DNA of 64,000 bases from Owenia fusiformis. Taxonomy: Eukaryota > Annelida > Polychaeta > Sabellida > Oweniidae. A model generated the notes under the pieces. That model ran no database searches, had not been told where the DNA came from, and worked only from the letters and a program-made list of their open reading frames with translations. Below, piece after piece: positions 1 to 64,000 of this stretch; within the stretch, counting starts at the first letter, position 1; each line of letters begins with the position of its first letter. Location of the stretch: assembly GCA_903813345.2 (NCBI GenBank), contig CAIIXF020000001.1:47447885-47511884 (forward strand). Direction: 5' to 3'. The translations under genes and the position numbers were made by a program.

Positions 1-34
1 GCATTTCTGCTTTTATTGTGCGTATTGTACTTAC

Positions 35-3000
35 TGGTTTAATAACTGATTTAATGAGATATGTCTTCATTCCTGCCATTCGTATAGCTTCCTCTCTCTG
101 GTCGCCATCACCTGGCTCTAATTCGAACTCCCCATGCATAAACTTAGTCGTGGAATGTGATATATGGACTCGTCTGTAAAATATGCATTTCACAAATAAT
201 GGGATCGAATATAAAACTGCAATATAGTATACCAATTTGGAGAATTGAATGCATAAATGGAACATGTCCCTAATAAATACCGTCATGTTGTATTGCTTGA
301 TATATATGGGAATATTGTCGCTCCCAGTTCATAGCTTTTTTATTTATAATTGAAGCCATCAATGAAAGAAGGAAATGAACGTTTTTATGTTATTGGTGAT
401 AAAACTTACCCGGCAAGTCCTCCACTCTCCATCTTATTGGCCAGCGAGACATCTTTGCCCAGGACGTCAAACTGCCATTGTTTCTGTCCTACCACACCAC
501 CCAAGACTGCACCAGTGTGAATGCCTACACGCATATTCACATCAGTCTTTGTCTGTGCTCTAACATCGCTAAAAATAATGAAGTCAGTCATTGATATACA
601 CTTTAACAACAAATGGAATTTTCATTGAAATTGTGAAAAAGAAGTCATTGACTTAATTATCAATATCCGAATAGCTTTCAGAAAACAATGATCTACTTTG
701 GGAAACTTTTTTGAACCATATTAATATTATCAAAAATGAGGCCGTAGTATATTTGAACCAGCCTTGGGCCCAAGCGCATGAAGGATATGACAAGACTCTA
801 ACCTGATGGCATCAACCATGGCGAGCCCCATGTGTACACTGAGTACGGCATGATCAGACCGAGGCTCTGGCGCTCCGCTGATGCAATAGTAACAATCTCC
901 CAAGATCTTAATTCGAAGTTGATGATATTTCTACAAAATAAGTCAATGGTGTTGGTAATCATAAATTGATCGCTGTCTCTTGTTATTCATATTATGGGTA
1001 GCATGTGTTGTTGAACTGCTTGTTTTGTTCATCATCCATTAATGCGTTTCAGATTATTTATAGTTTTGCTTGTTTATCTATCTATGGATTGCGATACGCC
1101 TCTAGCGAGAACAATTTCCCTCGGAGACGATAATAATAGGGATCCAAATAAGTGCTAATCATAATTGTGAAATCATTCCGATTTAAAGGAATTAGAAAGG
1201 ACAGAGAATGCGCATGCGCAAAATGTAGGAAGCAAATCTTTTAGAAAGCATGCCAATATATCCTTATAATCCTAATTTTATCTTTAGAATGTGCATACGT
1301 TTTCAAATATAGACGTTGTTGAAGATATACATATAAGATGTAGACATGTCTAAAGTCCTATAGTAGAGTATAACTGAAAAAGAGGATATCTCCGTTTCAA
1401 ACCTTAATCAAAATCAAAACTGTTGGGACTTTGTAGAGACACGGCGAAACATAATTGTAAAATGTTTTCGATGATTTGTAAAATATTTTCGAGTCTTACT
1501 CTCAACTCTCTTCAGCCTTTCAACTTCCTTTACTTCAGTTGTCACCGTGATTACCCTTATTGACAAAGCCAATGATAAGAGGACACCATCAAGAGTATAG
1601 AATATTCATATAGCCTACGTTATATAATAGAGCGAAGAGTGGTGTTATTATACTTTATTTAGAATTACAGAATTGGCAGAATTCCTACCTCTGCGAGTTT
1701 GTCGAATCTTGCAAATAATTCGTTCAGGATCTTTACCAATTCTCCAGCTGTACATTTTGACGATATTGCAGTAAACCCCACAATATCAGCGTAGAGTATA
1801 CTGGAATATAAAAGATACATCTTTTTAATCATTTTTATAATTTGATGCGTGTCCTTGAACTCAGAATCGAAAGAACAACAAGGACTGCAGTAATTTTATA
1901 TTGATTGTAAAGACAGTTGTAATCGTATGCAAGAGAAGAATCTTCAATTACAGCAACTAATTAGCTCACATAGGATTGATTGAATCAACAACATGTCGTG
2001 TAGTGCAATTTATTGTCATGCAAGTATATAAAAAGCCCCACGTAAAGTTTGAAATTATATTTGTTTCATTTGCATTGTGTTTTTCATCACTAAAACTGTG
2101 ATACTAAAACCTTAGTGAACACCTCTCTCTGGTGAACACCTGTGTTTAGTGAACACAACTTCAAGACACATTCTACATTGACCCCTGTATAAAATCCCCT
2201 CTCTGTAGTGAACGCCTACTTATTTCAACAACAAAATGTTTCTATATCTCTGTTATAGCATTTTTAAAATTGTATGATGTCATGAGGTAACACCTTGATT
2301 TCACTAAAGGTGAATAAAAACTATGCTTGAATATTTTTATCATGAATTCCAACACTCTACTGAAAAACGGTTTCACCACATTTTGATTATCATATCACTG
2401 GGTTCATAGTAATATAAATTCAATTCGAATTCGATCCAGTATGTTAGCTTGCAGTTAAATTCCTTGCTTAATTTGCAACCGATTATCAATATTTTTGCAA
2501 AGAGGTTCGAACTTTATACGGGATCTTTAAATTCACATTGTGAACATCGCCTTCCCTCGATCTTACTAACCTGACATTTTCGTGTCTACTCATGTATATT
2601 TTTCTGAACTGACCATCTGCGACGAGAACGTCTCCCATATCTTGCACCATCTCATCAGCCACGTGTTTCGGGAGCACGGACAGAAGCAAACGTTCCTAGA
2701 CATAGAAACATATGAAATTGTTTTTTTACATCTTACATGTACTTTCAGGGTAAAGTTGAACACCGGTAAATTGTTGATTCGAAAAAAGCTTATACCCCAA
2801 AAAAGAATTTTCCTTAGTAGCATCCTTAATCTTGTTACATTTCACATCAAGGATATTTATAATTTAATTTCAAGATGTCCATATATGATATCAATATATT
2901 GATAGAATGTATCACAATGTCAAAATTAAATTTAGTTGCAAATAACACACGTATATCTACACATCATAAATTAATGGGGTGTTAAAATGGGAATTATTAT

Positions 3001-6000
3001 AGAAATTGCAATGACTCAAGCCAGCAGGCTGTCTATGATAGCAAACAGTTCATACTGACTACCTCAATCTGACTTTACTATCATATTCACCAACAATATG
3101 TCTTAGATCAATTTATCAAAATGAGCAATTTATGTGCTGGCCTCTGATTAATATGAAACTCTAATCGATCTTTCTGACGGAAATATTGAACTAATGTCCC
3201 AGAACTATATATGACTTCGAGAACCTGTGTTAATATACACTGGTGTTCCACTCGATTACGCTGGTTGCCGAAACGGTTCGTTTCGGTAACAAAATGTCGG
3301 AACGTCGAAGGTAAGATTTTTCTTTTTTCCTTATTTTTTTTTCACAAACGTATATCAGTATCTTATGTTTAAAAAATGTACATATTTACGAACATATAGT
3401 TCAGAAGACAACATAATCGCCGATTTAATTCCATACTTAAGTTACGGAAACGGTATTTCGAAAAACAGTTAAGATCTTTTTAACGTTTAACCTATTAACG
3501 TTTCTGTAACCAGCGTAATCGAGTGGATCACCAGTGATATAAGAAGAAATGCCAGAGTAAGACGCATAAAGATTCCTACGTTGCATTTGTACATGGCTTT
3601 CATTTCTAGGTCAAACCTAAGGGGAAATGCAAATATATTAATATACGTAGATTGTAGGGGGGTCAGTATTATTTATTATTACCACCTTGCCGGGCCAGTT
3701 CTAGGGGTTTTAGTGCTAGTTTAGAAGGCTTTCATTTTACTATATCGACCTGAGCAATATGTGACGTCATAGTGGCAATTTTCCCCGGGAAATTAGATAT
3801 CGTTCAGTGCGTAAGATTTTCTTGCTGTTTCAGCCCTGGTCATTAACGGTGGTAATAAAACTAATAACGTCATTTCTGCGGGCCTTCGGCCCTCGGTCCA
3901 ATATTTCACTATATTGCCCGCAGAAATGACGTTATTGTACTATTCTCGCTCTTTTGGCCTCGTCTTATTACCTGTTCCTTTGAGCCTTCCTCTATGATGA
4001 TTTTTACGTTCAACGACGCCTTTGTTTCCAGAAATGCTTTTCTCTGATTGATATCGTTGAAGAAATATGAAATGATTCCAAGTATGTTGGCACAGAGGAA
4101 TAAGAATATGTTTGCACCGACCTGAAAGTGAAAAGCACATATGTGGTAATCTATTTTATTGTCCGAGGTCTCCCTCATGATGCACCATGCCCGGGCACCA
4201 GGTCATATGCCGGTCAAGTCAGGATGGATATATATGTCCTCATTTCCCCGATCTGAAGCCCGAGATGCTGTTTGTTAAAATAACCTGATTAAAAACCTAA
4301 TAATGGTTAACAATAACATTATTTAAGATATTACTGAAGATGTTAGAATGTAATCTTTAAATGATAACAACCACACTTTTGTCAATTATATGATCCCATC
4401 AGATGATCTCTGACAAGGAAATTGATATCTTATTGGATCAAAGCATCTTGCGTTGCAAAGCAAAAATATGTGATTAATATCAGAAGGAGAGTTTCGCATA
4501 TTACATCATTCTCACTGATTATAAACTAGCGGCCCTTATTCACTTGTTAACTATAAGTATTATTCACTTGATCAACATCACGCGGTCCTAACTTCGACCG
4601 TTAATTTGAATTTTTGACCTACTAGATGTTTGAAAATCAAGGATTACGAGTCTCATACTGCACCGTTTTTCTTCAAACTTGTTCCATTCAAAGCATAACA
4701 CAAATCCCTTTCTGATGGTGCATTATTCTCTTCAACAGAGTCCCTACTTCCAGCGGCATTTTGGTCCCCAGCTGTAAGAAGGCCTTCTAACAGCTGGGGA
4801 CCAAAACGCTGCTAGAAGGAGGGACTCTTTACAGTAAAGTAATGCACCGACAGAAGGGCAATTTTGTTCTGCTTTTAATGGTATAAGTTTGAAAAAAAGG
4901 TGCAGTATGAAACTCGCAATCCTTGATTTTCAAGCACCTGGTAGGTCAAAAATTCAAATTAACGGTCGAAGTTAGGACCGCGTGAACATGGTATTTTGTA
5001 CTTTACCCTACATATTATTATAGTATTATTATATTACTTTTATTATAATTGTTGTAATAAATTATATATAAATGCAATTTTGAAGAGAGATCGTGATGAG
5101 TTATTAGCGTAGTATAGGCCTACACATTTATTCAAATAATGAGAGTTATTATTCGATCTAGCCAAACATTTTCATCTTTGATATAGCCTAGTTACTGTTG
5201 TATAATTATGCAATTGGACTATTTTTTATTTTAGTTCAATGATGTTTTGTCTTCTTGTAATAACATTTTCAAAGTGTCATTAGAGTCTTTGTAATTGCTC
5301 TCTGAAGAGGTTATATATTTTTCATATCATAATGTCTATCACTTTTTGTCATATCTACACCCATTCCATAACTTTGCCAACCAGAAATCTAATATTATTA
5401 TGGATAACGTTTTAAAAGGAACTAACTACAAACTTGTTGATAGGAGTGTATGCCATTTTTACAAGCAGAAGTATTTGATCGTATATCATCTTTTCATATC
5501 AAAGTGCTTTTGGCAAACTGACACTTTAACACAGTTGAAGATCAAATCCGATAAAGCGAGAATTTTTCGACAATTACGTTTGAGTTTTTGGGTCAACGCC
5601 TCCCTTTGTCAATTATCAGTGACAAGATTTTGTCCGGTTGAGTTACTAAAAACAAAACAAAAATCGAAATAATTTTCAGTAGAAAATTAAAATAAATATT
5701 TTCAAATGTTGAAAATATTTGTATTAGAAATAATCTGGCTGATCAACAGCAAGACAAATCTGATCAGCTGGAGCAGTCTGACTTTTGATGAAAAGAAGAA
5801 CGCGTTATCCAGTTCATGATAACACGCATAGTTGCCTAGTAACGTAACGTACATTGGAATCTATTTTTGATGTATGACATCAAAAAACCTGGGTTAAACC
5901 TGTCAAACGAGAAAAAATTCATATTTATGTTAGCCTCGGGGTCCAGGAACCTAAACTTTAACTGTCTTTGCTTAAGCCTAAAAGAATAGGATTATTTAAG

Positions 6001-9000
6001 ATAATACCTTTATCTCAATATCTCCTCATTTACAATATCTATTACCCACGTGTTTTTATATATTGATCTAAACCGATACATACGTGTGATATCATGGAGG
6101 TAAGAAGCAGAGAATGCGGCGATGAAGTCGTTAAAGGGTTGACATCTCGAGAGAATACAAGATTGATCACATCATTAAGAGAAAAGAATAGCATTATAAA
6201 CCGATTCTAAAATTGTAATTCATGTTTGATATCTTTATTTGGGCGTATCATCTAACGGGTAGAGAGTCGTACAGAAAAATCGCATTGTCGTCACTTTAGC
6301 GTGATCGATTCGATTGACTATATGCTATTTAATCATCATGTTTGTTATCAAACTTCTATTCAAACGAATACTATCCCATTCTAAACAAATGAATACTCGA
6401 ATAATATTTCAATTGAAAAATAACCTATTGTTCCTTTTATTTATTAGTACTAGAGTAATAACGGGTTGACACAATTCAATGGATGCTCAGGTAAAATGTT
6501 GTGATGGCAAGCACCCTATCAACTTATTATAACACAATTGATTTGTGATTTGTAGATTTGTGAAAGTGAAAAATCCCATTTTATTTTTCAAAAAAGAATT
6601 GAGACTTCGGATCTAATATATAGTTATTAAGAACCTAAAAACAGAAACGTCTAAATGTCACTACCCTGCCATTTTTACAGACTCCGAACACAAACCTCCA
6701 ACACCAACCGTCGAACGTCAATCGTCGCAGAGCGCCCATAAAATGTTTGAGACTATAGCAATCATGGGCACGTATCTCTCATCGATTTTTAAAAGAAAAC
6801 CTCAAAAATTCAGAGATAAGTCTAAAATTAACTTTTGAAAAACACTGAAAGATGAGAGTAAAGTACAGCGTAAAACCGATTTCATCTCTATCCTTTCTTC
6901 TCCCTGGACTAATGGAATCCTTTAAGGCATATATAAATTGTGCAAAAGTAACATTATCTTTTTGTAAATGTACGAGAAACTGATGAGATTTTGAGTAATC
7001 CTCTGCAAATTGTTGTCACCAGTGGAAAAAGAAAAAGGACTAGCTGGTCAATTGGTATCTTGATTCGCAAGGTGTTGAACCATCAAAATGTATTAATTGT
7101 TTCAATTGGAATTTAGATCAATCTATTTCAGAAAACTTAAAAATCCTAAAATACTGTGGTACAGGAAAATAAATTTATAAATATGTCACACGAAGTAAGG
7201 TTCATGTACAAATAGCAGAATTGTACACCTTTAATTACATATTTCTAGTTGTTTTTATTGTTAAAATATAAAACATTTTGTAAAATATGACATTTGGCAG
7301 AGTAATTATCACATTAATTATCACAATTAAAATATAATTATGAATCTAGATAGACTTCGCTGGACCAATAGCTCACAATTCTACACACCAGGAAACCTTA
7401 AAACGGAAAGTTCCTTTAAGTCTGATGTCCACGATTTAATCCGTTGTGGAAATAAATGTCATACAACTCCAAATGAAACCGGAACCTCTCGCAAAGTTGG
7501 TCTCATAGAAAGCTACGCACAGAAGGTCGAAATATTTCATCAAATAGAAGAGCATGCAGGTTTTTAATGATTGAACATACAGATCTCTTATCAATTTATC
7601 AAAATGAGACTTCAACGAGATTTCAAAGCTATATGGTAAAGTCTCTATTCGAAGTAGGTTTCTCTAAATCTTCCAATATTGTAGACCATGTCAATATCAA
7701 GCTATTAAATAAGTTCATTGATAATATCAAAACGATCAACTTCAAATTTCCAAGGTCAAATCGACCTACTATTTCTAATATTGTCAACAGCATGAATGTT
7801 TCTGTCTCAGTGACCTGTTTCAATATTATAATAAATGTATACATTAAACACCAGCTGTTAGCTTTGTTGCCAGAATGACTGCGTAAATAAACGGCGGTAA
7901 TTATCATTTAATAAAACTAACATTTATCGATTTCCGATCCTGTGTTGCATATTTTCTATTAATCCATTTTATATCTTATCCAATATCCATGTTTTTAATA
8001 CTATATTTTTTATTGCTTTTTTATATTGTTTTTAATACTAGTGTTTAAACTATTCTATATAATAGGACTGCGCCTAATATGGGCATAATAGACTAGTCCT
8101 AGACTCTGTTTAAACTCAATTTGTTGCATCTACTTTGACTTGTACAAACATAACTTAATTGTTCTGATACCCATCTCCTTTTAAGTACATATTGTAGAGG
8201 TCAGGTGTATTTGCATTGACAGATGTATATTTTTACGTTGCGTTCTTTAGAATAGATTAAGAGTTAGACACAAACTGACGCAAACTGATATATTTCGTTA
8301 GAGTCTAATTTTTTAAGCTTTTAAAGTTTTAAAGCTAAAATAAATATTGATTTTGGACCATTTTTATAGCGCCATTCTGTGAATATGCTCAATTAATTAG
8401 CTTCAAAAAAGTGTAACAACAGTCGTTCCCTAGAAAATAAAAATGATATTTTTCTGGAAAATGGTCCACAACATGTAAAACATGGAAAATGTATTTCTTA
8501 GTAATGAACATGGTATTTATATTCCTTGTTAAGCATCACTTTAAACTCTATATTAATGAAATGTTTATCGTGTTTTCTGTTTACATATATCATTTATCAT
8601 CTAAATAATAATTAATGTTTGCAAATCCTTACCGCGTTCCCAATTTGGTAGACGTTGGGGTAGTTCAGAATGCATATGACGATAACAACAATAGTATGGA
8701 CGAGGCACGACAGGGAACTGAGCAGCATGCACCATCTGAGGGGAAGGGGCAGCATAACGTAGCTCAAGTAGGCGAGAAAGCACTGCCAGCCAACGGCTAA
8801 GGAGGGGACTATAGGTTCTGATTCCAGACCAATGACCACGTAGATCTCCGTTGCGAATAAGATCCATGGTATGAATGGAGTGTACATGAAAAGTTTATCT
8901 GATATCAGGCGGAACTTTAGAAGTATGAACATGACGATATTGATGACTACACATACTGAGAGTATAGCTATCGGGGGAATCTTCTTTTCGGTGAATGCTA

Positions 9001-9349
9001 TACAATATAAAATAATAGAAGTAACGCAAAAGAATAGAGACAGTATGATTAAAACTAACACGGCACTGTTTTTCTGCCGACAATAATAGGCTCTATATAA
9101 ACTTTCGAGTTGTTGGTCAGCGAAACGATGCCTCAGAGATGAGGGTAATAACCTCTGAAGTCCTGACTGATCGATTTCGACCTGGACCGTACTCTGACTG
9201 TTCTCACTTTTTCTTCTTCCCTTTTCCAAAGTTCCATTGTCTTCGCCTTCCAGGCCTTTCACTTTGATAAGTGAGGCCTGTGACTGGGATTTGGATCTGA
9301 TACTTCGGCGGCTTTTGTTCATTTCCAGCATGGTCTTTCCACCACCCAT
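35..9349 (-). CDS. ADCY3: Adenylyl cyclase type 3-like, N-terminal half (7 coding exons, 3' end beyond window)
   Basis: Membrane class III adenylyl cyclase, making cAMP from ATP. Coding exons on the minus strand: 9349-8633, 4121-3972, 2695-2571, 1800-1689, 930-803, 568-410, 173-35. All have GT/AG borders, the reading frame joins without a break, and 510 aa are visible. The start ATG has an in-frame TAA directly upstream. The basic/Ser-rich N-terminus (about 1-90) is followed by six membrane segments (about 95-118, 124-146, 153-175, 183-203, 206-228, 240-261), then [17 protein letters not shown] and the C1a catalytic domain. Both metal-binding Asp are present: D336 in YADIVGFT and D380 in GDCYYC, with the 44-residue spacing of mammalian AC5. 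Segments such as [35 protein letters not shown]-like and GRVHIS..T match vertebrate ADCY3 better than types 1, 2, 5 or 8. C1b, the second membrane cassette and C2 lie outside the window. Oddity: Leu447 replaces the usual Trp of the FDVW motif. Subfamily placement is from memory of family sequences. Confidence 0.93.
3238..3536. mobile_element. 299-bp MITE-like inverted-repeat element
   Basis: Ends CACTGGTGTTCCACTCGATT (left) and the complement of CACTGGTGATCCACTCGATT (right), with arms of about 30 bases and one or two mismatches. TATA-type sequence flanks both sides. It lies in the cyclase intron between exons 2 and 3. Confidence 0.8.
3676..3936 (+). repeat. Composite repeat: TTATTACCACC-bounded module plus palindrome (copy 1)
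   Basis: The module 3676-3858 is bounded by TTATTACCACC and GGTGGTAATAA. It abuts the palindrome 3863-3936 (AATAACGTCATTTCTGCGGG and its complement). Copy 2, inverted, is at 27754-28090. The palindrome ends about 36 bases from cyclase exon 2 (3972-4121). Confidence 0.7.
4578..4985. mobile_element. 408-bp near-perfect foldback element
   Basis: Two arms of roughly 195 bases mirror each other around a centre near 4782 (cagctg...cagctg); outer ends TCACGCGGTCCTAACTTCGA and complement. ACA sits on each side, a possible 3-bp duplication. There is no frame inside. It lies in the first large cyclase intron. Confidence 0.8.
4986..8632. other. Large cyclase intron, unassigned part
   Basis: AT-rich intronic sequence between cyclase coding exons 1 and 2. 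Several open frames of 60-125 codons occur (for example 5295-5672) but none resembles a known protein or shows codon bias. I see no further element here. Confidence 0.6.
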
Positions 9350-10660
9350 TTAACTGCAATATGTCAGATATCCGATATTGTCATTGTGTTGTCGTATCCC
9401 TGAAATCAGAGTTCCATTTTTAGAATGATATGTGAAATATGCCTGTATCGCCCATGGGGGAACACTAAAAGCATATAATTAAGAAATATAACCAGACACA
9501 ATATTATAACATATTTCTATGTCTCTAGTATAGTTAGGGACCAATAAAACTCTGACCTGTTGAGCATACGCTTCGGAATTTGTTTTAGCAAAAAGATACC
9601 CTCATAATAAAAATAAATGAAAACCGTGATAAAGGTGGATCTATATCGGCCAAGAGCATCAATTACGCCTTCCCCATTATTGAGCATTATAAATCTGTGC
9701 ATTATAAACACGATGTTTCTCCATACAAACCACGGAAATGCATTTAGTTGATCAATGTTCATCACCAATTTGCGAACTATAGTAAATAATATTAGCACTA
9801 ATGGTTGGTCTATTATGATCGTCCCAAGGGGTAAAACCTGAGCCGACGATTGGATCAATATCGCAACACACCCAACAGATGCCTGTGCCGAGAACTAGCC
9901 TAACTGCCATCATTCTAGCATAAACTTTTGAAAAAGTTTAGAATATTTTAGTTTTTCAAGTTGTTTATATTATATAGTTTTCAGAAAAATGAATTTTTCG
10001 GAATTATTGCAGGAGCGTTACCCTGTAGACTTTCAAGACGTTTTGTACTACAATTAAAAAATAATCTTGATTTTCAAATGAAGATTTGGTGCTAAAAATT
10101 ATTTTATCATTATAAGGCATCCATGGCTGAACGACCCCTTCCAACCCATTATTTCCATAACATGGGATTGACATTGGTTAAAAACATAATTGTATAATAT
10201 AAATATACTGCTTGAATAGTTTTGATGATTATGTCATTTCGGAATGTTCAGAAACTCTTGTTGCCGCATCATTTTTGAAACAAAAATATATTTGATGTTA
10301 TATTTTCAAATAGGATGCTCAATATTCAGAATCTCCTTAATTTTGGTATGCGCCACTAAAATCGTATCCGACTGATATGACGTAACATCAAATCGTATCG
10401 TATTCATTAGTTTTGAATTTAGCGCCGAAAATTGTTTGACAAATAGCAGCCTTGCCTAATTGCACTTCAAGAATATAGTTCCAAACATTATGTGTTCATT
10501 AAAATGATTTAAATGTTTTCATGCAATCACTTTATTCGGTTTAGGACTCGAACACAATGAAAAAAACTAGAATTGAATTGTTTTCTAAACCAAGGTGAAA
10601 AATTAAATGTGATGTGCCATTCTCCGAAGGATTTGGATAATTTCAATTATCTGCAACCAT
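9350..10660. other. Sequence 5' of the cyclase start, unassigned
   Basis: A possible 3' splice site (ttgcag at about 9354-9359 on the minus strand, just before the in-frame TAA and ATG) suggests an upstream non-coding exon. I cannot place that exon or the promoter. Confidence 0.4.
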
Positions 10661-10666
10661 AGGATA

Positions 10667-10812
10667 AATAAAATATCCTATGATATTCTCGGGCTATTAT
10701 TTTATCCACTCATGAATATCACCCATCTCCACTTATTCGCTGCGCTCGCTCGTGGATATGGGTTATATCCACTCATGGATAAAATGATATTCCTCAAAAA
10801 TCATAGGACATC
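10667..10812. repeat. Hairpin repeat family, copy A
   Basis: Quasi-palindrome: ATATCCTATGATATTCTCG at left and AAAATCATAGGACATCC at right, with TTATCCACTCATG / CATGGATAAAATG and a GCTGCGCTCGCTCG centre. The same design recurs at 12181-12352 and 17375-17537. Confidence 0.7.
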
Positions 10813-11380
10813 CTCTATATATTTACTCTATGTCATGGTCATAACCAGTAGATAGACGAGGGAACTTTATACTCAATAAGAATAACCGAACATCATTTAT
10901 TCCACAGTTTTTGATCTGAATAATATATGGTATTTCAGTAAAACTTAAGTGAGGCAATTGCTCCGTCTACCTGGCTACCTCACACCTGGCTACGACCTGG
11001 ATGTAGTCAATAAACAAGTGAAAGTCTGAATTGGGGCATGTGTATTAGCCATTTTATCATCGTGATAGATCATATATTACTCTTGATACTCTATCAACAG
11101 TATATATAGTAGTGTTTGAGTGCAATAATACTCGTTAGTTATTGCCTCCAATAAAACAATACCAGATACTCGATCAGCTAGACAGCTTAACAGACACGCA
11201 GGTGTGTCAAATAAATCAGGGGTATCCATATGTCATCGAATGCAAAAATCAGAAAAATAGCATGATTTGCATGAAGTTACTACCAGACCTTATGTGATGA
11301 GGTCTAAGTTACATGAATTATTTGACTCAACATGAACATCTTTCATGAGTTGAAACTCACACGTGATTAGATATTCCCTA

Positions 11381-11460
11381 CCCTGCGCGCAGAGTCTAGT
11401 TATAAACTACATTAACGACGAAGCTCTCTTTTCAGAAGTGAAGTCAAACGAATGCAAGGG
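11381..11460. mobile_element. 80-bp solo terminal repeat of the CCCTGCGCGC element, TA-flanked
   Basis: Matches the 75-bp terminal inverted repeat of the 48786-49910 element (CCCTGCGCGCAGAGTCTAGT ... GTCAAACGAATGCAA), ends AAGGG, and has TA on both sides. It is either a minimal deletion derivative or a solo end. Confidence 0.7.
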
Positions 11461-12180
11461 TAGATCTTCCCATAATGTGCGAAAGAACAGTACAAAATGA
11501 GGCGAGTTATGACATCTTCTATTTTTGGTGCGAATTCATAATCTATCGATATCCGGTATAACAGGACATTTACATGACATGTCCTGTCATTTCCCTAAAT
11601 GGCATCACCCATTTACACTCAGTATTAGAGCCAAATAACTATAGAGTATTCGTTGCCATTGTAACCATTGACCATTGCCATTGGCCACAATCCGAAATGT
11701 GGATAACGCGTTGAGTTATATATTGTTTAAATATGAGTCAATCTGTCATATCAAGCCTTCACTTTGTAACAAACGGTTAGAATTGTCTCATAATTGTTAC
11801 CATGGTAACATATATTGCCAAAATCTTAACACTATTGCACTTTTTCGGTTATTATACAACACTCCTTGAAAAAATGCTATGTTAGAAAAACCTTCGAATA
11901 TGTCCTCAAGTTCTCTATTGTTATGGTAACATACCAAGGTCTCCCAAAATGATACCAAATTGAACAGCAAAAATCTCTTTTTATCCTTTGGATACTAAAT
12001 AGTACATGGTTAGACAAATAACAGTCTTGTCTGAATGAACTAATTTTAATGTTTTCATGCAATCACATTGTATAAAACCAGATGTTTTTCTTGAAGAGTT
12101 TTTGACATTTCGAAATCAATGTTAAAAATACGTTTGCCCAAAGAATTTGTTTAGATAATTATTAGTAAGACTAGTACTCC

Positions 12181-12352
12181 CAGTGGATAAATAGGATATA
12201 CTATGATTTTCTCGTGCTATTCATTTCCATCCACTCGTGGATACCACCCATCTAGCTGCACTCACTTGCTACACTCACTCGTAGAGATGGCCTATATCCA
12301 CTTTAATGAATATCCAAAAATAATACCTTCAAAATCATAGAATATCCTCTAT
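12181..12352. repeat. Hairpin repeat family, copy B
   Basis: Contains AGGATATACTATGATTTTCT, TCCACTCGTGGATACCACCC, and a closing AAAATCATAGAATATCCT; a diverged version of copy A. Confidence 0.65.
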
Positions 12353-15001
12353 TTCTTTTATCAAAAAAGCTGATAAAAATAATTCATATTCTAATATTTT
12401 GAAATATGAAGGCGACTAGATGATTGTCATTAGTCTCCTACTTCGTGATTTCATTTCCAACGTTCGGAGTACTCGACATCTGGAAACAACGTTGATTAGA
12501 TGAAAAGATACGTGTATGGCGTAATTGTTAATCAATCAACTTCTATTTACACATTCCTTTCTTATAAATGAATAATAATGTCAACATTAATAACTATTGG
12601 CAATTCATTACGGTGTAAATACCTTACCGCATATGTAAATCTTCATATTTAATAACCCCTGATATGTCATAAGAATTATGTTTTAGGGGTAATCAAAATT
12701 TTTACAATTATAGCTTAGGGGGTATGTTTTTATAAAAGAAAACAAAAGTTGTTTTACTCATATCTGTTACAATATGTTATAGCAAAACAGTTGGCTTCGT
12801 CGCATGGACCTCGTCGCTATGGAAAAAGCCCCCTCGCCAACATCGATAAACATTCGAATGACCAGCACAATATTGACATTTCACTGGTCAAAGTCCTAAA
12901 CACGAACACATTATCTAGTAGCAAATTTTAGTATTCAACCTCGATTATGGATGATTTCTTTTTTGTTCGACAATGGCAAGGTTATTGAAATTCTATGAAA
13001 ACATCGTCTACAGTTTGTCTTCAATTAAACCTTTGTACCTTTATACTTCCTTTATTGCTTTTTTGTTGGGAATGTTTAAAATAGCTGTATATCGCTCTGA
13101 CGTACAGCTGAACTACATTTCGTACTTAGGCCTAATTGAATTGTTCGATCTGTACATTTACTTGCGACTGGCATGGACTATTGAATAAAATGGTAACTTT
13201 TTCTTCATATTGGTGGTACCTTAACTACCATTTCCAATCGAATTGATCTCGCTTCTAGAAAAGGTAGCTAATGTTAATCTACAAAAAGGCTTTTACAAGG
13301 ACATAACTTGGCGTATTGTACATAATGCCCAAATTACAAAATGACATTTATATCTTATCTACATTCAATTTGTTAAATAAATACAAATATCATACCTGCT
13401 GTACACACCACGTTAGTTTCATATAGATGTATAATTGAAATCATTCTGTTTTTCCAGTGAGATGATACTTTTTCTATGAAAGAACATTATCCAATATAGC
13501 CATATAATATGTTAGCGTATATATACGATTTCTGTATTAATTCTGCTTTCTAATTACAACTGAACTGAGATAACCACGCTGTGTATTTGTAAATATATAC
13601 TGGTTTGTATCCAGAGCCAATTGTACCTGTCCAGAGATGCCTACTGTTGGCTGTTTAATAATACCAGAAACAATAGCACTAGCGTCTGGTTATATCGCAC
13701 ACCTATTGATCTACATCTAAACATTCCTGCTTTGCCATTATGTACTTGTACATACTTACTTCTATCCTAGAGATTCAATCCATAGGCTTGTCTGGCCGTG
13801 GAATTTTCTATTTCATATCATAGTGTCCTTATCGTTTAAGTAGCAGGTACACGGTTCATGTTGCTAGGTCAATAACATCTTTAATTGTGTGCACTTTTTA
13901 TAGGCTGACAAAAAAGGCTGACAAAAAGGCTTATAATACGTATATTACATGCTAACATTTCTGATTCAATAGATTTTTTGCCGTATCTTAGGGATTAACA
14001 TACTCTAAAATTGTCTAATAGATATTCCCATGACAATCGACCGTCTTGCTTAATGAATTAAATAACGTCTTTCTACCGTTTTCCATCTTTTCTGAATTCC
14101 TCATTTAGCAAATTGAAGGAAGTAACACAAATAGCCAATATTCGATGAAATCATGCATGTCATTGTTTAGACAGATGCTCGACGAATTACAATAAATGGA
14201 TAATGCCATACAGTTCCACCTTTATAGATTCCCTTGCAAGAAGGCTCATCGCAGTTATGGAAATGGTCATATGACGTTATTCATTTTGAGATAAGATAAT
14301 ACTCAAGAAAAAATGATAATAACAAGATTGATGAGAGCTTAGACAATACACGTTAAACATACAATAAAACGACATCGCCACACAAGCCCATCCTTTCCCA
14401 CTCGGAGAGGTACATTGAATGATACAACCATATTATTGTTCAGATACTTGAAGGTACAATATAAACAAAGCCGTCACATAATATAATAATCAACATAAAT
14501 ACGAACATTATCCTGTGATAGATGTATAACTGAAAATTTCTTCGACCACGCCATTGACTGAAACCAAAGACATTCACCATTCGATTTTCTTGTTAAATAA
14601 CTAAAGAGATAACAAGAAGATTCGCATATATTGAATCAAAGTGGACATCATAGGGCAGTGTATGCTTCTCTTTTACTTGATATGTTGTATGTGTCTAAGT
14701 AAGAACCTTGTCGATAGCTACCTAGTATCCATTCCCATTAAAACAACATATAAGGGGGATTAACGATAAATCTATGGTTAATCTATAATGTTATCAGGCT
14801 ACTATAGAAACCGGTGTAATGAAATGATAAATACCTATAAAGGAAGTGTTGAAACAGTTCTCTTCAAGTTTTCAATTTCACTACAAGTCGATATGTTATC
14901 CTATTTAACTTTTCCTAATAATCATGGAACGGCATATTTAGTCAATGTAATCTAAAGGAAATAATTATTCAAAAATATTATACAAGGCATTAACATGCAA
15001 A
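12353..15001. other. Intergenic, unassigned
   Basis: Short open frames (for example 12749-12931, 12973-13188) lack any recognisable motif or clear coding signal. A tiny direct repeat (aaaggctgac) sits near 13903-13930. I see nothing else. Confidence 0.5.
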
Positions 15002-15117
15002 ATGTCACCACCTGCCATTTGTCAAAGACGCCGCACGCCTAACACCAACCACCGCCTTAAAAAATTGTAGACTATAGCAGTATGTCACCACTTGTGGTGG
15101 TGAAGTGGTGACATAAA
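15002..15117. repeat. Small inverted-repeat element (TGTCACCAC ends) with inner hairpin
   Basis: TGTCACCACCTGCC at left faces GGTGGTGAAGTGGTGACA at right; an 11-bp perfect stem (TGTCACCACTT/AAGTGGTGACA) lies near 15083-15113. Related fragments (ctgccattt, caccaacc, gactatag) occur near 6655-6760. Confidence 0.5.
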
Positions 15118-15521
15118 AATGAAGATATTTTGATAAAACATTACTTGATTTCCTACGAGAATAAAATATGTTGCGCTTGATAGAGAGTTTACAAAAAGGC
15201 ACAGCAAAACATTGTATTCAGGAACGCATTTAGTTTGTCACTTTTTTATATTATTGTATATACATTGAGGGGACATATCCTCGATTCCCATTGGATTCTA
15301 GCACTTTGATCACTAAGATCTCTAGAACGGGATACGCGTAACATTTATCATAATTCAAATGAAGTATTGTACTTGAGATAATTCTATGATAATGCTATTT
15401 TGTGTATATTATGCGATTTTAATCATATCAATAGTCAAATTATGATGACAAATACAATGTGCTTGGAACTATATCGCCCTTTCAACCTTCAAGGCGACAT
15501 TGATCTAAAATGATGACCTTG

Positions 15522-15870
15522 ACATCTCCATGGTCACAACATTGCAAGGATGACCTTCAGTGAGCCTAAAACTGCAAATAACTGCACTTTCACCGTTCTA
15601 ACTCCACAGAAAGGCAAAGGTCTGCAGTTCCGCCGAGTTCGAGCCCACGTCCAGGAAAGAATTGCTTGTTGTGAACTGAACTGAACTGAACTGAACATCT
15701 CCATGGTCACAACATTGCAAGGATGACCTTCAGTGAGCCTAAAACTGCAAATAACTGCATTTTCACCGTTTTAACTTCACAGAAAGGCAAACGACTGCAG
15801 TTACCCCGAGTTCGAGCCCACGCTCAGGCAAGAATTGCTTGTTGTGTTAGGAAATTCAGGGTGTTTGACC
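15522..15870 (+). repeat. Tandem duplication (173-bp period) of a SINE-like unit with (GAACT)n spacer
   Basis: Copies start at 15522 and 15695 with ACATCTCCATGGTCACAACA and run about 150 bp at roughly 90% identity. Each contains GAGTTCGAGCCCACG, resembling a pol III B box (GGTTCGANNCC). A GAACT-type pentamer tail (about 15673-15694) separates them. A tRNA-derived SINE is possible, but no convincing A box is seen. Confidence 0.5.
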
Positions 15871-15983
15871 GAGTGGTCTTCAATAACTTCAACAGTTTGT
15901 GGTGTGTTGTGTGGTGCGTGGCAATAGTAGATGCTGTGCTGAACATCAGTTTCACAGTTTCATTACAAAGTGGTGGTCAATAA

Positions 15984-17374
15984 TTACTTTTCAGTAAGCG
16001 TTTAGTGTTTCAGTTGCTGCGCTTGCGTCATACAAGGTGATATCAATGACAAAGGGTTTCTTATTTGAGGGGTTCCAACTTCTCTTTCATGGTTACATAT
16101 GTAAACTTACGGCCAGTTTAATAGAGATCACATGTTTACACACAATTCAAGTGATATTTTCACCTTTGTGGTAAACGAAATACAATACAAAACAAAACAA
16201 TCACCGTCTGGAGGGATTACTTCCGAGTGAATATTCGCGCATCTGATCTCACCGGTGTCATTATTTGGACTAGCTAACCATAGTGTTTCTCCTAGAAGCC
16301 AATAAACACGCTGAGTAATAATCAAGATTCCACGATGGTTAAAATATATACCTGCAATTAATGTATTTTATTTAATAAGTCCAAAGGTCATCATGTAAAC
16401 CTTGTTAAGACCTGGCTATTGTGCGCTGGAATAAGTAAATGATTTGCGAAAACTCGTTACAGTCATTAACAAGATGAATCGGGAAAACACATCATACGTT
16501 ACGTTCGTACGTAATTATAATGTAATTGCAACGCTACACTTCCAAGTGATCGCGACATCTTACCTAAATTATTTATAAATCATTTTTGTTTGAACTGAAT
16601 CAACTGATAGCTATGGCTACACGCAATGCTTCTGCTTCATACATACCTGTATTTGAAGTAAGGTAGTTAGTGATATATGTGGGTTTGTTTCTGAAATCAA
16701 AGTCCAATTTCATGTCCATAAATTACTTTATAATCCATAATGTAATAACGTTTTGGTTTCAGCATTCACTTTCGTATCGACTCCGCTATTCAAGCCTTAT
16801 GAATATAGAGCTAAACGTTAGCTATCAATAGGTGCCTATACAAGTTAGTTTCTAGGACTACATAGATCCTAATGTACACACCATTCTTACGCATAATATA
16901 CTTGCTTTTGTAAAGGTACTTTCTTCAAATATTTAATTAAGACGGGACTTGGTTTACAATGTCAGTAATGTTTAGTGCTCTTTTAGGACTACTGTTTATT
17001 CTTCCAGACGTGACTTCGGTAGGGTTGGCATACGCTGTTTTGCAATTACTGTTTATCGCATTGAAAATATGCATTAAATATTTATCGCAATTAACGTTAC
17101 CACGTTATGAGAGCAAAATTGGTCGCGATGAAGCAATCGATGCAAAGTTTGAATGCTTTTGCAAAATATCTATAAATAACGTAAATTGTTCAATTTGTTG
17201 ATGGAAACAAAAGTCAGTCACTAGTTCATAGGGTCTCAACGTACTACCCATCATTTTAAACCAGTGTGTTCCTTCAGTCATATGGCCATGGATTCCTTGA
17301 TGGATCAAGATTCGTATTACCGAGCCACCGTGTCTCCACAACAATATGGCCTGCCTTCCGGTAACAAGTTCTCG
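15984..17374. other. Intergenic, unassigned
   Basis: No gene, repeat family or RNA recognised. The open frame 16959-17201 is hydrophobic at its start but has no family signature. Confidence 0.5.
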
Positions 17375-17537
17375 TAGGATATTTATAGGATATCGTATGA
17401 TTTTGAGGAATATCATTTTTATCTACGAGGTGATATTGATATCTGCACGAGAGAGCATAGCGAACGAGTGCATATATCAATATCACCGAGTAGATTAAAA
17501 AGATATTCTGAAAAAATCATCGGATGTTCTTATTATC
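17375..17537. repeat. Hairpin repeat family, copy C
   Basis: AGGATATCGTATGATTTTGA at left pairs with AAAAAATCATCGGATGTTC at right; the centre has CACGAGAGAGCATAGCGAAC. It is the most diverged of the three copies. Confidence 0.6.
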
Positions 17538-18587
17538 CTACACTTACAAGGAGTGTACTCAATGGTACTAAATGTATTTATCATTGCAAAATGAATTTCA
17601 TGCCAAATGGAGTCAATTTATATAGTCAAAATATATTGTAGTATTTCTTTGTTCCACTTTGATTTCTTTCGTGTTTTGCATTTCAGCAGCCATCCTGCAG
17701 CAAAAATGATACCAGTATGAGGATTGCTTGTCTGATGGCATTTTCTTAGAATTTGACATGTGCGGCCATTGTCATATGTGACATTATAATTAAAACGCAA
17801 TTAATTGGTTGCCTAGTAACAAAGGAAGTAAACTTACATGGTTTAACATTCAAAATTCAAAGAAATATAGTGGTCAAGACTTGCGAAACAAGAAAAATGG
17901 CGGTAACATTTAGGGCTGAAAGTTGCCATGTGCGAATACCGTTCCGGGTGGCAGGGTCGCTGTATTAAAAACTATCTAGAAAACTATACAAAATATATCA
18001 TTTCTCCATGAAATTAATACACAAAGTAGTTAGGTTGTTGGTCTTTATTATTGGAAAGTTTAAAGTTATTTTATCAAAAACCAACAAAAATAGAGCAGGG
18101 CGTCCAAGACTTTTGGATCACCCCTCGTAGCAGTTCTTTTTCATCCATCTGTATTTTGCCAAGGCTCAAATGATAACAAAATGTAACAAGTCCACTTATT
18201 TGGTTGCCTTGGTAATAGATATTGGCAGAAATGTGTTGGAACTCATGCCATGTTTGTATATTTTCACAGTAAAGAAGTCAGTCTGAACTGCAGTCGTAAA
18301 TAAGTTAAAAATCTGTCACTGACGCTGAACGTCGAATACCGTCCATAAACGTTGGAGAACTTAACAAGACTATAACTTCTGGTGGTGACATAACAATGTG
18401 CAGCAAAATTTAGTTGTGACAAAATGGACGTAGAAAATCGAAAATTGCCGCATCTCTTTACCAGATTGATTTACATGCTTGGTCTATAAAAGACCCCATC
18501 TAAATATGTTTTTTTCATTCATTTTCTACTTTTCATAACATTAAACGTTTTTTGAAAAAAAATTTAAATGAAATTTTTTTTCAGATT
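17538..18587. other. Intergenic, unassigned
   Basis: No gene or repeat family recognised between hairpin copy C and the minisatellite. Confidence 0.5.
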
Positions 18588-19358
18588 TTCTATTGTTGTT
18601 GCAGTCCTAAATGCATATATAAAGCAGATGACTGTCTATTGCTGTACTGCAGTCCTAAATGCATATATAAAGCAGATGACTGTCTATTGCTGTACTGCAG
18701 TCCTAAATGTATATATAATGCAGATGATTGTCTATTGTTGTACTGCTGTCCTAAATGTATATATAAGGCAGATGACTGTCTATTGTTGTACTGCAGTTCT
18801 AAATGTATATATAAGGCAGATGACTCTCTATTGCTGTACTGCAGTCCTAAATGTATATATAATGCAGATGATTGTCTATTGTTGTACTGCTGTCCTAAAT
18901 GTATATATAAGGCAGATGACTGTCTATTGTTGTACTGCAGTCCTAAATGTATATATAAGGCAGATGACTCTCTATTGTTGTACTGCAGCCCTAAATGTAT
19001 ATATAAGGCAGATGACTGGTTATTGTTCTACTGCTGTCCTAAATGTATCTAATGCAGATGACTGTCTATTGTTGTACTGCTGTCCTAAATGTATCAAAGG
19101 CAGATGGCTGTCTATTGCTATACTGCAGGCCTAAATGTATATAGAAAGCAGATGACTGTCTATTGTTGTACTGCAGTCCTAAATGCATCTAATGCAGATG
19201 ACTGTTTATTGTTGTACTGCTGTCCTAAATGTATCTAATGCAGATGACTGTCTATTGTTGTACTGCAGCCCTAAATGTATATATAAAGCAGATGACTGTC
19301 TATTGTTGTACTGCAGTTCTAAATGTATCTAATACAGATGACTGTCTATTGTTGTACT
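18588..19358 (+). repeat. 48-bp minisatellite, about 16 units
   Basis: The unit is GCAGTCCTAAATGTATATAT plus AARGCAGATGACTGTCTATTG and TTGTACT. Because 48 is divisible by three, two frames stay open for 166-188 codons, with 16-residue repeats such as SPKCIYKADDCLLLYC. Some units near 19040-19230 and at 19320 are 44 bp (TATC for TATATATA), which breaks those frames. Nothing indicates translation. Confidence 0.9.
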
Positions 19359-19677
19359 TAAGAGATTATTTGTCACGATGTACTTTACTATTGGTACCAT
19401 ACCACCAGATGATGCGGGTTGTGATCTTTACAAAATTATTCAGTTTTGTTGAGTCATTTTCAATGGATTTCTAGACATCAGGCGCTTTCGCGACAATCGT
19501 AACCGTTGTTTCCCGCTCCTAGCGAATCAGTCAAAAGTTTATTTACAACCAGTTTCAAATATCCCATCGTCAGATTGCTATCTGCTTCGTATTCTTCTAT
19601 TTTAGTTGTACTTAATGATAGGGTCTCGATTTCGACATATCCGCACTTTTATCTACAATAACTTGATTGGTCAATCT

Positions 19678-20110
19678 GGACTAGATGCGAGTAGAAATAA
19701 TCTTTACTTACGTCATTAAATATTCGAAATTCAGTCAAAGTGATGTCATATTTGAAATCTACATGTAAAAGTACATCTAGAAATATGGTTTCGAAAATTG
19801 TTTATCAACTTTGAAAATATAATTTTTTTCTAGTTCGGGTTGATTCCCCATAGACCCCATGTTACAAAATCACAAAAACTGAAATAATTGTTCTTGTATT
19901 AGACAGATATCATTTTCTTTAACTGGAGATATTTTAATTTGCATTACTATTAGATACATAAAGGGTGATATGAGATATGAAAATCGAGCCACTAAAACAG
20001 ATTTAATTTAAGTTAAAGGGAACTTTCTACTATACCCGCCATGCTATCAGACCCGAACGAGCCACCTAGTGGTGAAACTGGTAACTACCTACTCGCTTGT
20101 GCGTTATTGG
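19678..20110 (+). repeat. Dispersed repeat, copy 1 (about 430 bp), uninterrupted
   Basis: Shares about 85% identity by eye with 23727-25178 once the 1038-bp insertion there is removed. It starts GACTAGATGCGAGTAG and ends ...CTGGTAACTACCTACTCGC; the ends form a weak 11-bp inverted pair (GATGCGAGTAG). It lies just upstream of the tetraspanin first coding exon. Confidence 0.75.
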
Positions 20111-20451
20111 CAATTGGTTAATGATTGGTCAGTTATCTAAATTCTTTATTCTAAAATGAAATTAAGATAACAAGGGAAACATATGCATGCTTTTAGAAGA
20201 TTTCAACATTTTAGGTGACCCTACGTATGTACAACAGAACAGCCATTGTATATTATATTCGGGAGACGTGCGATAATCAAATAAATTTCGGTTTACAGAA
20301 AATTCCAGTATTTACCTCCAAGGAAATGTTGTTTGATGATTTAATTGAAATCTCAAGAAAATCGCTATGTTTACAATTTTTCTATTGTTCACATTATTTG
20401 GATTCACGTGGAAAATAAAAGTTTACCTGACCATGTCTGTTGTAGCGACAA

Positions 20452-20544
20452 CGTATGCAAAGATATGAGAGGCAACGTTTTGAAAGTTTATTTCGTCAAT
20501 TCCGAAAAAGAATGAATCAAGCTCTGTTTAAAAAGCAATATACG
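20452..20544 (+). other. Candidate 5' untranslated exon of the tetraspanin with a short basic upstream frame
   Basis: An ATG at 20452 opens 31 codons rich in Arg/Lys/Gln (MQRYERQRFESLFRQF...) across a good donor (gaa|gtaagtaaac near 20545). An acceptor-like ttttcag at 20769-20775 lies 31 bases before the tetraspanin ATG. A spliced 5' UTR is therefore plausible, with this as an upstream frame; unproven. Confidence 0.25.
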
Positions 20545-20806
20545 AAGTAAGTAAACTATGATCTATATCTTTTTTAATTTTGTTACTTCAATTTAAAATC
20601 TCGTCATTTTATAACTAGAAATTGGAAATAATCATGCTTATTCCTAAAAAATTATACTTTTGTAGGAGCGGATGTGGTATGCATTCAGAATGCATCAGTT
20701 AGGAAATGAAAATCAAAGTTCTTTACTTAGAATCAAGCTTATTTCAGTTATCGAATTTATTCATTCCATTTTCAGCTCTTAAATAAGATACCTGAGACAT
20801 AAAGCG

Positions 20807-23800
20807 ATGGGTTCTGGTGCAAAGGCAACCGCGTCACGAAAATTCATGCTTGTATTTAATAATGCTTTTCTGGTAAGTGTTGCTTATTAATACAACAGTA
20901 TCCACCAACACACGGCATCTTTCCCATTTTTTCTCATTTGGTTGAAGAAAATAAGTTACGGCTATAGTTTAAGCCCTGGACTCAGTTCAGATCTGACTGA
21001 TTCATTCCTTCGAGTGTGAAGTTTAGGAAATAACGCCTAAGTGGAATGAATCAGAATGCATTAAGGTCTTTGCATCAAACATAGAACTTAAGTTCTTTTC
21101 ACACATTGCAAAATATTTTCTACAAAATCACCTATGAGAAAGTGAAAGTTTTCGCAAGGATCAAGTTTGCAAAGCATTAATTTCAATATCAAGTTTCAAC
21201 GAATGACCTTATGTGAATTATTGGTTATAAAATGCAGTGCAGATATATGAAATACTTTGGATTGACTGGAATCGGACACATCTTTCTTAGCTATGTGTGA
21301 TATATCGATAGCACAGTCAACCTATTTTAAAGCAAGAAGAGGGGTTGCTTTAGATGCATTCCACCACCAAATGAAAACCTACAACGAAATATTAAAACCA
21401 ACGTTTGGTACATTTGGACATATATTGTTCGGAGTTCGATATACCTTATATGTCAAATTATCGTATATGCGGTTAGATCTACAATTATTTAGTGTAGTGT
21501 CATTTCAAAAAATGAGCAAACGGTAATTGCATCAGTATTGTCATTTGAACGTTATTATATATGCAGATATCCAAGGTGTCATCTCTAATCTTAGCAATCG
21601 TAAAGCAACGGGTGTAGACCAAATACCAAATGAATTCATTAAATATTCTAAAGATACTTTAATCAAACCATTATTAGATCTCTTTACCCTTATTAAAATG
21701 TATGAAACCATTCCAGATGAATGGAAATATGGCTTATTGAAACCCTTGCACAAATGTGGCGATTTAGAAACGCTTGATAATTATAGAGGGATAACGATCA
21801 CATCTAATGTTTACAAAGTCTTCTCAAGCCTTATAGAATCGAAAATGATGTCATACCTTCAGGAAAATAACCTCCTTGGCAATCTACAAGGCGCTTTCCA
21901 AAAAGGACATCGCTTAGAAAATCATATTTTTACTCTGAAAGGAATATGTGGTATCCGTAAATCACAGCGTTTAAAGACTTATTTAGCTTTTATCGACATC
22001 TCAAAAGCCTTTGATGTCTTGGATAGAGATATGCTTTTTATAAAATTATGGGAAAAGGGCATACACGGTAAACTTTGGAGAACTCTCAGACACCTATACT
22101 CTAATGTTCAAAACAAAGTTATTTTTGGCAATTTTTGCACTGACTGGTTTGAATCTGATGTTGGTGTCAAGCAAGGATGCATTCTCTCTCCAACTCTCTT
22201 TTTAATTGTGATGTCAGACCTTGAAAACAGCTTGATGAAAACTAATCTCGGTGTTAATCTTGATAATGAGCGTATTCCATGCTTGCTATTTGCTGATGAC
22301 ATTGTTCTCTTAGGAAAAGATGAAAACGATTTGAAAATGCTTCTCCAAACTGTAAATACTTTTGGTATTAAATGGGGCTTTAAATTCAGTAGGAAAAAAT
22401 CAAAAATTATGGTGATAGGAAAGCACATTGACCGTGAAAAGATCTGGAAATTGGGCGATCTTAACCTAACCGAGGTGACTGATTATAAATATCTTGGTTA
22501 TATGTTTCATAAAAACCTAAGAGACTCACATCATATTAATAATTTTGTGAAGGAAAAGGCACGTAAAATGTATAATTATACCTCAGCAACCCTTACAAAA
22601 CATTGCAATGTCAATCGAATTGAATTTGGAAACACTATATACAAGTCAATGCTCGAACCAGCGATACTTCACAGCTGCTCAATATGGTCTACCCTAACGA
22701 AAGAATCAAATAAAACCCTTAAGTCTATCCAATATAGAGCAGCTCAAGCAGTACTTCAATTAAAATGCAAACCTGCCCACTCCGCTTTGATTGGAGATCT
22801 TGGTTGGAGCCCTATATGTGGAATTTATGAAAAACGCCTTATTGATTATTTTATATATCTAAAGTACAAAGCTTGTAAGACTTCCCTCTCACATAAAATA
22901 TTTTGCTCGCTCATGAAGCGCTTTGAACAAGATAATGAAGCTTCGTGGAAGTATGTATCTAATGTTAAAGAATTACTGTGTAAACGAGGTCTCGATGATG
23001 TAATTTATAGAAGAGATTGTGATTGGTATGACAACTATTTGTCTATTTGCAAGGATGAATATGTTAATGAGTTTCACTCTAGTATTAAGGAATATAGCTC
23101 CTTAAAATTTTATTCAAAAATCAAGAAACACACTAATTTAGAGAACTACCTGAAACAAAACAATGACTTCTATGGATCAAAGCTCAAATTCTTAGCAAAA
23201 TGTAACAAATTTGCTCTTTATTCCAATTATGAATCACAAAGAAAGACAGATGGAAAATGCATATTATGTAAAGATAATGTAGATGACTCTATCCAGCACA
23301 GACTTGTAGAATGTTATTTCTTTAACAAAGAAAGAACACACTTCTATTGTAAGTTACTAGACAAATGCAATGAGAATGTGTTTAATTATTTTATATCCTG
23401 TACCTCAGAAAATAAACTCTATTTTATGTTAGGTGGTGATGTTCTCAGTCAATGGGGGCACGATCAATTTTATATTGTAGATGGACTGGTAAAACAGTTT
23501 TTAACAAAGATCTTTAAACCTGACTTATAAGAACGATTTTAGATATTTTAATGATCGTGTATGTATTTTGACTGTAGACGCACCTAAATACTTTTAGTGT
23601 GCCACTGATTTAAAAGTGTACGTCTAAATAATAAATAAATAAATAAATAATATAGATTAACACTTCCCATGTTCTCTTTTTTGATAACGTAAACAACAGT
23701 TACAAGTTGCAAGTTGCAATCTAATAGACTAGATGCGAGTAGAAATAATCTTGATTTACGTCATTAAATATTAAAAATCCAGTCAAAGTCAAAGTGATGT

Positions 23801-26800
23801 CATACGAGGGGCATTTGAAAAGTTAGTTTCTTTTTGCACTGATTTTTTTTATTTTTACAGATTTATTTATGAAACTTTCAGCATATGTTACATATACATA
23901 TATCTTGAGTATACATCAATATAAATATAATTCCTTATAAGGAAATGAACTTTTGGTTGCCATGGCAACAGCAAGACTTGGTTTCGTTGAGCTTTGTATA
24001 GACGTGTCGCAAAAAGGTCGCGCACACATTGTTACACATTTTCGCTTTTTAACACCACAGATTGTGACGTTTTATGAGAAAAATGTACACATATGGAAAT
24101 CCTTTCGTCCTCCACATTTGCCTCTATATCTCAAAATATTTAAGGGGAATAACTCTGATATCGTATATGTATTAACAATGGGATAGGAGCATCATAAAAC
24201 ACGAATCAATTGATATTTTAGGTGAAATAAATATACGTGTTGCTGTGCTTGAAAATAGTGTCAACAGGGGATATTTGCCAGATGTTTTGGTAACTCTTTT
24301 TTAAAAAAGAACGCGCAAGAATCGTGAACGGAGTGTAGTTGATCTAAAAACTTCATCGAAACAGCTTTAAAATGATATATAACTTTAATTAGAATATTAT
24401 CTTATAATCCGGGGAATCAAAGTTACATTCACGCGATACCCCTAAAAAACAAATGCGCCACCTTTTTGCGACACGTCATAACTATAATATTGAGAGGTCT
24501 AAAAACATGTTTTATATGCTATTTTGTTCCAACAAGGTTCGGAAAGACATTTATTTCATTCTCAAGAAAGAAAGGAGCAAAGCCAATTGCACTAAAAACA
24601 AAAATATGTTAACAAAAACAGTTATATAAAATATTTCTAAATAATTTTCGCATTAAATTGTTGTCAATCAGTCAACATTACATAAAATACCGTGTTTTTT
24701 ACAGAATGTTTTCAGTGATTGGTTTAAGAGAAAAACATTGTTGAATTCAGTTCTCCATATCGATACCACTCCTTTTGTCTTGTTCTCATCATTCCAGGTA
24801 TTTTTAGAGCAAAAAAGAAACGAACTTTTCAAATGCCCCTCGTATTTGAATTCTATAATTGAAAGTACATCTAGAAATATGGTTTCGAAAATTGTTTATC
24901 AACTTTAAATTATTTTTTTTGAAAATGTGATTTCTATTTCGGGGAGATTCCCCATAGACCTCATGTTTTAAAATCACAAAAGGTAAAATATCTTTTCTTT
25001 TAGTGGACAGATAACCTTTTTGCTTGACAAATTCTAATTTGCATTACTATTAGATACATACGGGTAATGAACCACGAAACAGTTGCATATTAAATTAAAA
25101 AGGAACTTTTTACTATACCCGCCATGCTATCTGACCCGAACGAACTGGTAACTACCTACTAGCATCCGAGTTATTATGACTCATTAATAAACGTGTAACG
25201 AAACTAAGAAGTGTAAAACGAATGAATTTCAAATGATAAAAGAATACACAGCCAATCTCAAACAACACTGTACAACGTTGTTTCAGAAACGGCACTGTAC
25301 AGTGTTGTTTAAACGGTGTTGTACAACGCTGTTTTAGAAACGGTATTGTACAGCGTTCAACACTGTTTAAAACAGCGTTGTACAACACCGTTTTAAACAA
25401 CACTGAACAATACCGTTTAAACAATAGTACAATCGTTCAATGCCGTTTCCAAGTTTTAATATGAAAAGTATACGGTTGTTCGTGAGCATTCTGATACTCA
25501 TAGCATCGTTCTGTTTCATCTGAACATCTCAGGGCGCCGGCTGAGAAGAAATGGGATGTCATGGTTTATCATGATAGTTCATGATTATAGGTCTACACTG
25601 TCCCTCCTACGAGGTGACCCAAAATTAGGTACTGTTATAGACCCAGGCATAAAACTGTCAGTGCTATACAATGTAAGCTTACATTAATGATATATCACTG
25701 GATATGCAATATTTTCCTTATTCCAGGTATTAGGGGGAGGATGTGTTGGATTGGCTATATGGGTACTTGTCGACAAGAAATACTTGAACGCATTGACGAA
25801 AATTGGAGGTTTAGATGATTACAATGTGATGTCACTCTTAGAGAAATGCGCTTATTCCTTAATAGTTGGTGGAGCTGTAATTTTTGCAATCGCCTTCCTT
25901 GGCTGCTGTGGGGTCATGAATGACAACAAGTTGGCTGTTTTCTTGGTAATTCGAAACTGTTATTTATCACGATATATAGATCAGTAGAGATATGATCATG
26001 ACTGGAATAACATTGTCATTTTTGGATCGGATTCCGCTTACTAGCTAGTAAGCCATTCATATCGATATACAAATATTTACACCAAGTTTGCTCACAGTTT
26101 TTAATTTTTTATCATCAACTCCTCATTGATTATTAAAATAGGCTACCCTGTAGTTTCATATATTCATATCCACGGCCATACAGTACATAGCATTAGAGTG
26201 AACAAGGACGGGTTGATATAAGACTTAGTGTGATTCGTGTTGCAATATATGACGATTTTTCTGGTCAATGTTATTAAAATACGAAATCGCGAAGCAGTGT
26301 ATTACAATCGGCAGAATAAAATCGAAAGTAAACTATTTCAACGTAAATCATACACTGTTCAAAATCGAAGTCTTTGATACGATTTAAATTTGATAACCAA
26401 ACCAGAAAGAAACTACCATATTTTCTGTACAGTATGTTATACCAGTATATATAAGTAGCCATTCCGGTACATACCACATTCACTGTTCCACAACTAGTTA
26501 CTTTGACGGAACGTCAATGTAACAAAATGGATGAACTTCCTCTTTACGAGTTTTCTGTTTTCTCGATTTAACCCTACTTGTAAGTCAAGCTGCAGATTAT
26601 AATTTGGCACAAAGCTAGAAAATATAGTCTAGTTTCAATAAGTTTCTTCAAATTGGAATTTGTTTTGTAAATGAAGTTGCAATTCATATATTCAGCCCCT
26701 CGCTTTTTTTACATTGACGAAAGTGCGTTTTATTACCAATGTATGTAACTTTGACAACTTACGTCAATGTAACAAAAGCGATGGTCTAAATGCATGAATT

Positions 26801-29800
26801 GCTGCTTTATTCAAAAATCAAATTCCAAACCGAGTGCATATTCTAAAAGCGAGACTATGTCGTCTAACTACGTAAGTTTAAATCGAGAAAACAAAAAACT
26901 CGTATCCAGGAAGTTCATCCATTTTGTTACATTGACGTTCCGTCAAAGTAACTAGTTGTGGAACAGTGACATTATTATTTAATCAGTTTTTCTCGTTAAT
27001 GTGACAACACGCGTACGGGCAACACGTACCCTTAATATTGTGAGTTATATGTGTTGTAGTATGCTGTCGTGTTATCGCTGACAGTTATATGCGAGGCGAC
27101 AGGCGGGGTTATAGCCGTTATATTCAAGGAACAGGTAAGTAAACAACCATATTCTGTGCCGTGCTATATCTCTGGATGTACAAAAACGTGCAACATGACA
27201 GCCATCACAACATGATCAGTATAACCAATTAGGTAAAAGGATGTTCAATCGATTTGCTGTTATGAATATGATACTGGGATTACCGCTAATTAGTTTTGTT
27301 TCATTTAAAATTGACCGTACGGATGCGTCATAGATCAGATATCTCGAACTATTTATAAAGAATCTACAAATATCAGGGCGTCAAATCATGAGATTATTTC
27401 CTGGATCGGAAGTCGGATATTACACTGATCCTGACACTAAGATCCCCCAAAATCATTCTAAATATGGTAAATATGAGGTAATATTTTTCAGCTGGAGGTA
27501 GAACTAAAATCGTTTCTTAACGACACAATTTATGAGAAATACGACGGAGATCTGTTTACTGCAGAACCATATTCTCTCGCCTGGGACTTCGCCCACGTTA
27601 CAGTAGGTGCAATAAGAGATGTCCCTGGTATATTACTCTTTGTATAATTTCTAAACAAATGAGAGGGGTGTATATACGTTATATGTTGCACTGTACAAGG
27701 TGCAAGAAACATTAACTGTTCACCCCTACAAAAAATTCAACTGATAATAGTACAATAACGTCATTTCAAAGGGCAATATAGTGAAATATTGGACCAAGGG
27801 CCGCAGGCCCAAGGTCCAATATTTCACTATTTTGCCCGCAGAAATGACGTTATTACTATTATTACCACCGTTAATGCCCAGGGCTGAAATAGCAAATTTG
27901 AAATAGAAAATCTTACGCACTGAACGATATCACTTTTCCAGGGAAACATAGCCGGGCGGATAATGTCATTATTGCCCGACTAAAGTCATTAACGCCCGAC
28001 ACAATATTGCTCACGTCAATATAGCAATTTAAATGCCTTCTCAACTAGTACTAAAACTCCTAGAACAGGCCCTGCAAGGTGGTAATAATATAATATAGTA
28101 AACATGTGTCGAATTCAATTCTTCAGTTACGAGCTGTGTTATACCACGGTGTATAACCCAAACGCTCCTACATGCACGACGGAGCGTTACATTTACGCGG
28201 AAACGCTCCGGAGCGAAATAAAATGGCGGCTAATGAAGATTCTACTATGACCGTAAGTATTGTTTCTCTCGTTTCTCTTACATATCATATGTCATGGTGA
28301 AATATTATGTACCATTCGATGAACAATACCGTGAGCAAAGATCTTATTTATTCAACTTCTGGTGGTAAACTGTTATTTGCTTGATCACAGCTCCGTAGTG
28401 TAGATCGAACGAATCTGAAGATGACGATTTGACCACAAATTACGAATTAAACTAGTATTTCTATGAAAACGTTAATCTTTCTGTTTAAGTAGTAGATCAC
28501 AAACTCGTATATTCTCATTTCCTAAAATCCCAGTCCAAATCCATTACTTGTTCTCGAGAAATCGCTTGTTTTCCTCGAAACGCTCCGTCGATTTAGACCA
28601 CAATTTTAGAAACGCTCTTACCATTTTGTTTTGATATCATTTTCAGATTATTAGAGAAGAGTTCCGAATCGAATCTATCTCTCAAAAACGTGTTGTACTT
28701 GTTAGGCAAATTGAAACATCTGAACCTGGTGGTGCTAAACGTGCAACTAGCTGATTAAAGCCTATACATTAGATGATGTCATGCCTACATATGTGCTAAA
28801 TCATAAAACTATAGAAAAAACGAAAAGTTATATGTGAATTAATCTTTCTTCTATTGATGCCAAGGGATATAATAGATCTTTTCTTTCTCTTCCTGAAAAG
28901 GAAAGGCAAGCTATATATTTCCTTAACTGATCTAGACTACCGGAGCGTTTCCAATTCACTGTGTTAACCAGATCGGAGCGTTTCTTGAATATGAGAATGT
29001 CATCATTTTTAAGACTGGATTTTCGGTCATCAAATCACTATTACGATAATGTATGGTGCGTTGAAGCATTGGAATTTGACTAAAATATACGTTGGTGCTC
29101 TAATCTTGGCTCAACTCATCACATGTATCGACAAAAGGGGTTTTGACCGGTATAATGACAAATACGTTTTGAATTTTGATAACTATACTGCTTCGTACAG
29201 CTCTTCCTAATTGCTTCAAACGTCAACAGCCAGCCACGTACAACATGAATATCACACCCATCGAATGGTATACTCGAAATATGTAACTCATACCTCTTAT
29301 TCCCATTATTGGGGAAATTGTCAGACGGCTCATCATTCCCGCCAGACAGTTTTCTTACTCCGGAGCGTTTCTTTGCTTAATTTCAGTAATGAAACGCTCC
29401 ATCGTGCATGTAGGAGCGTTTGGGTTATACACCGTGTATACGAGCGTAGCTTTGTATGACTTAATATCACAAATAAAAGGTTTAATAGGTTATCGTATAC
29501 ATATGATATTTCTATTATATATTGTGGCATTCAGACTTATATACTGTTCTTATGTTTTAGTTTGATTGCTGTGGAATCTACAACTACACAGATTTTTATA
29601 TTGCGCAACACTGGAACAGAACATATACTTACCAAGATGGAAACAGTACTGTTGCCATGGTGGCAGACATTCCTACAATGTGCTGTAAAATAAAGGACAA
29701 AGCACTTTACCCTCTAAATGTTCTTAATCTTGAGCTTCAAAACACGACCTGCCCTCTATACCCGACAGCTGCAAACTCCTGGTTTTTAACGGTAAGTTAA

Positions 29801-32800
29801 ATGACGATGGGCTCCATGTCAATGTACAACGTTGCTGATAAATAATGGAATATTAGATTTGGCAGATCAGAATTGATGTTTCGGAGGAAGACAACATTAT
29901 TTCGATTCAATTTAGCAATTCATTTTATAGGGAAATCATAACCACACATTTCATCTAAAAATCAACATTTTTAGGGAAAGTATTTACATTTAAAGGGGCA
30001 CTTTGGGAATTTTCAACATTTTTGAGGCAAAATAAAGACTTACATTTAAATTTCATAGCATGTCCAATGTGTTGATAAGAACCTTATCTTTCATTTGACA
30101 CCAACAACACCTCAAATTGACCACATCAAAGCTTACAATAAATTATCAAAAAATATTTTCGGTCTATCAAACTTTATATATCAAGTTTTTATCAATGTCA
30201 TTGAAAGATGGCAGAGTTGTTTGTATTACATGATACATTCATTTTATACAAGTGTCGCCATCTTTTAAATAAATAGTAATTTAAAACATGCACTCTGTTT
30301 AACATGTGCATGCATGATCTCTGAACTACAAATGCTTTTTTCTATGTGAGTTACTTTTTCTTGGTTCAATATTAAAGCAAATCAAACTTTGTGTCATATT
30401 TGAGCTAGTGTGTGAGTAACACGTTTCAATGATTTCTTTTTTCTTTTTTCTTCTTAATTAAGTATAGTGCAGCTTTAAGTTTTCAGGTCATGAAGATGGA
30501 AGTGTCCTCTATCTAATGATAGCACTAATAAGCGGTACACTCCATAAGTTTGGCAACCTTAGCTCACTCATTGAACTACTTGTTCATGTTTGAATTTTTA
30601 TTTACATAACCTGTGAAAAAAATACTTATGATATCGATTGGAATATACTTGACTTCATTTCTAATGCGTTCAAATTTTCCCCAATTTTTTCCTCAATTAC
30701 AATAGGTCGAAAATTGATGATAAATCTGATGAATTTTTGAAAATCGACATTCGAAAATGGTATTTACACGTCGCACGAAACTGGGGACAATTAGCGTAAC
30801 ATTATGGCGTCAAAAAAACAAAACAAAACGATGAGCAGTATAGGGCGCAAACAGCCTTACAACGTCAAAAACGACAAGCGTCACATTTTTTACAAGTTTA
30901 GTCAATCTAAAAATAAAATACTTTATCCTTATCTAATCATTACAAAATTTACAGGGTAGCAAGATCTCGAGGACAATATTTCTAAAATGTTTTTGAATTT
31001 TGAAAAACGGTCAAGAAATCCACTTGGGGCGTTAGTAAAAATTGATATGTATGGAATTTGTGGTAAAAAATCGATGCGTCACATTTTTTCAAGTCTCGAA
31101 AACCAGCTCTTATTTTGATATTATTTGCAAAATAAACAAACCGGTTATTGTTTTGTAAATTTCGCCATGACAATATTGTGCAGTTAAATTTTCTTTCAAA
31201 TCAGACCTAAATTAGAAGGTTAAATGAAGGTAAACTTATTGCTCGTCCCATTCGCCTTCAAAACCTTACACAATTTTGAAAATTTTAAAAGCGTTCGTAT
31301 AAGATAATTTGAAATGTAGCCGTTAAGCAATTGTGACGTCATAAATGCAAATGTTCCATTGAATAGATTGTGAAATTTAAGTGGGATTTTGATCATTATT
31401 TCAAAAGTTATCTCAATTTCAACGAGCCCTGTAAGCGTAAAGTGTTACGTCTTACAGCGTATTTGACGATGTCGGAGTAGATTTAACTTTAAAAATGTGT
31501 TGGATCCCATCAACATTTTGAAGGAAATATAATTTCATTGAAATGCGAATAAAAAATACTTCAAAATGATATGTAAAACACATAGTTGGCTTTTTAAATA
31601 AGGCAGAGATTAACGTTCAAAGCTGAGATAAGCCCGCATTTCCCGAATTGTCCCCAGGTCCGTGCACGTCATAATTATCTCCTACATTGCACAACGACAT
31701 ACATCAAATATTGTTGACACGCGGCTTCATATGTCTTTGAACAGTAACTATATATGAGGACGACCTTATATTTTAGTTCTTAGCATAGGCATATGGCATG
31801 ACACTGTTTTATAAAAAAAATCTGAGTGAGAATTATTGAAATCATAAAGACATAATCAATCGTTCATTAGTCTTTCTGATGTTGCATTCAGTTGGGAAAT
31901 CTCACGATTTATAAAAAATAAAAAGTAAGTTAATGCTGGATGTAAAGATGAACAGACAGGATTAACCCGAAGTTATTAGTCTACATCATTAATATAATTA
32001 TTTAACATATTGCATTAGTTTAGTTATCAAATAACTTTATATACGATGTCAAAACAAAATTGCGCACTTTTAATTAAAGAACTAATTTCTTCGTAAATAC
32101 TTATTTTGATATTTGGCGACTGAATACTGAGTAAATGATGTACTAGTATTTTGGCATTTGTTCTAGGGTTGTTACGATTCTGTTAAAGCGTGGATATTAC
32201 AGAATGACATCCTCCTCTTGTGTGTAGGGATAGGCATCGCATTTATTGAGGTGGGTCACAAACATGCCCATTGTAATATACTAAGAACGTTTTGCCATAT
32301 ATTTTACTACATTATTATTCAATATCTGATGTGTCTTTGGTAAATGTAGTTAAAGACACATTATGCACATTTTAGTTTAAGCCTAATTTGTGTCATTTGT
32401 TTTCTTGTCAATCTAGGCATTCGGGTGATTATAAAAATAATGTTCAGAATAGATTTGCCTATATACACGATACTTTTTTTAAACCTGAAATGATTACAAG
32501 GTCAAAGGTACTTTAAGGTGTTTTAAGGCCCTTTTGGGGCCACCGGCCCCTTTGCAACTCATGATGAGGTAATCCGAGGTCAAGGCTAACGTTTATTGGT
32601 CAAGGTCATTCCAAGGCCAGGGGTCAATATCTGGGTGTTTTAAGGCCATTTGGAGTTGCTGTCTTGATATCCCATGGCCAATGTCATTTCAAGGTCAAAT
32701 ATCAATAACTAGGTATTTTGCGTTTTAAGGCCAATTTGGGGATGCTGCGAACGGCGCAGTTAGATTGTTAGTGTAAATAATTATGTTTGAAATAATATTG

Positions 32801-33106
32801 AAATATTGACCTGATTTCTTAGGTGATCAAATGTTTGACAATATGGTTTTTATAGTTTTGAATATATGGACAAAGCATCAGATGGGTTATTTAAGCAAGG
32901 CCTATAAACGCTTGCAATATCTCCCACTTTGTTTTAAAATTAATTTACCTTTAACTTGCAAATTGCAAAACATGTATCACTATATAACTATTGGAAATTA
33001 CATTTTTATTATTTTATTATTTCAGATAGTTGGTATAACTGCAGCATGCTGTGTTTTCTTTGATATTAAAAGAAAAAATGAATCAAAAGTAGGACAAGGC
33101 GAGTGA
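20807..33106 (+). CDS. Tetraspanin, complete, 7 coding exons, 288 aa
   Basis: Four-pass membrane scaffold of the tetraspanin family. Exons: 20807-20872, 25727-25945, 27060-27134, 27492-27602, 29561-29791, 32167-32250, 33026-33106; every exon is a multiple of three, so all introns are phase 0. TM1 lies at about 16-38, TM2 at 63-82 (ending FLGCCG), TM3 at 93-115 and TM4 at 246-270. Glu occurs in TM3 and TM4, as is usual in the family. The large extracellular loop carries the diagnostic CCG motif (C160, C161, G162), then CC at 198-199, C221 and C236, giving six cysteines, and five N-x-S/T sites. The short cytoplasmic tail ends KRKNESKVGQGE. Length and layout are typical of CD9/TSPAN1/TSPAN18-type proteins; I cannot name the orthologue. 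The start is the only ATG ahead of TM1 with a good donor (CTG|gtaagt) after 22 codons. A polyadenylation signal AATAAA lies at 33553-33558. The introns hold many mobile elements. Confidence 0.93.
21527..23530 (+). CDS. Non-LTR retrotransposon reverse transcriptase, 5'-truncated but with an intact 667-aa frame
   Basis: LINE-type reverse transcriptase lying in tetraspanin intron 1 in the same orientation as the gene. RT motifs in order: RKATGVDQIPNEFIK near the start, an NYRGI block, FIDISKAFD (Asp near residue 157), GVKQGCILSP (from about 213) and the catalytic FADD at 255-258. A C-terminal Cys/His cluster (CILCK at about 578, then H and C) follows. The endonuclease domain usual upstream is absent; homology seems to start near 21560, so the ATG at 21527 is probably incidental and the copy is truncated. 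There is no stop or frameshift across about 2 kb, which argues for a recent insertion. Clade (CR1, Tx1, I-like or other) is not decided. Confidence 0.9.
   Translation: MHQYCHLNVIIYADIQGVISNLSNRKATGVDQIPNEFIKYSKDTLIKPLLDLFTLIKMYETIPDEWKYGLLKPLHKCGDLETLDNYRGITITSNVYKVFSSLIESKMMSYLQENNLLGNLQGAFQKGHRLENHIFTLKGICGIRKSQRLKTYLAFIDISKAFDVLDRDMLFIKLWEKGIHGKLWRTLRHLYSNVQNKVIFGNFCTDWFESDVGVKQGCILSPTLFLIVMSDLENSLMKTNLGVNLDNERIPCLLFADDIVLLGKDENDLKMLLQTVNTFGIKWGFKFSRKKSKIMVIGKHIDREKIWKLGDLNLTEVTDYKYLGYMFHKNLRDSHHINNFVKEKARKMYNYTSATLTKHCNVNRIEFGNTIYKSMLEPAILHSCSIWSTLTKESNKTLKSIQYRAAQAVLQLKCKPAHSALIGDLGWSPICGIYEKRLIDYFIYLKYKACKTSLSHKIFCSLMKRFEQDNEASWKYVSNVKELLCKRGLDDVIYRRDCDWYDNYLSICKDEYVNEFHSSIKEYSSLKFYSKIKKHTNLENYLKQNNDFYGSKLKFLAKCNKFALYSNYESQRKTDGKCILCKDNVDDSIQHRLVECYFFNKERTHFYCKLLDKCNENVFNYFISCTSENKLYFMLGGDVLSQWGHDQFYIVDGLVKQFLTKIFKPDL
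21540..23655 (+). mobile_element. 5'-truncated non-LTR retrotransposon (LINE) copy
   Basis: This entry covers the RT frame plus a roughly 100-bp 3' untranslated end. That end holds a small hairpin (TAGACG ... CGTCTA near 23574-23627) and a (TAAA)n tail at 23629-23650, the sort of microsatellite tail left by several LINE clades. The left border near 21540-21560 is inferred from where protein similarity begins. I found no convincing target-site duplication. Confidence 0.8.
23629..23652 (+). repeat. (TAAA)n tail of LINE copy
   Basis: Five or six TAAA units end the retrotransposon. Confidence 0.85.
23805..24842. mobile_element. 1038-bp TA-flanked inverted-repeat DNA element (Tc1/mariner-type, non-autonomous)
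   Basis: Ends CGAGGGGCATTTGAAAAGTT (left) and its reverse complement (right), with inverted repeats of about 33 bp and one substitution plus one indel. TA lies on each side (23803-23804, 24843-24844). It interrupts a dispersed repeat whose other copy (19678-20110) reads gtgatgtcaTAtttgaa across the same point, giving the empty site. No transposase frame is present. It contains a second inserted element at 24001-24477. It lies in tetraspanin intron 1. Confidence 0.85.
24001..24477 (-). mobile_element. 477-bp inverted-repeat element nested inside the TA-flanked element (short copy)
   Basis: Termini GACGTGTCGCAAAAAGGT and its complement, flanked by ATA on both sides (23998-24000, 24478-24480), a 3-bp duplication. 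It is an internally deleted version, in opposite orientation, of the 911-bp copy at 47624-48534; the missing block is about 430 bp in the middle. No coding potential seen. Confidence 0.8.
25255..25450. repeat. Quasi-palindromic tandem array of GTTGTACAACG-type units
   Basis: About eight alternating-orientation units (AACACTGTACAACGTTGTTT, AAACGGTGTTGTACAACGCT) fill this stretch of tetraspanin intron 1. The region can fold on itself almost completely. Confidence 0.75.
26481..26968. mobile_element. 488-bp inverted-repeat element with 5-bp target duplication
   Basis: Ends CACTGTTCCACAACTAGTTA and complement; arms of about 90 bp with about four mismatches. ACATT flanks both sides (26476-26480, 26969-26973). 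The inner arms contain further inverted ACATTGACG/CGTCAATGT motifs. The 5-bp duplication and CAC start recall the element at 28145-29436, though the rest of the termini differ. It lies in tetraspanin intron 2. Confidence 0.8.
27754..28090 (-). repeat. Composite repeat: 101-bp palindrome plus TTATTACCACC-bounded module (copy 2)
   Basis: The palindrome 27754-27854 has arms of about 45 bases (AATAACGTCATTTC ... GAAATGACGTTATT). It is followed by a module bounded by ATTATTACCACC (about 27857) and GGTGGTAATAAT (ending about 28088). The whole matches 3676-3936 in reverse orientation. It lies in tetraspanin intron 4. Confidence 0.7.
28145..29436 (+). mobile_element. 1292-bp Transib-like inverted-repeat element, non-autonomous
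   Basis: Both ends begin CACGGTGTATAACCC; the 44-bp inverted repeats differ at one base. A 5-bp target duplication, TATAC, flanks it (28140-28144, 29437-29441). Copies of AAACGCTCC or its complement GGAGCGTTT recur in both subterminal regions and internally. CAC-starting termini of the CACRRTG type plus a 5-bp duplication are the hallmarks of the Transib superfamily, relatives of RAG recombinase elements. No long transposase frame remains, but a first-exon-like segment is present at 28222-28252. It lies in tetraspanin intron 4. Confidence 0.75.
28222..28754 (+). pseudogene. Possible transposase or captured-gene leader: two exon-like segments in the Transib-like element
   Basis: An ATG just inside the left end opens ten codons (MAANEDSTMT) ending at a good donor (ACC|gtaagtatt near 28253). 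About 390 bases on, tttcag at about 28641-28646 precedes an open stretch of about 35 codons (IIREEFRIESISQKRVVLV...) that ends at a TGA near 28752. This would fit the 5' remnant of the element's own transposase gene or of a captured gene. I do not recognise the peptide. Confidence 0.3.
29988..30480. repeat. Possible inverted-repeat element with TTAAAG..GCACT ends
   Basis: TTTAAAGGGGCACT near 29990 faces AGTGCAGCTTTAA near 30466. It includes a hairpin pair (GAAAGATGGCAG ... CGCCATCTTTT near 30203-30267). Weak evidence; in tetraspanin intron 5. Confidence 0.35.
30766..31671. mobile_element. About 906-bp element with CTGGGGACAATT inverted ends
   Basis: ACACGTCGCACGAAACTGGG plus GACAATT at left faces AATTGTCCCCAGG plus TCCGTGCACGTC at right, arms of about 25 bases with mismatches. 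There is no coding content. In tetraspanin intron 5. Confidence 0.55.
32495..32745 (+). repeat. Degenerate tandem repeat rich in AAGGTCA half-sites
   Basis: GTTTTAAGGCC..TTTGG recurs three times. AAGGTCA occurs at least four times, twice or more as TCAAGGTCA, the extended half-site bound by monomeric nuclear receptors (ERR, SF-1). It may be only a simple repeat. In tetraspanin intron 6. Confidence 0.5.
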
Positions 33107-33552
33107 CCTTGAGGCCTAGTGTTGACATACTGTTGGATTTCCAAGTTTTCTCGTGTGTCTAATTGTCTAAAGCATTAGTATATACAGTGCATACCCGAGT
33201 ATATACTAAAATGTATTTTAACTTCTCTTACACTTTTTAAAGAACTCGATTCTAACTATTTACAAAGGGTACACAGAAAAATATACACTTGCTCTAAAAG
33301 GTTAGTATCCTGTCCTATTCCGCAAATGCGTGGTAGTAAAGCAATTTGCAATTTGCAGTTTGCAATTTTATCAAATTCATATTTCATTTTTATTATTTTA
33401 TGGCCTTTTGTAATTGCGGGACAAAATTAAAATTGACGCAGGATAAATGGATTTCCTGTTGACAAGCTTTTGGAGGGAGTGTAAATTATATAAGATTAAC
33501 AAAGGGTTTGCAAATAACATATAATAATTTTTAAGGGTGTATCATTTTTTGT

Positions 33553-33558
33553 AATAAA
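33553..33558 (+). terminator. Candidate polyadenylation signal of the tetraspanin
   Basis: AATAAA 447 bases after the stop codon, followed by a T-rich stretch. Confidence 0.4.
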
Positions 33559-33735
33559 CTTTTTTTATTATAAATGTGTTACTTTGTACTGTTTAATTAC
33601 ATCGACTCCGAGCAGATAATAATGTGATTTTGTATCTTGCGAATGATATACTTTTATAAGTTTGCTTGTTCGAAACATTGTCCAAGATCCTGTAGAATTT
33701 CTATTTCAAACATTTTGATGCATCAGTTATCGTCA

Positions 33736-34048
33736 CTACATTGGCGTCGGAAGGGGGAGGGCGTTTGGGGCGACCGCCCCCGCCCCCCCCCCCTCTTTCC
33801 AAGATTTTTTTTAGATTAGTAAAAGTCAACGTTTTTTAGTCAACGTAAAGTTAAGTTTTCTAAAAAAAAAAATTTTTATTGGGTATATTGTTCTGAGATA
33901 TGTTCAGAATGCATCAGAAGGGTCTAAAGTGTTCGAAAATTTTCTGGGGCATGCCCCCGATATTCCTAGATTGCGCGCTTCACGCACGATCCATTCATAC
34001 CCAAAAGTCGCCCTTTCCCTTGGAAAATCCTTTTGACGCCCCTGTACT
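33736..34048. mobile_element. Dispersed repeat with GGCGTC/GACGCC ends and C-rich tract
   Basis: Begins TACATTGGCGTCGGAAGGGG and ends CCTTTTGACGCCCCTGTA; contains a poly-C run at 33782-33793 and GGGGCATGCCCCC. The ends are imperfect inverted repeats. Copies of such sequence are common in invertebrate genomes; assignment is tentative. Confidence 0.45.
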
Positions 34049-34371
34049 AGATATAGTATTTCAAATATTTCCATCATTTTGATGTATCAAATTGCTGTCT
34101 TTATCTCCAAAATTATCAAAATACCAGTTTTTACATCATATAATAAGTGTTGATTTCTTGTGTATCCAATTAAAATGTCAAAATCAAAGCTCTCTTTAGC
34201 ATCCCTATGGCCTCTGGCGTAGAGCCATCTTTTACCAGTGTTCAACAGCCAAAAGGTAATACAAATGGCCATTAGAAATCAGTCCTAGAAATATTAATAT
34301 ATCGATTGAAAGATGGCAGTATCGTTTGCTTGTTAGGTGTAGTCTATATGCACAGCTCTGCCATCTTTCAG

Positions 34372-35255
34372 TCAACACCAAACTTTCTATCGGCCAACAT
34401 ATGGCGTGGAAAATGGAAGGAACGAGCAGCGGCTGAAAAGTATCTATCCTCTAAAGAATTAGATCAAAAGCACATGGTGAACTCTTAATCCTTAACTCCA
34501 AAAGTGTCACCTTCATGGTTAAAAACTAGACATTCCTAAATTTCCATAAGGAGAAACATCGCCAAAATTTCACAGCAATCCATCGGACAAATGGTTTCTC
34601 TTGAAATCGCTATCAGAGACAAGAAAATTGAGACGCCGCCACGCGCCCGGCAAGCTGACGACAATGGCACACATTTTAAGGTACCGAATAAAAAAACAGA
34701 AGCGATAGTGAGTGCGTTATAAAATTATACCAGACAGGTGACAATTTGATCGGCATTGATTTGATCGATGACCCATTAGTGAGATACTATGGAATGTCCC
34801 TCGGACAGCATACGGAACCGTTTACAATGCTTGAAGTTTTTTGGCAATATACCAAATAAACTACTTCACTCATATTTTCATTCAAATATCTCGTGATCGA
34901 TATTATAGTATCAGGTATTTTGGAATTTATTTTAATTTAATTACGAACTACAAATATTTGTGTCCGCCTAATTTGAACTAATTTATAGGAAATGTTTGAC
35001 ATAAATGGGCGTACAATTCCTCGGAATCTTATCATAACATATTATTTAAACTTTGTTTAGATCTGCTTAACAAAATATTGAATATTTTATTTGGCAATCG
35101 TGTCAAATGACTTTTTCCAACCTATCCAAGTTTCCAATTATAACTGTTCTTTGTAGACACCTGGCAAAATAAACAAGGCGCAACCAAATCATCTGTTCGT
35201 GGAAATATCTAACTGGTTTCGCCGGAGAGGATTGCCTAATCCTAATGAATTTTAA
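34372..35255 (+). CDS. Tentative three-exon small gene, function unknown (5' exon not found)
   Basis: Three open segments have matching splice signals: 34372-34476 (after ...ctttcag, before gtgaac), 34576-34680 (after ...tttcacag, before gtaccg) and 35157-35255 (after ...ctttgtag, ending TAA). Lengths are 105, 105 and 99, all phase 0, so they join in one frame to about 102 residues. The peptide is polar and basic (ANIWRGKWKERAAAEKYL; EISNWFRRRGLPNPNEF at the C-terminus). GC content of exon 2 is clearly above its surroundings. I recognise no family; NWFRRR is only loosely homeodomain-like and should not be read as one. If exon 1 is instead extended upstream, an in-frame ATG exists at 34306. 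It could be a chance alignment of splice-like sites, or part of a longer gene. Confidence 0.35.
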
Positions 35256-37158
35256 CAAAGATGTAGGCCCGCAACTGTCTTCATGCGAAGCCTGCTAGGT
35301 CAGATCATAGCCTGAGCATAGTCTTAACAATTGCGCCTGAGACAAGTACCATCGGCAGTATTTCACACTCGGTAAATAGAGAAACAATCAATGGGCCCAG
35401 TGTAATACATTGCGGATGAAGAGCATTCGTAAACTGTGGCCATTGTCATGGTTACATTTGCTTGTGGCTATCGCATTACAATTAAGAAATTTACCATCCA
35501 CAATATCTAACTTCTCCTTCCGACACCCTGTAAGTGAAGGTCAAAACGTGCATGTTTTTATTTTGCTCATACACTTTAAATGATGCATGGATTTCAATGA
35601 TATTTTGGCAGAAAAGGGAATTGAAAAGGTAAAAGTCTGCTCTAAAAATGAATGTTCTTACGACCACTTTTTTCTTGATCCCGACAGCATATGTCTTATA
35701 TATAAACTTTTTATATTTTAGGTTCCATGTGGAAATGAAAGTATACCAAACGCCTAGACCATTTGCATCTGTCTCTTTGACATACTTTATGTGAATCAGA
35801 TGTCGTTTAAGACTTATCATTAAAATGTTTTTAATACACACATTATTCAAAAGGATCACCACATAAAACATGGGCGTTTTGCTGTCCCAACCTGTAGATT
35901 CTTTTTCTGGCATAGTCGTTTTTGCTCTAGGATATTACAACTTCAATATCCTGTGGTGGTAGTTTGTTCCAAAACATTTTTGGGATCACCCAGGCTGAAA
36001 AACCAATATGTTTCATCAACTCTCACAACAATAAACATTGCCAGAGGATTTAGCGTGAAGTGCCATTTATAAATTTTGTATCTCAAGGGCTAAACTTTTA
36101 AGCTATTTAAACATCGATCGTTTAGTTGAATCTCTAACCCTAAGACTAAAGTCTAAAATAGACTTAAATTATAAAAGGCAGAATGGAACAATCAAGATAT
36201 TGATATAAATGTTTTTGTAAATAGTTGAAGTTTGAACATGCTCGCCTAACGTCTTTTTTCTTTGCAACTAAATATAATGTTAAAGTGGGCAGTATTCTTG
36301 ATCCTTTAATTGGTATTTACAGAAATTAAAGTTAAGACAGCGATGTCTAAGAGTTTGGTTTTTGGAAGTCAAAAATTTACTTTGTTTGAAAATATTCCAT
36401 CAGGTCCATGAATGAACCGTTGGTATCGTGTAAATTCACCTTATGAAATAGTTCATTTTAAAGTTGTAATTACCTAGTGTAATAAATTATACTGCGAACG
36501 CACCCTCGCCCCTCCACCATAACTAATACAAATAGAACCATTAGATGACAAGAGGAAAAGAGTTTTAAAATGTTTTTCATATTACGCTTCTAGCTCAATT
36601 TTGAATGAAGTTGCATCAGTTTTTGTAAAATTCAAAATAAATGTTAAACTTTCTTTGGCTCGCTTATACCACTATTGCATCCACCCGGACTGAAAGCTGG
36701 CTACGTCCCTGCCACATGTACACGAACAACTTTGTGCAGTAGCAATTGTTCAGTGAAGCTGACCTTACGTACAGTATCATATCATACTGTTTGAGATATA
36801 TTGATACATTTGGCACTCACATCAATCATGGTTGACGAATAAATTCAATTAAATGAATTAGTGTAATGGCAAAGCATTCCAGGTATTAATGTATGATGCA
36901 GAAATGAAGTAGCAATTAATCCAATATAATTTATGTTATGTCACACATCACTTGCGAGTTTCAGAAATAACTCACCTTTGATCAAATGTACATTTCATTT
37001 CATTTAACTTAATCTTTCAATATTGACACACAGTATATGAAATAGAAGAACATTTCTAAATTTTTGAATATTTGCCACGTCCAATGAGAATGCTTGCTTA
37101 GATTGAATTGGCAACAAGTATGAGGCTGAGAAGGACAAATTGTATCTTACAACATCGC
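35256..37158. other. Intergenic between the tentative small gene and HES-A
   Basis: An open frame on the minus strand (35913-35491, 140 codons) shows no family signature. A minus-strand segment near 35930-36000 reads FWNKLPPQDIE, like the C-terminal WNxLP tail of non-LTR reverse transcriptases, so a decayed LINE end is possible. CTGGCTACGTCCCTG near 36698-36712 is a fragment of a common dispersed repeat. Confidence 0.35.
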
Positions 37159-37164
37159 TTTATT
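37159..37164 (-). terminator. Candidate polyadenylation signal of HES-A
   Basis: TTTATT on plus reads AATAAA on the HES-A sense strand, about 315 bases past its stop codon. Confidence 0.35.
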
Positions 37165-37479
37165 AGAGTAATCCAGATCAGATTGTAAAGCTTGACCGCC
37201 CTGTGAACTCAAAAATATTTACAAACAGAATACACTTTGTATAAATCCGTAATATATAAATATATTTAAGTTACATAATTACTGCACAAAGGCCATTTGA
37301 GTCCAATTCCATTTGTATAAAAATAGATAAAACAAATTCTACAAGAATTCTTAACAAGTGTAACAAACATGTTGTTGCCCTATCCACCTCCACGGTATTA
37401 CGCACTGTTATTATCCAACTGCTAAAATCCATTGTTAAAACACAGTATTGGCCAAAATATCGCTGAACTATGCGAGAGG

Positions 37480-40079
37480 TCATCTTGACCATGGTCTCCA
37501 AACATCCTCTTCAAGTTGTTCCTGATCCACAGCGTCAACTTGTGGATTTGGGGATGGTTCGAGCACCGGGGGTTGATGCTGTTGTGCTATAAGCGACGGA
37601 GAAGTGTACTGGTTAGAGGATGCACAAACAAATGAGCTAGTACCCTCGAAAGGATTTGTATGTAAAGGGACAAGAGATGAGCCACCATGAACTTGCCCCG
37701 CTATCAAAAATGATTGTTTTGCTTCTGATGTGTTATGTCCGGTATTAGGGTGTGTTGCATTGTGTTGCGCTGGGGGTATTATGCCAACAGCAGGAATAAT
37801 GTACTGAGGAATAGATACCCCACTCCCAATAACTTGACTCGGCACTAGTATCGCAATCTGTCCAGCACTTGCAGAAGGAAGTGTTGTCGGGATAGCAAAT
37901 GTAGTAGTAGCATTTACAGTTTGTGAAAATGTGCAGGTTGTTTCCAAATCAGTACTTGTTTTTGTATTAGACGTGTCCATGTCCATCCTTGGATGTACCG
38001 GCTCTTGGTTAGATGATCTCATAGTTAGGTCTAATGCGCTAGAATACCCTCCACTAGTAGATGGGGCTGGGTTGTCGGAGCGCTCACCTGGTGAAAATTC
38101 GATATTTGAGCTACTGATAAAGGATTCTGGTTTAGGTAATAGTAAAGGAGACTGGGTAGCAAGGACTGACTGAACAGATCTTGAACGCATTATAGGGACT
38201 ACATGGGGTTTGTTGGCCTGAGTGTTAACGTTAGCGGCGAGGTGGGACAACAGCCGCCCCCTCATATGTACATCTATCCCATCAATCGTGGTTAGATATC
38301 GAGCCACCTCGTCAGCACACTCATTATAGCCATCGTGATATTTGGCGACTGAATCCGGGTCTCGAACGGTCGCTGCAAAATAAAAGTAGAAGTAGCGTTT
38401 AGAAATTCAGTGTATTATGCCTCACATAAAAGATTGCTCATTATCATTGGCTGGTGATTTATAATAGAAATTACCTTACCAAAGAACTTAACATAAAATG
38501 ATACGAAGTGTCTTTTTAAAGAATTTTCCCATGAGTTTTTATTTTTAGTGTTTTGTTTATAAGTGATACATGATCTATTTGGGGAGCTAGATTATAGTAA
38601 CATCACTTGGTTCATACACGCGGAACGTCAATATTTGCTAGGATGTCCCAGGTTAATATTAATAATGATAAATGACACGTTTTATTTATCATGTCATCTA
38701 GGTTATAAACTGAGGTGTTGAAATGTATACACTCTCTAGAATTAAATTCTCCGAAACTTAAATCACTTTAATTTTATAAATTTCAGTTGCAATTTTGATT
38801 AACAAGGCATATTTAATATATACAATTATTTAGCATATTGAAATAGTCATTGACATCGTTGAATCTATAAATCACATGAAATGAAATAACAAAAGGACGT
38901 GACACGTTAACAAAAATATATGTGGGGATTTATTGACTAAAAAAGTCAAGAATACAAAGCTGAAGATGATAAAGTGTATTAAGCCTGACCCTCGCCTTGG
39001 CCTCAGTATTAGATGTATACCTGAAAGGTTGGTCCTCTGGAGTTGGCGCAGATACCTAACCGTCATCTCCAAAATATCGGCTTTCTCCATCTTTGAATGT
39101 CTTGAGCCCTGTTAAAAAGAACATCATATCTTATGATTAATCGGGATCAATGAATACCTTTCAATGTAAGAATATTCGTGTATGCAACTTATGATTAGAT
39201 TCCTAGTTCACCTATGTCACACTGATCAAATTTTTCTAAAGATCTATCCTTTATCACGACTAAGCTAGGAGCGTGGGAATATGCAAACCAAAGTTTACCA
39301 ACATGTTTTTTATTACATTGTGCTAACTGATGTTTTGTCCCAAAAGGCAATTTCAGTTGAATTTAATTTTGTTTGCGCAGTACTATTCAATTCAATATTC
39401 GATCACGAGCAATAGTTTCAAAAGAAGAAATAGACCAAACGATTGTGAAACAATACAAATGGGGACATTTTTTCTTTGGTTGCAATTGCGCAAAAAATGT
39501 TTGGCGATACTTACTTTTGTTTTACGTTTAATCGTGCTGAACAAATCACACACTATAATTTACGTATTTACATTAGAAGAAAAGTTTGGAATTAAAATTC
39601 AACCAATGGCAATATTAGTTATTAAACGTATCAATACCCTACAAAGCGAATACATGTGATTTTTTCTAAAAGGCACGAGGTGAAATCAACAGCCGATTCA
39701 TAAGAAATATAACTGGTATTGAGATTGGATTAATCCGACCAATTCATTATTAATCTTTGATATTTCCGTTTCATTAGGCATGAGATCAAATGAACTGTTC
39801 TTCATTTACCTCTTGTTTCATGAAGTCGACCAGGAGTCCTTTCAGCTCAGATAAGCACGTATTGATCCTCGCCCTTCGCCGCTTTTCCATCACGGGTTTA
39901 TTACTCTAAACAATAATCTTACGTAATATATTCATTCTCACTGCATCATAAATCTAATAATGGCGTTTGGAATTAGATATAATATGATTTATTTATGTAT
40001 TACTTAAAAATGTCCAAACCTTTTTTGATGCATTTGCCTCTGCAGTGGACGACGATGACGTAACACTCTCAGACGCCAT
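37480..40079 (-). CDS. HES: HES (Hairy/Enhancer of split) bHLH-Orange repressor A, 4 exons, 378 aa
   Basis: DNA-binding transcriptional repressor. Exons on the minus strand: 40079-40020, 39905-39810, 39108-39021, 38372-37480 (60, 96, 88 and 893 nt), with an unbroken frame and TGA at 37482-37480. The basic region SNKPVMEKRRRARIN has the proline that marks the Hairy/E(spl) class. Helix 2 contains SKMEKADILEMTVRYLRQLQ. An Orange domain follows at about residues 92-130 (KYHDGYNECADEVARYL...). The protein ends WRPWSR, i.e. the Groucho/TLE-recruiting WRPW plus two residues, as in HES1/HES4 where WRPW is also followed by two residues. ALDLTMR (residues 194-200, bases 38037-38017) resembles a CtBP-binding PxDLS/T motif with Ala for Pro. 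Exons 2 and 3 have exactly the lengths of HES-B at 52-53 kb, so the two are paralogues. Su(H) sites upstream suggest Notch control. A candidate poly(A) signal (TTTATT on plus) is at 37159-37164. Confidence 0.95.
38017..38037 (-). other. CtBP-motif-like peptide in HES-A
   Basis: Encodes ALDLTMR in the linker between Orange and WRPW. The CtBP consensus is PxDLS/T; Ala replaces Pro, so binding is uncertain. Confidence 0.35.
39272..39279 (-). promoter_or_regulatory. Su(H)/RBPJ site in HES-A intron 2
   Basis: CGTGGGAA on plus (TTCCCACG on the HES-A sense strand), a perfect YGTGRGAA match. Confidence 0.5.
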
Positions 40080-40291
40080 TGTTTATTACACTTAACCGGT
40101 TCCAATTAGGCTTGATCTGTTTGGCTGTTTATCGTTGTATTTTTCGCATGTCCAGGAGGACAGTTGAACTTCAATGAGATTAACCCTACACTGGAATCTG
40201 ACGATGTTTCACGCTCGGCATCCAGCATACTACTAAGTTTAACTAGTTTAAGTTGAAAGATGATCAGATTTGGCAATGACAGAAATGGAGC

Positions 40292-40299
40292 CGTGGGAA
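40292..40299 (-). promoter_or_regulatory. Su(H)/RBPJ site, HES-A proximal promoter
   Basis: TTCCCACG on the HES-A sense strand, about 213 bases above the ATG. The same sequence in the same orientation lies about 183 bases above the HES-B ATG. Confidence 0.6.
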
Positions 40300-40503
40300 A
40301 GTTGCCGGTAAGTTTCAACATACCAGCGTAAGATCAATTGAGGTAAGTGCGCTATTCAATCCTGTTCAAAGCGCTGATGATTGGCTATACAAAGGTAAAA
40401 CTGTTGACTCGAAGCCTGGCAACCTCCCCTGCTGCATCACTATCAATTAGGGACCAATCCCAGCCCGTAAAAACGAAGACGCGTGCCAAGACTATTGTAT
40501 ACC

Positions 40504-40511
40504 TGTGGGAA
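40504..40511 (-). promoter_or_regulatory. Su(H)/RBPJ site, HES-A distal promoter
   Basis: TTCCCACA on the sense strand, about 425 bases above the ATG; matches YGTGRGAA. Confidence 0.5.
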
Positions 40512-41007
40512 AACTCCGCCCCTATTTGCGCATATATTGAGCGAGAAAAAAACACGTCCTGTTACTGTATTATACACTTACCAAATAGGAGATCTGGCTG
40601 ATCGTGGTTTTGAAGGAAATTCTTTGGCAATGACTAATGAGACACATGAGGCGACTGACGGTGGCACTTATCAAAGCATTGAATACCTGATCATGATAAG
40701 ACAAAATTTGGAGACAAAGGGTTCTGCGTTTCTAAGAAAGTACAACGAACGGAAACTCAGATGTTGGCCTTTTGTCGACGTCCCCTTTAGTCTTACCATA
40801 GCAATGCACGATATATATCGGTGTCACAAATCAATATGTTCAATATAGCACTTGTCATTGATTATTCATTGTGTTTATTTCAACATTTACTTACCTTTTC
40901 AAAGCATAGAACCTGTTATTGCCTCTACATAAATAAAAAGTTGATGTGACATTTTGCTTAAAATCACAATGTTAAAGTTGGCCATATTTCAATATTATAA
41001 GCTAAAC

Positions 41008-41015
41008 CGTGGGAA
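41008..41015 (-). promoter_or_regulatory. Su(H)/RBPJ site upstream of HES-A
   Basis: CGTGGGAA on plus, about 930 bases above the HES-A ATG. Confidence 0.45.
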
Positions 41016-41302
41016 CTCATCGCTAGTAAAACTGCAACTCGAGATCAGAGAGACAGATAAATATACCATCAAATATAAACGAATACAACATTAAGATTTG
41101 ACAGGATAAGTCACTGACAATGGTAGATGTCAGTTGCCCCCAATCCGTCCGAGATTGAATAATAATATTTATTTCAATTGCGTGCCTATATTATATCAAA
41201 AGCAATTCATATCTCACCGACAAACGACCCGAATAATATTCTAATCGTGACACATACATAGAAGACTTAAGATATAACTGAGGAAAACATAATATTAATT
41301 AG

Positions 41303-41659
41303 TATTTCATACTTGAGTGGGTTTGGGGTAGATATCACCCGGGAATATATATCATATCTGAGGAGCGGGCAGGATATATTGTATATGTCCCGCCCTAGGC
41401 CAAATGCGGGCAGATATAATATACCCATCCCGCTCCCGGGAATTTTTTCAAAAGTTTAAAAAGTTTGAAAATTTAAAAAATTTAAATTTCAGAAGTTTAA
41501 AAATTTTCAAAAAGTTTAAATGTTACAATTCTATTGTATTGAGCTGAAGGAATATTATGAAAATGTTGAATATAAATTGTGCTTTTACAGTATAGGCCTT
41601 GTCATTTGAAAAAGGTGGTAAAGGTTATATCTACCCCAAACCCACTCAAGTATGAGATA
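41303..41659. mobile_element. 357-bp element with 33-bp inverted repeats
   Basis: TATTTCATACTTGAGTGGGT at 41303 and its complement ending 41659; one mismatch in 33. The interior carries GGGATATGTCCCG-like short palindromes and (A)nTTT runs. Confidence 0.8.
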
Positions 41660-41662
41660 CAC

Positions 41663-41729
41663 CAGTTATGTACGGTCGGGATATATCTGTATAAACCCTG
41701 TATCCAAAACCTCCCAGTACATAACCCTT
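41663..41729. mobile_element. Short copy of the AGTTATG(T/C)ACGGTCGG inverted element
   Basis: AGTTATGTACGGTCGG at left, ...TCCAAAACCTCCCAGTACA plus TAACCC at right. A longer copy is at 42113-42343. Confidence 0.6.
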
Positions 41730-41732
41730 ATG

Positions 41733-42111
41733 TATTCCATACCTGATGAGGTTTCAGGGACATATCAACCGGGAATATATTCCATATCCGGGCAAATATT
41801 TTTCGTATGTCCCGCTCCAACGGAGCTCCGGGACATATAAATCGTATGTCCCGCTCAAAAAAAATTGAAAAATAAATTCGGGAAAAAAACTTTGAAAATA
41901 AAAATTTGAAAAAAAAATTGTAAAAAAATTCTGAAAAAAAATTATGCAAAAAATGTGAAAAAAATGTTGGAATTTTTTTTTCATTTTTGAAAAAAATTGA
42001 AAACAAATTTGGAAATTTTTTTTTTTTGAAAATGATAACATTTTGCAAGTAAACACACCAGAGCATATGGGATACATGCTTATTATTTCAAACCTCATCA
42101 GGTATGGAATA
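41733..42111. mobile_element. 379-bp element with perfect 22-bp inverted repeats
   Basis: TATTCCATACCTGATGAGGT (plus TT) and its exact complement. The centre (41850-42035) is an extreme homopurine A-run tract on plus, which yields Phe/Lys-rich open frames by composition alone. It contains GGGACATATAAATCGTATGT between CCCG motifs. Confidence 0.8.
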
Positions 42112-42112
42112 C

Positions 42113-42343
42113 AACAGTTATGCACGGTCGGTTTGGATACAGGAAATATCCCTTGGGATATACAATATATCTTCCCTTGGTCCCTTCGGTCCCTCGGGAA
42201 GATATATTGTATATCCCTCGGCATCGTGAGATATCACAGCCTTCTCTCAGTGTCCTTCTTGTGCATAGCAGAGATGGTCTGAGTATCAGAATGATCCCTC
42301 GGGATATTCCCTGTATCCAAAACCTCCCAGTGCATAACCCCTA
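42113..42343. mobile_element. Longer copy of the AGTTATGCACGGTCGG inverted element
   Basis: AGTTATGCACGGTCGGTTTG plus GATACAGG at left faces CCTGTATCCAAAACCTCCCA plus GTGCATAACC at right. It includes an inner hairpin GATATACAATATATCTTCCC / GGGAAGATATATTGTATATC. Confidence 0.7.
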
Positions 42344-42369
42344 TATACATACTTTTGAATAAGATTATA

Positions 42370-43463
42370 TCTTAAAATACCATTGATCTCATTTCCAAGG
42401 GCAACGAATCGAAGAGATTTTGATTTCACTATTTTGCCTGCTGAAACTAGCTTATTAGTATATCATCATCTATTAAAAACTAAGTACATACTCGTTATTC
42501 GCCCTGGACCAAAGCGGATAATGACCGTGGGCCCGTCACTGTTGCTCAGTGTAGTTCCTGAGATTGTCAAACCATGTTAAGTGTCGCAAACTCGCATTTC
42601 GATTCATGATGGGGAGGATATAATATGGAGATACTTTTAACACTGGCTGATGTTTTCACTCTGACTTGGAAAACAGGTTGCGCCATCTATAGTTTATTTA
42701 TCGTTGACCCTCTTCAAATAGTGCTATCCTAACTTCAACATACTCGACTCACTTATTCATACTACTACTTTGTAGTATGTTCCAATCAGTAGACCATGAC
42801 ATCGTTGTACGAAGTAAATATTCTTTTGTTTTTACTTTAATTTACAATATGCGTCAAATATTGTTTTTATTCAAATGTGAAAGCATGATGACTGGAACAA
42901 AATAAAACTTAAACTATAAAGGAAGAAAGATAAAATAAGAGTAAGAATTGATCAACAATTCTTCTTTTGGTTTTATTTTCACTGGATTATTCAATAATAC
43001 AGGTCACGGTTATGCTACAAACTGACTGTCTAACTCAGAAGACTTCATTTAAAAGAAAGATTTGAGAATATGTATTGTCTGTGTTCGTGTGGTTATAGAA
43101 GTGATAGTCATAAAAACCAATAGAACATACCACCTACCAGTCTATGGTTAACAAATAACAATGGATAGTATGATCTTTAACATTCCAAACCACATACCAT
43201 TTATAATTAACATTATATTTTATATTTTACTTGGGAAGAAAGTACTCTTTAATTCCATTTTATTACCATAAAAGACATAATTGCTACGTAAATTCTCTAA
43301 GGAATCTTAATAAGACACCTGGTTCAAGTATAACATTGACACTTTTTAATACACATTCACTTTTTTAATGGATCGAATATTCATTTTGGTTTGAGATCTA
43401 TTTGTTCCACAGTTCATAGTAATCCAATATAGTCTCCCATCAAACAATTTTAAAAAATATATA
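42370..43463. other. HES intergenic, unassigned
   Basis: Apart from a shred of the palindrome family (tttcactattttgcctgc near 42425), I recognise nothing. Confidence 0.5.
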
Positions 43464-43854
43464 CAGAGTGACCAAAACAGTTTTTTGGGGTATTAAGTAC
43501 TTTTATACAGTGCAAGACAAAAAAGTAATCTTAATCTGTTGAGCTAATGTCTACACCAACAACAACCCTTGAAACATTGAAACAAGAGATAGGAGGAAAA
43601 ATGAGAGTCATCACCCAAGATGTCTGTGTTCGGGTACTTCGACCGATATGTTTGCCTCCAGACACGACGCCAGCATTTTGTAGCATGTTTTGTAAAAATG
43701 ACCACAACATATTGACCATCGGGGATAGACCCATGCGATTTGGTAGAATGAAAGAACATTGACCAAGGTTTAATTTTCTAAAATATGACCATAAACCCAT
43801 ACTAAATGACTGAATAATTAATTTTTGTTTGGGTTACCTTTTTGGCTCACCCTG
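43464..43854 (+). mobile_element. 391-bp internally deleted mariner/IS630-type element with transposase C-terminal remnant
   Basis: Ends CAGAGTGACCAAAA and the complement of CAGGGTGAGCCAAAA; TA at 43462-43463 and 43855-43856. The plus frame 43547-43762 contains TLETLKQEIGGKMRVITQDV, which fits the LxELKxRI...I...V tail of Tc/IS630 transposases. The catalytic domain is missing. Confidence 0.65.
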
Positions 43855-44270
43855 TATGTAGTTTAAAAGTTGAAAGCTTTTAATGGCACCATTGAGGGGT
43901 TGTCTGACATATGAGCTCTGAAAAAAAAACTTCTCAATTTGCAATTTAAATTCTCCGTACCTATTGATCGGATTTCATGGAATAAAAAGTATCTTTGCTC
44001 TTGTACAGATGTGCGGCGAATAAAACTGATTTCTGTTCTAACCGACTTCGGGTACGAAAACGATCATTAGTAGACTATAGATCTCTCATGGCAATTATAT
44101 ACTTTATAGCCGTGTCTATATGACTAGGGCCATCGGGAATGTAACTTTTAATATCAATTCTTGCAACGTACTGAGAGGGTAATTCTTGGTTATTTTAGAT
44201 ATTCGAGAAATAATTCATAAGGAAAAGTTTCCAGAAAGATTAATTAGATTTGTTCTGGTGGCCATTTTAC

Positions 44271-44300
44271 TGAAGTGAACGTGAAGTGAAAGTGAAATCA
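44271..44300 (+). repeat. AAGTGA-type short repeat
   Basis: Four degenerate GAAGTGAA/AAGTGAAAGTGAAATC units, similar to an IRF-binding element; possibly a simple repeat only. Confidence 0.35.
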
Positions 44301-44917
44301 ATAGTTGACGATGCGCTGTTTAAACAATACCAATATGGAGTTAGATATTTTACTCCTTTAACATTACTGCGTGATCAATTTGTTCAATCATGTTTGGAAA
44401 ATGTAGGTTACAGTTGTGTGCTCTCTTTTTGCCAATTCTTCCATTGAAATTGATGGGTTTTCCAATGCTTCGTGTTTCTTTTAACATCATTGGATTTACA
44501 AGATTTTCTTATTCCCAAAATGCTGTTATTCCACCAGTTATTCAATTCAATTTAATACATTCATACATGCATATTACGAGCATTTTCGAGAATTCAAACT
44601 ATAATTAAATAAAAATTATGTGGATATAAATGACATATTACTTAGAGTGTAAAAATAATTAATGTATAGTGTTACTGAAACGAAAGCTAGACAAACCGAA
44701 CGTCTCGACTGATTGTTTAAGGTGCTTGGTATTACTTTAATTGAAATAATGTGATCATAATTATTATCCTATATGATAATCATGGAAGTAAGAAAAATGA
44801 AACGAAAATGGCTAGAAATGTAAATCTGACGGGGATGGGTGGGAATTTAAAGTTGGTATTCCTTTGCATCTTTTGTTTAATGTTAAAATAATATCACGAA
44901 TATATGTGTGCAACTGC

Positions 44918-44947
44918 ATATCATATCATATCATATCATATCATATC
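44918..44947 (+). repeat. (ATATC)n microsatellite
   Basis: Five to six CATAT pentamers in a row. Confidence 0.9.
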
Positions 44948-47623
44948 TCGCTTTATGATGCTCGCCACAATAGTAAGTTAACTATCAATAATGTATATAT
45001 AAATATCGAAGCACAAAAGGGAAAGGACCAGAAACTATAAAGAAACCAAGCAAGAAAAACAAACTCTAAGTGTAAACCTTAAGAAAGATAGACACCATAT
45101 ATCCCAAAACCATGGTCTAACGTGAAAAGAAATAATGTCTAACATCCCCTTCTCCCCTCTAATCGAGAACCAATATCACATTCCAGGACCAGAACACCAA
45201 GGTACATTTCATTCATACTGAAGTCATTACAATACATGTTAAAGAAAACATTGAAAAAAAGATACTCATAAATCATAACATCAAAAATAGTTGTAGATAC
45301 TACTCATCAAAGATGCATTCAATCTCAAATGATGTGGGATAGACGAATTGATAGAAGTCTGGGATCTCCCATGATCGATCGTAAAATGTACGTGTCATAT
45401 GGCATTGACCAAATAAATCAGAGCACGAAAATATGTTATACGTTCACTAGCCAGGCACCAAGGTACAAATATTTCGTCTTGATTTCAAGTTTCTTGTTAT
45501 GCGAGGTATAATCCAACAATTTAATAAGAGATTTGGAGTTGGTCGAATTGGCTTGACATTCTAAAATGAAAGGTTCAATGCAAAACATGTGTTATATGCA
45601 ATTCATGCAGGATGTCGAAGGTAACTCTAAAATATAAGTTTGTCGCATCGTTCTGAATGAAACAGGCGTATCCTATTGATTAGCACGCACTAAAACACTT
45701 ATCTTGATGTATTATCGGTAAAAGATGGTCAATACGAGATCAGACGAGGCAACGAAATATTGGAGCAATTTTTCAGTCAGTCAAATACAGTCTTATGTTA
45801 TCCAGAGGTATTTCCGACCATAAGTACAGTATTTTTCAATTTATTAGCATAGAATGTAGATATTATCAAATTCAGTTGTCTAGAATGAAATGAATGAAAA
45901 CATTGGAAAGCATAAGAAATTCTTATGGTAAAATAACATTGGATATGTTGTTTTCGAACTTTATTTCTTTCAGCACATTCCCCATTTTTGAATTCCAGAA
46001 TAGTTTCATCACTGACTCTTCTATCATTAACAGATTTATCCGTTCGTTCCGTTATACGATAACGCGACAAACGTCATTCGACACGATGCATACTGCATAG
46101 GATAATTAACGACATACGAGCAAAAAGGAATGAAATGCTCCCTAATTATACATTATTTCAAGGCTATTGAAATGTTGATCCGACCCCTTGGGTTTATTTG
46201 CGGGTGGGATTCAAATGGCAAATTTTGAAATAAAACATGCGTTTTAGTAACCATCCCATGAACTTATCTTATAGTTCGTTTTAATCGCTTTCTTTTGATA
46301 CTGCGACATGTTGTTGAAATGTCTCTGATTATGATTTGCTTTATTTGACGTTTGGCTACACTCAAAGTTGAAACAGGTAAACGTGTAAATGTCAGTTGTT
46401 GATGATATTAAAGCAAACTGTCGACAATTTAAAAATGTTTTTTTACTAAGTTTTATCCACCATAACACATCTTGTCAAAGATCGAGCGAAGTCGTCTCAC
46501 ATGGTTTATGTCAAGACAGACGGACGGATGAACGAAATAACGGACCAAAATACGTAATCGAGGATTTGGATTGATTTGAAAGAACTCATCATGAACTACC
46601 ATATTGCACGTCTTTTGAATAAATAGTCGAATAATTTCACCAGGTTATTTTTCAGTAGCAGTAACTTCACATCATAGCGACCGATACATCACTATGCACA
46701 CAATCTTATTCAGAAAACAATTGCAACATACAATACTTACGTACAATGTACAATAAAACACTTTTTGTTGAAATAAATCTATTCAAATAAAATACTATCA
46801 GCTGAAGTTTTACTTTAAAATATTCCAAACTGTCAGAATCAATGACAAGACAGATATATCAATGTCCGAAATCACTGTTGTATGTCGTATTCTCATAAAT
46901 CGTTCAATTTTATTCAGGTCTTTAATTCTCATCTTAGAGGAACCCGTAGGGCTTTAATTCTTTGTATTGGCAAAGTAAGTCAATACCATATGATTCTGGC
47001 CAGTATTCTCATCATCCAAACCAATAATTATATACCGATGAAAGAAATTTGAAATTATAATAGATATATCTTTATAAAATACTGAATCTTCGGCACTTTA
47101 ATGTCGCGTGGCTCCCAGTAGGTCTGACTATATCATTGAGTTCAATTGGTGGTATATTCCCATATTGAGCCTACCTTATTGTCCCATATTGAGTAATCGC
47201 CAATGGGTCGTCCATCTGTCATATGGGGTTTGATCTATTGGTGTTGACTACACGGACCATGTATCATCAAATAAACGTATGTAATCATTCGTCATAGCTG
47301 GAGAGGTACTCAGCTCACTGGCACCTGCAAAATATAATTGTTCCGTTTTTGGTCATAATATTGACATTTGTTTGATTTTCTTTTGTATTTCAAGAGTTCT
47401 GAGAATGTGAATCGTGCAATTTGGAATTATATTTTACGTTAATATGACCGTCATTCATCGAGCATACCATAATGATCAACTTTATGGAAGATCATGGAGT
47501 ATGCACTTTAAAACCTTTTAGAACAACTATTTGTTGCATGCTTTTATGTCAGGGGACATAGCTCAAAAACAAGTTAAAGTGCATGGAACCCATTGTGGGA
47601 TCCTCAGTCTGTACTATCGCTTG
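44948..47623. other. HES intergenic, unassigned
   Basis: No gene, RNA or element recognised; all open frames are short and without motif. Confidence 0.5.
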
Positions 47624-48534
47624 GACGTGTCGCAAAAAGGTGGCGCATTTGTTTTTAAGGGTATCGCGTGAATGTAACTTTGATTCCCCGGATTATAAGA
47701 TAATATTTTAATTAAAGTTATATATCATTTTAAAGCTGTTTCGATGAAGATTTTAGATCAACTACACTCCGTTCACATTTTTTGCGTGTTCGTTTTTAAA
47801 AAAGATTTTTTTACCAAAACATCTGGCAAATATCCCATGTTGACACGTTACATTTTGAATTATTTTTCGTCTTTAAACGTTCATAACTCAAACAATATAT
47901 GACTATTATACTTATTTTTCGTCTTGATAAAGGTAGATGGAAGTTTTATTTCAAAGGATGAATTTTAGTAAGCGTCCCATTATATTGTGACGTCATAGAG
48001 TCTGAAAAATAGAATCTGTTGACAGCGACCTTTCTTGCTCATTTTTTGGTACCTTCAACTTTTCAGGTGTACATTAAACAAAAAATACGAGATCAATTTT
48101 TAATAATCATACATGATTATTTTGCTCCTAAACTCTAGTTTATTAATAAATAGTTGATTTTGTTCACAAAAGTATGTGTTTTCTGTTGTATGTGGAAAAG
48201 TGGAGGACGAAAGGTTTTCAAAATTCATTAAAATAGGGCTAATTTACGCCATTCGCCTATTTTCAAGCACAGCAACACGTATATTTATTTCACCTAAAAT
48301 ATCAATTGATTCGTGTTTTATGATGCTCCTAGCCCATTAACAATATATATATGATATCAGAGTTATTCGTCTAAAAGGTTTTGAGATATAGAGGTAAATG
48401 TGGAGGACGAAAGGATTTTCATGTGTGTACATTTTTCTCAAAAACGTCACATTCTATCATGTTAAAAGCGAGGATCCTCTGGATTACGCCACAAAATGTG
48501 TAACAATGCGTGCGCGAGCTTTTTGCGACACGTC
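47624..48534 (+). mobile_element. 911-bp longer copy of the GACGTGTCGC inverted-repeat element
   Basis: Termini GACGTGTCGCAAAAAGGTGG at left and ...CTTTTTGCGACACGTC at right. Most of its length matches the 24001-24477 copy in reverse complement. No clean target duplication is visible here (TTG left, TGG right). There is no transposase frame. It lies between the two HES genes. Confidence 0.8.
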
Positions 48535-48785
48535 TGGAATAGAGACATAACCTTTAGATGAGAGACTAATAAATCAGAATACAAGAAACCGATATAAGAT
48601 ATAATACAAAAGTGATTTACAGTAGTCCCTAACTTGCTCAGAGAAAAATGAAGTTTCGTTGACCGGTACTCTGCCACAAAAAATGAACACATCATTTCAA
48701 AGTACTGACTTCCCTTTTATTAAGAAATTATAGTTCGTTTTGATTGTAACAGGGGCTTTTGCCTCTAAAATCCTTCTAAAAACTA

Positions 48786-49910
48786 CCCTGCGCGCAGAGT
48801 CTAGTTAAACTACACGAAGACGAAGCTCTCTTTTAAGAAGTGAAGTCAAACGAATGCAAATGGTATCTAAAAACCTTCTCAAAACAACTTTTAGTATATA
48901 TATTTTTTACATTTTGCCACAACATAACTGCATTTCAATTATGATATCAATTGATTTTCATAAAATTAAGTACTTTGTCAATATGTTTTAAGTAACAAAA
49001 ACCGTATAATGCTTGAAAAGGTATTGTGACATGTATAAAAGGTACAGGGTAACAAAAACGTTAGCCAAATAAATATGATTACTTTGGAATATAATCATGA
49101 TATCCCCATATTAAGTCAATAGTGCATATCCCCATGGTAAGTCAATATAGCCTTGCTCAAATCCTCATTTTCTAAGTGAAACTCCCTGTTACCGGGAAAA
49201 TGTAACATAACCTAGTGTATATCATATTTGTAGGAACACTAGTGTACTAGGTAGTAGTTGGTTTTTGTGGAGGACACCCGAACAACAGGTTCCTTATCTA
49301 GAGCTCTAGAAAAACCAGATCAGGGACTAATTGTGTTTTCGGGACAACAGTCCACTTCATAAATTTGACCATAGTTGCGCATAAAATATTTTCGCCATAG
49401 GGCGTTGACATACTCATGAAGCAAGAACACTCGCAATAAATGCATGCGATTAGAATACTAAACTATACTTCTTGTAATTAAATTGTATATGCTCATGTAA
49501 TCTCCACCACGCACGTGCAAAAAGGATCAGAGACGAGATGGCTCACTATCTAAGATTACTTCTAATCTACTACTTACAGATTTTAAAATGTGTACATTTT
49601 TCTAAATAGTGAAATATATACATCTATGTATATTACGTATAATACTTTGATCATGTTTCATGAGTACATATAAACGTTAATTTACTCCATACGTTCATTT
49701 CCGTCTTGTGGTGTTAAGTGTAAGATATTGTTCATTCATGTGCACTATATATATTGCTTATTAACGACTTAGCGGGGATACAACAATCAACGAGATACCA
49801 GGAGTTTCAGCTCCAGGGGGCAACTTGGGATACTCTTTGCATTCGTTTGACTTCACTTCTTAAAAGAGAGCTTCGTCTTCTTGTAGTTTAACTAGACTCT
49901 GCACGCAGGG
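48786..49910. mobile_element. 1125-bp TA-flanked DNA element with 75-bp terminal inverted repeats
   Basis: Left repeat 48786-48860, right repeat 49836-49910, two mismatches in 75. Ends CCCTGCGCGCAGAGTCTAGT; TA at 48784-48785 and 49911-49912. There is no transposase frame, so it is non-autonomous; superfamily possibly Tc1/mariner from the TA. It lies between the HES genes. Confidence 0.85.
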
Positions 49911-50449
49911 TAAACTTGGGACTAAATGACGTTGGATAACGTAGGGGTTTTCATCTCCCATATTCCTGAATGTTTGTTCTACCATTAGAATATTACCATT
50001 AAATAAAGTGTGTGTCATTTCGATGTTCCACCTTCATATTTTTCTTTTAAATTTTTGTAATAAGTCCAACCAAATTGGGCCGAAACCAAATCCGAATATT
50101 GATGAAATCAACACAATTATGTGTATGTATAAAATACTTTTTTTCATACATTAATTATTAAAAACTACAATTCATATTAAGGTGCAACAGTTAGTGCAGG
50201 GGGGTGGCATTCAACGATCATCGACCAGTGTCAAAATATATTTGAGTTTGGATATTTCATCAAGACTAACATATATTTTCATTATATACAAAGAAAACCC
50301 CTTGATGAACATTAATTTAGCTGATATTCCTCTTGAAACGCGGTGGATCTTAAAAATCTATAAGTGAGACTCCCTTTATAGAAGCTTTGAACTGAATTTA
50401 CACTTCTTTATGCTGAAATTGATAGTTTATACAACACATACATTTTAAG

Positions 50450-51150
50450 AAAATAGGTATGTCAAAGAAGGTGCTTGCTTATTACGTTATATGGACTACG
50501 TAAGTTTATTATATTTTAATATGTCAGGATTGTTAGCTCATTACATAAGTTAATTGTGTTTCCAAATGTAAGGATTACTAGCCTAGCTAACAACATTTTC
50601 ATATGTAAGTTAATCAAATTTTGAAATGTAACAACTGCTAGCTAATTACATGTTCATAAGTTTCATATGAAAATATAATTAACTTACAATCCCCTCCATA
50701 AGTTTGGTAACAGGAAATTCCATTTTGGATCACGAAATCAAAACCCTGTTTATGTACGAGGTAATATTCCAGATTTGTCATAAACTTCCGATACTGTAAT
50801 AACCCAAACAATGTTAGGCTCTGCATGATATTCTATCTAATGGAAACTCCCGACTACCAAACTTATGGAGGGGATGGTAAGTTAATTATACTTTCATATG
50901 TAAGGATCTTGCTAGCTAATTACATTTTCATATGTAAGTATATTTTCACATGTAAGAATTTCTTGCTAATTACATTCTTATGTACTAGTTAATTATATTT
51001 TCATACATGCGTTTTTTATACGTTAGGATTTCTTTAATACATTTCCCCGACATTTTCAAATGTCAGCTGATTAATTTTTCATATACAAGTTAATTACATA
51101 TGAATATTTAAGGATTGTTAGCTTAATACATTTTCATATGTAAGGATTTC
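50450..51150. repeat. Degenerate 35-40-bp repeats (TTAGCTAATTACATTTTCATATGTAAG-type)
   Basis: Motifs GCTAATTACATTTTCATATG and TAAGTTAATTA recur about ten times over 0.7 kb, interrupted at 50690-50874 by a small inverted-repeat element. It lies 0.6-1.3 kb above the HES-B start. Confidence 0.65.
50690..50874. mobile_element. 185-bp MITE-like element (TCCCCTCCATAAGTTTGGTA ends)
   Basis: TCCCCTCCATAAGTTTGGTA and its complement bound a 185-bp segment; the flanking repeats AACTTAC / GTAAGTT extend the symmetry. A related CACTCCATAAGTTTGGCAAC occurs once near 30539. Confidence 0.7.
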
Positions 51151-51219
51151 TGGGTTAGAATAACAGTTTCCGTGATTCACGACCACAGGTGCAACAGTTG
51201 ATACCAAATAGTATCCGTT

Positions 51220-51227
51220 TTCCCACA
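51220..51227 (+). promoter_or_regulatory. Su(H)/RBPJ site, HES-B distal promoter
   Basis: TTCCCACA on the sense strand, about 505 bases above the ATG, 16 bases before a HES-type E-box. Confidence 0.5.
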
Positions 51228-51242
51228 CTGTTGGAATACTCT

Positions 51243-51252
51243 GGCACGTGCG
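51243..51252. promoter_or_regulatory. HES-type E-box upstream of HES-B
   Basis: GGCACGTGCG, nine of ten bases of the GGCACGTGCC site preferred by Hairy/HEY factors, so autoregulation is possible. Confidence 0.45.
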
Positions 51253-51541
51253 CAAGCATAATACCCATGTAGCTTGCCAGTACTACCAGCGTTCACTAGT
51301 CGGAAACAATGTTTGCCAATAGTTACGTAATTCTAAAAGTATCAGATGTAACTTACTGAACAATACAATTTACATACAGAACGAGAAAATAAACATATTT
51401 TTCCAAGTTGATCAGCTCATTTCTAAATATATCATTTAGATTCAGCGTCTACTTTTGTCGTGAGGTACTTTATTGAAATAGCGGTCGCTGATTGGCCACT
51501 TGTATAGGTATGTTCGTATGCCTGTTTAAACATAAGCGATT

Positions 51542-51549
51542 TTCCCACG
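51542..51549 (+). promoter_or_regulatory. Su(H)/RBPJ site, HES-B proximal promoter
   Basis: TTCCCACG on the sense strand; a TATA-like TTTATAA follows at 51569-51575. Confidence 0.6.
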
Positions 51550-51568
51550 ACATCCTCGGCGCACGGTG

Positions 51569-51575
51569 TTTATAA
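51569..51575 (+). promoter_or_regulatory. TATA-like element of HES-B
   Basis: TTTATAA 157 bases above the ATG and 20 bases after the proximal Su(H) site. Confidence 0.4.
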
Positions 51576-51731
51576 TCTACGTGTGCTTAGAACGATGTCA
51601 TTTATCAAGCGGCATTCCGTCACACACTATCACCCGTAGTCATCGGGACAAGAGCACGCTAGCGCCACCAATAGGCATCATCCTGAATTAAGAACTTGTA
51701 GGATTAAGAAAGCTGAACGTCACGATAAGAC

Positions 51732-54700
51732 ATGACGCCAGAAGAAGCCATGGAAACATTAGCAAGTGACAAAAGAGTAAATATATTTTTGTTACATTTA
51801 TAATTAAGATTAATATACTTAATATGTGTTCTACATTTTTATATATAATTATGTCCAAAGCTTTTAGTATACGGAACATTCAAAGTGTACGTTTATATTT
51901 CAGTTTCACCAATAAATAATAAATAAAAAAACAAATGAATCTTTTACATGTACATTTCTGTAATTGCTCTTGGACGTCATATTTAACTAGTTTTACTATT
52001 TTAACTATTGTCAATAACATTTAGAAAGTAACAAAAAATGTATTTGAATCTAATTATCACCAGTTGAAGTAAAAATGATGTTTTTAATTGTTTATAGAGT
52101 AATAAGCCAATGATGGAGAAGAGACGTAGGGCACGAATCAACGCCAGTCTAGCGGAACTAAAGGCACTTCTTATCGATTTCATGAAAACAGAGGTAAAAA
52201 CTTGCATCTTATCCTTAGTCATCCAATTTTTTACCACCCACCCGGCCCTTTTTGCTGACTGTATTACACCACCATACGGCAAACGTATGTTTAGTTATCA
52301 AGAGGCGGCTTCGCAAAGGCTATTCCCTTAGGCGGTAGCAAAGAATATAGAGTGCTAAATGTTGTTTAATTTTTTTTCAAAAGCATGTTTCCCCTAGAAT
52401 AAAGAAAATCGAATAAATGTTTAAGATATTGAAGACGGTACAGTAATGTTCATATGCATAAGAAATGAAAACAAGGAACGTTCAATTTTTCAAAGGTATA
52501 GCTAAATAATCAATGCATCATGAAATAATGTCGTTTACTCGTCTGTATCCGGTCTGTATCCTTGTCGGTAGCTCTTTCAAGTTAAGTCTATTCAATAACA
52601 AAGAATAAGTATAACTGATTTTGATTCAGATGTAATACTTGTCAAGAATCCGAATGTTAAGTTGCGATGGGGATCCGTGAGCTTGAGTTTGGTGCGATAT
52701 ATTACAAGCAGACGTTTTCATGAGTCTACAAGGCGCATGAGGGTTGGGACGTGAATAAGCCTATAAAAAAGCAAGCAATTTATCAAGTGATCCGGGCAAA
52801 AAACGTAAAGAGCCCGCCATTGAACCTTGGAACGCAACCTGTCTACACACTCGCATCATCCTTTCATATCGACCCTATCATAAATTGCTAGATTTGATGG
52901 CTCAGTTGTTTAAGTAAACTTTCCCACAACCTTTTTGTTTGTTAACTTGACAGTAATTTAAGAGATATGATTTTAATGAAGTATACTTTCAACGAAATTT
53001 TCTTGTTGTAGGATTAATAGTTTTTACGTTTCATGCTGATTCATCTCTACCTTGCCGTGTGAAACTTAATTTAATGTGTCGTCTGAATTAACCACATGTG
53101 AAACTCTAGAAAGATATAACGGCTCGAATTTTATTAAAACAAGTATCATCTGCACTTATTTTATTACAAAGAACATAACCTGTACAAAGTCATATTTCAT
53201 ATTTGGCAACTCCTTTCATCTATGTGTGTTTTACGGTGTTGCAATTCATTCATCAGTATATTTTAGCGAACATAATCATCACTCACCGTAGGGTGTCTAT
53301 TCTTTTGTAGGGGAGCCGTCATTCGAAGATGGAGAAGGCCGACATCCTAGAGATGACTGTACGACATCTGCGTCAGCTGCAAAGGCAGCAATATTCCGGT
53401 AAGTTCCCTATACTGCAAACGTTTATAAGAACTAGTGCTACAAGGGTTAGATCAATAAAAAGAAAATGACCACGTAAAGGGAACAATCAGGGACAATCAG
53501 TCATGAGGACATGAATCCCCAGCATACCAAACATACATAAGAATAGTGTCTTCCTTTCTCTTCCGTATAATACGTATTTATACCATGCCATTGCTTAATG
53601 CTAATGTGTGTTAAGTATTAATCAACATTTCTTTTTCCCATGGTCAAGTTACTCGTGTGTTTATACTCCCATTCATGCCCTTGTTTTTGACTTCCTCCAA
53701 GTGCAGGAACCCAGATATCATTCACTGAAGGAACTCAGTGAATAATGTCAGTCTTGACTCCTGCCTCTGAGGGTTATGCATTGGATGAAAACAATTGGTT
53801 TTCGTTTCAACCCATCTACTTCTAATTAACTGTTTTTAAGCGTTATTTTCTTATGGGCAAGTTTTTGTAAATTTTCAACATGGGCGTAGCCAGGCGGGTG
53901 CGATAGGTGCGATCACCTCACCCCCACAAAAAGAGAAAATGCAATTATATAAATGTTGTTGAAAATGTAACAAGTTACCCACTTGACAATTGCTGACTAC
54001 TCCCCTGTTCAATGAATGTGTTTTGCCATTGCACCTGAATAAGCAATAGCTTTATTCATATGCAAAATATAAAGATAGTTAATATATCTACAACTAATAT
54101 AACACAAGACCCATTATCATTTGGTGGAGCCCGGGGAAATATTGGAGCAAAAATGAATGCAAAGGGCAGCACTGGTTTTACAACTTCAACTTGGTTGGTT
54201 CCTGTTGTAATGTGAAATGTTGACAAAATTGACTAGCCTACTGAATTATTATTCATTAAGGATATTAAATTATATTTTAAAGTGGAAAATTTATCAAGTT
54301 CAAATCTATGTTGGCACGCGGATGAAATGTAATACCCAAATGACTATTGTAAATGTAAATACTTGTGATTCCATACCACACGTGGCAGTAAATGACAGAG
54401 TCCAGTTATGAGATTCAAACATTGTCTTTTGAGTTATAATTGCCAAGTCTTGAATGGAGGATTCTATTGTCAGAAGAAAATTTAATACAGTGATATTCAC
54501 CTTATAATAGGTATTAAATATGCCACCCTTTGTCTGCCTGGTAGATCTTTACGGTTGGTGAAACCATGGTGGTATTCCAATTTACATTTGATAAACTGTT
54601 CAATGAGGCTTTACATCAATTGTTAATACTTGGGATTACCTTTGCTCGGGGTAACAATGGCCAGGCATTCATGTAATTGTTCTCAAAACCAATGAACAGA

Positions 54701-55682
54701 CAATTATAATGGATTCAAAACAGGAAACGATGTTGCACCAGATAGGTATATGCCAAATAAATAACAGATTGATACATGTACATTTAAATTGTGCTGATTT
54801 ATTTCAGGGAGCACAGAGCCTACACAAATGGCCAAATTTCACGCTGGCTACAACGAATGTGCCAGCCAGTTGTCCAACGTTCTCTCCAACACAGGGAATG
54901 GGGTCGACCTCGAACTAAGAACAAGACTTTTAACACATTTAGCGAACACTATCCATGTTCAGAACTCAAGCTCTCACGATGGTGACGTCCACTCGTCCAG
55001 TCCTCACCCTACCATGCCACATGTAATGGATCATATGAGCACTGTAATGACATCGCAGTCGTCACCTCCATTATCTGAACCACATATGAAGATGATCAAA
55101 CTTGATGATGTTTCAAGTTCGCAATATCTCAGTCAAAGCCTGGAGGCATCCAATCCACAAAAGGAAACAGATTCTTTATTAAAGCATAAATATCCTTCCA
55201 GGCGAGAACAACATAATGAACCAAATGCGAGGTTCAATGAACAAACCGTTCAGAATAGCACCCTGGGTTACGTCCCAACGTTGGGTCCGTTACCAGCGCC
55301 ACGTTTATCCACACCTACACACCCATTAGCCATACAGACAATGCCACAAGGAGTGCAAATTATGACCCCAGCTCAGAATGGAAACTTGGCAATTGTAATT
55401 CCAAGCAATTTTCTAAATGGTACTAATTGTCTCAGCATACCCTTATATGCAACATTTGCTAATAGCGGCCCTATTCAACACAGTAGCCCGAAACGGGCTG
55501 ATACCATCGAGTTTGCTCCAATGGACACTCAAGCATCTATCAGTGTACGAGAAAATAAACTTGACGGTGGGATCACTGTTAAAAATAACACTGATACATC
55601 TGATCATAATCAGCGATTCCCTGCTCCTGCTGATGTTGCGGGTAAAGCGTCTTATGACAGCGACATGTGGAGACCTTGGTAG
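51732..55682 (+). CDS. HES: HES (Hairy/Enhancer of split) bHLH-Orange repressor B, 4 exons, 367 aa
   Basis: Second Hairy/E(spl) repressor, transcribed away from HES-A. Exons: 51732-51776, 52098-52193, 53311-53398, 54808-55682 (45, 96, 88, 875 nt); GT/AG borders throughout. The basic region SNKPMMEKRRRARIN holds the class-specific proline. Helix 2 is SKMEKADILEMTVRHLRQLQ, differing from HES-A mainly at one His/Tyr. The Orange domain at about 85-123 (KFHAGYNECASQL...) is more diverged. The C-terminus is a strict terminal WRPW followed by TAG, unlike the WRPWSR of HES-A. The long linker is Ser/Pro/Gln-rich, with an IKLDD that fits a SUMO-site pattern. The start ATG at 51732 gives a 15-residue leader (MTPEEAMETLASDKR) and sits 183 bases below a perfect Su(H) site. 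A poly(A) signal AATAAA lies at 56388-56393. Confidence 0.95.
52921..52928 (+). promoter_or_regulatory. Su(H)/RBPJ site in HES-B intron 2
   Basis: TTCCCACA, same strand sense as the promoter sites; the equivalent intron of HES-A also has one. Confidence 0.4.
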
Positions 55683-56387
55683 GATAACAGTGACATATAT
55701 AATATACTCAACCGCTGCTGACAGTTGCACTGCTGAATTTAGATAATTAACTGGTAACTTTTTAAATGTTCAACAACATGTTCGATTCGTTATTTGAGTT
55801 TAACATAGTAGCAATACACATATTGCCCATACTCTGTTTATCAAAAAGAAATGATCGCGATCCTAAGCATCAATTAATTATAGTGTATTGTTGTCAAGGT
55901 TTCCTGATAATCAAGATGTTGAAATTCTTAATTTCAAAACTGATTATTATTTGATAGTAAAAACGTTGGGTTGAGCAAATGAACTCATATTTATGATATG
56001 CGGGTTTTAATCTGCAAGGGATTATAAAGGAATCTGGTAAATATGACTTTTGAGCAGCTTTGAAGTCAAAGCCAGTTTGCAAACCGAGGTCGTTTGTTTC
56101 TCATCTCATGAATTGCATTTTGGATCAGATATATTTGTGTAAGGAATAATTTGGGATTCATCTACAAGGCTAATTTGCTCAGTCCTTTGTATTCGAGGGT
56201 TATCATTACCAAAGTCAAACACGGAGTTGTATATTGTATCAAGAAATGTCAATAACATCTAGGGAACAAATAGTACAAACACAGCAACCTGTTGAAATCA
56301 AACACGTTGAAAGGGGACGAATGTAAATCTAAACACAGTTATAGAAATGTATGTTCATACTTTGTAATTGTTAAACATTGATACAGG

Positions 56388-56393
56388 AATAAA
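56388..56393 (+). terminator. Candidate polyadenylation signal of HES-B
   Basis: AATAAA about 706 bases after the stop, followed by an A-rich run. Confidence 0.4.
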
Positions 56394-56934
56394 TCAAATA
56401 AAAATAATAAAAAAATTATGTTTGTTTGCAAATTGATTTATAATTTTAGGGACCTTTAAGCGTAACCGTGTCTACATGTATTAAAGAACCCCTCGCCGAA
56501 ACATTCGAAAAAGTAAAGTTGAGATAATTAATTTCTGATATAAACGTTATTTATGCCCAACGGGAAAAAAAGAAAATATAATTTTTAGGACTTCCCTTCA
56601 ATTACATTTAACTATGAAGTCATATACCGGTAATTCTATGATGTTTTCTTGTTTACAAAGAAAACATCCAGCTTCAGTTATGATTGAAAGACATTGTTAA
56701 TGCTCGTTTGACCCCATTCTCTCTCAAGTACTTCAGATATATCACTTAGACCCACATCAACTGAGATAAATATATTCCACCATAGCGAAAATCTCAATAA
56801 AAATCCCGTGAATTACGCCCAGATTTCATATAATCCTGGACAAGAGACATATAAAACGGTTGTATCTCTGCCTGGACTAAGACTCTGGCCGGGACAAAAA
56901 GTGGGATGTGTGTTCTGAGCATGTACCCACGTAA

Positions 56935-58571
56935 TGCCTTGGTCACATAGGCTCCGATTTTCACTGCGGCGCCCGGCCGATGAGTATTTTGTTCAAAATC
57001 GGCCGGCGAGCCCGGGCATCGTACGGGCGCCGGGCGATGATCGCCACTCATCGGCCGATTTTTAGACATCGTACGGGCGCCGGCAGAGTTTTATCGCGGA
57101 GATAAAAGTTGCCGATGTTTTGGCGATTTTTTCTCATCCAAACTCATCGGTACCTACCCGGCCGTGTCCCGCCCGATCATCGTACGATTATCTTACGGCG
57201 CCCGGTGGCATCGCACGGTCATCTTTGGATTTTGCGTGCTGATTTGTTGGATAAATCTTAATAATGATTACTTATTAAGTGATATAAAGGTTTTAAAAAT
57301 AATGAGGTAAGGAATTATAAATACTACACACTGTCAGAGATTTTTATAAAACATAAATGGAACGATTAAGCTTACTGTATATAAAACAATGGCACACATT
57401 TGAATGGCTGGGTGGGTGGGTTGATCTAGTCGTTCTTATATTGACATTAATCGTGTATGTCTGTCATACACATTGAATAGAGTGTTACATTTTTATGCGT
57501 ATATTCACTCATGCATATACCATTACAAATCATTTATTTTAAAAACCTTCGGAATGTTTTTGTGAGTACAGTAATTTCAAGGGTCACAATTTTACTACGA
57601 TTAATTACGTCTCAATTACAACGTAATATGCCAAAGGCTAAGGATAGAGGGGATAAGGCCAATGGGCCATGAGGAAGGCCTTGGGAAGACAGGTGGAAAA
57701 AGACAATAACAATGCTACTGAGCTGGTGGATGATGAAGATTTAGATGTGTCTATAGGGAAGCGGGTACTCCACTTGAAACAGAAGAAATATGCCAATTTC
57801 TTTGAAGCCATATTTTTATGACCAAACTAATTCTCTTTACAAGAACAGACGAAAGAAAGATGGAGAAATAGGGAATTTTGCTAATAGCATCGGATGGACA
57901 GGTAGACATAGTATTTTTTTATATGAAAGATCTAAAAATGAATTAAGATCAGGGTGCACTTTGATGAAAAGACCACGTCCAGTATGGCAAGTGATTTTAG
58001 ACGGTCATATCTTTCACCATGAGTACCTTCTGGGCACAAATAGAGTGTTTTTATTAAAACAATATGTTTTCTTTCAATTGAAGTACCCATGATGATAAAA
58101 ATATCAATCAAACAATTCGAAAAATGATGAATAGGGACCCCATGTCAACATTTTTTCTAAATATTGAACCTATTTACTCAAAAGAGGATCTTCTTTTTCT
58201 GATTTTTATTGCATGAAAACATTATTATCCTGGAAGTCCTGTTTATCAAAGTATTTCGTTTTCAAATGTTGCATTCACGCCATGTGGAACAGTCATACTG
58301 GGTCATACAGGGATTAAGTATAAATCTAGAGGCCTGTAAATCGACCGATGTCCTGGCGGGTTCCGTACGGCCATCGGCCGATAGCCTTGCGATACCCTTG
58401 CGATGTCTTTCAGATTCAATTGATTGCGGGCGCCGCACGATGCCTGTTCTAATGTGACCATACTCACGATTAGATCAAGACATCGGTGAAAAGTCACCGG
58501 CGCCCGGTCGATTTATAAATCGGCCGATGACTACTCATCGGCCGGCGCCCGGCGGCTATGTGACCCAGGCA
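56935..58571. mobile_element. 1637-bp element with GC-rich ends and TAA duplication
   Basis: Ends TGCCTTGGTCACATAG (left) and the complement of TGCCTGGGTCACATAG (right); TAA on both sides (56932-56934, 58572-58574). Subterminal regions carry many copies of CATCGTACGGGCGCCGG and CATCGGCCGAT, far richer in GC than the rest of the window. The middle is AT-rich and has decayed frames (57669-57821, 57790-58092) that may derive from a transposase or accessory protein. The 3-bp TAA duplication would suit the PIF/Harbinger group; unproven. Confidence 0.7.
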
Positions 58572-58574
58572 TAA

Positions 58575-60555
58575 GCGTACATACAATATGCTTATATGTA
58601 AAGTATCTCTCCCAGATACATTAAAAAGCATATTTGTATTTGGTTCTTTACAGATGCTGCTATAACACGAAGAACCTGATATTGAAAAGTGGTCATGAAA
58701 TAGAAGTCAAGAATTCAAACAAATTCTATCCAGATTTTCATGAAAAGAGAAGATATATGTACCCTTAGAAACAATTGATTAACTTGCTCCAATACGAATG
58801 CTTTCACGAATATTGATTAAGTCATGCAGATATGTAATAAATGCCAAACTGGAATGTCCAAAAGATAACTAGACATAGCGAGAAACATCAAAAGGAAATA
58901 CCAGTCATAAGGAAAACAGAAAGCCCCAACAACCCAAACTACTTTCGAACACAGAAATCCCTCAACTGTTGATAGGTTTAGATCAAATGGTACCGATCAA
59001 ATGATGGGTGGCTATGTCACCTCGTTTTCTTTTCGGTCCTAAAATGTTGCAAAACAGAAGTAGAAACAAGAATGGATGGGTATCGGAATGTCGATCAATG
59101 ACAGACCAGGCTTCACTGCTCAATGCAATCTGTTTGCTCACGAGTCTTCGCTCCAGCACTTCTTGAGTAAATCAAATTAGATTTGTTACAGGATATCGTT
59201 AACATATACGTGACACTTCTTATTAAAAATATCCTATTAAATAGAAAAAATAAAATAATAATTTCATCAATTAAAACGCATTTCCTTATTTGAAATTGAC
59301 CAGGTGTATCTATCATGCATAGAATATCTCGAGGCAATGAAAGTGTATATTTTCTGTACAAAGATGCTTAAATGTAGCGTTAAACCAACGTTTTGGCTTT
59401 AGAAACCTATACCTGCAAGTACCTCTCGATTATCTCGCACCAATACACTGAAAGAAATAACTTATAATATGTTTGTATTGATTGTTTGTTCAACTGATAG
59501 AAAACGATTTGTCTTATATTGAAGAAATAGTACACGGGGTTACTTTGGCAAGTATAAGAAGTTTTAACAATCTGTGGCATATTGCTTTTTAATCAATTCT
59601 ACTGTATAAGTATGTGTGTCTGAAGAACTATGAAGGCGGACCGTTTAAAAAGAAACAGTGGGTATACCCTGGGATGAAGAGTCTTCTTTCTAAAAGATTT
59701 CCAAGCAAGTAACATGCATAGATATTCAATATGTCTCAGTTGCATAAACTTGTACGTATGACTATAAACGTCCCTAGAATTCAGAGACGGGTACATTACA
59801 GAAAATATTATGAATCCGATGTAAAATTTCATATAATTGTAAACCAAAGCATTAGTCGTAGTTGAGAAGATAGGCACTGAAATCAGCTGCCAACTTGAAA
59901 ATCAATTTCTTTAACCTTTTGTAGATAAGTACTCAAATGAAAAACACGAAGTGACTTTATAGGATGTAAATTATATGCATTTTAAAGATGCGACTAAACA
60001 ACTTGGTGAAAAGGCAAAGAACGAATTAATTTTACATTTTACCTACTTCGCACGTGTTGCAGAAATTAGAAATTGGTTGGTCAAGGAAATTAATTAAAAT
60101 ATTTTTACATCAATTGATGCATTTGTTTTTATATAAATAGAGGTTGACAAAGAGTATCAACACGCCACTCCCAAAGAGTAAATCTTAAAATACAACAATG
60201 TGATGTGATGACAGGCGTGCAAATTTATCTTCTCTTTTAGAAGGACCACATGGCCATCAATACCAAGGCTATAAGACTTTATGTGTCTGATATCATTGGA
60301 CTGTCTAAACTACTGATCGTAAAATCATCATCCATTGATACGTTGTCTTTGATGATGAAGAAGTTCTGTTTTCGATTTGCTTTCTCTCGTCATAAATAAT
60401 CGTCTATTCTAGATAAATGTTCTTTTGGATAAATTAATGATTGAAAAATTAGTTTTTATTCATAGCTAAACAAGATATAAGCGAGTCTATACTGTACAAT
60501 ATATCAAGTTAGCTATTGTAAGAGATGGAGCGCGAACCTTTCCCAGCTGTTTTCC
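58575..60555. other. Intergenic, unassigned
   Basis: No gene or element recognised; open frames are below 95 codons and motif-free. Confidence 0.5.
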
Positions 60556-60558
60556 TGA

Positions 60559-60730
60559 CCGGTGTAAAAGAAATTATGGTCCCCTGGGGATTATGGTCCC
60601 CTTTCTTAACCCTTACTGGCCCTGATTGTGGATACGATAATAAGGGAAAGAGTTGTATTTAGGTCACCATATAAATCAATGGAAAGTAGGACCATAATTT
60701 GATAGGACCTCCTACCCTTTTACACCTGGC
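60559..60730. repeat. Small inverted-repeat element (CCGGTGTAAAAG ends)
   Basis: CCGGTGTAAAAG at left faces CTTTTACACCTGG at right; ATTATGGTCCCC is repeated inside, with GGACCATAAT near the right end. Confidence 0.45.
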
Positions 60731-60764
60731 CTTTCGTACTCCCCCCCCCACCTCTCAACCACCA

Positions 60765-60962
60765 CTCTCTACGGCTGAGGCCCAGGTATATATATATATT
60801 ACTTTAGTAATTAATAAAAAATCAGTCTTATTCTTATACATGTAAGTATTCTATAGTAAAAGATATAATATACATGTACACCATGCATTACCAACTCAGT
60901 ACACTAGGGGACTTTTTAAACATTTTTTAACGTATTCCTGGGCCTCGGCTCTACGGGCTCCC
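60765..60962. repeat. Small inverted-repeat element (GGCTGAGGCCCAGG ends)
   Basis: CTACGGCTGAGGCCCAGG at left faces CCTGGGCCTCGGCTCTACGG at right; an AT microsatellite lies inside. Confidence 0.45.
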
Positions 60963-62026
60963 CAACGGTGACCAGTCATGATAGCATATATATGAGTTAA
61001 GCACTTTTAGATGTGGTGATATTACTAAACAAGTTGTTTGAAACTTTGATTTATTTCAACAAATATGGCAATATATGAGTATTATAAGTGATAATTACAA
61101 CCATATGGTCCACTTATGAATATATTTACAAAACATCCGCACATTGAATGAAGTTGAACGAAGAGGCTGTGTGAAAAGTGACAAGTACCACACAATAACG
61201 TGCCAACTTAACAGGTAACCACACCTGGCTTGCTTTAGACACCGATGACTTCCTATAATAACACGATTATCATTTCTAATTTAAAGTTGATGCGACTTTT
61301 ATTCGACTGAATTTGTCTATGATCGGCCAATGATTCCGCCTCTTTGAATTCAGCAAGAGCAGCTCGATTTCTATGAGCCAAATTAAACACCCCTTTCATA
61401 TGTGTAAACAAAGCATTATCACACGGTCGAGGAATTAATTCACTTGGAATTTATTGACAGTCACGCAGAAGTAGCAATAAAATATTGAAGATTTGTCTCA
61501 GAATATGAATAGAGATGCATTAGTTGGACATCTAACATTTGAATAGTGCGTTCGTCGAGTAAACCTCCACCTCACAGATCCGCCCAAATGAGATTCCGTG
61601 TGGGAAATTAACAAACATCGTAATCATTAACATGATACATCACATCTTGTCAAATTATGACATTTTTCGTGTGTTTACAATCTTACATTTTCTCGAATTC
61701 ACACGAAATGTCAAAGTTTTGTTGATTAGACAGAGCTAACAAAATCAAGATGTCTTGTGAATCAAGATGGAGAAATGTATCACTATATAAAGGTTTTAAC
61801 GCGTTCGTTGGTCTTTTTGTTTCCTAACCAGTGTGTTTGAACCTTGACCAGTCCAAACAGCACAGTAAAAAAGTAGTTCAGGAACAGAACATGTAAAATG
61901 ATGGAAGTAATATTTTCAAAAAGCAATCCTTATTCTATTTTCTAAAAAAAAATTGAGATATAGCTAATCAATATAATTGTTATTGAATCTAAGGTTTTCA
62001 TTTTTGGCAGATAACCTTCAAAATCG

Positions 62027-62184
62027 AAGGTTTGTGGATATAGGGATGATCCTTGTGGGATCCACAGCTTGAATTATCCGTTGGAATACATCTCTCCCAT
62101 TGTTTCAAGGTTTGTGGATATAGGGATGATCATTGTGGGATCCACAGCTTGAATTATCCGTTGAAATACATCTCTCCCATCGTA
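62027..62184 (+). repeat. Two tandem 80-bp copies
   Basis: AAGGTTTGTGGATATAGGGA starts at 62027 and 62107; about four differences over the unit, which includes a GGGATCC / GGATCC-type palindrome. Confidence 0.85.
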
Positions 62185-64000
62185 ATTAGGTAGGGGCTCT
62201 GATAAATCAGAATGGGATGACATGGAATAATGAGAGCAGAAGTTGTGACATTTTTTCGAAACTTACACTAGTGACTCTCGGCCACTCTCGGCTATATTTC
62301 ATGAAACCATTGGAAACATATATACAAATCAAAACCGGTCATTTCTTTAAAACGTTTGAATGGTCCGATGTAACAAAGTAAAATTATGTCACGGTACAAT
62401 TGCTACGTCAAACTTATGATTGATCATCGTCCACAGATACTCACCTCGGGTAAATCTGAATGTCATATCTAAGATAATTAGCCTCAAACGGCACCAACTC
62501 ACGACAGATGATGTAATGTCACCCTTTAGGCATTCTTTGACACCAGCTGAAATCGTGGATGGCGCGCGCTTTCTAATTATTGTCACATTATCATGAAAGG
62601 ATCTAAGCGTTCATATGAAAACATATGTAACCAGTGAAGGAACTGTGACTTGTGGGACCGCCTCCTTTGTACAAATAATATGACTGGAGTTCATTTTGGG
62701 TACGCTGTATGACCTACAAAGGCTAAATTTATGGAATCGGCGATCTCATACTAGATTATGGTCAAACGGAAAGGCATAATTAATCGGAAAACTTGCTTTT
62801 ATCGAAATGAAAAAGTCTCCAATGATGCCGTTCAGCATTGCTCATTTAGTTGGGACGATTTCTGTAAAAAGGCCTTTTGAATAATTTAATTATTCCTGTT
62901 CGAATGGGCAAATATGTTTTCTAATTAAAATATGCCCTGCTGTTTCTGAAACAATTCATCAACATTTTATGTTTATATTCCTTAGAATCTAAAATATTAT
63001 AAATTTGTTTGAATTGAAAAAAAACTTATTGAAAAAAACAAATTGTCAAATAGAAATATGGTCAAGCGTATGGTAGACAATGAAGAGAAAAGATTTATGC
63101 GCTACTAAACGGTGATGAATGGAACCACCGTTGTGAAGAAATCCCCCTAAACAATTGGCACCAGCAGAGAGTATGGCAATATTTACCGTATTCACGTAGA
63201 GTGACCAATGCGGTGAATTGATACCGTCATTAGAAGAACAAACTCGAAGGCAGTTTTGGTCATCGCTTTCATTACTGTGTTATTAGTAATCTGATATCAT
63301 ATTCAAAATTTTATCAAATTTCAAATAAATGGAATATGAATTTTCAGTGAAACAAAAGATATTATTTTGGTTTAAATTCTTTTGATAATTTGTCTTTCAA
63401 AACGGTAGAAGTAAAACTCATGCTCGCATCTCGGACTTCTGTATTTAGTTTTTGTTAGTTTTGTTAAAGTTTTTACCGTGGTTAATGAAATGGTCATGAT
63501 TCAATGGGAAAGTTCCTCAAAAATACGTTAGAGTTCCTATATGGAGAAATGAATAGTATTTTGCTATTTTAACATATCAGCACGTACGTCATTAGTGTAA
63601 ATATCCCTATACCCATTCACAAAATTCTACCTCGGGATTAGGTGAGAAAACGCAATTATCTGGATATCTCAAAAGAAAGTATCAAAGAAATCAACATTTA
63701 CAAAACAAACGCCAATTGTGTTAAAGAAATGATTTAATTTAGGTTAGAAGTTTGTTTTGTCAAGGCGCGTGTTAATCCATAGTCGCGACTTCTTTGAACC
63801 AGCATACATCTTTAAAGGTAGCTCAAGAACTAATTTGGCTTTAAATACCATAGATAAAACAGGTGGATAATAGTTTCTTGATCTACACACGGGGGTGTGT
63901 TGACATAAGGACGCCCGGCAACAAGTTTCGTTGTTCCCACAAGCGCATGCACTTGATCGTTGTCAGCCGTTTGACCACTGGTCACATACTAATCCCATAG
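62185..64000. other. Right-hand end, unassigned
   Basis: AT-rich sequence with no gene, RNA or element recognised. Confidence 0.5.

Follow-up and report, generated by a model that had tools for sequence, protein, structure and literature searches.

A 1292-bp stretch of DNA (positions 28145 to 29436) within the 64-kb window, by which we mean the whole stretch of sequence analyzed here, is a real non-autonomous DNA transposon, probably representing a new family of an already known kind. On balance, the element belongs to the broad RAG/Transib/CACTA (CMCT) group and most likely to its Transib-like branch with 5-bp duplications. In the literature, CAC ends together with 5-bp target site duplications mark Transib and RAG-like transposons, so a Transib-like assignment is the best available classification.

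Ends and target site duplication

The initial annotation described 44-bp inverted repeats with one mismatch, and the outer bases of the left and right ends are indeed identical at 43 of 44 positions, within terminal inverted repeats that extend over 49 nt (Table 1). Both ends read CACGGTGTATAACCCAAACGCTCC and begin, as had been claimed, with CACGGTG. The TATAC flanks that were reported are likewise present and perfect on both sides, and among direct-repeat lengths of 1 to 11, only 5 is found at the exact edge; the interval given for the feature, 28140 to 29441, is the element plus the two copies of the duplication. The element is a single copy within the window.

Folded as single-stranded DNA, the left end is unusually stable (z of −2.67; 1 of 200 shuffles equally stable), which is expected because of its inverted sites and carries no functional reading. 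A 12-bp identity lies at a matching offset in the two halves of the element (165 bp in from one end and 166 bp in from the other), a length that 1 of 300 shuffles reaches. We do not claim an ancestral long inverted repeat: the inner alignment scores 1.7 standard deviations above the mean of 60 shuffles, and the shuffle maximum is higher. Joining the flanks (400 bp per side) of each of the four CAC elements described below revealed no uninterrupted relative in the window that would mark an empty site. The outer 20 bases have no exact match in viral_contigs or genome_contigs, and blastn of the element against phages gave none, but these collections are viral and prokaryotic and the absence says little. 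No description of the element appeared among the papers listed by our literature searches, which is weak evidence on publication.

Table 1. Features of the element and of three comparison elements (positions in the window; offsets from the nearer end of the element)
Feature	Position	Strand	Details
Comparison element E1	3238..3536	.	ends CACTGGTG, duplication ATATA
Comparison element E2	4579..4984	.	ends CACGCGGTCC, duplication AACAT, 85% self-complementary over its length
Comparison element E3	26481..26968	.	ends CACTGTTCC, duplication ACATT, repeated site ACGTCAATGTAAC
Left target duplication copy	28140..28144	.	TATAC
Left terminal inverted repeat	28145..28193	+	CACGGTG start; 49 nt, 96% complementary; 43/44 outer bases
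AAACGCTCC site 1 from left	28160..28168	+	offset 15
AAACGCTCC-like site 2 from left	28181..28189	-	offset 36, 1 mismatch
AAACGCTCC site 3 from left	28201..28209	+	offset 56
First-exon remnant (tentative, unproven)	28223..28252	+	AAAATGG start context, 10 codons, GTAAGT donor-like site
AAACGCTCC internal site 4 from left	28578..28586	+	offset 433
AAACGCTCT internal site 5 from left	28610..28618	+	offset 465, 1 mismatch to AAACGCTCC
Second-exon remnant (tentative, unproven)	28647..28754	+	after TTTTCAG (28640-28646); 35 codons and stop, matching frame
AAACGCTCC internal site 5 from right	28942..28950	-	offset 486
AAACGCTCC internal site 4 from right	28975..28983	-	offset 453
AAACGCTCC site 3 from right	29362..29370	-	offset 66
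Right terminal inverted repeat	29388..29436	-	CACGGTG start on - strand; 49 nt, 96% complementary; 43/44 outer bases
AAACGCTCC site 2 from right	29392..29400	+	offset 36, opposite orientation as on left
AAACGCTCC site 1 from right	29413..29421	-	offset 15
Right target duplication copy	29437..29441	.	TATAC

A mirrored array of repeated sites

The repeated motifs ascribed to the interior of the element resolve into ten AAACGCTCC sites, eight of them exact. Allowing at most one mismatch, AAACGCTCC has 17 matches in the window, a count that none of 100 shuffles reaches; the seven outside the element are all inexact, and every exact copy in the window (8 of 8) falls inside it. The sites are mirrored about the centre of the element, with the order and orientation + - + + + from either end and with the paired offsets listed in Table 1. 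The mirroring of the six sites that lie outside the near-perfect repeat was matched by 16 of 200,000 random placements, at a 21-nt tolerance that was set after inspection of the data. The sites had been called subterminal, and they do cluster near the ends, but 4 of the 10 lie 430 to 490 bp from the nearer end. These sites may bind the transposase or a factor that the transposase needs.

Element E3 has a repeated site of its own, ACGTCAATGTAAC, which with up to two mismatches has ten matches in the window, six of them in E3; the three exact copies in the window are all in E3. A YY1-type motif, AANATGGCG, occurs near the left end only, at a distance of 75 bp (28220-28228). We rejected it as a signal, its frequency in the window (3 against 1.57 expected) being near chance.

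Coding content

The element was annotated as non-autonomous, and its cut-and-paste ends and duplication, with no protein domain recognized inside, uphold that reading. A Pfam search of its six frames gave no match at E up to 1, and its 53- and 59-amino-acid pieces likewise had no Pfam match; against PDB, the 59-amino-acid piece returned two unrelated chains at E values of 0.49 and 0.83. A spliced reading, MAANEDSTMT followed by 35 codons, combines a start context, donor-like and acceptor-like sites, and a consistent frame, and it has no match in Pfam or PDB, each at E up to 10. The window has eight cases of AAAATG followed by GTAAG within 35 bases, where 2.85 are expected; 0 of 100 shuffles reach eight. 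Two of these cases fall at left ends, one in E1 and one in the element; a third is on the other strand inside the element, and five are elsewhere. The excess is suggestive at most of a spliced 5′ gene remnant.

Other elements in the window

Three further elements, E1, E2, and E3, share CAC...GTG ends and 5-bp duplications with the element. In both E2 and E3 the duplication starts with A and finishes with T, which lengthens the inverted repeat outward by one base. When the four CAC ends are aligned, the common columns are CAC, then a G and a T; having little beyond CAC in common, the four are taken as separate families. The ends of E3 and E1 had no exact match in viral_contigs and that of E2 had none in genome_contigs, results of little weight in viral and prokaryotic collections.

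Three screens of the window bear on this class. In the first, 6 of the 19 inverted-repeat pairs listed have a duplication of 4 bp or longer that sits at the edge or no more than 3 bases within it, in all six cases of 5 bp: the four CAC elements, a pair in a tandem array (25311-25393), and the pair at 48784-49912. Among the 26 rows of the second that carry a duplication of 4 bp or longer, the commonest class, with 4 rows, combines CAC with 5 bp. The third took in 502 inverted-repeat positions in the real window and found a 5-bp duplication at 6 of them, four of which begin with CAC; the others are 48785-49911 and 56974-58544 (GCGCC, a 16-nt end with mismatches), the latter perhaps a product of chance. 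By comparison, 5-bp duplications flanked 12 inverted-repeat pairs in 60 dinucleotide-shuffled windows taken together, and none of these pairs begins with CAC. Since the real window holds more inverted-repeat positions than the shuffles do (502, where a shuffle averages 90), about one chance 5-bp case is expected there.

The 1.1-kb element at 48784-49912 has 84-bp inverted repeats, TACCCTGCGCGCAGAG, and an ambiguous boundary: one reading gives ACCCTG ends flanked by AAACT, the other TACCCTG ends flanked by AAC, a duplication of 3 bp. It may have a 5-bp duplication but starts with ACCCTG, so the 5-bp elements of the window are maybe of several kinds. A lone stretch of ~80 bp at 11378-11457 is 91 to 93% like its ends.

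The surroundings hold repeats of other sorts. Two copies of the same ~350-bp repeat, ~71% identical and inverted, lie at 27749-28095, less than 50 bp left of the element, and at 3670-3944, ~130 bp right of E1. Fold-back pairs whose ends are GACGTGTCGCAAAAAG occupy 24000-24489 and 47612-48535, each place holding related copies, and our screen found no flanking duplication at the edges of these pairs. At 18589-19358 a 48-bp unit is repeated ~16 times in tandem, and the array is open in several reading frames. A 667-amino-acid open reading frame at 21527-23530 has a LINE-type reverse transcriptase domain (RVT_1; E value of 1.4e-31). The C-terminal frames at 37480-38406 (-) and 54798-55682 (+) have Hairy/Orange domains, with WRPW at the end or two residues before it, and are probably paralogous HES-type genes in opposite orientation; the window also encodes the N terminus of an adenylyl cyclase. 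Given these Hairy/Orange frames, the adenylyl cyclase N terminus, and the LINE-type reverse transcriptase, the window is animal DNA by gene content.

Evidence for and against a Transib-like assignment

According to the excerpts of the literature that we drew upon, the CMCT group (CACTA/EnSpm, Mirage, Chapaev, Transib, and others) mostly has 5′-CA..TG-3′ termini and duplications of 2 to 5 bp (PMC12730594). Duplications of 5 bp were found at 532 of 533 hopper and 7 of 7 transib2 insertion sites (PMC3276498), Hztransib has a 5-bp duplication, GCTCG (PMC1852546), and the duplications of protostome RAG-like (RAGL) elements are described as invariably 5 bp, with CAC starts and with CAC common to Transib terminal inverted repeats (PMC7204232). 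The element resembles these Transib elements (hopper, transib2, and Hztransib) in both its 5-bp duplication and its CAC ends. The terminal inverted repeat of Hztransib may also start with CACGGTG, a likeness that was not used for classification. CACGGTG is identical at 6 of 7 positions to the recombination signal sequence (RSS) heptamer CACAGTG. The passage available of a recombination assay places CACGGTG among the top RSS heptamers for AT, TT, GT, and CT spacers and also in low-activity tables for other spacers; TA, the dinucleotide directly after CACGGTG in the element, is outside the spacers of that passage (PMC9723617). Read by eye, the element has no RSS-like nonamer at 12 or 23 bp.

The Transib family proposed by the initial annotation is partly supported, by the CAC heptamer, the 5-bp duplication, and three more elements with the same combination, but the GC-rich target preference is absent from all four. 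TATAC had itself been flagged as a misfit, and the misfit is general: the duplications of the four CAC elements are AT rich, with 3 G/C in 20 bases (P of 0.0013 against an assumed 50% G/C and 0.046 against the 35% of the window), in a sample of four elements with one insertion per family. Published excerpts report a GC target bias for ProtoRAG, Transib, and RAG (PMC8289069) and the target motif CCANTGG for hopper and transib2 (PMC3276498); TATAC and the AT-rich duplications of E1 to E3 differ from both, and none of the four fits CCANTGG. A GC-biased target is a preference and no absolute rule. The Transib superfamily encodes a transposase, whereas none is recognized in the element. The excerpt of an ORF-based survey of molluscs reports a single Transib element (PMC10294476), which is relevant only for a mollusc host.

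A rival reading places the element in a different CMCT lineage, either Chapaev, EnSpm/CACTA, or one not yet described, in which CAC..GTG ends usually go with duplications of 2 to 4 bp; here the stagger would be 5 bp and the preferred targets AT rich. We regard this as unlikely, though still a serious contender. The AT-rich duplications of all four CAC elements, unlike those of Transib, speak for it, and so does the sharing of CA..TG ends among CMCT lineages (PMC12730594, in excerpt). Excerpts of the literature also describe EnSpm families with CAC..GTG ends and 3 bp and CMC miniature elements (MITEs) with CAC..GTG ends and 2 bp. It is the length that separates them: EnSpm/Chapaev (CMC) MITEs resemble the element in their ends but have, in those excerpts, duplications of 2 to 3 bp against its 5 bp. 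All four CAC elements have 5 bp, and Chapaev duplications are 4 bp, so Chapaev and EnSpm are disfavored by duplication length. The excerpts that we consulted name no non-Transib CMCT lineage with 5 bp, and they leave out the length for Lanisha.

Three other systems overlap with the element in duplication length and are disfavored by their termini. A RAGL derivative, with RAG1L and RAG2L acting together to move it as they do in oysters and nemerteans, would account for both the CAC ends and the 5-bp duplications, and the excerpted description of protostome RAGL (RAGL_B and RAGL_D) includes these features and non-autonomous copies, as in Pinctada imbricata (PMC7204232). We nevertheless find this derivation improbable because its terminal consensus misfits: counted by hand, 5 of the 17 positions of CACTWMCAAACKTYKBB, the protostome RAGL consensus, agree with CACGGTGTATAACCC, and three of these are CAC itself (PMC7204232, in excerpt), and the conserved AAA at positions 8 to 10 is TAT in the element. 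RAGL ends, moreover, are conserved across species over ~13 to 15 bp, whereas the two ends of the element agree over 44 bp that include repeated sites. A Pfam search of six frames at E up to 1 found no convergent RAG1L/RAG2L, a weak result that is expected for a non-autonomous copy. The ProtoRAG elements of lancelets, as excerpted, likewise have a CAC heptamer and 5-bp duplications, together with a second conserved block in their terminal inverted repeats; they differ from the element in that the heptamer is CACTATG and lies 27/31 bp from TR5, GCCATCTTG (PMC8289069). The YY1-type motif AANATGGCG noted above is a further likeness to ProtoRAG, at a near-chance frequency.

Repeated short subterminal sites are found in hAT elements too, which speaks for a hAT5 element, but hAT ends are usually C/T-A-G and the element and its three companions have CAC at both ends (4 of 4). 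The 5-bp duplications that define hAT5 (PMC12730594, in excerpt) fit, and on its termini we consider this origin a shade more improbable than a RAGL one. A solo terminal unit of the KolobokP type, a lineage known from molluscs, is of nearly negligible probability: its duplications of 3 to 4 or 4 to 5 bp overlap in length with that of the element, and its excerpted description gives Kolobok ends as RR..YY against CA..TG here (PMC9587614). The termini count against both hAT5 and Kolobok, and a Transib-like element of the CMCT group remains our preferred reading.

Proposed mechanism and implications

In the mechanism that we propose, a DDE transposase supplied by a relative elsewhere in the genome would recognize the terminal CACGGTG and the nearby AAACGCTCC sites and would cut just outside CAC at both ends. 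The freed ends would then be joined to the target with a 5-bp stagger, and repair would leave TATAC on each side. The identity of the enzyme, its cutting chemistry, and the role of AAACGCTCC as a protein-binding site are what we infer from the sequence.

Two features are left over by this classification, the mirrored array and the AT richness of the targets in all four CAC elements. Both would be accommodated by an undescribed lineage beside Transib, characterized by four CAC elements with a 5-bp stagger and AT-rich targets and, in this element, by a mirrored-site array (+ - + + + from either end) and no heptamer-nonamer pair; we hold this to be doubtful, and somewhat less probable than membership in another CMCT lineage. 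If true, it would show how the signals can be rearranged while the CAC cut itself stays the same.

For the Transib-like assignment that we prefer, an autonomous relative with a Transib/RAG-like transposase would mean that the host carries several families of the group ancestral to V(D)J recombination, and the mirrored, repeated-site ends described here would provide a test of variation in end recognition around a conserved CAC. Should the enzyme prove to be another, CAC ends and a 5-bp duplication alone would no longer be enough to call an element Transib.
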